The notes beneath the pieces were generated by a model. That model had not been told where the DNA came from. It worked only from the letters and a program-made list of their open reading frames with translations, and ran no database searches. A program made the translations under genes and the position numbers. Below are positions 1 to 64,000 of a stretch of 64,000 bases of DNA, in pieces. Location of the stretch: positions 6,450,001 to 6,514,000 of the forward strand of contig OX485803.1 in assembly GCA_950295325.1 (NCBI GenBank), read 5' to 3'. Positions within the stretch are counted from its first letter, which is position 1; every line of letters begins with the position of its first letter. The DNA comes from Polytrichum commune. Lineage: Eukaryota > Streptophyta > Polytrichopsida > Polytrichales > Polytrichaceae.

Positions 1-207
1 AGCCAAAGTTTGGCCTTGGTCAGACAAATGACTAGAATTGGTCACATATACATAATAATTATAGGGAAATACATTCTTGCGACTAGCTGCATGTTATACT
101 AGGAAAGCAACAAGGTCAAAGACATGAGAATTAAAAAAAAATTCCCACCAAGTTATGACAACTCGTACTTTTAGCCAATCAAAGATCAAGCGATATTGAT
201 ACAGTAA

Positions 208-637
208 GGGCTAGTTCGTGCAAGGTCCCAAGTCCCAAGTCCCAAGTCATTGGAGTCTGGAGGTCAATCCATGCAATCTCAACCATTAAGTTGGGACTTA
301 CCACTTCACACAAGCTTCAAGTCCCAAGTCCCAAGTATCAAATGAATGCCTACATGGCAACACGCTTATACGCCTTTTTAGAGGTGAGATTTGAGACTTG
401 CATCAAGAGTTGGGTCAAGCAAAAAGCTAGACCCAACTCTTAGCACAAGTCCCACAAAATGTGTTATCATAAAATAATCAAGATCCAACTCTATTGATAA
501 TTAGCCACATTTGAATGGTTTTTGGAGGGTAAAAAGTTGGGACTTTGCCTCCATGTTGGGACTTGCTACAATAAATATTTTCTCAAATAAGTGGGATTAA
601 AATAAGTGGGACTTGGGACCCCATGTGAACCAGCATT
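208..637. repeat. MITE-like element with eroded inverted ends
   Basis: The left end (from 208) and the right end (to about 637) are imperfect inverted repeats sharing the core GGTCCCAAGTCCCA. The phrase AAGTCCC recurs in tandem just inside both ends. A TAA precedes the left end, but the right end lacks a clear matching duplication. No coding capacity. The superfamily is uncertain; PIF/Harbinger-like is a guess from the TAAGGGC start. Confidence 0.5.
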
Positions 638-982
638 TCTTGCATGGGAAGTGAGTGCATAGAAGAAAGATATCCAATTGATACACGAATACCTTAAGGC
701 CACGTTTTGAATCATGTGATGGTGGACTGATCACCTCAAGTTGCACGTCATGACAAGTAAGTTGGGATGACATGGCAAGTTGCGGGTCACTCTCTGCACT
801 CATCTACACAACGTCAGAGACAAAATTTATAAAGAAAATTTAGAAAGAAAGAAAAAAACAAACAACAAGACAACAACTTTGCTACAATAGGCAAGGGTGA
901 GATTCCATGTAGGGCGGCTCGCCCACTAGATTCTAGAAAATACTGGGTTGGAGGTGTTCGCATGTAGTCAAGCACAAGTTGT

Positions 983-2667
983 TAGTGTGTATGTTTGACA
1001 AATTTCATTTGACGTTCAACTTCAAATCCAAAGTGTCACATGACGTTTTCAAAAACAAAAATAATTGTCAATTGACGTGTACATTTTATTTTGAAATTTC
1101 ACCTCAATTTTGGGTTACACAATATTTTAAAAAAACTAATATTTTGACTAATCAAAAAACAATCTTGATTTGTAACAAAAGAACTATCAATCGAGCGTAA
1201 GTATCCTTCAGTCTCGCATGTTTCCCCAAATGTTGAAGATGGTAGCCCAATCCATTGCATCCACTTCAAGCCCACAAAGAGAGACATGCATAAGAGCATC
1301 AAGGGTCTTCAAGTTCAACTTATTATGCAAGTGGCTTTTAATTGCATTTTGTTTGGCGAATCCTCTCTCACAAATACCTATACTTGATCGAAGTTGCATA
1401 ATTAAGTTCATCTGCCAAAGTTGCATAAGTTTAGGTCAATTTGTGTGCCATTCCAAATTGCTACCACGTATGCACCAAGCCTCAACTATCATTTTGTTCT
1501 CACACTCGTGTCGAAGTGTTTCCGTAAATTCCAGGAGTTCTCCCTAACACATGTTACTTATTTCTTCAGTGTATTGAAACTTCAACAATATTCTTTCGAG
1601 CCATGATTCAGTATTTATGATTCGGTCACTATCATCGCTTGAATAATCACGAGGGCTGAAAAGTTTGGCTGCATTGAATACTCGAAGGTCTTGGAAACAA
1701 TCATTCAAAGCATGAAAAACTCTTTGCACATAAGATGCACCCAATAATATGCATTGTTATAGATCATTGGGCCCATCGGTTTCCATTGCATAGAGAATAC
1801 AGTCTCATGTATTGATTTCATAAGTCAACTGAAGATTTCGTGTAGATTCCCTTAAGAATTTTCCCATATTCTTGCTTGTACAACCAAACATGGGTCCATT
1901 CCTGGATAAAGAATGATGCAATAGAATTGAAATAATGTTATTGATGGTTGCACTAATAGTTGTGATATCAACCATATCATATTGAAATTTAATATTCAAT
2001 TTATTCAACTCTTATAAAACATCTACAAGCAAGTTCAAGTAAAAATGGAATTTAAAATAGCACATGACCTCATACCAATGCGGCCCACCCACTCATAAAC
2101 TTTGTTGAAAAAACGATCCGACATTTGAAACTTTGGAAAAACTTTAGTTGCATCTCCTATAGCTAAAGATTCACAATGCGCAATACAATGCACATTTATG
2201 AGGGTTGGAACCTCAGTACGCAATCTAGCTGCTAGGTTCATATGGTGCCCCATCATACTAGAAGCCCCAACACAAACAAATTGCTACCACAATGGTCTTG
2301 TCGGCCTTGTACCTAGCCTCCGCCACCTCTCTAATCACCATCTCAACTATAGAGCCTTCCCAGTTACAAAGAAAATTACAAGAACAAGGCTGAACTTAAG
2401 TATGTAAGTGGGTGTAGGAAGTTCTCCTACGGTTACGGGCTATATTTTCTGGATACTTGAGATACAATTTATAGTACTTGAGTTTCCTACTAATATGTGT
2501 CATTTCAATTTCTAGCATGCCAATTGACTTGTGGTTTTTTTCTTCATAAGTCACAATATGTGTCAACATCTATATTGTGCGTGTCAATTGACGTGCATTT
2601 TTTTCATGCGAGTTTTTGCGTGTCAAAAGTGAAAAACTTGCAAAAACTTTGTCAAACATACACATTG
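983..2667 (-). mobile_element. Old hAT-superfamily DNA transposon
   Basis: The terminal inverted repeats share TGTGTATGTTTGACAAA (986-1002, and inverted at 2649-2665). The flanks CAAGTTGT (975-982) and CAAGTCGC (2668-2675) match at 6 of 8 bases, as expected for an aged 8-bp hAT target duplication. The motif CAATTGACGTG recurs near both ends. The interior holds a decayed transposase on the minus strand. The element is immobile as it stands. Confidence 0.75.
1208..2256 (-). pseudogene. hAT transposase remnant
   Basis: Read on the minus strand, pieces of a hAT transposase appear in order across several frames. First is a central segment with VHCIAH (about 2256-2035), then a segment ending NKLNIKFQYDMVD (near 2008), then VFNAAKLFSP (near 1690), and finally the C-terminal dimerisation region with CERGFAKQN and IKSHLHNKL (about 1370-1280). 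The VHCIAH and CERGF motifs are typical of plant and ZNF862-like hAT proteins. Stops and frameshifts separate the pieces and the N-terminal BED zinc finger is absent. A second, better preserved copy of the same C-terminal domain lies at 13832-14515. Confidence 0.75.
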
Positions 2668-2848
2668 CAAGTCGCCATTCAACCATATTCCGGCAGTCTT
2701 TCAAAACGTGGAGCGTTGTGGACACATGATGTTAGCCTTCCATATCCATTAAAGAATCTATAATCTACAAGTGCCGGTCATTGAAGGATTGAAGACTGAT
2801 TTTAGAAGGAGGAGGTTAATAAGTTGTCCCGGATATGAGAACATGGAC

Positions 2849-3064
2849 TTACACTAAATATGACACTTAGTGTTACTTACTAGTTCGAATTACAAAGTGC
2901 TATATATTCTTTACTATTGATGTAATTTATTTACCAAGTAAAGATGTTAATGTTCAATAATATTCAAACAACCGATTTGAACTTTGTTGGTAGAAAATGA
3001 GACATAAAGGAAATAGTTATAGGATTGTGTAATTTCAAATAATAAGTGACATATGTATGTGTAG
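2849..3064. repeat. 216-bp MITE, ACACTAAAT-end family
   Basis: Starts TTACACTAAATATG and ends GTATGTGTAG. The interior (TTTACCAAGTAAAGATGTT and neighbours) matches, inverted, the 218-bp element at 48914-49131 in size and content. It abuts the next family member at 3065 without a spacer. Confidence 0.6.
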
Positions 3065-3815
3065 CTACACTAAATATGATATTTAGTGTCATTTGGTATT
3101 TTATGTCGCTATGGTAACTTTTTGGATGACACTTCTGACGAATATGTTGACAAATATTGTCAAGGATGATGGGTGAGTTCATCCATTGGCCAAAACCCTA
3201 CCTTCTCTTGTCGGCAACTTGCGATAAAATATTGTCATGGATGATTGAAATTTGGCTAGAAAAACACCTGGTAAGTAACCATAATTGGAACACTGTAAAT
3301 CTACAAGCCCCCCAAAAAATTGACAAGGAATGACAACTAATGTTGGGTTAACATTTAGTGTTTGTGCTCACTATACCGTGGTTTACAATTAGTATTAAGC
3401 AAGACAATTAAAATTGGTGACACTAAGGGCCGGTTTACACTACGGTGGAGAAGTCCACCGGTCATGAAAAAAAGGGCGTTTCTCAATTGTGATTGGTCGA
3501 AAATGCAACTCTTGACCGGTGGGTGTTTACACTAGGTGAAGAAAAACAATGGTGGTGAACTTTTCTCATGGATGATAAAATGACATGGCCGCCTACATGG
3601 CGGCACTTTTTGGAGTTGGGCTTCTCCGACCTCAAGAGGCCGGACAAGAAACTCCTCCTCCGGAGAAGCCCAACTCAATAAAAATATTTTATTGCCTTTA
3701 ATTCTTCTCCGGCACATCCACCATTTGCCTCATGTAACCATGTCTTGGCCAAGCATTCTTGACCGACCGGAGGCCTTCTCCACTGTAGTGTAAACCGGCC
3801 CTAAGTATCATACAA
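3065..3815. repeat. MITE of the ACACTAAAT family, split by a Harbinger-like MITE
   Basis: Begins CTACACTAAATATGATATTT at 3065. The whole sequence is the reverse complement of the intact copy at 56320-56701. At CACTAA (3421-3426) it is cut by the 375-bp element at 3427-3801 and resumes as TAAGTATCAT from 3802, which continues the family consensus. Confidence 0.7.
3427..3801. mobile_element. PIF/Harbinger (Tourist)-like MITE, TSD TAA
   Basis: The terminal inverted repeats begin GGGCCGGTTTACACTAC on both strands and extend through GTGGAGAAG with one mismatch. The target duplication TAA is present at 3424-3426 and 3802-3804. Length is 375 bp, with no transposase. GGGCC ends plus a TAA duplication are the signature of Tourist-like MITEs. 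It is inserted inside another MITE, so it is the younger of the two. Confidence 0.85.
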
Positions 3816-4544
3816 ACCCTACCCCACTAGATTCCCTCTACATTTGGACGGGTTTGTCCTCATTCACACTAGAATTTGGTGGACAAGTGGCCTACATCGG
3901 AAACTCACCCTACATGGCTATGGCTTCTTCCAAAGGACTGGTGGATCACTGACTCAAAGACAAGACGAAGAACTAATCAGCGAACTCATGATTGTAAGAA
4001 GAGGACGAAGAAGATCGGAGACAAGGAAAGCTGGCTGCAGTTCTGTTGTTAAGTTCTTGGATCCCGCAGGCAAGCGGGCCTGATCATCTTTCGTCGTCTT
4101 CTACTATTTCTCTCCAAACCACCAGCCGCCATGGCCAGCTAGCAAGTCCAACTTCTCCTGCAATCCTGATCATCTGCACGTGTATCGACGAATGAGCACT
4201 CAAGTTCTTAGTAAGCTCGAGAATCGAGAAATTCCAACTTTACATCAGAGGCACGCAACAATTATCTGGGTCAATCAATCTAGAGTAAAAGTCTCCCGCT
4301 CCTGGCAATATCTAGGAATCATGCCACGCCCACTGTGATGTAGCCCTACCTAGCTGGCAGGTAGGAGAAAATTGGAAAAGTAGCATCCTGACGTCGGCAA
4401 GCGTCAATCCGCCGGCTTGGACTTGCTGGTACTCATTGCAGGTCGCCACTCTACTACTTTCTGAGTTAGACTATCTTGCTGTAGGTCATGTGTTTCTATA
4501 ATCTTTCACCTCCAAGCAATGAGCGCGGAGCACCGGCTGCTAGG

Positions 4545-4860
4545 TACAGATGATGAGCCGGTTGAGGTTGAGGTTGAGATATGACTGGTTGAAGTTCAAG
4601 ACTTCTGGAAAATTACCGATCATTTTAGAGGGATTTAGAGAAGATACCCCAATTTCACAAAGAAAAACCGAAAGGTGTCGGCATGCAGCCGGTTGGATTT
4701 GGAAATACTACTGGATCTCGACCGATTATATCCAAAAATCTCCCGGATACTGCCCCCAAGTCATGTGCAGGCTACATACACATTCGAAAACACCGGTTGT
4801 AACGGGTGACTGGGGGGCCAAGGTAAAAGAATTATGGAACCAACCTTGAAATCAAGCTCC
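4545..4860 (+). repeat. Dispersed repeat with ACCGGTT motifs (copy 1)
   Basis: Contains GGTTGAAGTTCAAGACTTC and downstream blocks that recur at 56705-56905 (same orientation) and 7521-7754 (inverted, inside the intron of F-box gene A). Non-coding. Confidence 0.6.
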
Positions 4861-4999
4861 TCAAGATTGGCCACATGTCAAGGCCAAAAGAAATCTTTTA
4901 CTTTGGCCCACTGAGCTCCGTCCCAAACCGGCCTCCCTTGAGTTAATTCAGGTTGTTTCTATAGTCTTTCACCTCCACGCCACTGGAACTTGAAGTCTG

Positions 5000-6130
5000 G
5001 AAGTCAGTGCCAATATAACCGGAAATTGGAATTAGACAAGTTAGAAAAGGTAGATGCACTTATTTGAGTTGGGTGGTACTGATCAGGATGCCTGATGGAT
5101 GAGTGGCGACGATGATGAGAGGATAAGTTGTTGTGGCTCCTCGACACTCGTAAGCAGTAGAGCGTGAAGTAAGTAGCTGTGTTTTGTTGTGGAGGGTTAT
5201 GACGATCCAAGAAATATATTGCAGTTGAGGTAATTTTTAAGATTTGGAATTTCTAGCGCTAAGGTGGAGATCTAGTCGGAGGAGTCGCAGCTCGTGTGCA
5301 GGTGTAAAGTTGGTTGATAGACATAATTTCATGGAGTCACAGCAAGAGCGTTAATCGTGAATTGGGATTGGGAATTTGTAGAGTCTGGAAATTGTGGCTC
5401 CTGCTAGGTTACAGTACTTCGAGTGAAGATTGTGGGGGCTGGATACAAGAAGGTTAATATATTTGATCCAAGAGATATATTGCAGTTGCAGGGAATTTCT
5501 GCTTTTGGTAATTTCTCCACTAAGGAGGACCAGAAGGTGGGGGATCTAGTCGGAGGATTCGCAGTTATTGTGTAGGTGCAATGGTTGATAGATATAATTT
5601 GATGGTGTCTCAGGAAGAGGGTTAATCGTGGATTGGAATTGGGCTGGTTTTGCAGAGTCTGGAAATTTGTGGCTCCTCCTAGGTGGCAGTCATTGGAGTG
5701 AAGATTGGGGGGGCCAGAAGACAAGAAATTTGATCCAAGAAATATCTGCACTAAGGACTAGAAGGTAGAAGAGAGCTAGGAGGATTCCCCGAGGATTTGC
5801 AGCTATTGTGCAGCCTGTGTAAAGGTTGACATAATTGGTGGACAGAGGGTGGTGATTCGTGGATTGGGATTGGGAATTGGCAGTGTTTGGAAATTGTGGC
5901 TCCTGCTGGGTTGCAGCAAGTCGAGTGATTCTGGAGCTCGGAGGATTCATAGATAGTCATGCAGGTGGAAAGGATGACATAAATTGATGGAGCCACAGGA
6001 GGATTAATCGTGGATTGGAATAAGCAATTAGCGGTGTTTGGAAAATTGTGGTTCCTGCTAGTTTGATTGCAGCAATTGGAGTGAAGATTGTGGGGGCGGG
6101 ATACAAGTGGGTTGATATTTGGAGAATAAA
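5000..6130. repeat. Imperfect tandem array, roughly 290-bp unit, upstream of F-box gene A
   Basis: Three to four diverged units can be aligned by eye. Each carries GGAAATTGTGGCTCCT-like, GTTAATCGTGGATTGG-like and GAGTGAAGATTGTGGGGG-like blocks in the same order. No transposon ends are visible. The array ends about 700 bp before the F-box start codon, so it may lie in promoter or 5' UTR sequence. Confidence 0.65.
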
Positions 6131-6164
6131 AGCAACTTGAACTTGCTTCTACCTACTGGAGATT

Positions 6165-6860
6165 GCCCAGGACAAGGCTTTGGTTGTTCGCTCGCACATT
6201 CTTGGGGCCACCAGTCTTAGGACTCGAAATTCTCGGTGAGCATCATATTCAGAGTGTTCTTACAGATTTGGGTTCATTTGCCTTCAATCACCTTACTAGC
6301 AGGGCTACTCCTCAGACTGGCACAGGTTCCTCTTATGCATCAAATTTGTTGTTTCGAGGAGCCTGGAAAGGTGACCGCTTTACCCCTGAAACAAACACTC
6401 CTAACCGTCAGGATCGCATGCGTGACCATATAATCTAAAGTGTTCTTACAAATTTTGGGTTCATTTGCCCTGATTCACCTTATCAGCATGGCTGTGGCAC
6501 AAATTCCTCTTGTGCATAAAGGTTGTTGTTTTGAGGAGTAAACCAAACAACACCCCTTTTCCTTGAAGGAAGCACTCCAAACCCTTAGGCTTGTGCCAGT
6601 GAGCATCAAATTCAGAGTGAAACGTACAGAATTTGTTGATCGCCCCCTGAATGACCTTACCCTCAGACGGTGGCACAGGTTCTCCTCCTCTTGTGCATTG
6701 CTTGTGATTTTATTGAGGAGGAATGGTAACCCCTTTTTTGCCTGAAAGAAACACCCCAAACCCTCAGACTTGTGCTAGTGAGCATTCATATTTAGAGTGA
6801 ACTGACAAATTCTGGGTGAATTTCCCCTGACTCAACTTCCAATCACCAGCTCTGCTTCCT
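6165..6860. repeat. Imperfect tandem array, roughly 180-bp unit, abutting F-box gene A
   Basis: Three full units and a partial one, recognised by recurring GTGAGCAT.ATATTCAGAGTG, TGGCACAGGTTC, CCTCTTGTGCAT and TTTGAGGAG blocks. The last unit runs to within a few bases of the start codon at 6865, so the array probably forms the 5' UTR or core promoter. Its unit is unrelated to that of the array just upstream. Confidence 0.7.
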
Positions 6861-6864
6861 CATC

Positions 6865-9637
6865 ATGCAGTCAGTAGAATTAGGGTTAGGGGCTCCAGAC
6901 CAGGTTCTGGATACCTTGCCTGACACCCTGTGGGAGGAGATTTTAGCTCGGATACCCGACCTGAGCTCCTTGGCCTATACCTCCTGTGTTTGCAAGCGAT
7001 GGAGGCGCCTCACCTCTTCTCCCACTTTTTTGGCCCTCCATAGTCACAAACTCGAGGAACGCCACAGCTGGCTCTATGTGAATGGATTCCGTTACCGTAT
7101 CACAGATCTTCCACCACTGCCGGAGGATGAACACAATCATATCTCTTCTCCATCCTCTAGCTCCACACAGCTTCAATCTGATGAATCCATCAAGACGTCA
7201 GCAGCTAGTACCCTCACGTTCTCTCCCATGGAGACTGAATCGTGCGGGCCGGGAGGGGTGTTTTACGTGCTCGACTCGGAGCGGTCAAAGCTTTTGTACA
7301 GAATCGGTGAATCATCCAAGACTTATGTGGAGACTCCGGCACTGACGCATCCGAGGACCATACCCATCATCGGGGTTGTCAAGAGTACATCTAGAACAGG
7401 TGCAACTCAAACTCTCCCGTTTAAAATTTTAGTTGTTTTCATGTCATCCCTTCTAGAGTGATGCCTCTAATGGATTCATGATGATTCTTTCACAACGAGT
7501 AGTGTCGTAGTGGTCCAGCCAAGGCAGTGATCGGGGAGATTTTGGGGCATAATCAGTCGAGATCCTAGTGTTTGCAAGTCCAACCGGTTACATGTTGACA
7601 TCCTTCGGTTTTCCTATATTAATTTGCGGTATATTCCATAAATTCCTCTAAAGTGATCGGCAATCCTCCTGAAGTCTTGAACTTCAACCGGTTATTTCTC
7701 AAACTCAACCGGTTCATCTGAAACTAACTGTCGGCTCTCCCCGATCATTGAGCCAAGGGGTTTGGTGGACATGTATCTCCTGATTGGATATAAGGAGACA
7801 CATTATCACCTGCAATTGATAACCCAGCCATGGCTTGACCAAGTTACGTTTGGTAATGGACATGTGTCAGGATGTTGTTGGCCATAGTTGGCACCTAGTA
7901 CCTATGTAAGTTCAGAACATTCTTGAGTAACCTTTGTAGCCTCCCGGTGCAAATGAGGATAGAGTAGACAAACCCATTTTGGATTACCCGCCCCTCCAAA
8001 TCTTATTATATAGAGTCCCTAAAGTCATAAAATTCCACAAATGTAACTGTCATTTTCTAACATGATGGGAAAAGCCATGAAGAATTACACATGTAGCCTT
8101 TACATTAGGTGTGATGGAAAAGTAAGTTAAAAGGACACGGATTTGGGTTTATTGAAAAGTGCACTATTGTACTCAAGTTTTGATCTCCCAGTTATCGGAA
8201 CTAGGTCGACCTATGTTATGGATATGGGTTGGAAGAGAATCTTGCCTTCAAAGTCTTACAATAATTTCAAAACTTGGAAATAGATTGTGATTTTCTTGTT
8301 GTTAAACGTTGTGATTTAATTTCTAGACCTATGGAAAATCAACCCAATATCACACATGTACTACAACTATGCAAAATTACTTAAGTTATTGGAAATAGGT
8401 GTGTCTACTCTAGTTAGTAAGTTGCTCGGATTGGTTATTTATTGAATTTTTATAGATCTGGGAGAGGATTTCTTGTCAAAAGGCAGGGGGAAGAAAAAAT
8501 GAGGTGATGACAAATGAGAGCTCACCACTCAATCATGCTCAACATTCATGCTTGCAAATCAACGCCCTTGGCTGTTGAAACAATAACAGAAAGGGAGTGC
8601 CCTTACAAGGGCTCAAGAATGCTATAACGCTTATAAAGAGGGGGCCGCGAGGAATTTAGTGATACCATTTGTGTCTCATGGAGAATAGGTGTACACCTCA
8701 AACATTGTTGTTTTAAGATCAAGTAGAAGCAAATGTTGTAAAGCAGGGCTCACCATCCAGTCCCCCTAGGTATTTTTCTTTTTCACATTGAGGACTGAAG
8801 GTGTTAATTGAAATACTTCTAGCACAAATCAAACGAAACTCTACCAAAACATTGTTCCTTAAAAATGATAGTTTAGCAGCTCCAATTGAACCAGGTTGTT
8901 GATTAAATACGCTAACCTCTACTCCTTGGCGGTGCTGACTTATGTCAGACAGTTGCCACTCCGGCCACCACAAGTTGCTTTGCATTGGAGGCCTGCCCTG
9001 CGATGGCACCAAAGAATCCCTCCTGAAGCTTGAGATCTTCAGCTCAGACTCGAATTCGTGGGAAGAAGGTGAGGACCTCCCCGCCGAGTTTCAAGGCCTC
9101 GCAACTTTCCGGTCCGTCACCGCGGCGGTCCGTGGCCGGAAGATGTACGTGTTCCACATCTACTCGGGGATCATGGCCTCCTATGACGTGGACCGAAAGC
9201 GCTGGAGCGCGGTGACAACGATGCGTCCTGATGGCGCCCAATACTGTTATTTGGGTGTGCACAGTGGCGACCTCTTGTTGATTGGGGTGAGCTATGAGGA
9301 TGAAGCGTTTGTGTTCCGAGGCTGGCCAGTCGACGAGTCCACCATGGGTTACAACACGCGCCTCCTTCCGCCGCGGCAGGTCATGTGTCACTTCTCAACG
9401 TTGAAGCGCAGAGGCACTGGTTTTGAGCAGTTAAACGAAGTCTACCAAATTACAAATTGGAGCACTCGCGCGGATGCAGTCTTGTTGTGCCCGTCCCACC
9501 ACATGGGGGACTCACTGTCGCTGCCGAGCGCGCTTCAGTCGTGGACACTACGCTATTTCCTGAACATTGCAAAGTCCATGCCACGATCCACCGTGTCCGC
9601 CGGGGTCAAACTGTTCGATCACATTTTCCGGTTTTAA
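6865..9637 (+). CDS. F-box/kelch-repeat protein (gene A), two exons
   Basis: Predicted substrate adaptor of an SCF (Skp1-Cullin-F-box) E3 ubiquitin ligase. Exon 1 is 6865-7399 and exon 2 is 8949-9637. The intron of 1549 bp has GT at 7400 and AG at 8947-8948, phase 1, giving a protein of about 407 aa. The F-box is at residues 17-58 (LPDTLWEEILARIPDLSSL, then SCVCKRWR). A low-complexity linker follows. The kelch part begins at CIGGLPC (about residue 190), and a second blade contains MYVFHIYSG followed by KRW. The junction agrees with paralogue B (30642-32426), where the homologous CIGGLPC also starts just inside exon 2. The C-terminal 80 residues match B only weakly. Upstream are two tandem-repeat arrays; a decayed copy of the kelch exon lies 180 bp downstream. 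The substrate cannot be inferred. Confidence 0.85.
7521..7754 (-). repeat. ACCGGTT dispersed repeat (copy 2) in F-box gene A intron
   Basis: Inverted relative to 4545-4860 and 56705-56905. The ends carry an inverted TGATCGGGGAGA motif (near 7528 and 7745), so the repeat may be a small terminal-inverted-repeat element. It lies wholly inside the intron. Confidence 0.6.
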
Positions 9638-9814
9638 GTAGTATTCATGAGTGAGAGATCCATAACAATCCCTAGTAAGAAGGCCCAGATTAAGTCCGAG
9701 AAGCAGAGAATATCATCGATATCCCTAGACGACCCAAGAGATAGATTTCAAAAATCCATTGTCCGTGTCCCCGCTGGGGCCAGTTAAACAACCATGAGGT
9801 GCTGAGAAAATGTT

Positions 9815-10085
9815 ATGTCCTTTGAAAATCAAATGATAGGGTTAAGGAGGGGAGGGGGTCTCCAATGTGAGATGGGACAATTTGCAAGCTCCACATATAC
9901 TCGGAGGCCATCGCGTCGTACAGCGTGCCTCAGAGAATCAAACTTTTCAAAGGATGCAAACTATGACAAACAAGCATCCGTACTACTAGATCTGCCTTCC
10001 ATTAGAGACTTGAAGTTATGAAAACGTTGGAGCGCCGCAAAAGCTCTCCACCCGATAGTACCCAATACTGCTACCTTACATTATG
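9815..10085 (+). pseudogene. Decayed tandem copy of the F-box gene A kelch exon
   Basis: About 180 bp after the stop of gene A, the sequence repeats two blocks of its exon 2. One reads LHIYSEAIASYSV against FHIYSGIMASYDV. After an unrelated stretch of about 100 bp, CGTTGGAGCG and CCCAATACTGCTACCTT match CGCTGGAGCG and CCCAATACTGTTATTTG. The frame is broken and no F-box is present. This points to a local duplication followed by decay. Confidence 0.65.
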
Positions 10086-11130
10086 CCACTGATCATTTGA
10101 AGTGATCATTAGAGATTTCCATTTCATTTCGACATTGTACTCTACATAGAGACTGTGCATAATACTCAGATAAAAATTAGGTCAATTTGAAAGATGGACA
10201 TTCAACAAGAGGATATACCATTAGAATAGACGCCATGGAATACATCTTTGTAGCAAGATGTATATGAAAGATTTCACCCCATCGTGGGCACTTTCCAACT
10301 CTTTTGGATCAGCTTAGGGAATTGTCTCGTCCCCATTAAGGACTGTGAATCATGAACATTGTCATTTCATGTTTCAAACTCATTGGATTTGAGATGCAAC
10401 AGTTGTGAGAGTCCACTTTAGACTCCCTTTCACCTTGAGTGATCACACATGCCCTCTCAATTGTGTTAGCTATTGTCAAAGCTTAGAATGGTTAATATAT
10501 TGAGCACACATTGTCGATCGAACCAACAAGCATGTCATTGTCACACATGCTTGTTGGTTTCCATTCTTAACTACAAGTCTAGTGCCATACACCACTAATA
10601 TTAAGGAATCCAATTAAGAGTGATCGCATTATAAGGTCCAAACACCTTATGCAAACTCTGTCACAAAAGAGTTGCATAGCATTCAGCAAGGGCGCTATTT
10701 CCAGTTCCAAAAACAAGTACAAGACATTAATTTTACTACATACACTTACTCCATTGGACCTTCTACAATGTTTGCCTCTTGTGCCTCCGGAAAAATTCTC
10801 CCCATTGTTGTTGTCCTGCCTTATCAATTCACTGATTTTGATTACTTTTTACTACTTGCTACTACTAAAGAGGCTATGGAGGTGGTTGGTCGTCCTTGCT
10901 TGTCTGTTAGGTATCTACTGGGATTGAAAACTATGTTTTTGTTTTGTTTTTTTAATTTCTTTCCTCAATTTCAATTGAATGAACAACCTGCCTTTATTAC
11001 ACATATGTTGGCAAATAGATTGATTAAGTCCATCACGTTTTTATTAATTTCTTTGGAAAGCAGGTAGTTCATAACATTATGTAGTTGGTGACCAGGTTGG
11101 GTGGGGGTGGGAATATGTCATGTAAGGTGT
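10086..11130. other. Intergenic stretch, no convincing gene
   Basis: An open frame of 131 codons at 10672-11067 (plus) matches no family I recognise and its C-terminal half is simple hydrophobic sequence, so I do not call it a gene. A perfect 15-bp hairpin (AACCAACAAGCATGT and its complement) sits at 10521-10559. Confidence 0.4.
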
Positions 11131-11429
11131 TAGAATTAGGGGATCGCTATTTCCACACCTTTTTTTGGCTAGATTCACACCTTTTTGCTGGTTCGGTTGG
11201 CGTTGCACTGAGGCGCTACATATAAGATTCTTCATGGTGCATCCGGACCGTTGATCCACCAAGGCCCATCCAAGGGCCTCAATGATCCTAGGTGGCGGTG
11301 GGGTGGGGGGCGGGGGTGGTGCTTGCCACCAAGGCGGGGTGGGGCCGTGGGCCTCATGTCCTTTTTGGGGAGGCCGGATTTAGGGTGGTGTCGGGCCTAG
11401 TGGCTAGGCGGGCCCAGTGGCTAGGCCTA

Positions 11430-11949
11430 CTTATTATATAACTTACTAAATAACTAGTTGGTTACCCTTACTCTACTTACTAAATAACTAGTTGGTTAGC
11501 CTTACTCTACTTACTAAATGACTAGTTGGTTACCCTTACTCTACTTACTAAATGACTAGTTGGTTACCCTTACTCTACTTACTAAATAACTAGTTAATTA
11601 GCCTTACTCTACTTACTAAATGACTAGTTGGTTACCCTTACTCTACTTACTAAATGACTAGTTGGTTACCCTTACTCTACTTACTAAATAACTAGTTAAT
11701 TAGCCTTACTCTACTTACTAAATGACTAGTTGGTTACCCTTACTCTACTTACTAAATGACTAGTTGGTTACCCTTACTCTACTTACTAAATAACTAGTTA
11801 ATTAGCCTTACTCTACTTACTAAATGACTAGTTGGTTACCCTTACTCTACTTACTAAATGACTAGTTGGTTACCCTTACTCTACTTACTAAATAACTAGT
11901 TAATTAGCCTTACTCTACTTACTAAATGACTAGTTGGTTACCCTTACTT
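11430..11949 (+). repeat. 34-bp satellite in the left arm of fold-back copy 1
   Basis: The unit is built on TTACTCTACTTACTAAATGA followed by CTAGTTGGTTACCC. A variant carries TAACTAGTTAATTAGCC. In the inner part the order is two standard units then one variant, a higher-order period of about 102 bp. The mirror-image array is at 12180-12690. Confidence 0.85.
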
Positions 11950-12179
11950 GGTATTTTGGTAGGCTATCATATTACAACCATTGCAAGGAAGGAGACTATC
12001 CACAATCATATGACATAGAATTTACAACATAATGGTAATGTCAATAAAGGCACTACATTTCCGGATGAAAATATTCGATTTGCTTGACAATAGGGATGAT
12101 ACATAGATTATGTAATGCTATATGATTGTGGATAGTCTCCTTCCTTGCAATGGTTGTAACATGATAGCCTACCAAAATA

Positions 12180-12690
12180 CCAAGTAAGGGTAACCAACTA
12201 GTCATTTAGTAAGTAGAGTAAGGCTAATTAACTAGTTATTTAGTAAGTAGAGTAAGGGTAACCAACTAGTCATTTAGTAAGTAGAGTAAGGGTAACCAAC
12301 TAGTCATTTAGTAAGTAGAGTAAGGCTAATTAACTAGTTATTTAGTAAGTAGAGTAAGGGTAACCAACTAGTCATTTAGTAAGTAGAGTAAGGGTAACCA
12401 ACTAGTCATTTAGTAAGTAGAGTAAGGCTAATTAACTAGTTATTTAGTAAGTAGAGTAAGGGTAACCAACTAGTCATTTAGTAAGTAGAGTAAGGGTAAC
12501 CAACTAGTCATTTAGTAAGTAGAGTAAGGCTAATTAACTAGTTATTTAGTAAGTAGAGTAAGGGTAACCAACTAGTCATTTAGTAAGTAGAGTAAGGGTA
12601 ACCAACTAGTCATTTAGTAAGTAGAGTAAGGCTAACCAACTAGTTATTTAGTAAGTAGAGTAAGGGTAACCAACTAGTTATATAATAAGT
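12180..12690 (-). repeat. 34-bp satellite in the right arm of fold-back copy 1
   Basis: Reverse-complement counterpart of the array at 11430-11949, with the same two-plus-one arrangement of unit variants. The mirrored order indicates that the whole arm, not single units, was copied. Confidence 0.85.
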
Positions 12691-13637
12691 AGGCCTAGCC
12701 ACTAGGCCCGACACTACCCTAAATCCGGCCTCCCCAAAAAAGACATGAGGCCCACGGCCCCACCCCGCCTTGGTGGCAAGCACCACCCCCGCCCCCCACC
12801 CCACCGCCACCTAGGATCATTGAGGCCCTTGGATGGGCCTTGGTGGATCAACGGTCCGGATGCACCATGAAGAATCTTATATGTAGCGCCTCAGTGCAAC
12901 GCCAACCGAACCAGCAAAAAGGTGTGAATCTAGCCAAAAAAGGTGTGGAAATAGCGATCCCCTAGAATTATATCTTATGGATGCTTGTCATTAAGTAGAT
13001 TCACCCTTAAAAAACGAGTGACATTTGGGTGAAGCATTGTCATTGAATATCATAAGAATGGAACATCTGATAGCAGTTGAATAATGTTATGTTTCTAGCC
13101 ATGATATTTCTTAAAGTGATGCAATTTGTTCTTTTCATGCCAACAAGACCTAGAGCAAAGCCCCAAATTTTGGGGTAAGTGCATGGCCCTTATGTGCTAC
13201 TTTTCTTAATTTGACACCAATTTTGAGTAATAAGGTAGAGGGTGCTAAAACTTTGACTTCGGGTGCTAAGCTATATAATAAAATTTCATTTTAAAATAAT
13301 TTCTTTGTGGCATTTGAAAAGGGATTCTAACTTTGAATTTCATATGTAAAAATTATAAGAGTACAAATTTTATTGGTAGATGGCTCAAAATCAACACAAG
13401 ACTATGATATTGAGGTGGAGGACATTCTCAAAAATCAATATTTATTTATAGGGGATTGCTATTTCCACACCTTTTTTGGCTAGATTCACACCTTTTTGCC
13501 GGTTCGGTTGCCGTGTCACTGAGGCGCTATAAATGAGATTCTTCATGGTGCATCCAGACCGTTGATCCACCAAGGCCCATCCAAGGGCCTCAATGATCCT
13601 AGGTGGCGGTGGGGTGGGGGGCGGGGGTGGTGCTTGC

Positions 13638-14743
13638 CAGGGCATAAAATTGACACCCTGGGGGTGTATTTTGCTTCCTAGAGTGTCCTAGGACACCCAA
13701 ATCTCAAACAGGGTGTCCCCGAGGACACCCAAAAATCCTACAAGGGTGTCCTTTTTACACCCAAAAAAAATTCAGGGTGTCCCCTGTACTTGTAGGGCCT
13801 ATCAGCGAATACCAAATTTGTGGCATAATTTTTGGACATTTCTAGAGGTGGTGAGATCCATTTTCAAGACTCTACAGGAGTGGTGCATTCACATATATTG
13901 CATTATGCACCATTGCCTCATGCAATTGAGTTTGGTGGTGATGGTACCCTCCATGGGTGCAAGGTGATTGCACAGGCCTATATGGTTAAGGTGATAGAAT
14001 CATTGCAGCAACGATTTCCTGATTTGAAGCTCTTCAATGCAACTAAGCTATTTAGCCCTGTTTGTTTTTCAACAGATTTGACACTTCTTCATCGAAATGC
14101 TCGTTTATGGCTTCAGAGTTTCATTGACCACTTCTGCACTAATGGAGGGAATTTTTTTGATGAGCGTGGTTTAAAATCAGAGCTTCGAGGTTTTTTGGAT
14201 ACACTTCATATTTCATGTGGTGGTCTTAAAATGCACCAAGCTTGGATGGTTTATTCTTCCAATTTGGACTATGTTGGAAGATATCCTCATATGACAAAGT
14301 TGTGGCAAGCTGTTCTTGTAATTCCTGCTAGTACAGCTTCTTGTGAGAGAGGATTTTCTACTCAAAATCATATTAAATCTACTTTACGGTGTAGTTTGGT
14401 ATTAGAGGCTTTGGAAGCACAAATGAGAGTTGCAATGGCAAAAATCCCCATAGAGGCCATTGACTTTGAACAAGTATGGGTAAAGTGGTGTGCTATGAAA
14501 GGCCACTGCTTGTAGGTTTGATTTGCATTGCAAGTTATGATATGCAGTGATTTTTTTGATTTTTAATTGAGATTTTGAAATGATATTATATATTTTTCAA
14601 AATTGTACCTATTTTGACAAAAAAAAAATTAAGAGAAATTTATGAGGACACCCAAAAATTGGAGCAGGGTGTCCTTGGGACACCCAAAATTTGGGACAGG
14701 GTATCCCCTGGAAATTTGGCTAGGGTGTCAAATTTATGGCCTG
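13638..14743 (+). mobile_element. hAT deletion derivative nested in fold-back copy 2
   Basis: The terminal inverted repeats are 22 bp with two mismatches: CAGGGCATAAAATTGACACC at the left and the complement of TGTCAAATTTATGGCCTG at the right. The perfect 8-bp duplication GTGCTTGC is at 13630-13637 and 14744-14751. The same target is intact at 11319-11326 in fold-back copy 1. Both subterminal regions carry many copies of AGGGTGTCC or GGACACCC, probably transposase-binding sites. Only the C-terminal part of a transposase remains, so the element is non-autonomous. Confidence 0.9.
13832..14515 (+). pseudogene. 5'-truncated hAT transposase (C-terminal dimerisation domain)
   Basis: An open frame of about 227 codons. 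From about residue 50 it reads as the end of a hAT transposase: LQQRFPDLKLFNATKLFSP, then PHMTKLWQAVLVIPASTASC, then ERGFSTQNHIKSTLRCSLVL, the conserved hAT dimerisation core. The zinc finger and the catalytic N-terminal two thirds are missing, and the first 50 residues look like sequence joined on by deletion. The frame is open to its stop, which suggests a recent insertion. The protein is not expected to be active. Confidence 0.8.
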
Positions 14744-15125
14744 GTGCTTGCCACCAAGGCGGGGTGGGGCCGAGGCCGGATTTAGGGTGGTGTCGGGCCT
14801 AGTGGCTAGGCGGGTCCAGTGGCTAGGCCTACTTATTATATAACTAGTTAGTTAGCCTTACTCTACTTACTAAATAACTAGTTGGTTAGCCTTACTCTAC
14901 TTACTAAATGACTAGTTGGTTACCCTTACTCTACTTACTAAGGTGAATCTAGTTTGTAGTGTGAATCTAGTTGGTAGAAGTTGGGGACATGAAAAATGAA
15001 CCAAATTAACAGCCACATACCTTAGAGTCTAGCCCTCTCCAATACTTTATCGCATCAAAACCTTGTCCCGGAATTGATGGGAACTCGTACCCGTTAATGT
15101 AGATGTGTCTTAAATGGTTAATTTT

Positions 15126-15340
15126 CAAACTAGCCTACTTATGGCATGATATGAAACAAGTACGTTAGTACGAGATGGTTAGCAAATCCAAATCAAAATT
15201 TAGGAGCTCATATGAATATCTTAGTCATTATCAAAGTGAAGATTATGGTGTCAATAATGATCATATAGGTGTCCATACCTAACTTCAAGACTTGCACATA
15301 TACCACTCAAATATACACGTCCAATTAAGAAGAGTGACCA
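15126..15340 (+). repeat. Dispersed repeat R1 (partial) inside the loop of fold-back copy 2
   Basis: Contains ACGAGATGGTTAGCAAATCC, GGAGCTCATATGAATATC and TTAGTCATTATCAAAGTGA in the order seen at 46246-46610, 57278-57650 and 60930-61600. Non-coding. Here it retains the uninterrupted site that is filled by a MITE at 61064. Confidence 0.6.
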
Positions 15341-15749
15341 ATTAGTAAGTAGAGTAAGGGTAACCAACTAGTCATTTAGTAAGTAGAGTAAGGCTAACCA
15401 ACTAGTTATTTAGTAAGTAGAGTAAGGCTAACCAACTAGTTATATAATAAGTAGGCCTAGCCACTGGGCCCGCCTAGCCACTAGGCCCGACACTACCCTA
15501 AATCCGGCCTCCCCAAAAAAGACATGAGGCCCACGGCCCCACCCCGCCTTGGTGGCAAGCACCACCCCCGCCCCCCACCCCACCGCCACCTAGGATCATT
15601 GAGGCCCTTGGATGGGCCTTGGTGGATCAACGGTCCGGATGCACCATGAAGAATCTCATATATAGCGCCTCAGTGACACGGCAACCGAACCGGCAAAAAG
15701 GTGTGAATCTAGCCAAAAAAGGTGTGGAAATAGCAATCCCCTATTTATA

Positions 15750-16400
15750 ATGCAAGATTTTGAGGTGTTGGTTTTTTCACCTTCTACTTTATATGGAAAG
15801 AATTGTATTAAGAATTAAAATTTGAAAGGCATGTGTTACAATGAGATTGATCTTCGTGCTCCAAATATAGATACCATTCTAAACTTAATTGTTAGCATAA
15901 TTGGGATGGCCAATGTGGGCAATTGATTCAAGAGAAAGAGAATCTTCTAGACAACCCATGAACAAATTATGCATGAGAGTTAGATGGCTCTCAATGGAAG
16001 ATCTTTGCGTTGGAGTTAGACAACTTCTTGCGGATGGATGTTATTCACTAGTTAGAGTTCGACAACTCTCAATGGACAGATAAATCAAATTAGACAATTC
16101 CAACTTGGGGAATGTGATTGAGCCAAAAGATGGAAGATGGTTCCTAGAACAACCTAAGATAGAACGTTCATAGTAGAACTAAAGGTATAACTATGAATAG
16201 ACTTTGAATGTAAGATTTTTTACTATATTGAAAAGAGAAAGTAAAAGTAGTGCCTTTGACATAAGAGGTTGCTTGAAAGGGAGTGAAGATCTTTTTGTCT
16301 CTCTCCTATGATCGGGTGGTTCGAGCTTACAATCAATCACATGAATCTTGTTAACTTGTGAAGTTTTTATATTGTACAAAGTTGGAAAACTCATACTTAC
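15750..16400. other. Intergenic stretch without a recognised gene
   Basis: A short serine- and arginine-rich open frame at 15901-16083 has no family resemblance. The phrase GTTAGA..GCTCTCAATGGA is repeated within it. I see no other structure. Confidence 0.4.
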
Positions 16401-18745
16401 CATGTCTCTTGTAAGTTATTGTTGTATTATTTATGTAACACAAAATTGATGATCTCTTATGATTTTGCATCTCAACTTTGATCCTAAAATTTGAAATAAC
16501 AATTTACATTCTTTACAATTGCTCAATTTGCATTGGCTGAGATGGTCCATGCGTTGATTCAATGACCAAAATGTCTTCGGAGTTGGAAGTGCCCACAACA
16601 TGGCCACATACCTTATATTTATGTCACATTTGCACATGAGTGTGGCAAGCTAATATGCTAATCCACGTCACAAAAGATATTTATCAAGAAATACATCAAG
16701 CATGGAATACAATTAACAGCTATATCCATCAATGCTTATTATTCACGTGAAAAACAAATCCTCTACAAAGTTTCAGGGCCGATACATTCTAACTAATCTT
16801 TATAAGACTAATTTGGGGTTTTGATGCAATTTAAAAGATAATTCTCTAAATTAGTCATTTGTAGATTATAAATACTTTAATTTACTATGCTTTCACCTTC
16901 GCAATGGATGAGTTTAAGTAGACACCCCAATTCCCTAGCCTAATCATTGGACTCAAGAATAACCATGCAACCAATCTCTTGGGTATAACATGAGGGTCAT
17001 GTGGAGGCCACACGTGTTTGAAGACACTGATCTCAAAATGGAGTTTTTGGTAAGCCAAGGTAAGAGAATCTATGCCTTGGCATGTGCCTACCTTTGAAGA
17101 GCTTGGTTTCAAGGTTGGTCCCTCTTTTATCGGGTATAAACATCCGTTTTCAACTCCGATCCAAGACGGTGGTTTTGCAAGGCCTAAAACCTCCATTTTC
17201 CATCACAATTGGAAACAAATAGTTCTAACCAAAAGAAGAGGGCCCGGGTAGGGCACTCATACATGTATTTAATAACCCATATGCGACGGAAGGGTATTTA
17301 TCATGGGGCTATTTATCTAAGAAATTGGAATTCTTTACACCCTATCAGTACAAATAAATCTAAATTTTGTCATTTTAGATGACCCTATTTGTATTTATAA
17401 AGTCGAAAGTGAACTAGTTTCTAGTACCCTATGTTCCTTATAATTTTTATATTTGACCCCATGAATGACGAATCATAGGACTCTTGAAAGTTTGTAGTGA
17501 AAATTCAATAAACCATGTCTAGACTGAAGACATCAAACAATGTACCAAAACATAAAAAAACTTGAAGCATTATTAGGACCTCCTATTGTTCCAAAACATA
17601 CATCAAACAATGTTCAAATCAAACAAACTTAAAGCAAGCAACCTTAGGCAAAAATCTAAGATACAACGCACAAAGCAAAGAACACCAAAACCCTCGTCAT
17701 CCAAATTTTTCATTCGGGAATTTGGATTGAAAATGGATAGTTTTTCATCCATTGACCACCATAAAATGCATTGTATACCTCTGCCTCAATATTTTTTTTC
17801 TCTACCTACTATTCCCAACCCTATTTTAGATTGAAAGAATTAGATAAATTGATGCATTATATGGTATCCTTATTTTTTTATACACACAACTTTGTAATTG
17901 AAGAGGTGCTTCATTATATCGAAGAATTGTATAAATTTTCTCAGAAATGAATAAAAAATACCCTACATTCTTTCTCACATGGTTTAATAAATTTTTGCAA
18001 GTGCCCTACCTAGGGAAGAGAGACTAGCCTTGAAGCCAAGCTCTTCAAAGGTAGGGGATGTTTACATCATGAATCATGAAGTCATCCCTTGCTCTTCTAA
18101 AATATGTGGTTGGCCATTAAAATCGTCCCGGGACCACTTTGGCTTACATCAAGGAAAATAATCTAAGAGTGGCCACAGAACTTGAGGCTCCCAAATGGCC
18201 TATTTTAAAGCCCACTTTATCCAAAAGTCACGGTCCAACGGGTTTTGTGGTGAGAGAGGCAAAAGAGATTCTCTCGCTACAAAAATCAGGGGACCATGAT
18301 AGAGAAATGCCGTTTTAATATATTTTTCAATTGTTTTCTCTTTCTTCCTTTCTTTGCAAAACATTACTATAGTTAAGAGAAAGGAATCGAAGAAGGAGGG
18401 GGAAAACAAATCACGCAAAAGAAAATCTTAAAATTGCCATTTTTGGACATATATTAAAAAAAATTAGCACATCCACTTCTTGGTGCATGGTCACTCCTCT
18501 TGATCCACGTTCGGTTCTCACCTAATGAGGGATGTGGTGCATTTGGTTTTGGTTTTTTGGCCTTTTGTCTACATAACCTTATTCAGTTCCTATCGATCCT
18601 TTCATTACGTTAATAACAATACACTACTTCACCCAAGTGATTCAACATGAACTTACCAATGCAATGTCTTGCTATGAGAATAAACATAGTATAATTCCGA
18701 ATAGAACGTGGCTTATTCCCGGCCCCACCCAACCTACAAACTCAA
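16401..18745. repeat. Large direct duplication, copy A
   Basis: Matches 21111-22739 from CATGTCTCTTGTAAG to ACAAACTCAAC. A 312-bp stretch compared base by base (16885-17196 against 21605-21916) has 11 differences, about 3.5%. Copy A contains an extra 772-bp element (17243-18014). The pair does not look like LTRs: the flanks show no matching 5-bp duplication and the interior is a LINE. Confidence 0.8.
17243..18014. mobile_element. 772-bp TIR element with 8-bp TSD, absent from copy B
   Basis: The ends are CCCGGGTAGGGCAC and the complement of CCTAGGTAGGGCAC, with 2 mismatches in 14. The flanks are GAAGAGGG (17235-17242) and GAAGAGAG (18015-18022). The uninterrupted GAAGAGGG at 21955-21962 in the paralogous block is the empty site. 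No transposase is present. The 8-bp duplication suggests a non-autonomous hAT element. Confidence 0.8.
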
Positions 18746-18762
18746 CCGAATAATGTTGTGTT

Positions 18763-18803
<41 letters not shown>
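18763..18803. repeat. (TA)n(TG)n dinucleotide microsatellite
   Basis: Uninterrupted TA repeats run into about 13 TG repeats, immediately between the end of duplication copy A and the 3' side of the LINE fragment. Confidence 0.9.
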
Positions 18804-21105
18804 TTATATTTATATAATTATTTTAAAAATTTGGAGATAGAAGGCCAACAAAGCCAACGCCAAATGAACAACACGCCCAAAAACAAAAGAACCAAGAAAA
18901 CATGCCCAAAACAAGGGGAGGCGGAGCCCCTTGGACATGAAACACCGCCACGTAAAAAGTAACACCCACCCACCCCACCAAGGACAAACCCCGGGCCACC
19001 AAAGTTACCAAACAAGAGCCAAAGCAACCGACCTACTTTGCCACTTCCAATTCCAAGCAATATGTAAGTTGTTCTTCCTGCAAAGGACATTCCTAGCACC
19101 CCACGTTTGGTCAAACCCTTGGAGCATGGCCATGGCGGTGAGACTACAAATCTTGATTTGCTTGATCACCAGTTCCCACGCCCCCTTGGCATAGACGATC
19201 AGTTCATCCCAAATTTGATGTTTAACCTTGGACTCGTGCCATTGTTCATGGTTGAACACATGGTCATTGTGTTCAATCCAAATGGTCCAAAATGTGATGC
19301 CACGCAAGAGGTGCCAAATTTTGATCTTCTTGCCGAATTTCTTAGGGATCCTTTCCCCAAACAAGGCTTGCTTCCAATTAAAACTATCATAATTGCGAGT
19401 TCTAACCCCATAAAGAGCGTGCATAATAAAAGTGGTCCATCTCCATGCTCTCCTCGCTCAGATATAGTCCCAAAATGTATGCTTAACTAATTCGCTTGTT
19501 TCGGGAGGCAAAATGGACATTGCTTGGAAATCGAGGCCGGCGTAATGCGAGCCCTCCACTCATTAACAACTACTCCTTTGTGCCAAATGGACCACATAAA
19601 CGTGGCGTCTTTACCTGACCGTAGTGGATCCCACACCTGAGACCAGTAGAACTTGTAGTTTCCCTGGAGATAGCCTTGCCATTTCTCCGTTGCACGAGTG
19701 GTTCCCAGGTCTATATTAATGATTGAGTCTCTACCAAACTTAGTGATGTAGTAAAGGAAATGATATCCATCCACCCACTGCCACCGGTCCGGGTCCCAAC
19801 TAAGGGTGGCCGCTTTATCATAGAAAAAAAAAAGTTCTTCCTTTTTGCCTTCCTTTTTGGGTCCTCTGGTGGTGTGGATAATTTTCACTTTATGAAAAAA
19901 ACCAACCATCTCTCTGGTGGGATTTTCCCATTCCCAGGGCATCGGGAATGGGTGCCAACCGTAAACCATTGGATTGGGGGAGGCAGTGAGAGGTGATGAA
20001 GTTGCATACATGGAGGAGAAAAATCGGTGACGTCTTGTAAGACAAGGGCATGGTCCTCCTCCCCATCAATGTACAACCCAATTCACTGACCAAGGTAGGT
20101 GGTATCTGAGTCATCCTCCAATCTGTAGCGCCATTGACTAGAGATTTTATCTGTGAGGATGGCCCAATCTCCGGCTTCTGTAGGTGTAAGGTTAAACTTC
20201 TCTTGAGCTTTATCCCACGTAAGAAATTTCCGACTTTCAATATCCCAAACATCATCTACACATTGTATTCCATTGCGGTAAAGGTCGAGGCCTTTGGTGT
20301 AGGTGAACCCTTTGTTAATAAGTTCCACCCCATATGACCATCAAATGTTTGAATGCAATAATTCCATCCGTGTGAAAGGGGGAAGTTGATAGAGGCCTTT
20401 CACCATAACCTTCCAAGCTTTACTAATGTGGCCGCACACTTTGGAGCTCATGACGCCTTGGTGTTGTTTACTAGTGAACCAATCGAGGCTAACCCCCCAA
20501 CTTCTACTTCTCTGTGGGTTGAACTTGGCCAATCTATATCTAAGCATAAGTTGGAGGTTAGACTCCCTGGGCTTCATCGCCTTTACAATCCATTTACATA
20601 GGAGACTGGTTTTAGTTGCTTCTGGATCCACTAATCCAAGACCACCTACTTTCTTCATGCAACATTCTTTCCATCTAACTCTAGTGCGGGTGAGTTGCTC
20701 TTTCCCACACCATGGGTAATTGCGGATTGCACCTCTAGTTTTACTAAGGATCTTGTTAGAGCCCCCCAACACCGTGATAAGAAAACCACAATGTAAATAG
20801 CAACACATGCTTGCAGATAACAACCCTTCCTACCAATGAAAGTTCCATGGAACTCTAGTATACCAGTTTCTTTGAGATTTTATTGTAGAGGAACTGGTCA
20901 ATATCCAAGGTGTTAAGGTTAAGCCTGAATAGGGTGCCTAGTAATTTAGAAAGGTTTCCCTTTGCCGCCCATTGCTAGTTGTAGCCTGCAAGCCACTGTG
21001 GTTTGTGCATGTACTTGTCAAACCAATATGCGCAAGACTTTTCCCAATTTGATTTCCATCATTGAAGCCTCAGTAAAGACTTTAAGTGGTCGCATAATTA
21101 TCATA
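18804..21105 (-). pseudogene. LINE (non-LTR retrotransposon) fragment: end of reverse transcriptase plus zf-RVT region
   Basis: Read on the minus strand from about 20960: DIDQFLYNKISKKLVY and MELSLVGRVVICKH, typical of the end of a plant LINE reverse transcriptase. Then come RVRWKECCMKKVGGLGLVDP (about 20690), a tryptophan-rich segment (DGYHFLYYITKFGRDS, near 19750), a zinc-knuckle-like CPFC (near 19510), and finally FWTIWIEHNDHVFNHEQW (near 19280). Frameshifts at about 20330, 20010 and 19480 break the frame. The endonuclease and the catalytic part of the reverse transcriptase are absent (5' truncation, usual for LINEs). It lies between the two copies of the large duplication. Confidence 0.85.
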
Positions 21106-21110
21106 ATCAT

Positions 21111-22739
21111 CATGCCTCTTGTAAGTTGTTATTGTATTATTTATACATGATAAAAGTGCATGGCAAAATCGATGATTTCTTAAGACTTTTGCATCTCAAC
21201 TTTTGATTCTAAAATTTGAAATAACAATTTACATTCTTTACAATTGCTCAATTCGCATTGGCTAAGATGGTCCATGCGCTGATTCAATGACCAAAATGTC
21301 TTCGGAGTTGGAAGTGCCCACAACATGGCCACATACCTTATATTAATGTCACATTTGCACATGAATGTGGTGAGCTAATATGCTAATCCACGTCACAAAA
21401 GATATTTATCAAGAAATACATCAAGCATGGAATACAATTAACAACTATATCCATCATTGCTTATTATTCACGTGAAAAATAAATCCTCTACAAAGTTTCA
21501 GGGCCGATACATTCTAACTAATCTTTATAAGACTAATTTGGGGTTTTTGATGCAATTTAAAATATTTTCTCTAAATTAGTCATTTGTAGATTATAAATAC
21601 TTTACTATGCTTCCACCTTCGCAATGGATGAGTTTATGTAGACACCCCAATTCCCTAGCCTAATCATTGGACTCAAGAATAACCATGCAAACAATCTCTC
21701 GGGTATAACATGAGGGTCATGTGGAGGCCACACATGTTCGAAGACATTGATTTCAAAATAGAGTTTTTGGTAAGCCAAGGTAAGAGAATCTCTGCCTTGG
21801 CATGTGCCTACCTTCGAAGAGCTTGGTTTCAAGGTTGGTCCCTCTTTTATCGGGTATAAACATCCGTTTTCAACTCCGATCCAAGACGGTGGTTTTGCAA
21901 GGCCTAAAACCTCCATTTTCCATCACAATTGGAAACATATAGTTCTAGCCAAAGGAAGAGGGACCAACCTTGAAGCCAAGCTCTTCAAAGTTAGGGGATG
22001 TTTACGTCATGAAGTCGTCCCTTGCTCTTCTAAAATATGTGGTTGGCCGTTAAACTCGTCCTGGGACCACTTTGGCTTACATCAAGGAAAAAAATCTAAG
22101 AGTAGCCACGGAACTTGAGGCTCCCGAAAGGCCTATTTTAAAGCCCACATTATCCAAAAGTCACGGTCCAACGTGTTTTGTGGTGGGAGAGGCAAAAGAG
22201 GTTCTCTCGGTGCAAAAATCAGGGGACCATGATAGAGAAATGTTGTTTTAATATATTTTTCAATCGTTTTCTCTTTCTTCCTTTCTTTGCAAAACATTAC
22301 TATAGTTAAGAGAAAGGAATCGAAGAAGGAGGGGAGAAAACAAATCACGCAAAAGAAAATCTTAAAATTGTCATTTTTGGACATATATTAAAAAAAGTCA
22401 GCACATCCACTTCTTGGTGCATGGTCACTCCTCTTGATCCACGTTCGGTTCTCACCTAACGAGGGGTGCGGTGCGCTCGAGGGGTTCCGCCTCCCCTTGA
22501 AGTGGGCGCGCGTCTTCCTTGGGTTTTTAATGCACTTGGTGTTGGCTTCTTGGCCTTCTGTCTACAAAACCTTATTCAGTTCCTATCAACTGTTTCGTTA
22601 TAATAATAACATTACACTACTTCACCCAAGTGATTCAATATGAATCTACCAATGCAACATCTTGCTATGAGAATAAACACAGTATAATTCCGAATAGAAC
22701 GTGGCTTATTCCCAACCCCACCCAACATACAAACTCAAC
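21111..22739. repeat. Large direct duplication, copy B
   Basis: Paralogue of 16401-18745 without the 772-bp insertion. It has about 60 bp of GC-rich sequence near 22465-22525 that copy A lacks. A 103-codon minus-strand frame (21916-21605) is open in both copies, but most differences between them change amino acids, so I do not call it a gene. Confidence 0.8.
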
Positions 22740-24100
22740 GGGAAAAAAAAAACCTTCTGACCTCGCAAAATAAGAAAGTATCTAGACTTGGCACTTATTT
22801 CTGTTGGTTTCAGGAATACTTCTTACGTCAGTACATTATACACTTGGAAGCTTCTCTGCCAAGTTCACAGGCAGACTGCAACAACGCCCCTGTCGCATGG
22901 CCCTCACTTATATACACCCTCGCATGAGAACACCAGTTTCTGTGTGTAACGCTCTCTACGGGTAAGGTGCTCATTCACACTTCCAAAGAGTCTGAGTGTC
23001 CATGGGTGCCATGTTTCAGAGTTTGCGGTCCTCCCTAACTCTCGGGCAGCATGAAGGGTGCTTTGTGGCCCAGATTTATCCCAGAACTTGAGGGCCGTTT
23101 CATAGTAATAACAATGTAATAATATACATGGGGAGGCCTCTTGACCTTGTGTGTGGTGGACGTTTGTGGAGAGAGTTTATTGACTGGATCACGATGACGA
23201 TGATGATGCTGATGATGCTGCTGCTGCTCCGCCGCTACAGCAGCCCAGTTTTGATGCCACTCTGGGGGTGGGGGTGACGAATAATAGGTTACTGACTCAT
23301 GTGTGGAGCCGGCCCAGGCGTTGGAAACTGGGCATGGGCCACATGTCTCAAACCTGCCGGGTGTGCTTGCGGAGAAACTGCCCTTTGTGCGATTTGCAAA
23401 CAGATGAGATACTGGAGATCGATTCAGCCAGCACTTCCTTAGAAGAAGTGAGGGTAGATGGGTCTTGAGTGGCTCGTTTTCTTTAATCACACGCCTAGAT
23501 TTGATTGGTATGTGGTTTGATGAGGATCAAAGAGGAAACATCATAAAGACACATGTTAGAACATATGTCTTCAAATATTAATAGAGTGGAGACACACATA
23601 ACCGATCACTTAAGAGATTTTGTGGCAAATTTGGAGAAGTATAAGGTGGTGTAGAATTTTTTCATGTAGGGAGATAGATTGCTATAGTATAAGGAGGATT
23701 GCAAGTTTTTTGGTGATTTTATTCCTTAGATTGAAATTACTGTGGAGTTTTTGAAGCCGAAAGTTGACCAGAACATGTTACCAATGTCTAGAGTATGCCA
23801 TAATTGTTCATTTTAACCGTTCACTCCTCCTCACTTTAGCACTCGAAAGTAGGACATGTGTCATGGCATTATTGCTTCCGGCATGGTCGAAATTCAGTCC
23901 CAAGGTGATTGAAATTCAATCCCAACCTAATCGAAAGTCCGGCACCTTATAGATTACCGATGATTGATGATTGGTTGATACCTCTAAATCGTGTAACACA
24001 TTCATATGAACTTTGAATAATGCAAAATTATTTAATGTTGTTGCTTATTTCTCATATTTTTGCATATTATCACGTAATAAACATGCACTTATTCTAGACA
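22740..24100. other. Low-repeat stretch, possible unrecognised gene on the minus strand
   Basis: The first 750 bp are richer in GC than the surroundings and show no match to other repeats here. A 151-codon minus-strand frame (23490-23035) includes a glutamine- and histidine-rich run encoded by repeated CTG and ATG triplets near 23200. I recognise no domain and see no supporting splice sites. The part around 23490-23650 belongs to dispersed repeat R1, inverted. Confidence 0.25.
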
Positions 24101-24740
24101 TTTTGATGAGGTCTGGGTCCTTAGAGTGATCCAAATTTCATGCCAGTCATCTCATGAGACCAACATTTCAAAGTGGATTTCAAAGTCATGGAAACCCAAA
24201 ATATTTGCATCACATCTTACATAATTACTAGAAAATCCCATCTGCTAGAAAGTTCCTAAGACCCATTGTGGTCACATAGGGACATCCATATGTGCTAACT
24301 ATCTTGGTCATGCCCCACCGTTTGCACATTGGAATAATTTAGTTTTTTCCGGTCAAATAACCTACTGTAATCTTGCCTAACACCTTATGAATTGTAAGAG
24401 CACGACCACAAGTGACATGCCACACTTACTTACAATGTATCATATATAGTTTCAATGAAGTGTTAAAATGACAAATCCATGGTCTTACCTACATATCTTG
24501 GAGCATGCACTCACTTATTTATGTCTCAGTGTGCTACAAGTAGATTTGCCATGTAAACACATAGATCGTGTTGTGCCTCCCACTTGGGAATGTATGCTTC
24601 ATGTCCACTATAGCCTTAATTCTAGATGCCCATGATAGGTCACAACTTGAAATAGGTGCACCTACCTTCATGGTTTTTAATGTTGGAGCACCAATGAAAG
24701 TGGTAGGATAATTAACAGTGCCCATGATACTCACCTTCCA
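24100..24740 (+). repeat. Dispersed repeat R6 (copy 1)
   Basis: Shares ordered blocks (AGTGGATTTCAAAG.CATGGAA, CCCATTGTGGTCA, GGTCATGCCCC, CAGTGTGCTACAA) with 52650-53150 and 59220-59560. The latter two copies lie inside introns of the cNMP-binding gene. Non-coding and diverged. Confidence 0.5.
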
Positions 24741-25214
24741 TGTTGTGCGAGGATATTTTGATATTCCTCTCCGGTCCCAACGCCACTAAATGGCTGCTTT
24801 TTTTAATGTGTTGTGAGCACCGACAGGATATTCACTTGGCAAGTGGCTGATGTTCCTTGTTTGTGACGATCCGACCAAGTTGTTTAAGGTAAAATGGGGC
24901 CACCTTTTGGTAAGAACTAAGGTAGAAATACCATAGCCCGTGAAAATAAGGTGATTTGCATTGAAGATCTGGTTTGACAATCATGAGATAATTTTTCAAA
25001 ATAGACGAGAAGGATTCAAGAAGAATGCAAGTTGTTTCATATTTTTTTGCCCTATACAAAAAATGCTACAATTTTTTAAAGTGGAAAGTTGTCCAAACCC
25101 CTACTCGTTCACTAGATTCTTTCTACACCGAACACGGTAATCCGCATTTCCATACAGAACATCGCTTAAATCGGTTACCTCATGAGTACATTAACACTTG
25201 ACTCCCATTGGCTA

Positions 25215-25760
25215 TACTAAATGTACACGCATTGAAGTTGCCGCCGAGCCATGATCGGTTTTAGAAATGGCACTTCACCATTTTATGACAGCAGTATGGT
25301 GCATGGCTAGAGGGTGGTTAACGAGTTATGGTATTTCTACCTTAGGAGCGTCCTATTCTTAGTGTTTACATGTGTTCTTCAAGTGGAAGGATAAGGGCCA
25401 CTTCACACACGTGCCAAGAGCCGTGACCATGAAATTGTGAGAGGCCAAAAGAAGTGTCCAAAGGCCATCCCAACACATTTCCAAAATCATGTAGTGTGGT
25501 CACGGACCCTCAAGTGAAATGTGAAGTCATATGTGACCGCGCCTTTAACTGAATGCTATTTCAATGAATTTTTATTTATGTAGGTCCCCACACATGATAA
25601 AATAGAATAAATCAACGGTTGTGAGCGTTCGGAGTGCCATGGTCTCCCAGTTTTGTGTTAGGCCTACCTCCAAGAGGTGGTTTTTGAAAATAATCCAAGT
25701 GACCATGAAACATGATCCATTTGATACCATGTAAGCTTTACATCCATCTTGCATTCACTT
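25215..25760 (+). repeat. Compound dispersed repeat, copy 1
   Basis: Begins near TGTACACGCATTGAAGTTG and matches 39667-40200 at high identity. A third, short copy is at 40209-40336. The right part is the left portion of the Harbinger-like MITE at 25395-25879, so the two were copied together. Confidence 0.75.
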
Positions 25761-25879
25761 ACTCCGTTGGTCCCTCAAGCGTAGTGTGAAGTGAACTTGG
25801 ACCGTCTCCGGCTTTCCACCTATGAGAGTGCTTGAAGTGCAATGGTCACGGGCCCTCGGTCTCGTGTGTGAAGTGGCCC
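25395..25879. mobile_element. PIF/Harbinger-like MITE, TSD TAA
   Basis: The ends are GGGCCACTTCACACACG and its imperfect complement, with TAA at 25392-25394 and 25880-25882. Length is 485 bp, with no transposase. A 3'-truncated copy is at 39844-40200 and a diverged relative seems present at 63140-63694. Confidence 0.8.
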
Positions 25880-25882
25880 TAA

Positions 25883-28650
25883 GGTTGACAAAGCCCCTTG
25901 ACAAAATCTAAACGGTTGACCAGGCAACTTATGATGTGTACACTGCAGACAGATTATTGGTGTTATAAGTAACAAGTTTGATGAACACAATAAACATGCT
26001 AACGCACGTGTATTGTCATAACTGTGTGTGCCATGAGCAATCTCAAGAAGTGTGCAATTTACATTAAAATGCACAAAACTGCTTACCATTCTCTAGCCCT
26101 TGTAAAATTTCACTTTTCATGATAACACTTAGCAGTAAGTTCTTTCAATCATAGCATGTAACTCATAATTGTATCAAACGAACAAAGCCAAGAGCACAAT
26201 AAGTAAGCCACAATCCCGAGAGCAAAACTCAAGGATGTCCTTGAGTGTTCCAAGAGCCTCTAGTATGTATTAAGAACCTAAGACCCAAACACACACCCTA
26301 ACAAGAACATACATGGTAGTCATTAAGGACTATGACCATGTGACAATAGTGGATGACAACGTGAATCGGATGAAACCAACACATCAATTGTCAAAAGTTT
26401 CTCTAAACTTTAGGGCCTCCTTTTGTACATCTACCTTTACTTCAGAAAAGGTAACAACCTTGTTAGATGTACACAATAGATAAAATAATACCTCTCCCTC
26501 ATACTCCAAACAATACCCCTTCTTACATGTATGTTAGCTTGTACGTGGCATGAAGCATCCACCCCCAGGTGACCTACACAGACGTTGCCAACCTCGTTGG
26601 CTAAGAATAAGGGATAGATATTTGGAACATTATTTTGCCAAAATGAATGCCAAGCAACAGACTCACAAATAGGTACCCATCAAACTACCCTAGGGCCCTC
26701 CCCTTTTAAGAAGGGAGCCGTTGCAAATATAGGTTGACTAATGTTATGGAGCTATATTGTTGATATACGGTGTAACAATATATCCATCAACTTTTTATAA
26801 CTATTAGGTGCAATATGTTTAGGTCAATTTGGGACATATTGACATATTAACATATATTTGAAAATTTGGGACATGTTGACTTAGAAACCCCATGTGGAAA
26901 ATTGGGATAATTATGCATGTATGTTTGAGATTTGTTTAATGTGTATTTTAGCACTTTACTCAATATTTGCATATATTGAGATCTTGGACATGACGAACAT
27001 GTGCATTCGTAGTGTGTGAATTGTTTTGGTGACAAAATGATAATGTTAGGTAGATCTTTACACATACTTATATATCAAATTTTCTCAATATGTGCATCAT
27101 ATTCATGGTTACTTGGTCATTTATTTTATTTTCAGTATTAGGCAATTAAAAAAAATTAGAATGCTACATTTTTACATAAAATTGAAACTTCCAAAACAAT
27201 TCAACAACTACTAAAAAAGAAAATATTCACACCTCATATGATCCACGCATAGGATAATTGTTATTTTGCAATTACAAATCAAGTAACAACATTGAACTTA
27301 AGCAACCCTAGCTTGTTCTATGATTTTCTTTTCTCAAAAATAATATATTCCATGATTTTAGCATTTGCTAGGCACAAGCCAACTCATCATAATATTGATA
27401 TGGTACACATAACCTTGACATCTCACTAATTAATGATGTCTAATATACATGTAAAAGTAATCACTAATCCTCACTTTAAAATTGAATGACCTAAATGCGC
27501 GATCAAGCCCTAACATAACATTACTAAGCCTATCCCCTTTGCACCCTTTCTAAAGGGAGAGGAGTAGGCCTAACTGAGTTAAAGAGTCCTCGAATGTGGC
27601 GTGAGCTTTCGGGCATGACAAGTTGCATGCTTGTATTGCCATTTGGTGTGGGTCTCATGTGTCCGGCAAGCATGCTGGCCCATTTCAAAAAAAATAAAAC
27701 AAAAATTACTATTTGTAGTCAAAAACCCAGTTGCTAGTCTGCTCTTGCAAAGTGAACAATATTCAAGACAAGTATTATCTATTTTGCAAGAGTGGCGCAT
27801 CATAAACGGAACATGATTCTCCCAAAACTTCCAGCACTATAGTGCAACACTCTAGTGACAAGTGATGTTATGAACCTAGATGACCTAATTCTCGCCTTAA
27901 ATGTTTTAGAATGACCTACATATAAGGTACTGTAAAACAACACTTTTATATGCACATTTGAAAACTTGATAATGGGTCACTCTGATACAACGACATCAAT
28001 GCGAACCAGGTTATCTGCCAATTTCACATAAGGTAATACTGACTACAGCACAGCCTAGATTACATATTTGGTGTAAATAATAAGACAACCAAAAACCCAA
28101 ATTTCTTGAAATAAGTTAACATAGTAGAGGAGAATAAACTGTGGGTATTGACTTACAAGTAGCTCTTGAAAACTACCTCATGGCTCTGTTACCGCAGCAG
28201 CAGGCTGGGAATCTGGTGAAGGCTGGTTATGAGGCTGATCTTTCCACAAGCGCCGATCGGCGTGCCAAGTGCCTTGGAGGCCAACGTGTTGTGTATGTGA
28301 TTTGGAGAAATTCCTCACACATGTTTCTTGGATCATATATTGCAACAACAACAACAATAATACTCAATATTATTAACAATGATCAGTACGTCTGTACCAG
28401 GAGCTGAGCATGATTTCCCGTGCCCTTCGAACGCTGCAATATTTGTGGGTACTGTGGCAATAACGCGGGCACCATTGATTAGTTAATTTAGTGTCCGACT
28501 CCTGATATCTAGGCAGTGGTAAATGCACTGCTGCCCCAGTATTTACCATCTACAATCATCCTAGATACTGGATTGAGGAGATGAAGTTCCTACTGTTGGA
28601 CACACGAAGGAGAAGAATGGGTGTAGAGTTACCCATTTGTCTTGTGGATA
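25883..28650. other. Long intergenic stretch, AT-rich, no gene recognised
   Basis: Only short unrelated open frames occur. An 88-codon frame at 28141-28407 has no recognised domain. The segment CATCTACAATCATCCTAGATACTGG near 28550 is repeated in diverged form near 29525, upstream of F-box gene B. Confidence 0.4.
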
Positions 28651-28656
28651 AGGAAG

Positions 28657-28797
28657 CACTACGGGAATCGCGGTTTCTTACCATGGGTTCTCTTCCACTG
28701 GATGGTTTTATGATCTATTACAATAGTGGTCTCTTGACAATGTCAAACATGTCTAGTGGAAGAGAACCAGTAGTACGGAACTGCGATTCTTGTAGTG
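28657..28797. mobile_element. CACTA-type MITE, 141 bp
   Basis: The ends are CACTACGGGAATCGCGGTTT and the complement of CACTACAAGAATCGCAGTTC. The inner parts TTCTCTTCCACTGGA and TCTAGTGGAAGAGAACC also pair, so most of it forms a hairpin. CACTACAAGAA ends are typical of plant CACTA (En/Spm) elements. The flanking triplets AAG and AAA are an imperfect 3-bp duplication. Confidence 0.7.
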
Positions 28798-29149
28798 AAA
28801 ATTCAAAATATTGGACATACATTGTTTGCCGAGTGTAATGCACCTATAGATGGTTCATTCATTGTTTGTTAGTGTAATGCACGAGTCGGAGGGAATTGCA
28901 AGCACACGTCCAACATGAAAACATCAAAATATAATGCACTCCAGAGGTTATTTTTTTCAAACGCTTTTGTTTGTTTAACACAAATTTTTGTGCCAAAGAC
29001 CCTGAATTAGTCCAAACGAAGTCATTTTCAATGAATACTCAAGTTTTCATGTTGGAGGGATGAGAAGTATGCTCGTACCCAACAAATATCTCTCCGCAAC
29101 GTAGGAGCCCTAAATTAGTTGATCACCTTTGTTCCAATATCTAAGGTAC

Positions 29150-29500
29150 TATGCGGGTGTTATTTGATTACTTCTTCTAATAAGACACCTATATTTGAGT
29201 GGTGTGTGGTTAACTAACAAATAAAAAACAAACACCATAAAGACACACGTCTGAAAGATATTGGATAAGTCTTTGAAATCTACCAATCACTCCACATTCA
29301 ATGGAGAGGAATTGGGAGTGAACACAACTAGGAGGACCTACGTATTCAGTTAAAAAGTCAACAAATGTATACTTCCAATAAATCTGAAAGTCGGACCTCT
29401 CCAACTTCAAAGATTTATGTCTTCAAATATATGTAATAAATCCGATCAATAGGAGACGGAGAACATGAAAATTGAACGGAATAGCACCCGCATACCTTAG
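29150..29500 (-). repeat. Dispersed repeat R1 (inverted, partial)
   Basis: Inverted relative to 46246-46610. It carries the complements of the CCAATCTCTTTTAAACACAT and TGTCTTTATGGTGTTTG blocks. Non-coding. Confidence 0.5.
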
Positions 29501-29589
29501 GTCCCCCTTACAGTAGCACTATCATCTACACGAGTCCCAGATACTAGACAGAGGTGATGAAGTTGCGGGCCCATTTGTGAAGTCTTACT

Positions 29590-30560
29590 AACTCACGGCT
29601 TTGGATTCTCAAAGAAGAGTGGTTTGATCTCAGGAATCATACAACAGTGGCATTTAGTATCGCAAATTCCAGTGACGAGTTGTGCAACGCGGATTCTGCG
29701 CCTACTCGGATGCCCGAATGTTTGATCATTATATGAATGAAGTTTGTGGCATTCTTTTGTCAATTTTTGAGGGAGCACAGACTGTTCGTTCACTCATAAG
29801 CCTAATAGTCTTCTTACAAACCTACCTGCAGGCAGCTTGCGATCTCCCTGTCGACCGGACTAGTTTGATCGGAGGAGACTGTCAGTATTTTCTGTGTGAC
29901 TGTGATCGTAGCCAGGTTCATAGAAATTCAGTTGATGAGTGAATCTGCTACTTGGTGCCAGGATTTCTAAGATTTTCTTATGAGATTCCTGAGATTAAAT
30001 TTGGCAGGAGCACAGATTGTTCGTTTTCTCATAGTCTTCATTGATATAAACCTGCAGCCGACTTGGATCTTTCTCCAAGAAGAAGTTGTATGATCTAAGT
30101 GGATAATCATAGTTTTCTGTGTGTGTTTGGGATGAGAAAGATTAGTGGTCATAGACCGGGTTCATAAAATTTCACTTGCTGAGTTCTCCTAGGTGGTGCC
30201 AGAGTTTGTAGTCTTTGTAAAGAGTGCAGTTTTGGCATAAATTTCTTCTGGCAAATTTTTGAGGGAACAATCGTCCGTTCACTCATAGTCTTCATACATA
30301 TATACCTGTAGCCGGCTTGGATTGTCCCTGTGGAAGAAGTTGTGTGATCTCAGGATACAGAGTCCGTGCATCTGTTTGACAGTTATGCGCATGAGGGTTC
30401 TAAGTGATCATACATACCCCTGTCCACAAAATTCAAGTACCGAGACCTGCAACGTAGATTGATTCTGCTACTACTTCATGCCAGGAGCACTTCTACAAGA
30501 ATGTATGTATCAAGTTGTATGGCATAATTCTATCGCCAATTCTAGAGGCTGCCAACGTGT
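29590..30560. repeat. Imperfect tandem array, 230-265-bp unit, upstream of F-box gene B
   Basis: Four diverged units, marked by recurring TTGGAT..(8-10 bp)..GAAGAAG.TG.(T)TGATCT and CACTCATAGTCTTCAT-type blocks near 29600, 29830, 30050 and 30310. The array ends about 80 bp before the start codon at 30642. The unit is not recognisably the same as those upstream of F-box gene A. Confidence 0.65.
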
Positions 30561-30641
30561 CTAAGACTTGAGCTAGGGGTTTAAGGGTTGAACAGGAGCG
30601 AGGATCTGAGTGGTAAATTGGTGCAATATATAATAATAACA

Positions 30642-32426
30642 ATGGCGACAGAAACGAACTTGAGCGAGGAATTGATGGAGGAGATCTTCACTCAACTGCC
30701 ACTGCAATCTTTGGGGCGAGCTTCCTGTGTGTGCAAGCAGTGGCGGTCGCTCACCACCTCGCCGGCCTTCCTGGCCCTCCATAGCCAGAAACACGACCAA
30801 CAGTGCTGGCTTTACGTCAACGGATTCAAATACAAAGTAGTCACAGGACCTCCACCGGTTCCAAGTTCTTCAGATTCTTCTTTCTCTGAAGATCAACTGC
30901 AGGACCTCCACCATCTGATCTCCTCCCCTCCCGGGTGTGATCAATCTCGGCCAGCCTTATGGGGTCCCGGAGGGATCTGTTATTGTATCGCAGGGTCTTC
31001 AAACTCTTCGGAAGGTTCTTCACATTCTAACAGAATTGTGTACAAGACAGGGATTTTGGAGAAGGAGTGGGTACAGACTCCGGAGCTCAAGCACAAGGCT
31101 TGCACTTTACCCATCGTTGCCATTCTCAAGAATCACCAAACAACCAGCACTCACCAGGTACTAATGCTTGTTTTTCTTTCATATATCAATCTTAACTTTG
31201 TTACAAGCTTTGATGGGTCTTGAATCCTTTCATTTTTCCAGCTAGCCCACTTCTCCGACTCCTCCTAGGATATGAAACACATGAGTAGTGCAAGATGGTA
31301 GGGTGAGTTTCCATGTAGGCCACTTGACTACATGATTCTAGATAATAGTGGGTCAGAGGTGTTCACATGTAGTTAAGCTCATATATTGTGAAAATTTTAA
31401 TCATTAACAAAGTGAAGTTTATTGTTCTCTTCAAATGGTCATATAGGTCCCCTCAATTATGTTGGCAATTATGTTAGCACGGTTAATTTTGTGAAGTTGT
31501 GAATATGGGTACCAAATCATGAAATTGTGGACACCATATATAGTGTGAAATTGGTTGAAAGTTCAACTTAAATTGGTTGTCTATATAGTGAACTTGGTAC
31601 ATGATGCCGATGAAACTGGTAGAACCTTTTGCTAAATTGGTTTGGAAAATCATGAAATTGAGCTTGCACTTCTGTGATTTCAACTTATCAAAGGAGTATT
31701 GTACAGGTCATTTGCATCGGCGGGCTACCTTGCAACAATGAAGGAATGAAATCGGCGGAGTCGTCCACTAGTAGCCTCAAAGTCGAAATCTACAGCCCGG
31801 AGACTGGAATGTGGGAGGATTGCGAAGACATGCCGGAAGAATTCAAGGGTTTGGCGACCGTGAGAGATGTGACTGTTGCCCTGCACAAGCAAAAACTCTA
31901 CGCGTTTCACAACCACTCCGGCATGGTGGCCTCCTTCGACACGGGCAGCAAGCGGTGGAGCAAGGTTAAAACATTACGGCCGCCGGGCGAGGGGGCGCAA
32001 TATGGCTACTTAGTGGTGGAGAATGGGGAACTCCTTCTCATTGGAGTGACCTACGAGGACAATCGATTTGCTTTCAAGGCATGGAGAGTCGATGAGACGT
32101 CCATGGAGTGCATCGGAACACCGCAACCAGTAATGTGTCATTTCGTGGAACCAACCTCCAGGAAGTCGAAAACATCGAAAATGAAGTCCAACGTGGTTAC
32201 CACCACCACCACTACCACCACCACCCCAATCATCAACGACGATGATCTAAATCTTTGTAAGAAGAATGTTCACCACGGTGTGGACGACAACAATTGCGAT
32301 CAAAGTGACCGTGGTACACAAATTGCATCAATATGGCCACGCCTTCACCTAGAGGCAAATCTCTTCATCACGGTTGGGTCTCGCATTTACAAATTCGCAA
32401 GTCTCCTTCGCCAATGGGTTGTTTGA
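30642..32426 (+). CDS. F-box/kelch-repeat protein (gene B), two exons
   Basis: Predicted SCF ubiquitin-ligase adaptor, paralogue of gene A (6865-9637). Exon 1 is 30642-31157 and exon 2 is 31707-32426. The intron of 549 bp has CAG|GTACTA and TTGTACAG|GT junctions, phase 0, giving about 411 aa. I chose the ATG at 30642 over an in-frame ATG at 30588 because it gives the same spacing to the F-box as in gene A. The F-box is at residues 7-48 (LSEELMEEIFTQLPLQSLG, then SCVCKQWR). Kelch-like blades follow from residue 173 (VICIGGLPC, then LYAFHNHSGMVASFDTGSKRW). A threonine run and an acidic, polar tail (NDDDLNL region) precede a C-terminus ending RQWVV. The intron holds part of a dispersed repeat. 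The substrate is unknown. Confidence 0.87.
31250..31470 (+). repeat. Dispersed repeat R1 (partial) in F-box gene B intron
   Basis: Carries CACTTCTCC..CTCCTAGGATATGAAAC, AGATGGTAGGG and CAAATGGTCATATAGGTCCCC in the family order. It is fully intronic. Confidence 0.5.
31480..31690 (+). repeat. 200-bp repeat shared by F-box gene B intron and 36780-36980
   Basis: The segment with GAAATTGAGCTTGCACTT, CTAAATTGGTTTGGAAAATC and TCTATATAGTGAACTTGGTA recurs inverted at about 36780-36980. It ends within 20 bp of the splice acceptor of exon 2, so the branch-point region of this gene probably derives from repeat DNA. Confidence 0.65.
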
Positions 32427-35270
32427 GAATGCGTTACAGCTCCTCAAGAAAAAAAACATCAAGATGACTAGCGACCGCGATTTTGTATAGAGTAGTATTG
32501 TACCAGTTTGAGTGCCCTTTCGTATGTAATCACTAAAGAGAGCACACGTCGAGGGAGTTCTTCCATGTGGAATGCTCTAGGAACGGTATATTACATCACA
32601 TAATGCATTTCGAGTAGTGCATTTCGTGTGGCAGAATGCACCGGCACACTTCAACGAAACCCAAGTGTGCCTTATGATCGGCATGAGGTAGATCTATAGT
32701 ATAGGACATTTGAACACATCTCGAGGTTGTGTGATCAGAACAATAGCTAATTCAAAGCTTTTGAGTTGTAATATATGACATCAGATCAGTCTTCCTTTCA
32801 ATTCCATGGCTGCATCATAAATTCTCTTGCAATAGATATTCTGTGAAATGGATCTCGGCCACCTTCACGGTGCAAGTCTTTGCCAATGGATTCTTCGCGC
32901 ATGCACACCACACAAGGAGAGGGAGGCTCGAGAGAGATGACGCCAACCAATGCTGCTGACATGAACAAGAAACGCTTCCACCTTGGACAATAGAGTTTTC
33001 CTTTAATTCAATGGGACGTTTCGTTGGGAGTTGGTTGTTTTGAATACAATATGAATTTTTTTTTTCACTTGCGGTGCATGTTTAGAGGTATTGTTTGAAT
33101 TTGAATGTATAGCAACTTATTTTGGTTCATAGAGGGCCAAGCTTATTTTAGCATCTTGTGGCATGTCAAAATAAATTTGACCCTCAAAGAACCAATGTAG
33201 ATTGTTTTGTGCTCAAACCTCCACACTACCTCCAAGCATGCACTAAAAGCTAACTGAACATGGAAGATGTTGAATGAGAAACAATCGACTCCCGATTAAA
33301 AGTCATGTTGAATCAAAGGATGACTATGATGTGTTGAATATGCCTCCATCTTTCTGACTTTATTTTTCTTTTAGTTTTTTCGATGGCTCACAATATCTCA
33401 TGTTTTGCACGAATATGTTTTCCTACCCATTGAATCACAATTATCAACAATGGATGTTGTGTTCTAAGAGGAAGTTCTATGGAGCAAATTGAACATGATG
33501 GTTCAAAATACTTTTCTTGGCTTCATGGATGAGGATGTGCTCATTAAATCTCATTGAAGGCTCAAAGTCTTAAACAATATTGGCCCCTCCCCTTGGATAT
33601 CCAACTACCAAAAGGTGACGTCATTTGAGCATCCCATTTGGCGTCATGGTTAACATTATCCATAAATGAAGAGTCTTGATTGGAGGATAGCTTAGAGGTT
33701 GAATGAAAAGGTGATGGATCCCTACCATGTGAATGGGTCACGGGGAGGTGACTATCGGAATTTTAGAAACCACGTGAGATAAAAAATAGGGTCAATTTAA
33801 TTCGTTGAGGGTAAAATTTATACATTCATTAGATCTACCATAGCTTTGGGAATATGTCCCCTACATGTTTATATGTAAAATAAGGCGATGAATAATTCCT
33901 CCATTTTAGTAATCAGTAGAAAAAAAATAGGATTATAGATATTGGATCCCCCCAAATGTGTGTAGTAGAATCAATAGAATAATTATGGGTTTGACTACTT
34001 GGATGAAGAATTGTGTAAATTCTGTCCAAATTTGAATGAAACGCGTTAGTTTGGAGGGAAACGTTGTGGATTTTTTTGGGGGAAGGAATGTTGTGACTTC
34101 TCAACGGCCCTTGGGTTTGCTTAGGGTTTGGACAAGCATAGTGGTGTGAAGGCGGTGAAGCGTTTGGGTAGGAGGTCTTGCATTGGTGAAATGTGACACA
34201 AAGGTGGTAGGTAAGACACATTTTTTGGAGCTTTCTTCTTTGCTCCATAGCATTCACGGCATTCACACAGGGTGTTTCACAAGCGCCAAAGATTCGGCTT
34301 GCTCCGCTCTCGTGAGGTATGTCCGCCTCATGCCAACAATTAGTTTTAGTTCTTTGTCATCATTGGTGTTAAACCTCTCCAAAAAATTTGTCTTATCATG
34401 ACATTGTGAAGGATATTGATATGTACCTTGACATGTATTGGAGGGTGCATAGTTATATCCTAACCCTTCACATTGTAAATATTTGGTACAAGGTTAAATG
34501 TGTTTGTGAACACAATTAAAGTAAATGTTTTCAATTTGCGTATTTTTTTTCAATTGAATGCAATCTTTTGTTTTGGAGTAGATAATTATGTAAATTTTTC
34601 AATTTTTTATGACAATTGATTATATTTCTTGTTTTGTTCTATCCGTGTTTACAACTTGTCTATGTTAGCTTGTACATTTTGTCATCTCCATGTTCATTGG
34701 TAATCTTTTAACTAAACTCCAAGTATTATTGATTGTGTTTTGAATGGCACTTTGAATGCTTTAGCATTGGTATAACTAATTGAAACCGATTAAATGACAA
34801 GATGGATGGTATGGAACGTTTGTTGCTCACATAGTCGATTTTGCAATGCTATAGTATTCTGTTCATTATTTGGTACCTGTACAATTTATAAAAAAAATAT
34901 GATGCTAAAAATTGGTCTCTCCAAAAAATTACAAATAAACATAGGGTGCTTAAAAATATGTCAAAGCAACTTTATATATACAAATAGGGAGGAAAAAAAT
35001 ACCAAGAGGTGCATAAATACCCCCCCCCCATTAAATACCCCATTATCGCACGTGGTTACAAAATGTAAGAGGGTGTGATCCCCCCGTGGAATGGGTCCAA
35101 AAAATGAAGAGAAAGGGCACATTGCAAAAATGTTTGCCCCCTCGCTTGGAACTACCACGAGAGCTTATGAGGACATAGATGGGGGGGGGTTCCACCATGC
35201 AGGGGAGTATAATTTGTAGGCATTAACAAAAAAATGTGTTTGGCACCCCTGGATGAGATTGATGGGGATT
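32427..35270. other. Intergenic stretch, no gene recognised
   Basis: AT-rich, with homopolymer runs of C (near 35023) and G (near 35182). A 117-codon minus-strand frame at 34266-33913 has no domain and a biased composition. I see no repeat family or element ends. Confidence 0.4.
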
Positions 35271-35639
35271 CTCCATGTGTTATTTAATACGGTGGTCGTC
35301 ATTCTCCTTTATGTTGACAATATTGTTATGCTCTCAAAATCAGGAGCATGCTTATAAAGACATTTGAACAAACCACATGAGTTTTGCACTTCTTGTAGCC
35401 TTGAAGTCAATTTATCTAGAACCAAAATCATGATCTAGCCACAACAAAAGGAAATAATTTAAACCAAGAGGCATTTCATGGGGTCTATCTCATTGGGAAA
35501 CCCACAACAATCCAACAAACATCAAAAATTGCATTAGGTGATATTAAGAAGGTTTTTCTTGCTAAAAAGTGGAATTATATCCATCTCTCAAGGAAGAAAC
35601 TAGATTACCTCCACCTCAAGGATTTTTCTCAAATACAAA

Positions 35640-36040
35640 TGTGAATTGTACTTGAAGCAACCTATGATACCACCACAACACAAGATCATCGCTACCTACC
35701 ACACCATGAACCATAGACTTGCAATTAAAGCTAGACGGTGGTCATATATCCCAATCTCTAGAAATAATAGATTGTGCCACTTTTGCTCTTACAATGTAGT
35801 TGAAGAGAAAGGCACACTTTGTGTTGGAGTATTCATTATATAACCCCATTAGAGAAAAAATTCCATCAAGATTTGAGAATGTACTTTTAGAGAACCTCAA
35901 GTCTTTCTTTCAATCGGATCATCAAGTCCACAATAGTCTTTGTCTCACAGAGGCCACTGCACTCCACCACTCTAGGGAATTAATGGGCTTGAAACCATCT
36001 CGATGCACATTTCACTTCATTAGCATTTTGACTCCATGAA
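35640..36040 (+). pseudogene. Retroelement remnant: C-terminal zinc-binding segment of a reverse-transcriptase polyprotein
   Basis: Two overlapping frames combine. The first reads NHRLAIKARRWSYIPISRNN followed by RLCHFCSYNVVEE; after a one-base frameshift near 35800 the second continues AHFVLEYSLYNPIREK. The pattern R-W-S, then C-x2-C, then VE(D/E)..HF.L.C..Y...R is the zinc-binding tail seen after reverse transcriptase in many non-LTR elements. The expected second cysteine pair is damaged (EYSLY instead of ECPLY). The upstream 300 bp may be part of the same element but no catalytic motifs remain. Confidence 0.6.
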
Positions 36041-36779
36041 CTCTGAAATTCATCTTCATTCATTTCATAGGCCAACCTCACCTCAGAGATTCCATCCACC
36101 AATGCATTTTATTAACCTTGACACCCACTATTGACTTGCCGCTAAATTTCTAATTTGTCAAATTGAATGTCATTCACCAATTTGTAATAAACTCTTTGAA
36201 TTAATAAAATGAGCATATCAATCCACATGCATCATATCATAAGTTGCTATAAGGGGGTTACATCGACCATCTAAACGTTTGATTGAGCAAATAAATAGGG
36301 ATTCATATTGCATGTTGCATGAGTTGGCAATGGTACCTTTGATCTCCCTTAGATAGTATTGTAACAAGGATTTTGTAACATATGAGTCTTCATGAATGAA
36401 TGATCCTCGGAGACCCTACCACATTGGAGTACTTCATGTGACATATACCCCAAGTTTTGCAACCTTGGTCGGAGTCTTCAACTCTGCTACAACAACATCT
36501 GAATGGTTAGCATTCATAATTATTTATTACACGTCAAAGGCTTTGATGGCACTTTGATTCTACAAACAAAATTCATGTTTTCCAAACATCATCTTCCCCA
36601 ATGACTGCTCATGTCCCATTCACACCAAAGTTTCCGTATGGTTCTAATTGTGCAGTACTTTGGATTATATTTAGAAGTAGATGTTGGCCCACCATTTTTC
36701 ACATTATTACAGTCAGAGATATTGACGGATGGGGTCAGAACTAGCTGGTGTGATCGGTTCCCCAATCCTAACTTACATA

Positions 36780-36980
36780 ATGATATTGTTTCATTCTACT
36801 CCTTTTGTAAAACAAAATCACAAAAGTACAAACTCAATTTCATGATTTTACAAGCCAATTTAGCAATAGGTTCTACCAACTTCATTGGAATCGTGAAGCA
36901 AGTTCATTATATAGACAACCAATTTTACTATGTGTTGTGAACAATTTTATCATTCAAGATCCATATTCATAACTTCACAA
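36780..36980 (-). repeat. Inverted copy of the F-box gene B intron repeat
   Basis: Matches 31480-31690 on the opposite strand. It creates a 66-codon stretch of similar translated sequence in both places, which reflects the repeat rather than a gene. Confidence 0.65.
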
Positions 36981-37176
36981 AATCAATTTCATGAACTATA
37001 TAACTTTATTTAACAAAGAATGGTACATCATATAAAAGATTTTCCTTATCACTCCCCACAATTAGCTCTACCAAAATTTCCATTGACATGTCTTATCCAA
37101 TTTTGAACCATATCTTGTAGTGATTGCTTGCATGTCAACATCAATGTGACCTAATAATGTTTATTATTTTTTATTT

Positions 37177-38230
37177 AAAATATCACTTCATGAAAGAAAG
37201 ACATTCAAGGTCATTGGAGACAAAATTGCAAGTAATATATGAAAAAAATACAATATCTACATTAAGCAAGAAAATTGATCATTATTTCCATCCATAAGCA
37301 AGTAGTACAAATCATCTATATGTTGGCCTAGATGAAAGTCCAACAAATGTTTGTCAATTACATTTTAGTAAGAATTCTTTCATTAAGCCTCACATTGATT
37401 TTTTTAGTATAGAATCCTCTATAAAAATATGGTTTACATTCAGAGATCCCTTAGAAAAAATTTGTTCTTTAAGAATATCTTTACAAATTTCAAACATACA
37501 ATAAACTTGGTTTGTTTGTAAAAAATGAAAAATATGTGCATGGAACCTTGTATTTTGATTCAAGAGTTAATCCAATAGGTAAATATACATTGAGACTTGA
37601 TCTTACATATACAAAGTGGCTAAAAATTAGAGGAGAGCATCAATTGACATCCCAAACTAACAAGCCTACTAGAATTCTATTTAAAAATCCACAACACTCT
37701 ATAAATCAATAAGATACTCTATAAAGCCTATTGGAATTTCATTAAGCCTATCAGTTTGGGTTGTCGATTGATGCTCTACCCTAGTTTTTAACCACTTTTT
37801 ATTTGCAAGAGCAAGTCTCAATGTATATTTATCTATTAGAGTATTTGTTTAATCAAAATTCAAGGCTCCATGCACATATTCTCATTTTTTTACAAACAAA
37901 CCAAGTTCATTATCTGTTTGAAATTTGTAAAGATATTGATAAATAATAATATTTTAAAGGGATCTTTGAATGTAAATTATATTATTGTAGAAGATTTCAT
38001 ATTCAAAAAATCAACCTCATGCTTAATAAAATAATTCTTACTAAAATGCAAGTGCCAAACATTTCCTAGACTTTCACCTAAGTCAACATATATATGGTTT
38101 TTAGTACTTTCTTGTTAATGCAAATTATGATCAAGTTTCTTGCCAAATGTAGATATTGTAATTTTCATATATTACTTATAATTTTGACTTCAATGTCTTT
38201 GAATGTCTTTATTTCATGAAGTGATATTTT
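37177..38230. repeat. 1.05-kb imperfect palindrome
   Basis: The outer ends AAAATATCACTTCATGAA and TTCATGAAGTGATATTTT are perfect complements. Inner blocks pair in the correct order: ATTGATCATTATTTCC-like sequence with its partner near 38128, CATGGAACCTTG with CAAGGCTCCATG, and CAAACAAACC with GGTTTGTTTG. The centre is near 37705. No open frames and no flanking target duplication that I could confirm. Transcription would give a hairpin RNA with arms of about 500 bp. Confidence 0.8.
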
Positions 38231-38719
38231 AAAAGAATGATATGGAATAACGTAAACATTAGCAACTTCTATCTTGTAGGGCTTCATGACAATTTCATTA
38301 TATACAAAAGCTCAAGAACATAACTGAGATTTTTTTTTTTTAAAACAACAACAATAATAATAAGTATGCAAATTATTTAGATATGTAATATCATTAGGGT
38401 ATTAAAGCATAATATATATATGTAAAATAAAGATAAAAGTAATAGATATCAAACTAAAAGATTAAAAAATCAAACTAAAAATCATGCATATAAATCTTAA
38501 ACATAAAGCGAACTAAAGTCGAATATTTTACATTAGAGTTGAGTTGAAATTTAGGATGAATTCGTAAACCAACATGAAAGTTTTCTGTTTGGTTCTCCAA
38601 GGAAAGACTAATGTGAATATGCATTTGATATTTATAGTTTTTTTTTAACTCTATAACCTTCATAAAAAATTATTGGTGTCAAATTATTTATTTCAAGCCT
38701 TAGGCTCCAATCTTTTGTA

Positions 38720-39500
38720 ATTTTGTGCATGAATTTTAGAAACAACACGTGAGTTTTATAAAAGATTTAGTATTTTGTGACTAATGTGACTGATGCCCAA
38801 CCAGGGCAATAATCACATTAGTCACATTACACTAATTATTGCATAACTCTCACACAAAGAGGTTTAGTTTATTCAAAAAATTCTACATAGTTGCCAAACT
38901 ATACAAGTTGTAATCATGTCAGTTTATGTAAGCATTGGATTCTTCAATAGATTTTCACTAGTTTTTGGGTACATTTAACTCCTAACCCCGAAACAAATAT
39001 TGGTTGAATAGGGTCTAATTATCTATAGTAATTTTTATATTACTATAATTTTAGGAATGTTGTACATGAAATTAGAAAATAAAATGTGAGTTTTATGAAA
39101 CATTTCGTGGGTTGTGACTAATGTCCAACAAGGACATTAGTCATATTAGTCACAACCCACTTAATATTGTTGTCACACATAGAAGCCTAACACCCTAAAA
39201 AGTTCTATATAGTTGCCAAATCTTATAAGTTGCAATCATGCTAGTTTTTGTGAGCATTGGATTCTTCAATAGATTTTTACCAATGTTTTGGTGCATTTAA
39301 TTTCAAACCCCGAAGAAAAATAGAATTGGTTGAGTACGGTCCAATTATCTACAATAATGTGTTTTTGGGTATTATCATAAAGTTAGGAATGTTATACATG
39401 AATTTAGAAAATAATATGTGAATTTTATAAAAGATTTATCACATTAGTTACAACTCACAAAATATTGCATACCTCTCACACAAAAAGATCTAATTTTCAC
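38720..39500. repeat. Tandem array of a 340-bp unit with internal hairpins
   Basis: Two and a half copies, each containing TGAGTTTTATRAAA, a hairpin based on GTGACTAATGT and its complement, TAGTTGCCAAA, and GCATTGGATTCTTCAATAGA. The second hairpin (GGGTTGTGACTAATGTCC near 39110, with its complement near 39141) is close to perfect. Non-coding. Confidence 0.75.
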
Positions 39501-39666
39501 AGTATTCATACAAAACAAGGCTTCTACATATTGAAGTCTTATAGCAAAAAAAAACCTATTGAACATTGTTACAATTTCATACAATAATTGAAAAAAAAAT
39601 GGAATTAACTAGAATTCCGAATAGGGAGATGTACAATTTTTAATATCATTAAAAAAACGGCTAATA

Positions 39667-40200
39667 TAAGTGTACACTCATTGAAGTTGCTCCCGAGCCA
39701 TGATGGGTTTTAGAAACGGCACTTCACCATTATGACAGCGGTCTAGTGCACGGCTAGAGGGTGGTTAACGGGTTATAGTATTTCTACTGTAGGAGCGTCC
39801 TATTCTTAGTGTTTACCTATGTTCTTCAAGTGGAAAGATAAGGGCCACTTCACACACGTGCCAAGAGCCGTGACCACGAAATTGTGAGAGGCCAAAAGAA
39901 GTGTCCAAAGGCCGTCCCAACACACCTCCACAATCATGTAGTGTGGTCACGGACCCTCAAGTGAAATGTGAAGTCATATGTGACCGCGCCTTTAACCGAA
40001 TGCTATATCAATGAATTTCTATTTATGCAGGTCCCCACACATGATTAAATAGAATAAATCAACGGTTGTGAGCGTTCGGAGTGCCATGGTCTCCCAATTT
40101 TGTGTTAGGCCTACCTCCAAGAGGTGGTTTTTGAAAATAGTCCAAGTGACCATGAAACACGATCCATTTGATACCATGTAAGCATTTACATCCATCTTGC
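39667..40200 (+). repeat. Compound dispersed repeat, copy 2
   Basis: Near-identical to 25215-25760, including the embedded left part of the Harbinger-like MITE. It ends at CATCCATCTTGC, where the third copy begins. Confidence 0.75.
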
Positions 40201-40208
40201 TGCACTAA

Positions 40209-40336
40209 CGTAAGTGTACACGCATTGAAGTTGCTGCCGAGCCATGATCGGTTTTAGAAATGGCACTTCATCATTATGACAGCGGTCTAGTGCAAGGCCA
40301 GAGGGTGGCTAACGGGTTATAGTATTTCTACCTTAG
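40209..40336 (+). repeat. Compound dispersed repeat, copy 3 (short)
   Basis: Repeats the first 128 bp of the family (TGTACACGCATTGAAGTTG through TATTTCTACCTTAG) and stops before the MITE, next to copy 2. Confidence 0.75.
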
Positions 40337-42160
40337 ATCAATTTCTTTGCATCTCCAAGAACAAGAGAGTGGATGTGTTGTTGTAGAAGACCGTGATGGC
40401 AGAGTCCGCCATAGCCAACACATGGCTTGCAAAACACTCCAAAAACAAATGAAACAAACACTCCCACGCTTCCCACCCCCCACTGTCAACACACTGAAGT
40501 TCGGGTACACTGTTTTTCTTCCATCCTTCTGGATCCTAGCAGTGAAATCCAAAAGGAAAAGGCCAAGAACAAGGGAGAGAGAGAGAGAGGGAATTATTGT
40601 ATGTAAGTGTACCTCTCATTCATCCAACATTAATTCAAGACCGGAAATAGTATGCAACCAATATGTTACTTTTTTTAGTTGATCGGACACCAGAGTTAGT
40701 TGTAAAGACCCTGAATTGTGGCCGGTGTAGACTACAATGGAGAATTCAGTCCAAGACAAGGTTATTTGAGGTAATGGTTGGTATGGTGGGCTGGATGGAA
40801 AAACAAATTTTAAAAATGCCGCAAGTTGGAGTTCTCCTGAGATCAAGTTTATTGGCCAAGGGTTCGAGGTTGCTTGAGAAACTTGACTTTTAGGAGAACT
40901 CTCCCAAACAAATGTTGAGATATTGGCCGACAGTGGGTACTTCCCTAATGAAATATTATAAATAAGGTGAGACCTAATACATGTTACTCTTGTTTTTGCA
41001 ACAATTTTTTTGAAAATAATTCAATGTGATATAGCATTATTTTCTACTCACTCATTGCATCATCAATATTATGTGGTACCCTATAATGTCATGCATTCCA
41101 TTTATGTAGAACTACATGTAGAGTATTGTGTTTAGGATGATACAAAACTTGTAGAGGGTCACAAGGTTTTCCCACTTACAGCCTTAACTCTCGAGCATTT
41201 AGTAGTGTTCTTGTAGTTCTTAGTCATGTTATTGTTTAGCAATGTTTTTGTTCATCATTTATCCCGATCATTGTTTGGTGTTTCGATCCCTTGTCATTAC
41301 TATATTCCATCCTTTATCAACAAATTGAATAACATAAGACATCCCATCTCTTATGTTAATGGGTTGCCTTATATTATTAGGTATGTTGATAAAGGGTGCC
41401 TTAAAACATCGCACATTTGATGATTTTAAAGAACACAAACGAGATATTTTTAAAACCAACACAAGGTTAAATTTAAATGGAAAGAATTAAGCTCAAACAA
41501 ATAAAGGATTTAAGATAACGGGGCAAAGTAGAAGTAGACAAAAAAAAAGGTATGAGAAAAAGCAAAACATTAGATAAATAGCATCCAAAAATATAAAGCT
41601 TTGACGCATGTTTATGCATAAACTTTAAGACAGTGAAGTAACCGTGTGGCCAACCATGTCATTATTTCATCCATGCTTGAAGTTCTCCACTAGAGAAGTC
41701 TTGGCCGTAAGTGTAAACCTTGGCCGGTGAAGAACCCATTTTGTAGCCAACCATATTGCTCCATTCCCCTAAATTTCTCGACGAGTGCACTTCTTCACCG
41801 TAGTCTAAACCAGTCCTTAGTCTAATCAAGATCATTTGGGATGAATCAACAACAACAACAAACCTTTGGGGGTCAAGTTTTTATGTTCGATGAAAGGTAC
41901 ATTCATATACGATAATTCCCTCTTTCCAAGGGCAAGAGCCATGTAGTAAAGATGGGCCCTCGATTTATCCCTCACCTTATCAAGATTTGGAAAGACGGGG
42001 GGGGGGGGGGGGGGGGGTGACAACTATTTAACACTATTCAACATTGTTGTTCTCTTCATCTTTTGTTTCTCAAGTTTACCAATGTGAGAAACGTGGTTCG
42101 CTTGTTAAGGTGAATTGGGGTTGGGCCATGGCAACTCCCTTCCGTGTCCAACTTGGGAGA
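40337..42160. other. Intergenic stretch with a poly-G run
   Basis: No gene recognised. A run of 21 G lies at 41997-42017. The stretch at 41690-41820 (GCCGGTGAAGAAC and TCACCGTAGTCTAAACCAGTCC) resembles degraded ends of the 3427-3801 MITE family. Confidence 0.45.
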
Positions 42161-42166
42161 AAGTTA

Positions 42167-42561
42167 GAGCATCCTCAGTCGGTCTAGGTAAAGCTCACTG
42201 CAAACCAAAACCTATCTTTTGACTGACCTAAAATTAGAAACTGAAATTACCATCATTAGAAGCACACCTAAATAAACGTGAGATATTTCTCAAGAAAAAA
42301 GAATTGTAAAAATTTGACGTAGGTGAAATCCCTCATTGAAAACACCACATTTTCAAAATTTAGAGGGAGTGCACCAAATCTTGCTTAAAAATGGAAAGAT
42401 CCTCCCACACTCCCTCCAAATTTTTGACATTTAGAGGGAGTGTGGGAGGATCTGTCCATTTTTAAGCAAGATTTGGTGCACTCCCTCTAAATTTTGAGCA
42501 ATTTTAAGCAAGATAGGTCTTGCTTTGCAGTGAGCTTTACCTAGACCGACTGAGGATGCTC
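42167..42561. mobile_element. Hairpin MITE with TSD TTA (PIF/Harbinger-like)
   Basis: The terminal inverted repeats are about 38 bp and nearly perfect, starting GAGCATCCTCAGTCGGTCTA on both strands. TTA is duplicated at 42164-42166 and 42562-42564. The interior is itself palindromic (AGAGGGAGTGCACCAAATCT and its complement), so almost the whole 395 bp folds on itself. The low divergence between arms suggests recent insertion or a small-RNA-producing hairpin. Confidence 0.88.
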
Positions 42562-43330
42562 TTATAGTGTAGATCCCAAGAGACTATTCGGGAATAATCT
42601 TGGGATTTGTAAGCCCACATGACAACCCGCATTATCTTAACAATGTTATGAAAGTGGCAGGGCGATGACCATTATCACCACCACATCTTCCATTGTATAT
42701 AGATAATGTGAGGTGAAGAATTGGGATCATGAAATTCTTACTAAAGATATTAGGGTTTGAATCCTAGACCTTCTCAAACTCAAAGTCATGTTAAGTAAGG
42801 TGACCATCTTGGAAATGCCTCCCCTTGATCAATGAAATGAAAAGTGCAAAAAGGCAAGAGTGTCAAGAGTGAAAGGCCTATCTCGAGTAAGGACCACCTT
42901 CAATGTGGTCAACCGAAATCCACTTACGTATCCAAAAAATACAAACACCAAAATGACATGGGTTTAGTAGAGATTGGACTACATGCACATAATTTGTTTA
43001 GTCATTCTAGACTCAATAGTCACACATAAGTGTGTGTATTAGGGGGGGGGGGAGGTATATGATTATTTATCAAGAAAGCTAATCTTTATTGCAAAGAACA
43101 TGAAGAAGATCTTCATATGAAATCCAAAAATTATGAGAAAATGACTACAAACACAATTCGGAATTGCAACACATCTTGCACTAAATGTGAGTTTTGTATC
43201 TTTTGAGAAGTGGGTACTAAGCTAAAAGTGTTTGTTTAAGGGCCGCTTACCTTACATGAAAACCTACTGGACCGGACAAGTTCCAAGCACCTTAAAAAAC
43301 TTTGAGAATCACATATGGGAATTAGGTGGG
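42562..43330. other. Intergenic stretch, nothing recognised
   Basis: Contains a short poly-G run near 43045. Only short open frames occur, none with family resemblance. Confidence 0.4.
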
Positions 43331-43339
43331 ATACCCAGG

Positions 43340-43560
43340 TGAAGGATGAATGACGGATGAGGTTGATTGAGAATCCAAACCTTGTTCTCATCCGCCAGGT
43401 AGGCATGAAGGGGGTCAATTCACCCAAGGCAATGGGAAGGAAAAAGGAAGAGCAACCCCCTTCCTCTTACCATCACTCTTTTTTTTTTTTTTTTTTTTTT
43501 AGCTTATTAGCTTCTTCCTACTCCATGCATTGTAAGAGGAGCGAGGATTAACTTACCCCC
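43340..43560 (+). pseudogene. Decayed copy of the RABA gene 5' region (outer copy)
   Basis: Aligns with 44760-45065. GATGAG..GAGAATCC.A.CCTTG, GGGGGTCAATTCACCCA, GAAGG.AAAGGAAG and CATCACTCTT are followed by a run of 22 T (43479-43500) where the gene has a CT-rich stretch, then GAGGAGCGAGGATTAACTTA against CAGAGCGAGGACTACCTG. No start codon is kept. A further short echo is at 43600-43670. Confidence 0.5.
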
Positions 43561-44054
43561 CCCCTTGGGGCAAAAAAATTGTAAACATTTTTGGAAATTG
43601 ATAGGTGGGTGGTGGATGAGTGAATCCAACCATTGCTTTCATCCGTTGGGTGGAAGTGAGGGGGTCTACTCATAGCATTGCCATACGGGGGGGACCAATG
43701 TCCTAGCTAGTCAAGCCGCTCAGTTCACAATCCCTTGTAGCAGGGCGGTGGCTAGCCACAGAGCATGGGACAAAGTCCCAAAAATGCTTTAGTTGGTTGG
43801 CTGCAAAGCACCCCTTGCAGCCAACCAACCAAAGCACATGCCCATTGGTTGCAAGGGACCCCTTGCAACTAGACAACTGGAGCACTTGCCCACTGGCTCT
43901 GGTCGGGTTAAATTTAGTGGAGCAATGGTTGAATGAATGAAATATTCATCATCCAAACAAATTCAAGTTGGAGCAGTGGCTGGTGCCCTGCCACACCGAG
44001 CTGGCCTAGTCAAATGCCTCCTTGGCCTGGGCCACTGGCTAGCTAGCCTGGGCA

Positions 44055-44263
44055 GCCCCGGTGTGGCAAGGTTGTCACCCAAGCAAGGGGGAGAAGGAAG
44101 GATGGGTGACATCCCTCCCTCCGTCTCACGCCCAACATTGCTCTCCCCTTTTGCTCATTTTGGTTCTTCCTCTTCATTGCAAGGAATTCTTACACCGGGA
44201 GACAATTCTTGTTAATGGGATTTACAAAAAACGAATGTCGCATCATGACGAGTAGAGCAAAGA
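44055..44263 (+). pseudogene. Decayed copy of the RABA 5' UTR and start codon (inner copy)
   Basis: Parallels 44840-45065 of the functional gene: GTCACCCAAGCAAGGGG, GAAGGAAGG, CTCCCTCCGTC, CACCGGGAGACAATTCTTGTT, and then a start region. The start reads MSHHDE followed by a TAG stop, where the gene has [23 protein letters not shown] then matches AGCGAGGACTAC. The match ends exactly where a MITE begins (44264). This is a truncated duplicate, not a working gene. Confidence 0.7.
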
Positions 44264-44630
44264 CTACACTAAATGTTTTATTTGGTGTCATATGGTGTTT
44301 TACGTCCATGTGGTAACTTTAAAGTTTACAAGTACTGCCATCCCAAATAACTTTCACTTCATCCAACTTCCAAATAATGAAACAATGTTTGGTATAGTTT
44401 TGCATCCTGAAACAACTTTGAAATGAAGTATTGTCATGGTTGATTAAGGTGTGGATTAAAAAATCAGTTGATAAATGACAATAATTGCAACATTGTAAAC
44501 CTATAATGTCCACATTTTCTTTACAAGGAATGAATAATCATATTGGGTTCACGTTTAGTGTTGGTGACACTCCATGGGTGGTTTACAATATTGTGCAAGA
44601 CAAATAGAGTTGGTGCCAACACTTGAATAT
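44264..44630. repeat. MITE of the ACACTAAAT family
   Basis: Starts CTACACTAAATG and shares order and length with 56320-56701 (inverted), including TATTGTCATGGTTGATT and CGTTTAGTGTTGGTGACAC blocks. Its left end abuts the decayed RABA start region. Confidence 0.65.
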
Positions 44631-45031
44631 GTACTTAAACTCTTCAATATGGCGTTCCTCGGTACATAATTCGGCCGTGGGAAACACCAAGTGGCTTGCT
44701 CCAAATTGTTGAGGAATACTTTAAAGATATGGTAGGTGGGGGACCTGCCTGGAGGCGGATGAACAGAAGATGAATGGAAGATGAACAGTAGATGAAAAAT
44801 GGATGAAGATGGATGAGAATCCGAGCCTTGATGATAGCGAGGGGGTCAAGTCACCCAGGAAGGGGAAGAAGGAAGGAAGGGCTCCGTCCGTCCCTCCGTT
44901 CGGCCGTCCGTCGCTCCCGCCATCGCTCTTTCTTCTTTCTTCTTCTTCGCTACCGAAGAGCAGCTGGGAAGTTGTTGTTTGTCACACCAGGAGGCGATTC
45001 TTGTTGGAGGGAGTAAGTGAAACCAACAAGA

Positions 45032-48000
45032 ATGTCGTACCAAGATGAGCAGAGCGAGGACTACCTGTTCAAGGTGGTGCTCATCGGGGACTCGGCGGTG
45101 GGGAAGTCCAATTTGCTGTCGCGATACGCGCGCAACGAGTTCAACAACAACTCCAAGGCCACCATTGGAGTGGAGTTCCAGACGCAGAGCATGGAGATCG
45201 AGGGCAAGGAGGTGAAGGCGCAGATCTGGGACACAGCAGGGCAGGAGCGCTTTCGGGCCGTTACGTCCGCCTACTACCGCGGTGCTGTTGGGGCGCTCAT
45301 CGTCTACGACATTAGTCGCCGGCAAACTTTCGAGAATGTCAACCGCTGGCTCGATGAACTCAAAGGTAACAACACACACACAAGCAGACTCGCTCGCTCG
45401 CTCGCTCACTCACTCACTCACTCACTCACTCACTCACTCACTCACGGCGTTTTGGTTTTTGGGGCTTGCGGGTTCAGAGCATAGTTCAGACTTTCGAATG
45501 TAAGTAATGTCTTTGCCTCGCTAATATGTAGCTCGTTACTGAATTGAACAATGGATGAATTTGTACTCATTTCGGGAAAGAATGTAGGTAGGTAGGATGC
45601 AAGGAAGGAGGTTTGTCTCGTGCAAGGTGGTTTGGTCGGTGAGCTGGGAACCTAAACTTTTGGGTCCTGGTTGCAAGATTTATGAGCACATAAGAATGTA
45701 GCAAGAGTGAGGATGATTTTGGGCTTGTGAGGCTAATGTTGGTGAGGTGGAGGGTCAAAGTCTTTGTTCCTGGTTGCCTGATGATGCACATGCAAGGTTA
45801 ATAGGAAGATACATAAGAATGTGGGAAGATTGAGGATGATTTCGAAGCTTTGGAAAGTACTGTCTCGGCCTCGGGAAATTATAGTTGGTTACTTAATTGA
45901 GCAATGGATAAATTTGTAGTCGCTCCGGCGAGCAATGTAGGTGGGATGCAAGTTGTCTGCGAGGTAAGGTAGAGTTAGTGAGCTGAGAACCCAAAGTTGT
46001 GGTTCCTGGTTGCCAGATGATGCACATGCAAGATTTATGGGCAGATGTATAAGAATGTAGGACGAGAGAAGATGGGTTTAGAACAGAAACGTGTTGTTCT
46101 TTATCAAATTAGGCATTTGATAGATTTGTAGTCACTTCGGGGAACAATGCAGGTAGGATGCAATGTAGGAAGTTTGTCTCGTGCAAGTTGGGTTGGGTTG
46201 TTTGCAAGTTAAGGTAGACAACCCTTAAATGATTACTTTTTTCCGACTATCCCACTTCTCCTAGGATCTGAATCATTTGAGTTAGTATGAGATGGTTAGC
46301 AAATCCAAGTGGAATCCGTAGCCACTTTCCTCAAAATTATGGAGCTCATATGGATATCTTATTCATTATCAAAGTGAAGATTCTTGTGCTCATTAAATTG
46401 TCCTATAGGTCCCCCTCCAATTATGTTGACTATGGAGTCTAGAATGGTTATCATATTTTGAGGACGTAGTCCAATCTCTTTTAAACACATGTCTTTTTGG
46501 TATCTGTTCTCGGAGCCACACCTACCTAACCACAAACCACTGAAGTACAGGTGTCCTAATAAGAGAATCAACCGAATGAGGATGGTCTACCTTAGAGCTG
46601 GTGAGCTGGGAACCCAAACTTTTGGTTAGTGGTTGCTTGACGCATATGCAATATTCATGGACAGATATAAGAATGTGGGTATACAGACAGGCCCACCGTA
46701 GCTAGGAACGTGGCAAGGTTGACAGAAGCAGGTTCAGGTTAGGTTTTTGCAGCTCGACTTAGACCAAGAAGGATATTGCTTTTCTTTGAGTATCACCATG
46801 GGCCCAAAAAAACAAGGATTCACACCTTACTCCATAAGCTCAATAACAATCTTATAGAAGAATTACCTCATAGACAGTAGAGTGTGTCGTCTGCTGATGC
46901 AAATTCTTACCACCTTGTGGATTAGAATGTTAACCATGGAATTATCTCGGATGTCTTTGAATGTGCAGTAACGAGCAGTCTTACTGCGTCAATTTTATGA
47001 ATTGGATACAGATATTCCAATGGACTTTTGAGGCATCAAAGTCCTTGAAATTTGTATAATCTTTGCTTATAGGATAGTTTAATTATCTCAATTTGATATG
47101 GTCAGTGTGGTGATATCGAGAGTGAAATATGTGCAGTATCAAAATGTAGGCTAGAGTTTGAAATGTCTTAACACATTCGGATACTTTGTGTATCGAAAGA
47201 ATATGGATTCTGAGTACACTTTGCCAGGTTCTAGGCAGCAAGGCTCCTTGCAAAAAATTCAATCTAGTTCTACAGGCTTAAGTGGCTTTGGAATCTGGGT
47301 GGTAATATAAATGTCTTCCTTACGGCCCTGTAGTAGAGCTCCTATGTGATTCTTACTTCAGCACACTGATTATAGTAAATATCGTGGGCCATACTATTGG
47401 GCTTATGTCCACACAAAAAACACTCTGTGTGGGTGCACACTATTTACCAACCCACAGGCTTTAACATCAGACGTCCATTTTGTAGGTTATAATATTTCTA
47501 TTGGATTGAAAGTAGTGTGCATTTGAAAGGCATCCAACGTAGGGAAAGGAGGTGGGTATATCATGCGGGCATGACAAGTGGAACTAGAATTACACATTAT
47601 TTTCATGCATCATAGTGTATATTGTAGGCCAAACTTTAGGGTTGCTTGGAGGAAGGGTAGGGTTTACATTACGGTTTGGGTCCAAGAAACTTGGGGTCCA
47701 AAACAACCCCTACCAGACATTGCTTCTGGAGTCAAGATTGGTTTCTTGAACTAGGAGTGTTTTCTTGGGTAGGGATTGCCAAAATATGATGGGAAATTGA
47801 TCCTTAGTTAGGGCCACTTCACTTTCTCACACCTTGGACTCTGACCCTCCTTGGGCCCAAAAGTTTGCTCTTGGCCAATGGGATTGCTTGATGTTGGAGT
47901 TTCTCTGGTCTTGGACCATAGTTTAAACCCACAATAAGTCACGCTATATATCTGCCCACACTGTTTACCATAATCAACCTGCTGTTGTTTTTATCATGAT

Positions 48001-48352
48001 GAACTTATAAACAAACTCTATTGTTGGTGTCCTTGCAGTTCATTCCGATTCAAGTGTTGTAGTAATGCTTGTGGGGAATAAGAGTGATCTTGCCCACATT
48101 CGGGAGGTTACTGTGGAAGAAGCCACGGCGCTTGCAGAGAAACAAGGCATGTCTTTCATGGAGACCTCTGCATTGGAGGCGGTGAATGTGATTGATGCGT
48201 TCCAGACTGTTTTGCGAGAAATCCACAAGATTGTTAGCAAGAAAGCCCTCATGGCCGACCCGAGTAAGACAAATACCGTTGTAAGTGGCGGTCAAAGGCT
48301 GGCTGGGGGTGATGATACAACACCAAGGAGGGGCGGTTGCTGCTCGTATTGA
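45032..48352 (+). CDS. Rab GTPase of the RABA (Rab11) clade, RABA5-like, two exons
   Basis: Small GTPase expected on trans-Golgi network and recycling endosome membranes, acting in secretion, cell-plate or polarised-growth traffic. Exon 1 is 45032-45365 and exon 2 is 48039-48352. The intron of 2673 bp has AAAG|GTAACA and TTGCAG|TT junctions, phase 1. The protein is 215 aa, normal for the family. G1 is GDSAVGKS (19-26), the switch I effector region surrounds the TIGVEFQT segment (44-51), G3 is WDTAGQE (66-72), G4 is NKSD (125-128) and G5 is ETSAL (153-157). The C-terminus is RRGGCCSY, a double-cysteine geranylgeranylation site. The residues [12 protein letters not shown] and the join reading WLDELKVHSD fit the RABA5 subclade. 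An in-frame ATG 15 bases upstream is less likely, as [14 protein letters not shown] gives the usual RABA start. Decayed copies of the 5' region lie upstream. The intron holds several dispersed repeats. Confidence 0.93.
45389..45445. repeat. (CTCG)n(CTCA)n microsatellite in RABA intron
   Basis: About four CTCG units followed by ten or more CTCA units, starting 24 bp after the exon 1 donor. Confidence 0.9.
46246..46610 (+). repeat. Dispersed repeat R1 (near-complete) in RABA intron
   Basis: Runs from CCCACTTCTCCTAGGATCTG to GGTCTACCTTAG. Ordered matches occur at 57278-57650, 60930-61600, 15126-15340, 31250-31470, 49310-49690 and, inverted, 29150-29500 and 23490-23650. About 350 bp, non-coding, with no clear inverted ends or poly-A tail, so its class is unknown. 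Confidence 0.6.
47655..47940. repeat. MITE-like element in RABA intron
   Basis: The ends TAGGGTTTACATTACGGTTT and the complement of ACCATAGTTTAAACCCACA pair imperfectly over about 30 bp, with GGTCCAAGA just inside both. It lies 100 bp before the exon 2 acceptor. The ends resemble those of the 3427-3801 family. Confidence 0.5.
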
Positions 48353-48913
48353 TTGATAGATTGGTTTTCCAAATCCATTTGAATCTGGCTACATTGCTCT
48401 CCTCACCTGGTGTTGTGTAGAGTTTGCCAAGTTTAGGGTTTGACTCCTTGATTTTTAATTTTTTTAAAATTCTTATCAAACAAGGAGGAAGCTGTACAGG
48501 TTAAATTGAATTGCATGTACTTTTGTAGTGGTTGGTCTAGGTGCACGTAATCAAATTGTTAGGGAATCGGACAGGATTCCACACATAGATGTACTTAGCT
48601 GCTTCCTTTAGCAAAGACATGCGGATTGAACATGATTTTTCTTCTGAAACAGATCACAAGTACCTCCTCACTTAGGGTATCTTTACATGTCTCCGACCTA
48701 CTACTTTTGTGGTGTTTTTGGACTATTGACACAATTTTAAATGCCAACAAACAACTGTATCCAGCAACTGCTTGTCCTTAAGCTGGTTAAGTTTAGACTC
48801 TACGTCCCATCAGTCTTCAAGAGTAAGTTAAACGAAAAGCACCTTTGACTGCATTAGTTTGGTTTATTTTAGTACTGTTTGGGTTGCCTGACTAATTAAT
48901 GAAGTTATTATGG

Positions 48914-49131
48914 TCCACCATTTATGGTATTTAGTGTCACTTACTATTTGACGTTACGTTGTGCTATTGCTATAGATCTCATTTTTTTTTACCAACAAAG
49001 GTCAAGTCGGTTGTCTGGATATTGTAGAACTTTAACATCTTTACTTGGTAAAACTGTACATTAACAATAAAATGTTATAGCAATGTGTAACTCCAAACAG
49101 TAATTGACACGAAATACTATAAATGGTGTAG
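48914..49131. repeat. 218-bp MITE, ACACTAAAT-end family
   Basis: The ends CCACCATTTATGGTATTTAG and the complement of AATACTATAAATGGTGTAG pair. Interior matches 2849-3064 inverted. Confidence 0.65.
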
Positions 49132-49309
49132 TAGTTGTACCGCCTTGGTCATAAATAGGCATATGGCCGTAGACATGGGCGCATTATCATCAAGATACCT
49201 GGTCTTCTTTCCCTTCAATCATGCCTTAGATTAGGGGAGCCAAGTTTGGGTGATCACTGCATACACAGGGCCTACGTTACAGATACTAAGAGACTATTTT
49301 CTATTAAGG

Positions 49310-49690
49310 TATGTGGGTGTTACTTGATCCGTTTTTCATGTTCTTCAACTTTTACTGATTAGATTTACACAACAATACTTGTGTTCAATTAGCAAATCTA
49401 CAATGAAAAAATCTGTAAAAATTGGATTGGAAATTAAACCTCCCCTGATTGAGTTATGGTTATTGGAAGTTCATGTTTGTCGATTTCGTAATTGGATACA
49501 TAGATCCTTGCAATTGTGTTCACTATTGAGTGTAGAGTAGGTATGAATATTTGAAGACATACTCCAATCTCTTTTAAACATTTGTCTTTATGATGTTTGC
49601 TAGTTGATCCTCACTAAACCACATACCAGTCAAATCTAGGGGTTTGATTAAGAAAATGAGCCACTTAAGACCCATCTACCTTAGGTCTAA
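49310..49690 (+). repeat. Dispersed repeat R1 (partial)
   Basis: Carries GACATACTCCAATCTCTTTT, AACATTTGTCTTTATG and AACCACATACCAGTCAAAT in the family order. Non-coding. Confidence 0.5.
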
Positions 49691-51514
49691 ACCTTGGAGC
49701 TATTCCATGAGCCTTTTGGCATCTTGGACTTTAAATCAATTTCATTTCATTTCATTTGACTAACCCAAGAGGCTATCCATTGACATTGTACAAATTCTTA
49801 TTGCAACAATAGATATTTAAGATAATGTGGAATATTGATACACTAGCTTCGGTCAATCTAGTTGAACACATCTTTGTATCGGTGTATATGTGCAATTAGG
49901 TTGCCTTCACAAATAGATTGTCATTCACCTATGCAAAGTTACCTTAAGTCAAACCAAATTACAAAAATGTATAAAGTAGTTAAATCATCCATAATGATCG
50001 TATGTTGTTACTGTGACAACAAATATTCAAAATACTATGGATTGTCGACAAATTAGAGTGGGCAACCTTATTGCAAATATCATGCATTTTTGTTGAATAT
50101 CATTCATATCTAAGATTTGAGAACAATATTGGTGGCCATGGGCATGGAACATTGTTTATGGTATTTAGTATCACTTACTAGTTGGAGTCATGCCATGTCA
50201 ATGTAGAGCAATGCTTCTGGAGGATTTATGAGTAGATTAACGTTGATTGCACAATGCACAATGAAGAATGCCAATCAATTTTTTTTATTTTTTAAATGTA
50301 AAAATGTAAAAATGAATTACTTTATTTTATTTAAAATTCCCTTCAATACTTAGTCCAAATTGACAATAGAATATCATTTTTGATTCCAAAAAAATGGAGT
50401 TAGATCAAAAGAGGGGAGATAGGAGAGAAGGGGATTCTCATGGTTGATGTGTTGGTGATGACATGGTTGCAAATGTGACATTCGATGCAGAGTTGGCAGT
50501 GACATGCCAAACCACATGGTCTTGTTGGCTTTTTGGACCCTTTTCTTTTCCAAGTTGTGTTTCTAAAAAAAAATAAAAAATCACATTATTTTTTATGCAA
50601 TGTGGCCTCATGGAGGCAGGAAAATAAACAAAACACTGCTGTGGAATGTACCCACTAGTAACAACATGAAAAGGTGACCATTGTGTCCTTGAACAAAGGG
50701 TGAAGGCTTCCAGGTTGGGTTGCTGTTGCATGCAAAAGTAAGTAGACTCTGAGAAGGCTCTGCCTCTTCAAACCCAAGACTTGTGATTTCATCCTCTTTT
50801 AGCCTGAGAATTATTGATACAATTTTCAAAGCTTTTGCATCACATGTCGTATATCCTAATCTGGTCATGAAGATCTCTCTAGTTGTCGTGCTCCCACCTT
50901 TTGGAAAGGAATTCGCACAACCCTAGATTCAGAGCAAACGACGCACACAAGGTTATAATTTTTAGTTGTGATTTAAATCAGGAGGCAAATCGCACACACC
51001 ATGAAACACATAGAAACCGTGAAGGATATGGAGATTGGACAATACCACCTGAAGTTCAAAACTCGATGTACGAGCCTTCGTGAATGAAAGGAGTTTTCAT
51101 GGCTACACACAAGACTGGTAAGTTCTTTACGAATTCTCAATCAAAATTCCAACAGATGTAATACGGACGCATTGATTAATTTCATAAGATTTCTGCAATG
51201 ATTCCTTATTACAGATTGCATGGATTCCCCATCTTCAGTCAGATCCTACTCTGACGATCTCCACATCTAAACAACAAACCAAACCTAAGAGTAGGAAAGT
51301 AGGTATACTTCAATCAACAATGTGCGACAACAATGATGAGAGTCTTGAATGATTTTGTCCTGAGATATCAAATGTTCGAATTGAAGTGAAGTTTTAGGGT
51401 TTTCTGTGTTTTGAAGGATGACTGAAATTCGAAAGCTGTGCTTGAAGAACTCCGAAATGCTACATTGATCATTTGGCCTGCACCACAATAATTGCAACCC
51501 CAATCAAAGCAGCA

Positions 51515-51573
51515 ATGAAGAAGTCTTTTGCGGCCAAATCGTCAGCTGGAACTTCCTACAGCGTCAAGGGTTG
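51515..51573 (+). CDS. Candidate first exon of the cNMP-binding gene
   Basis: The frame starts MKKSFAAKSSAG at 51515 and ends at a possible donor TTG|GTAAAC (51574). Its phase (2) does not match the most natural acceptor of the next exon (phase 1), so either the donor or the acceptor chosen is wrong, or this is not an exon. It is the nearest upstream open frame with a plausible start. Confidence 0.25.
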
Positions 51574-51825
51574 GTAAACGAAATCACCATTGATTGGATT
51601 GGATTGGATGTTGAGGAGTGCAGTTGCAATCTCTGAATAGAATCCCTGGATAAAGAAAAATTATTTTCCATACATGTGATCATGGGAAAGTACAAAAAGC
51701 AACTTCATTAATTGTTTGGGTCGATTCAACTGTACTTTATTGTCATGGGATTGATTTAGCACTGAAATCATCCTTTCTTACGTCGTGACCAATGTCGTAA
51801 CATCATTGGGATGCTTTTGTAATAG

Positions 51826-51911
51826 GAGAAAAGGATTTAATTTCCTATGTCGAAGAAGCATTCTCTTCGTTGGTGAGTGCCAACATGAAAGCATTGAGGA
51901 CCATAATGACG
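51826..51911 (+). CDS. cNMP-binding gene exon: helical N-terminal segment
   Basis: Acceptor TTTTGTAATAG, donor ACG|GTATGT. It reads EKDLISYVEEAFSSLVSANM then KALRTIMT, amphipathic and predicted helical. It ends in phase 0, matching the next exon. The upstream boundary is uncertain because the frame stays open a further 25 bases. Confidence 0.55.
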
Positions 51912-54900
51912 GTATGTTTGCATTGATTGTCTGTCAATGTCCGATTAATAGCAGCTCGTTCTTTACTGAAATAAACCGACCTAAAATAAATATAGAGTAA
52001 AAAATCTTCAGAAACCCTACTAGGCAAAGCTTGATGATTCATGGCCTATTCTGATGAAAATATGTCATTGCAGGATGTAATTTTGGGTGCTTTGAGTTCT
52101 TAGGGTAACAATATACAAGGCTCTATGGTTTAGAGCCAATCCTTGAAAGGGGGCAATAGGTCGTTGACAAAGAGGCTCTTCATTCATGCTTGTTCCTTGG
52201 GAGCAGGCTTTTATGTCTATTTATTTATCTATTTAATAAACTTTGATGTAGTTGATTCCAAATCATTGCTATTTTTACCATGTCACTAACGATCATTGAG
52301 AATAATAGGGGTTAGCTCTTGTCTTTGCAGAAGCTCGACAAGAACTCATCGGAGGAAGGATTCAATGTTATGTTGAGTGAAGTAGACCATCTTTTTGAGA
52401 ATTTCAATTCCCAGCAAATTTCTCTTCTCAAACAATCGGTTAATGCTTATCTTGAAGGCGGAACCTTGGACCTTGATCAATTTGAAAGGGTATAAATGTT
52501 TCCAAGAACAATGTAGCTTTGGCTGCTATAAATCCTTCAACTTTAGAATAAATAAATAAAATCAATGTTTTACGTTTTGTACATCAAGATAAGGTAGTCA
52601 CACCTAATCCTGTCACGTTGCTATATTTGGATACATAGAGTGATCTAGTTTATGTGTTGATTGTCTTGTTGGATTCACGATTAAAAGTGGATCTAGGAAC
52701 CATGTGACTAGAGATATTTGTATCATATCTTATGTTCTACAAAATGTTATAGTCGAAGTATCTGAAAACCCATTGTGGTCATAGTTGGGCAATTGTTTGG
52801 GCTACCTCTCTAGGTCATGCCCCTCATTTTGCATGGGATAAAGTGCTTTTGGAACAAACTCTTATAACTTTGCCTAAAACCTCGTGGACCATGAGAATGT
52901 GGGGATCATAAGTAACAAGGCACGCTTACTTCTAATGTGTCACATATAATGAATTAGTAAAGTGTAAAAGCGTTGAACTATCTACCCTACCTATGGAGCC
53001 TCCAGTCACTTGTCTCTATCACAGTGTGCCACAAAATGGACAAGTTGCCACTGTGATCGCACATAAGACACGACTGCTATGCTTCGACTTCAAATATATT
53101 TTTTTGGAAACCATAAAAACATCACATGCTATGTCTTTATTAAACCCTTAATTTCTAGGTTTCCACACTAGAAGAAAACTTGTCCATTACAACCACATGT
53201 TGCAACTTGTCCATTGCAATTCACGGCAAGAAAATGTACAAATATTTCAATTCGGCTGGCAACCAGAGGTTTTTGGTTGTCATTTGTCCAACAGATTGCA
53301 ACGAAAAACCTCCAGTTGACAACCGAGTTTACTTATCTATGCATTTCGTCAGCACGAGGTACAATGACACAAGTTTCTTCTAGTACCAGAACATGTCACA
53401 AACCGAAATAAGCGCACCTACTTTTACATGACTTATAACATCAATTGGAGACCAAATTGTGATTTTGGCACCAAATTAACGCGCTCTTGGTGCAGATAAA
53501 TGACGACCAAGAGGATTTGCAAAAGGATCTTGAGCTCGTATTAGACCCCCCGACCTCGGAAGCCTCGCCACAAGAAGCGCCCGTCCAAGACACCTCCAAA
53601 TCACCCAAACCTTCTTCATCCTCATCCTCACCGCCGGAGCATAAAGAGAGCCGGAGCCACTCCACCAGCCCGCCTCCTAAACCGGACAGGTCACAACAAG
53701 TATTGAGATCTTTACGTCACTGTTTAAGTTATGCTACTCGAACCTCCACATTAGTAGTTAGTATTAACATTACTAAGTATGATAATAGAAAAAGGTTATC
53801 CTTAACGTCTCTCATCGAAAACGCATGTTTTGGTAGAGTGTTTGCCTCACTTTTGACATTTAATAATGTTTAAGGCCGCACCTTCAAGTTGGTGTTGGAA
53901 CCCCCAAATCTGGTAAGAATGCAGGGGAGGTGTTTGGTTGTGGTCAAAAGCTGATTATATAACAATGAACTCTTTGTCAGAGTTTTCGGAAGCAACATTT
54001 TAGACGCCTTCAAAACCTTGCCATGAAATTCATTTGTAGGTAGCCAACTTTTGGTCAAAGTCAAATGCCTCTCTTTCATTTTCACCAACATCGGTGTTCT
54101 GACTAGTGTTCGCCCGGCGTCGTCTTTATTTGCTATCATTCTGGTATATGCTTTTATGATGTCAAGCCCATCCAGGTACACATAGCATGCAAGAACCTTG
54201 ATAAAACCCAAGTAAAACCACCCCAATATTAAATATGCTTTAGAATGGTGCCGCCCCAAATAATGGCTCAGGTACCCAAAAAAAAAAATCCTCGCCTTGA
54301 CGTACCCACCAAATATCAATATTTGGCGGTATCATAGTTTTGATACCCACCAATAGCCATTCACTGATACCATTTGATTATTGATACCATGCATTCACCT
54401 ATACCATGCCAACATTGATTCCAACATCACTTGAAAGTCCTTTTAAACATTATGAAATGTCAAAAGTGGAGCGAATCTCCATACCAAAACAAGAGATTTC
54501 GATGGGCTTTTAAGGATGATTCTCTTTTAGGTTTTTAGTAAGCTTCACTTGCCATTAGTTCACAACGGACACAATATAATTGTGGAGGTGGATAAATTGT
54601 TTTTTGGGGGATCATGTAGTATAACGAGCTGAATTGGATGCAGTGGACTTATGAAGGCTGCCCGGAAATGGTCCGACACTTGGAAGCAAAATGTAGTTAG
54701 TGCATTGAACACACGAAGACGAGATCGAATAAGGTGCGCTTTTAGACTCCTCATAACATATCATAGGCAAGGTATATATATATATATGGCCCTATTGTGC
54801 ATTCAATTTTTGGCCTTTGGATTGGATTCCGAATTGTCCGATCTGATAAAAAATCGTGAATTGCAAAAATTCTCATTTCAAGTTTTAGGTTTGGAGTTCG

Positions 54901-57900
54901 TACGCAAAAGTTATCACAATTCAAATCGAAGATTTTTTTATTTGATTTTTCTTTCTTTCAATTTTCTTCATCTCAAGTATCATGCATGTCTCCTAGTTTT
55001 GTTAATTATTGAACCCACAACAATTAATAGTTCTGAGCATATAGTTCAACTTCATTATATCATATGTCTTTTTGGTGTCCGTTTATAACTATGAGCCTGG
55101 TTCTAGAAAATCATTAACTACAACAAATATAGGTGTACTATTAAGATGAGTGACCACACAAGGCCCACGTATCTTACGAGGTGTACTGAATAATGCGCAC
55201 AAGTTGAAACCAATGCCAACATATGAATTTGCGATACAATCTAAGCATCTATAAGTGATATGCCCACAATCACTCAAACTTAACGAGTGTTCAAGTACAC
55301 CATAAAAACATCTTCATTGTTTCACAATTTAATGCGGAAGCACTTCATTTTGTCATTTCTCGAGGTCGGGGCAATGTCCTCAAATCCCACAATGCCTCAC
55401 CTCAATGCATACGTCCAAGCATGACAAGTATCAATACAATACATTGATTGTTTTTGCCTTCTATGGAAGATGGTAACATGCATTCCTTCTAGATATGACA
55501 TGTTTAGTGCACTCACATCAAGTATTCTTGAACCCAAAAAAAAAAACTTATAGTGAGTTGTCCATGGCGTGTCTAAGGTGAAAACAACCTCGTATGGAAC
55601 AATTTAAATTTTTGGCATTTGTAGAGGTTAGACAAAGGAAGAAAAAACTGCAATCTCACATGAGGATCATAAGAGTTGAGGGTGTTATTTTTTGGAAACC
55701 ATGATGAATATATTATGAATTTATGAAGAGAGAGTAACAAGTGCCATGTGAATATTTCTTTTGAATATGTACCTATAAGTTAGAATCCATCAACGGTCAT
55801 GATTCACGGTTCACGGTTCACGGTAGGCTCAGTCCCCTGACCTTATTTGTGAACAAATATTACCATGTACAGTTACGGTACACCGATATATGCAATCAGG
55901 TCGCCCCATGCTGAATAATCAACATTCCACATTATTTTGAACATTCATTACCGCAATGACAACAAAACACATCATTTTTTCTACCGTGGTTGTTGTAGGG
56001 ATGAATAAACAACGTTAAGTTTTTGTAAATTGTGGTTTTGACCTAAACCTAATTTGCATAGGTAAGGAGGCAACCTAGTTGCACATAATATGATAGGTGT
56101 TAGATGTGCTGATATATTCAATGCATGAAATAAATAAATGGCAGGGACCGAGCTTTAAAAAAGGTTGCATTGCCACCCATTCAAGCAATTCCCAAGTCAA
56201 CTACCACCCGGGAACGCCTCCGCAATATTTTAAGGTTGGCCCCCAATTTCTGATTTCGTGATCACCTCACAATTAATGAAGCCTCGTATTTCAAATCAAT
56301 GAACAAAGAGACCGGACCGCTACACTAACTATGATATTTAGTGTGACCAATTCTAGTGATTATCTTGCTCAACGCCAATTGCAAACCACGGTGTAGTGTG
56401 TCACCAACACTAAATGTTAACCCAACATTATTTGTCATTCCTTTTTTTTGGGGGGGGGGGTATAGATTTACGGTGTTGCAATTATTGTCACTTACCAAGT
56501 GATTTTGCATCCCAATTTCAGTCATCCATGACAATATTTCATCACAAGTTGCCGAGAAGAGAAGGTAGGGGTTTGGCCAATGGATGAACTCATCCATCAT
56601 CCGTGACAATATTTGTAGACTTATATATATGAAGTGTCATCCGAAAAGTCACCATAGTGACGTTAAATACCATGTGACACTAAATATCATATTTGGTGTA
56701 GTTACAGATGGACCGGTTGAGTTTGGGAAATAACCGGTTGAAGTTCAAGACTTCAGGAAATTTATTGATCATTTTAGAGGAATCTATGGAATATACCTCA
56801 AATTCATAAAGAAAAACCTAAAGATCGCAACATGTAACCAGTTGGACTTGAAAACACTAGGATCGGATTGTGACCGATTATGCCCAAAAGAACTCTTGGA
56901 CATTGTTTTAATTGAAATCCACAATGGTAGGCATACCTAAAACCAACACTATGTATCGTTGTCATACATTTGAAGTCTTTAAATGTATGATTGTGATACA
57001 TAGTGCTCAAGATTTTCTCTTTCAGAGTTGGTTTTGGGTACAAGGCAAAGGGTGCAAAAATTGTCACTGTAATCGTTCCGCACATCTAGACTATTATTAA
57101 GTTGATAAAACTGTAAAGGATTCTCGTTAGCAAATGAAAGAGGATTCCAAATTCCAATGCACGAAAGTATGTCTTCTTTGAATGTAATATGCAAAAGTTA
57201 TAGAGGTTCAAAGGTTTATTCGTAGAGTATCCTAAATCAATAGGGGAGCTTGATGCTAAATGGTCAAGAAAGAACTAGCCCACTTCTCCTAGGACATGGA
57301 ACACACAATTACTACGAGATGGTTAGCGAATCTAGATTCTAGATTGAGGTCGTAGCCACTGTCCTCACACTTTTCAGAGCTCATATGATGTCACTTATTA
57401 CCAAAGTAAAGATTCTTGTGCTCATTAAATGGTCTTACCCCCTCCCCCACCCCATTATGTGAACTATTGAACCTAGAACGGTCATCATATTTTGGGCAGG
57501 TAATCCAATCTCTTTTGAACACATATCTTTCTGGTATCCATTCTCTTGAAGCCACACCTAAACCACATACCACTCAAAACGAAATGTCCGATTAAGATAA
57601 GTGATTGAATTAGCCACATCTATCTAACAAAGGACCACATATCATTGCCACTAACAAAGTAGAATTAAGATGTTTAAACCTATTACATTGGATGCGTGTG
57701 GAATGCATATTTACAGTGGGCATTACCTGTTGGGAGATCTTGAGTATGACCTTCAAGAGGAGATCATTGACGCATTTCAGGATGTGCGCGTTGTTGCTGG
57801 CACCGAATTCATCAAACAGGGCGAAGTCGCTGATAATTTCTACATCATTGTGAGTGTTTATTAATCAAGCATGAGTATGAAAAACCCCCGAAATTCCGCG

Positions 57901-60900
57901 ATACTTGAGGGTTCTCTATTCCGTCTTCAAAAGAAAAGAAATTAAAAAAAAAATCTCTTCAATTTTGCCATGTGTCATTCATACTTTGGCAGAGAATTTG
58001 GAGGCGCACCCTTTTATGCATGTGGAACCATATGTGAGTGCACATGAGGGGACTTTATATAGAGAATATTGTACATGATATGCTTCGTCTATGCGTATTA
58101 TGAGAAGTAGAGATTTACCCTGATGGGAGGGCTTAACCCCTACTGTCTCACACGACCACAGTGTGGTGTGAGGTTTGGGGGTAGTACCCCCTTAGCACCA
58201 GTGGAAATTAATGTTCTTAACTCTTATTATCCCTATGGTTTCGTGTATTTTCAAGATTAGTTATAAAGTGAGGTTTGCAATCTTGTTTTAATGAGCATTC
58301 ATGAAGCAAAATTGTTGACACAAAGGTAAAGATCACATTTTTTTGTTGTACGGTTGGACCTTCTATGTAAGGTTATGAGCTTCATGTAAGCAAAGTTGAC
58401 GAGCTGGATGGAGATGGCTACACTAAATTAAAATTTGATTTAGTTATAGCTTCCTTAAAATCAATGTGTTGTGGCCTTTGCGACTTATTCTTTGTAGCAA
58501 CATGGTCCCATGTCACTTTCTCTGTTGATTTGCAAGATGATTTAATTGTAGAGGGCTCTCTATTCTGACACAATATAATTACATTTCCTTCAAGTTTCAA
58601 CATGTGTCAATCCTACATGGTTGAGATCCTCTTGAATCCCACATGGAAACTACATTCTAAGACTAGTGAAGATGAAATAGGGTGCCTTTTACAATACTAC
58701 ATGGGAACGTGAGGATGAATTATGTGGGTCACACATAATTAGATGTATAGTGTAGTGGGATGGTCCTAAGCTTTCTTTTGAAGTTTTTGAAACAACGTTG
58801 ATTATGACCTTCTTAGGCTGGGCACATGGGCTGGGTTTTCACAACCCATGCAATCCTTGGGGGATGTGGGCCGCAACAATAAAAAGTAAAAATTTGAACA
58901 CAACGGTAACACATGATGGTAAAATGCTTGTCTTTATAGTCATGTAAAACACACATTGTGTGTTTACTGCATTGGGATAAAACATAGGGTGTGTTTCTAC
59001 TCTAGTCTATAGTTTGCAACCTACGCAATGGCGTGCCTTGGTTGCAACATTTATTTAGCTACACAATATTGCTGCCTAGCTGGTTGCTTGGCCTCCCAAG
59101 CGACTACCTGTAGTTAAAGCAACCCATTTTTGGGTCATGTGCCCAACCTAGCTAATTATGTTGATGCTTGCTAAAAGACAACAAGGGCAATGCACCTATT
59201 CCAAAACTTTGGCAAGCCTTGGTGGTTGAAGTGTTCCAATTTATGTGTCAATTATCTCGATGGGTTAGCCTTTCAAAGTGGTTTAGGAACCATGTGATTC
59301 AAGGTGTTTGAATCACATCCCATAAACACATCTATAGGATCACTAAGTTAGAATATTTGTAGATCCATTATGGTCAAATGAGGACAATGGCCTCCACTCG
59401 TCTCCATCACGATGTGCTACATAGTGGAGTTGTCATTTTTGGAACCCATGTAACACATGCTTGGTATTCATTTATCCTTAGTTTCAGGTGTTCAAAATAG
59501 GTCACAAAGTGAAATAGGTTGACATACCTTAGCAAACATAAATTTATAGTATTAGAATCTTAAACATGTCATGAGATTTGACTTTGGAAAGTGTAATGTT
59601 TTTGTGCAGGATGTAGGTGACTTTGACATCTTAGACGAAAAGGTGCAACATGGCTCACACAAATCACCTATAAGTAGTCTTGGTCATAACACTATTTACT
59701 AACACAATAATTATTGTGAGGAACATGGGTCATTGTCATTGGTTGTCAATCGGTTCTTTACCACCACAAGGTAGATTTTAGGTATCCAAATTTATTTTGG
59801 GTTCCTAAATAATCTAGTGGGAAAGGACCAATGGCAACAACTCATGATCCTTGTAGTACAACATGATCAAGAGTCATTCAAAGTCCTTAATGCTTTTATT
59901 TGCAACAAATGTTTGATCTAAGCTTTATAACCCTTTATTCCGCCACTTATTCTCGCAACTTTAAATGTTTCATGGTTTTCTTCAATGGGATGCTTCATTT
60001 ATTACTTCGATGGGTTACATAACATTGTTACACTCCTTATGGGCAACCCCTAGACGTAAAATCAAATCCATTACATCAAAATAAATGCATCAAATCCATA
60101 CGCATTAGGGATGACTTGGGTTTTTACTCACTCAAAATATGTTAGCTTGCGTGAGATGGATCCTTTTGGGCAAAAGGGGTTAGGATATCCGGGTATTAAC
60201 AAAGTTATTTTTGAGTCCTCCCAAAAACTCATGCTTTGGTAGGGAATTATGGCCCACTTTTGGCATTTTAGAATGTTTAAGAAGTTTTGAAGTAGTGTCG
60301 AAACCCCCGAGTTTAGTGAAATGAAAGGAGGACATTTGACATTGGCCAAAAGACGACTGCTAGATAAAACTGAACTCTTTATGAAACTTTTGGAAACATC
60401 AGTTTAAGGTGCTTTCAAAAGTTTGTCATGAAATTTGTCTTTATGTTACCTATCTTTTAGTCAAAGTCAAACACCTCCCTTCATTGCAATGAAATCAGGA
60501 GATCCGACATCACTTGTCGAAACACTCCTTGAACATAATTAAAATGGCAAAAGTGGACCAAAACTCCCTACCTAAAGCATGAGTTTTGATAGCCTTGTAT
60601 TACGATAAGCCTAATTCCTTAAGTACAAGTTCCATGATACGGAAAATGTTGTAACTTATAGGGGACGGACATGCCCGTTTTGTTACGCACTAAAACGGCC
60701 GGAGAAAGTTTGGGAGAGTTGGCACTCATGTATGACACAAAGCGCAATGTGACCGTTCGGTGCACTTCCAATGCACTTTTGTGGGCCGTTAATCGAGCGG
60801 AGTTCAAATCCATCCTCCAAAGGCACCTCACGGGCTCTCCGATAGCTCAGGTCTCTTCGTAATCTCAATCCCCGGCTTCAAGAATTAATACTTGTTAAAG

Positions 60901-62558
60901 GGCCAATGTAAGCGGGTGTTAAATGGTCACTTTAAGCTCTACACCCACTTCTACAAATAGGTTGTCAAAACACGCAATTTAGTTAGTGTGAGATGATTGC
61001 CAATTTCAAATTTTGTCCATAGTCATTCTCCTCATAGTCTTTGAAGCTCATATGAATGTCTTAAGGTAGGGGTGGCTATTTCCGTCCAAATTTCAGATGT
61101 GCCTAGTTGGGATGCTGAAACTATTTTTTTATAAATTTTGAGCGCTCCGCAAAGCTGGTGCAAGAGCAACTATGAAAAAAATCAAAAATTTCCAGCATGT
61201 TTATGATTTCCTATAAATTTTTAAAGAAAACCTTGTAGAGTGACCAACACTCGCACATAGGGTAGGTGGTATATCCACAGGGTGGATTTCTAAAACCGAC
61301 CGCTGGCAGCGCTGTGAACGGTAAAAGCACCTAGATAGGTGCTTCTGACATAGGGGTCGACTTTAGGACCCACACGGAAATTGCCACCCCTACCTTAGTC
61401 ATTGTCAAAGTGAGGATTCTTGTGGATATTAAGTGGCCATATAAGTGCCTGCAAATCATGTTATTATCAAGCTTGGAATTGTTATCAAATTTTGAGCATG
61501 TAATCCAATCTTTTCTAAACACGTGTCTTATTGGTGTATGTTCTTACATCCACACATAACCACACAACTCTCAAATAGTTATTTGATTAAAAAAAGTGAC
61601 CATGCAAGACCCGGTACTAAGTTACTATGATCAACTCAAAGTGGGTTCTATGTGTTTTTGGAAGCCACTTTAGAGGTAGTGGAAAAACGTTCTTGAGTAC
61701 CGAGTTACGTTCTTTTCCCTCTCACTTGTAGCTAGTAGAGTTCCACACCACCTTTATCATGTGGGTTGCAAAAATTTACTAAGGTAGCTCAACCTAACCC
61801 CCAACACCGAATCTATGACCACCCGAATGATTGGAGGGTTCCAATTAAACACGCTGCAAATCTAGGGCGTCCAAGGATCTCTCATTTAAGAAAACTCTCA
61901 TACATCAAAAAGATCATTATGAAATGCAACATTCTAAATTGAAGCCGCTCCAGTCATTTGGGTGATCATAGGTTTGGTGATAATGTTGAGTTGAGCTACA
62001 TCATCATCATTTTCATATGGACTTTGAAATGCTCAAACACCAACTACTTTCTCTTATTACAAAAATTTTTGTTTTAGAAAAGCAACAAGAACTTTGACTT
62101 TGTTTTTTTACCCGCAATCTCCACCATATGATATGAATAACACTTTTAACAATTGAAGAGCAAGATTGCAATAGCTAGGATATGGCCACACTAAACATCC
62201 AATTTAGTGTGGCATTAAAATGTGATTTCTTTCCAAGTTCTTTGTAGCGGTGTAGGTGATTTAAAGCACGTTGTGAACAAATCAAGGAGCCACGTGTCAC
62301 TTGTCTATTGATCGAACCCTTTTTCAAAAAATCCATGGTTCAAGTGGCTTATTAACGTTGTGGCTGAGCTTTATAAGATGATACTCGTTGTTCAATTCTT
62401 CACTATTTGATTAGAAGTGTGGCTTATAGGTGCTACGGGAGACCCCGGCTTTTAAAAAGTTACATACTCGAGAGATTATCCAATTGGCAAATAACTGCAC
62501 CATCACCAAGTTCAAAAGAGGGCAAAACATTTTGAAAGCAGGCTCTACCATGGACAAG
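51826..62558 (+). CDS. Cyclic-nucleotide-binding protein, PKG/PKA-regulatory-like, multi-exon and partial
   Basis: Exons joined by consistent phases are 51826-51911, 52331-52489, 53496-53689, 54644-54733, 57717-57849, 60662-60850 and 62430-62558. The order is: a helical region, a proline- and serine-rich acidic linker, a basic RRRDRIS segment resembling a kinase pseudosubstrate or autophosphorylation site, then cyclic-nucleotide-binding domain A (AGTEFIKQGEVADNFYII, then GESLGELALMYDTKRNVTV, the phosphate-binding-cassette pattern) and the start of domain B (KKLHTREIIQLANN, then FKRGQNILKAG). Tandem domains after a basic inhibitor segment are the plan of PKG and of PKA regulatory subunits. The rest of domain B and any kinase domain lie beyond the last exon. 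About 10-15 residues of domain A (the SG.F.V strand between FYII and GTDMP) are not accounted for; a short exon between 57850 and 60661 is probably missed. The plant PP2C-cNMP-kinase fusion is an alternative, but no PP2C is visible upstream. Confidence 0.72.
52331..52489 (+). CDS. cNMP-binding gene exon: helical region
   Basis: Acceptor GTCTTTGCAG, donor GAAAGG|GTATAA. All 53 codons are open in phase 0. The sequence around FNVMLSEVDHLFENFNSQQI and LLKQSVNAYLEGG looks helical and may mediate dimerisation or docking. It is too short for most gene finders but has clean splice sites and matching phases on both sides. Confidence 0.65.
52650..53150 (+). repeat. Dispersed repeat R6 (copy 2) in cNMP-binding gene intron
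   Basis: Shares AAAGTGGATCTAGGAACCAT, ACCCATTGTGGTCATAG, GGTCATGCCCCTC and CACAGTGTGCCACAA blocks with 24100-24740 and 59220-59560. Confidence 0.5.
53496..53689 (+). CDS. cNMP-binding gene exon: proline/serine-rich acidic linker
   Basis: Acceptor CTTGGTGCAG. It reads INDDQEDLQKDLELVLDPP, then serine and proline runs. I chose donor GACAG|GTCACA (53690) because its phase 2 joins the next exon in frame. The later donor CAACAA|GTATTG (53700) would not. Codon use is visibly richer in GC than the surrounding intron DNA. Confidence 0.65.
53813..54510. repeat. Inverted-end repeat R4 (copy 1), with internal extra sequence
   Basis: CATGTTTTGGTAGAG, CACTTTTGACATTTAATAATG and CCTTGCCATGAAATTCAT match 60205-60605. 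The right part (AAATGTCAAAAGTGGAGCGA, ACCAAAACAAGAGATTT) is the inverted counterpart of the left. About 300 bp near 54110-54410 are absent from the other copy. A minus-strand frame of 149 codons across it is a by-product of the repeat. Confidence 0.55.
54644..54733 (+). CDS. cNMP-binding gene exon: basic pseudosubstrate-like segment
   Basis: Acceptor TGGATGCAG, donor ATAAG|GTGCGC. It reads GLMKAARKWSDTWKQNVVSA then LNTRRRDRI, and the split codon at the 3' join gives serine, making RRRDRIS. A cluster of arginines just before a serine and ahead of domain A is where PKG and PKA regulatory subunits place their inhibitor or autophosphorylation site; the functional role here is inferred. Confidence 0.6.
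54740..56315. other. Intron DNA of the cNMP-binding gene, no separate gene
   Basis: Includes a decayed R1 fragment near 55040-55150 and a TA-repeat at 54773-54786. A tandem CACGGTT triplet array occurs at 55803-55823. Confidence 0.45.
56320..56701. repeat. Intact MITE of the ACACTAAAT family (382 bp)
   Basis: The ends CTACACTAACTATGATATTT and the complement of CTACACCAAATATGATATTT pair over about 28 bp. It is the reverse complement of the copy at 3065-3815. A poly-G stretch sits at about 56451-56460. The target duplication is unclear (TA is possible). It lies in an intron of the cNMP-binding gene. Confidence 0.75.
56705..56905 (+). repeat. ACCGGTT dispersed repeat (copy 3)
   Basis: Abuts the preceding MITE. 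It shares CCGGTTGAAGTTCAAGACTT, GATCATTTTAGAGG and AAAGAAAAACC with 4545-4860. Confidence 0.6.
57278..57650 (+). repeat. Dispersed repeat R1 (near-complete)
   Basis: GCCCACTTCTCCTAGGACAT, ACGAGATGGTTAGCGAATC, AGAGCTCATATGATGTC, AAGATTCTTGTGCTCATTAA and AATCTCTTTTGAACACATAT all occur in the same order as at 46246-46610. It ends about 70 bp before the cNMP-binding exon at 57717. Confidence 0.6.
57717..57849 (+). CDS. cNMP-binding gene exon: first half of cyclic-nucleotide-binding domain A
   Basis: Acceptor ATATTTACAG, donor ATCATT|GTGAGT. It reads LLGDLEYDLQEEIIDAFQDV, then AGTEFIKQGEVADNFYII. This is the helix-plus-beta-roll start of a cNMP-binding domain, with the conserved pattern F/L..L......ID.F....V..G...I.QG...DNFY.I. 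Confidence 0.8.
57850..60200. other. Intron DNA of the cNMP-binding gene; a short coding exon may be hidden here
   Basis: Holds repeat R6 (copy 3) at 59220-59560. Otherwise unique AT-rich sequence. The missing residues of domain A imply an unseen exon of some 30-45 bases with a length divisible by three. Confidence 0.4.
60205..60605. repeat. Inverted-end repeat R4 (copy 2)
   Basis: AAACTCATGCTTTGGTAGGG at the left and its complement (ACCTAAAGCATGAGTTTTG) at the right pair over some 60 bp with CCCACTTTTGGCAT inside. It ends about 60 bp before the coding exon at 60662. Confidence 0.65.
60662..60850 (+). CDS. cNMP-binding gene exon: phosphate-binding cassette of domain A
   Basis: Acceptor AACTTATAG, donor GCTCAG|GTCTCT, 63 codons in phase 0. 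GESLGELALMYDTKRNVTV holds the family signature FGELALMYN.PR.ATV with the essential glutamate and arginine-type position (KRN in place of PRA). LLWAVNRAEFKSIL matches the conserved LWALDR..F. The usual arginine that contacts the cyclic phosphate appears as R in KRN; an alignment should confirm which residue takes that role. Confidence 0.85.
60930..61600 (+). repeat. Dispersed repeat R1 interrupted by a MITE
   Basis: Family blocks ACACCCACTTCTACAAATAG, GTGAGATGATTGCCAATT, AGCTCATATGAATGTCTTA are followed, after the 331-bp element at 61064-61394, by TTAGTCATTGTCAAAGTGAG and AATCTTTTCTAAACACGTGT. Confidence 0.65.
61064..61394. mobile_element. 331-bp MITE, TSD TTA, inserted into repeat R1
   Basis: The ends GGTAGGGGTGGCTATTTCCG and the complement of GGTAGGGGTGGCAATTTCCG differ at one base. 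TTA is at 61061-61063 and 61395-61397. The empty site TCTTAGTCATT is seen in another R1 copy near 15220. A 3-bp TTA duplication suggests PIF/Harbinger. Confidence 0.85.
62430..62558 (+). CDS. cNMP-binding gene exon: start of cyclic-nucleotide-binding domain B
   Basis: Acceptor TGGCTTATAG, donor GACAAG|GTCAAT, 43 codons in phase 0. It reads VLRETPAFKKLHTREIIQLA, then CTITKFKRGQNILKAGS. The next exon may start near 62805 (frame reading MYIIDEHYQY), which would fit the FYII strand of domain B, but the join is not clean and I leave it unassigned. Confidence 0.75.
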
Positions 62559-63139
62559 GTCAATCAAAATTCCTACATACACCAACTTGAATATATTATA
62601 ACTGTATTGTAGGACACTATCGTGCCCACCCCGAGAGGGGTTAGTAATCCTGCACCACTGGTATTATGCCCTGAGGGTTTAATGCCAAGGGTGGGTTGAA
62701 CGGGCATTCCAATCACGCTGATCACATGGTCAGCGTTTCTTCTTCTTCTATTGTAGGACACACTCCGTGACCCTTCCACTAACTACTAGTCTTTTGAAAT
62801 AGAGTATCAAATGTATATAATCGATGAGCACTACCAATATATGAGTCCTAGGCAATCATCATCGTGTGTCACTGAAAGAAAAAACAAAAAAAAAACAATG
62901 CAAATTTATCGTTGTGGTAGATTCATAGATTTTCCAGTGACAGATTATAATTTTTTCAGTGACACAAGACAGTCGCCCATGACTCATATGTTTGTAGGGA
63001 AGGGGCTTCATGAAAGATCTCAAATGACGTTAAGGAGTAGGCATTCATGAAGGGGTCACATACACACAGTTTACACTAGAGCTCGAGGGCCAAATGACCA
63101 CTAAAATCCAAAATCTCTCATTGCTGGAACAAGCTAAGA

Positions 63140-63694
63140 CTATCTCACTTCAATTTTCATGAGAGCTTGAGGACCTAAGGCACCAAGGAGGTTTGAATGG
63201 TAGAACCTACATTCCACAAAATGGATAATGTTTCAAGGCCTACGGATTGGAACTTGGGTCAAGTCCACCTCAAAGAGGTGGCTCTAAGACAAAACCGGGA
63301 GATTGAAAATCTTCAAAGCTTCATCAATGCACAACCCTTGATTTATTGTAATTTAATGTACGGGATGATCCACATGAAAAGGATGGTAAGGGAATAGCAT
63401 TTGGTTGAGAGCCTTGTTTGTGTTATGTCTTTACATTTCACTTGTTACCATCATGCTCATGTGAGTCAATCCAAACAATAAAATTACAATAAATCAAGGG
63501 TTGTGAATTTTTGAAGTGTCATAGTGTCATGGTTTTAAGTTAAACCCACCTCCTTGAGTAGGAAGTTCCGGTAGACCATGAAACATTCTCCATTTTGTGC
63601 CATGTAGAAATCCATTTGGGTATTCATCCATTGGAACTTCCTTGGTCCATTACTAGGCCCTCGTGTTTTAGTATAAATTGAAGTGGGAGGATCT
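63140..63694. repeat. Inverted-repeat element of about 555 bp near the window end
   Basis: TATCTCACTTCAATTTT at the left pairs with AAATTGAAGTGGGAGGAT at the right. Further in, CCAAGGAGG pairs with its partner near 63637, and ACAAAATGGATAATGTTTCA pairs with TGAAACATTCTCCATTTTGT. The right arm resembles the 25395-25879 MITE interior. A 66-codon frame at 63197-63397 is part of the arm, not a gene. Confidence 0.6.
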
Positions 63695-64000
63695 CAATCT
63701 CTTCTACCACCAGGGGATTCTAGATTTTCAATGATCACCGTCACTCACAACGCTACTGTAAAAAATCCCGTTTCACAACACTTACCATCACGGGTGTAGT
63801 AAAAATCTGCCCCTACATACTTATTTTTTATTCATGCAAAAGTGAAGTGCAGTAGACTAATTTGAGATCTTTGATCCCGTTTTAGATATCAATTTGTCCT
63901 AAACTATAAACCCTGGGACTCTCCATAGGGATGAACGTTTTCACCCTCCCCAATGGTAATAGATGTTTTGAACATGATAACCCTAGTTTTGAAGCGACCT

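Follow-up and report, generated by a model that had tools for sequence, protein, structure and literature searches.

The fold-back MULE MuTAnT of Medicago truncatula comprises 218 non-autonomous copies, mostly 200–300 bp long and mostly inserted in (TA)n microsatellites, and a putative autonomous element of 4.9 kb with a Jittery-like transposase; it duplicates 9 nt, a length called typical for MULEs in the same report (PMC4486113). Jittery from maize and FARE1 from Arabidopsis, also classed as MULEs, have long terminal repeats and are likened to the family studied here by description only (PMC4486113). Variable-length composite terminal repeats of short tandem units are known in Tm1, a Mutator/Foldback element of root-knot nematodes, where non-autonomous groups exist alongside copies encoding a putative transposase (PMC3169594). 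Tetris of Drosophila virilis is non-autonomous, its arm consisting of an outer flanking domain, a tandem array of variable number and an inner domain; complete copies have 8–9 bp duplications, and satellite arrays are shown outside the element (PMC4079207). Galileo has long internally repetitive arms, which in the F group differ in repeat number within one copy (PMC3573991).

The window analyzed here, 64,000 nt of Polytrichum commune DNA, contains two copies of a family that shares with Tm1 the composite repeats and the coexistence of non-autonomous and putatively coding copies, with Tetris the non-autonomy, arm organization, variable arrays and duplications, and with Galileo the repetitive, unequal arms. 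It differs from Tm1, for which 13–15 bp units, asymmetric 7-bp tips and duplications of 8–10 bp, most commonly 9 (8 here), are given, and no clear target consensus (PMC3169594); from Tetris, which has ~220-bp units and an animal host and is likened to the family by structure (PMC4079207); and from Galileo, which belongs to the P superfamily and makes 7-bp duplications (PMC3573991). Common to MuTAnT and the family are short fold-backs, modular long terminal repeats, AT-rich sites and many non-autonomous copies, whereas MuTAnT duplicates 9 nt and the family 8 bp, the autonomous element of the family is only a candidate, and its 34-bp array has no counterpart in the available part of the MuTAnT description (PMC4486113). 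The initial annotation, whose interpretation is supported, did not recognize the family, which is similar to a type already described, that of fold-back MULEs such as MuTAnT; we regard the family as new but its kind as known, and a Mutator-like enzyme as its probable driver.

The features of the two copies are as follows (window positions; strand where assigned).

11131–11138: copy 1 target duplication, left, 8 bp (TAGAATTA)
11139–12962: copy 1, whole fold-back element, 1824 bp
11139–11440, + strand: copy 1 left arm outer domain, with terminus GGGGATCGCTATTTCC, a pair of CACACCTTTTT ~21 bp apart, and G-rich block
11441–11948, + strand: copy 1 left array, 15 units of 34 bp (dabbcbbcbbcbbcb)
11949–12182: copy 1 palindrome centre, with 98 nt between the arms (12017–12114)
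12183–12692, – strand: copy 1 right array, ~15 units, mirror of the left-array order
12693–12962, – strand: copy 1 right arm outer domain
12963–12970: copy 1 target duplication, right, 8 bp
13443–13450: copy 2 target duplication, left, 8 bp (TATTTATA)
13451–15741: copy 2, whole fold-back element, 2291 bp including a nested insertion
13638–14743, + strand: hAT relic in the G-rich block of the copy 2 left arm, with ends CAGGGCATAAA / CAGGCCATAAA
13630–13637 and 14744–14751: duplication GTGCTTGC of the hAT relic
13832–14515, + strand: open frame (227 aa) inside the hAT relic, with hAT C-terminal dimerisation domain
14829–14941, + strand: copy 2 left array, 3.3 units of 34 bp
14942–15341: copy 2 centre, including a piece of an old dispersed repeat
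15342–15454, – strand: copy 2 right array, 3.3 units
15455–15741, – strand: copy 2 right arm outer domain
15742–15749: copy 2 target duplication, right, 8 bp

Copies 1 and 2, both non-autonomous, belong to one real, many-copy family of fold-back DNA transposons, and, as their exact 8-bp duplications differ while their ends are the same, they are independent insertions. This agrees with the initial annotation, which also gave their spacing as about 490 bp (488 bases as measured) and ascribed to each arm a G-rich block plus an array of 34-bp units, both of which are present in all four arms. Its statement that both copies lack coding capacity needs a correction, because copy 2 contains the nested 1.1-kb hAT relic with CAGGG ends, whose 227-codon frame matches PF05699 (31.9 bits, Pfam cut-off 21.4); this frame is, however, foreign to the fold-back family.

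Many copies with their own 8-bp duplications and variable unit numbers had been expected of a genuine family, and these are found in the genome. A scan of 408 Mb gave 226 hits to the 16-base end motif and none to its reversed control, and both ends were found in 67 of the 83 family loci read. Exact 8-bp duplications flank 52 of these paired copies and duplications with one mismatch another 11 (63/67 in total). The 8-bp flanks are exactly identical in 37 of 44 true pairs versus 13 of 1892 mismatched pairs, the longest exact match in the 44 being 8 in 36 pairs, 7 in one, 12 in one, and none in six; the pair with the 12-bp match sits in a TA run. The copies are mostly 0.7–2.4 kb long, much of each element being made up of long inverted repeats with tandem units, and such copies, dispersed and with target duplications, are what defines a fold-back DNA transposon. 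The ends are GGGGAT(C/T)GCTATTTCC, with the C form in copy 1 and the T form in copy 2, while the unit number (0–15 per arm) and the centre vary; the centre of copy 2 is matched in 42 of the 67 paired copies, itself included. The short distance between the window copies might suggest inverted local duplications or satellite fragments that never transposed, but this reading is refuted by the target duplications, different in the two copies and individual in many dispersed ones, and we give it practically no weight.

The target sites form an AT-rich palindrome, TAnATnTA, at least five of its six positions being matched at 24 of the 52 exact sites (500 shuffles: mean 4.0, maximum 12), which is no independent test, since the pattern was derived from 37 of the same sites. 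Duplications of 8 bp are a hallmark of hAT transposons, so that hAT transposase might move the family, the more so as the genome is rich in hAT genes (150 matches scored among 1060 candidates) and hAT sequences occur within family copies, namely the relic in copy 2 and a hAT-like gene, recognized by eye, in the largest copy described below. The hAT target pattern is nTnnnnAn, and hAT ends are CAGGG or TAGGG. However, nTnnnnAn is seen at only 5 of the 52 sites, fewer than the 11.1 expected from shuffled letters; the family ends begin with GGGGAT, while the relic in copy 2 does have CAGGG ends; and, by eye, none of the 150 hAT matches listed is inside a listed family end pair, the two hAT stretches within family copies being absent from these 150. 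Hence a hAT driver appears improbable. The nearest listed hAT match seen by eye (C3:17296936-17297169) is located ~0.6 kb outside a family end.

The largest family copy (C4:25982832-26005438, 22.6 kb) has family ends, terminal repeats of ~1 kb and nested genes, and is flanked on either side by the exact duplication AAAATGTA. Its two ends align with each other as inverted repeats over 470 bp (97.7%), 457 bp (89.7%) and 142 bp (99.3%). It is likely the parent type of the fold-backs and, though composite, holds a candidate MULE transposase gene (C4:26000237-26003636): a 404-aa frame matching PF10551 (80.9 bits, cut-off 27.6) lies between complete family arms. This frame is followed by a 229-aa frame, in which no SWIM domain was found by Pfam; a 1.5-kb interval of the gene contains stops and was treated as a putative intron, and FAR1 scores 20.0, under the Pfam cut-off of 28.1. 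Between the stop of the 229-aa frame and the inner edge of the right repeat there are only ~20 bp, leaving little space for the end of another transposon. Still, this edge, shared with other copies, is a fragment of the old dispersed repeat, so the junction of gene and repeat could be secondary, and the 3' end of the gene is beside the shared edge in none of the other listed copies reaching it. It is likewise less likely that the centre common to the copies merely represents the 3' tail of the MULE gene, as this old repeat is found in several parts of the window.

The gene may instead be a passenger that has been truncated, because the 22.6-kb element, disrupted by nested transposons, also carries hAT-like (zf-C17orf113 above the cut-off, DUF4371 below) and CACTA-like genes, and MULE-like genes are common in the genome, with at least 154 and at least 106 matches to two other proteins named MULE-like by eye. 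In that case the family might belong to a different superfamily that duplicates 8 bp (P, Merlin, KDZ/Zisupton or one yet to be described). P elements make 8-bp duplications at a palindromic target, as the family does, and no piece of the candidate MULE gene was found in the window or in 88 other loci, one of which is this element's own left end. On the other hand, a genome search with PF12762 (Merlin) at E 0.01 gave no match, a search that weak matches can escape, its control having matched in one of 14 genomes; PF18758 (KDZ/Zisupton) gave no match in the genome and likewise none in the control search, so that this negative says little. Another superfamily would also leave unexplained the likeness of the family tips, GGGGTTTGCTA, to those of MuTAnT, GGGGATTGCTA (PMC4486113), and is in our opinion unlikely, less so than a hAT driver. 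By eye, the MuTAnT mask GGGGTTTGCTAGAACA, compared with GGGGATTGCTATTTCC of the family, agrees with the T form at 10 of the first 11 bases and at 11 of 16 overall, and with the C form at 9 of the first 11 (PMC4486113).

Other possible drivers were sought among 149 frames in 21 loci with unpaired ends or long copies, ten frames being scanned against Pfam, and a second batch of partnerless ends was read for frames of at least 110 codons. Foreign transposons are present in three of the five copies longer than 3 kb. Two elements were rejected as autonomous copies: element A (C1:55536335-55549089), with a truncated MULE-like gene (SWIM below the cut-off) and a Ulp1-type gene (PF02902 above it), the stretch with these genes recurring in two other 9.9-kb loci (L042, L043) without family arms; and element B (C3:14021629-14033884), which harbours a distinct element, its inverted ends similar to GTGAGCGGTGAGC, and a gene MULE-like by eye, with no Pfam match, and has relatives at two loci (L040, L041) without family arms. 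An 8.2-kb copy (L044) holds a nested Harbinger-type pair (DDE_Tnp_4 above the cut-off, Myb-like just below), and two further loci are by eye retroelement-like (L062, no Pfam match) and MULE-like (L052, SWIM below the cut-off). For the partnerless end at C1:2131149, near a DUF7869 gene, no second end was found within 11.9 kb.

Taking together the MULE gene in the 22.6-kb element and the MuTAnT-like tips, we infer that a MULE driver is the best reading. MULE duplications of 8–11 bp have been reported, and about 9 bp is usual; the 8 bp of the family is within this range and not typical, so we do not file it as a MULE. We estimate at roughly 0.65 the probability that non-autonomous copies move by cut-and-paste with a MULE transposase acting in trans and recognizing the family ends; that fold-backs would arise by loss of the interior between long terminal repeats; that slippage or unequal exchange would lengthen or shorten arrays one arm at a time; and that in copy 1 one arm would have been copied onto the other, probably via a hairpin, shortly before or at insertion. 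A stronger version, in which the duplication of a MULE lineage, formerly 9 bp, would have become exactly 8 bp at the palindromic target, and fold-backs would copy a whole array from arm to arm, as in copy 1, is tentative and rather doubtful. If a MULE does drive the family, it offers a natural case for what fixes duplication length (8 versus 9) in the superfamily; it is also a well-sampled addition to the fold-backs, its target rule clear and its arm arrays variable, and copy 1 is a case for how inverted arms stay identical while a satellite expands.

The arms of copy 1 differ by three mismatches and 30 gap columns in 873 columns, and the two-plus-one order initially described for its array (d a bbc bbc bbc bbc b) is indeed mirrored; it is no rule of the family, as identical mirrored order was observed in two of the 37 copies whose left and right units were both read. 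We dropped the proposal that every transposition renders the arms identical, because copies with near-identical outer arms have unequal arrays. The left and right arms of one copy diverge by 2.2%, compared with 4.5% for permuted arms, none of 2000 permutations being as low.

The two fold-back elements of the window (C1:6450001-6514000) belong to a real, many-copy, non-autonomous fold-back family, and the ends and duplications proposed for both in the initial annotation were borne out on rechecking the sequence. The elements and an insertion in the second are:

11139-12962: copy 1, with the GGGGATC form of the end
13451-15741: copy 2, with the GGGGATT form of the end
13638-14743: hAT relic inside copy 2, with CAGGG-type ends, its own 8-bp duplication GTGCTTGC and subterminal GGGTGTCC repeats

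A search of the genome (408 Mb, 64 contigs) with the 16-base end motif gave 226 matches, 111 and 115 on the two strands, and none with the reversed control. The matches listed lie on seven long contigs, which together with the gene content would suit a plant, perhaps a moss with seven chromosomes; the listing of TA-preceded ends without C at the variable base is incomplete past C5:26.16 Mb. In a first set of 44 pairs with fixed ends, the 8-bp duplication is exact in 37, has one mismatch in six and is reduced to a 7-bp match in one, the two flanks being identical in 13 of 1892 mismatched pairs. The longest exact duplication is 8 bp in 36 pairs of this set and 12 bp in one, located in a TA run. 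A larger set comprised 83 family loci, fewer than the 226 ends imply; two loci with one arm only (L048 and L050) were removed before counting, and 67 of the remaining 81 are paired and 14 unpaired. Duplications of the paired copies are exact in 52 cases, have one mismatch in 11 and more in four (L054, L060, L065, L078; the tips of L054 and L060 are damaged), but for loci with several possible ends the pair with the fewest mismatches was chosen, favouring the 8-bp claim, a bias from which the first set is free. The smallest paired copy measures 219 bp and the largest 22.6 kb, with 62 of the 67 shorter than 3 kb.

The 52 exact duplications yield a palindromic target consensus, TAnATnTA (T1 in 41 sites, A2 in 39, A4 in 37, T5 in 34, T7 in 35, A8 in 42). 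At least five of its six positions are matched in 24 of the 52 sites, with 500 shuffles giving 4.0 on average and 12 at most, although this test is not independent, as the pattern was derived from 37 of the same sites. The hAT target pattern nTnnnnAn occurs in five of the 52, with 11.1 expected. In the first set, the A+T content of exact duplications is 93%, and that of the flanks is 67% (34 of these loci).

Each arm carries, from the tip inwards, an outer part of about 300 bp with a G-rich block and then 0–15 units of 34 bp. Arrays were parsed in 44 copies and units read in both arms in 37; the seven others, with an array unread in one or both arms, were excluded from the comparison of unit order; the nested hAT relic kept the left array of copy 2 from being read. 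The order is identical between arms in two of the 37, copy 1 (15 + 15 units) and L026 (5 + 5). That 15 variant units should come in the same order on both sides of copy 1 is hard to explain by two independent expansions; the simplest account would be that one arm was copied onto the other. The unequal arms of L006, one with dabbcbbc (the start of the copy 1 order) and the other with daeb, fit such copying, copy 1 and L006 being too alike for proof. In the outer ~170 bases, arms of the same copy differ on average by 2.2%, compared to 4.5% for permuted arms (0 of 2000 permutations as low), but for 34 of the 44 copies, one or more other copies lie closer than the opposite arm. The arms therefore have a common origin at the level of the copy or subfamily, but these data do not prove that they are homogenised with every transposition.

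The centre type of copy 1 is matched in 13 of the 67 paired copies, that of copy 2 in 42, both in four and neither in 16, the last class including the 22.6-kb copy because its two ends were entered under a joint name, although the copy 1 centre is present at both of them. The copy 2 centre, like centres of other family members, contains part of an old dispersed repeat, with five matches in the window outside the two elements (E 0.01) and none in five block-shuffled windows. Places of this repeat in the window are:

46151-46700: best place, to which further copies are 67–79% identical, those below 67–78%
57274-57600: further place
61391-61558: further place
42941-43263: further place
49511-49657: further place
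31376-31464: further place

Five paired copies exceed 3 kb. Other transposons are contained in C1:55536335-55549089, C3:14021629-14033884 and the 8.2-kb L044, and the 3.0-kb L045 has no frame longer than 117 codons. The 22.6-kb copy, C4:25982832-26005438 (L074, L091, L092, L090, L075), has family arms and exact 8-bp duplications at both ends, which match in inverted orientation in three blocks (470 bp, 97.7%; 457 bp, 89.7%; 142 bp, 99.3%). A stretch of ~885 bp, bounded by a short direct repeat, breaks up the right side. The element is a composite whose arms enclose three genes, hAT-like, CACTA-like and MULE. The hAT-like gene was assigned by eye from a neighbouring frame, with zf-C17orf113 above and DUF4371 just below the cut-off; the CACTA-like gene carries DUF4218. 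The MULE gene has two frames:

C4:26000237-26001448: first frame, 404 aa, PF10551 at 80.9 bits (cut-off 27.6)
C4:26002950-26003636: second frame, 229 aa, of which 212 aa were compared with Pfam and gave no match

The second frame's stop codon and the inner edge of the repeat at the right end are separated by ~20 bp. A further transposon's tip would have little room here, which makes a complete nested MULE unlikely. Possibly, the gene is a truncated passenger: no part of it was found in the window or in 88 other loci, and where other listed copies reach the same inner edge the neighbour is of the copy 2 type, an array or other sequence, never the MULE gene, both observations arguing against a driver role. 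A MULE making 8-bp duplications is the most likely driver of the family, with a probability of about two in three; as the 9-bp duplication typical of MULEs is not observed, the family is filed as fold-back rather than as a proven MULE.

Among the fold-back families compared, the nearest by tip and architecture is MuTAnT of Medicago truncatula (PMC4486113). Arms filled with tandem units are already known from Tm1 of root-knot nematodes (PMC3169594) and Tetris of Drosophila virilis (PMC4079207), and unit numbers unequal between arms from Galileo (PMC3573991). A literature text search gave no match to the T form of the 16-base tip; with an 11-mer of the tip, the T form was again unmatched and the C form found in two papers with unrelated titles. 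As far as searched, the family is new by sequence, and it is ordinary in kind.

Among other genes in the studied loci, a large two-frame gene at L070:6844-9100, with L050, encodes DUF7869 (PF25273, 140.7 bits) and by eye is possibly a transposase; L041 contains its relative, 58–65% identical. In the window, an F-box and a Kelch frame are paired twice, at 6865-9637 and 30588-32426, in the same order and on the same strand, possibly through an old gene duplication.
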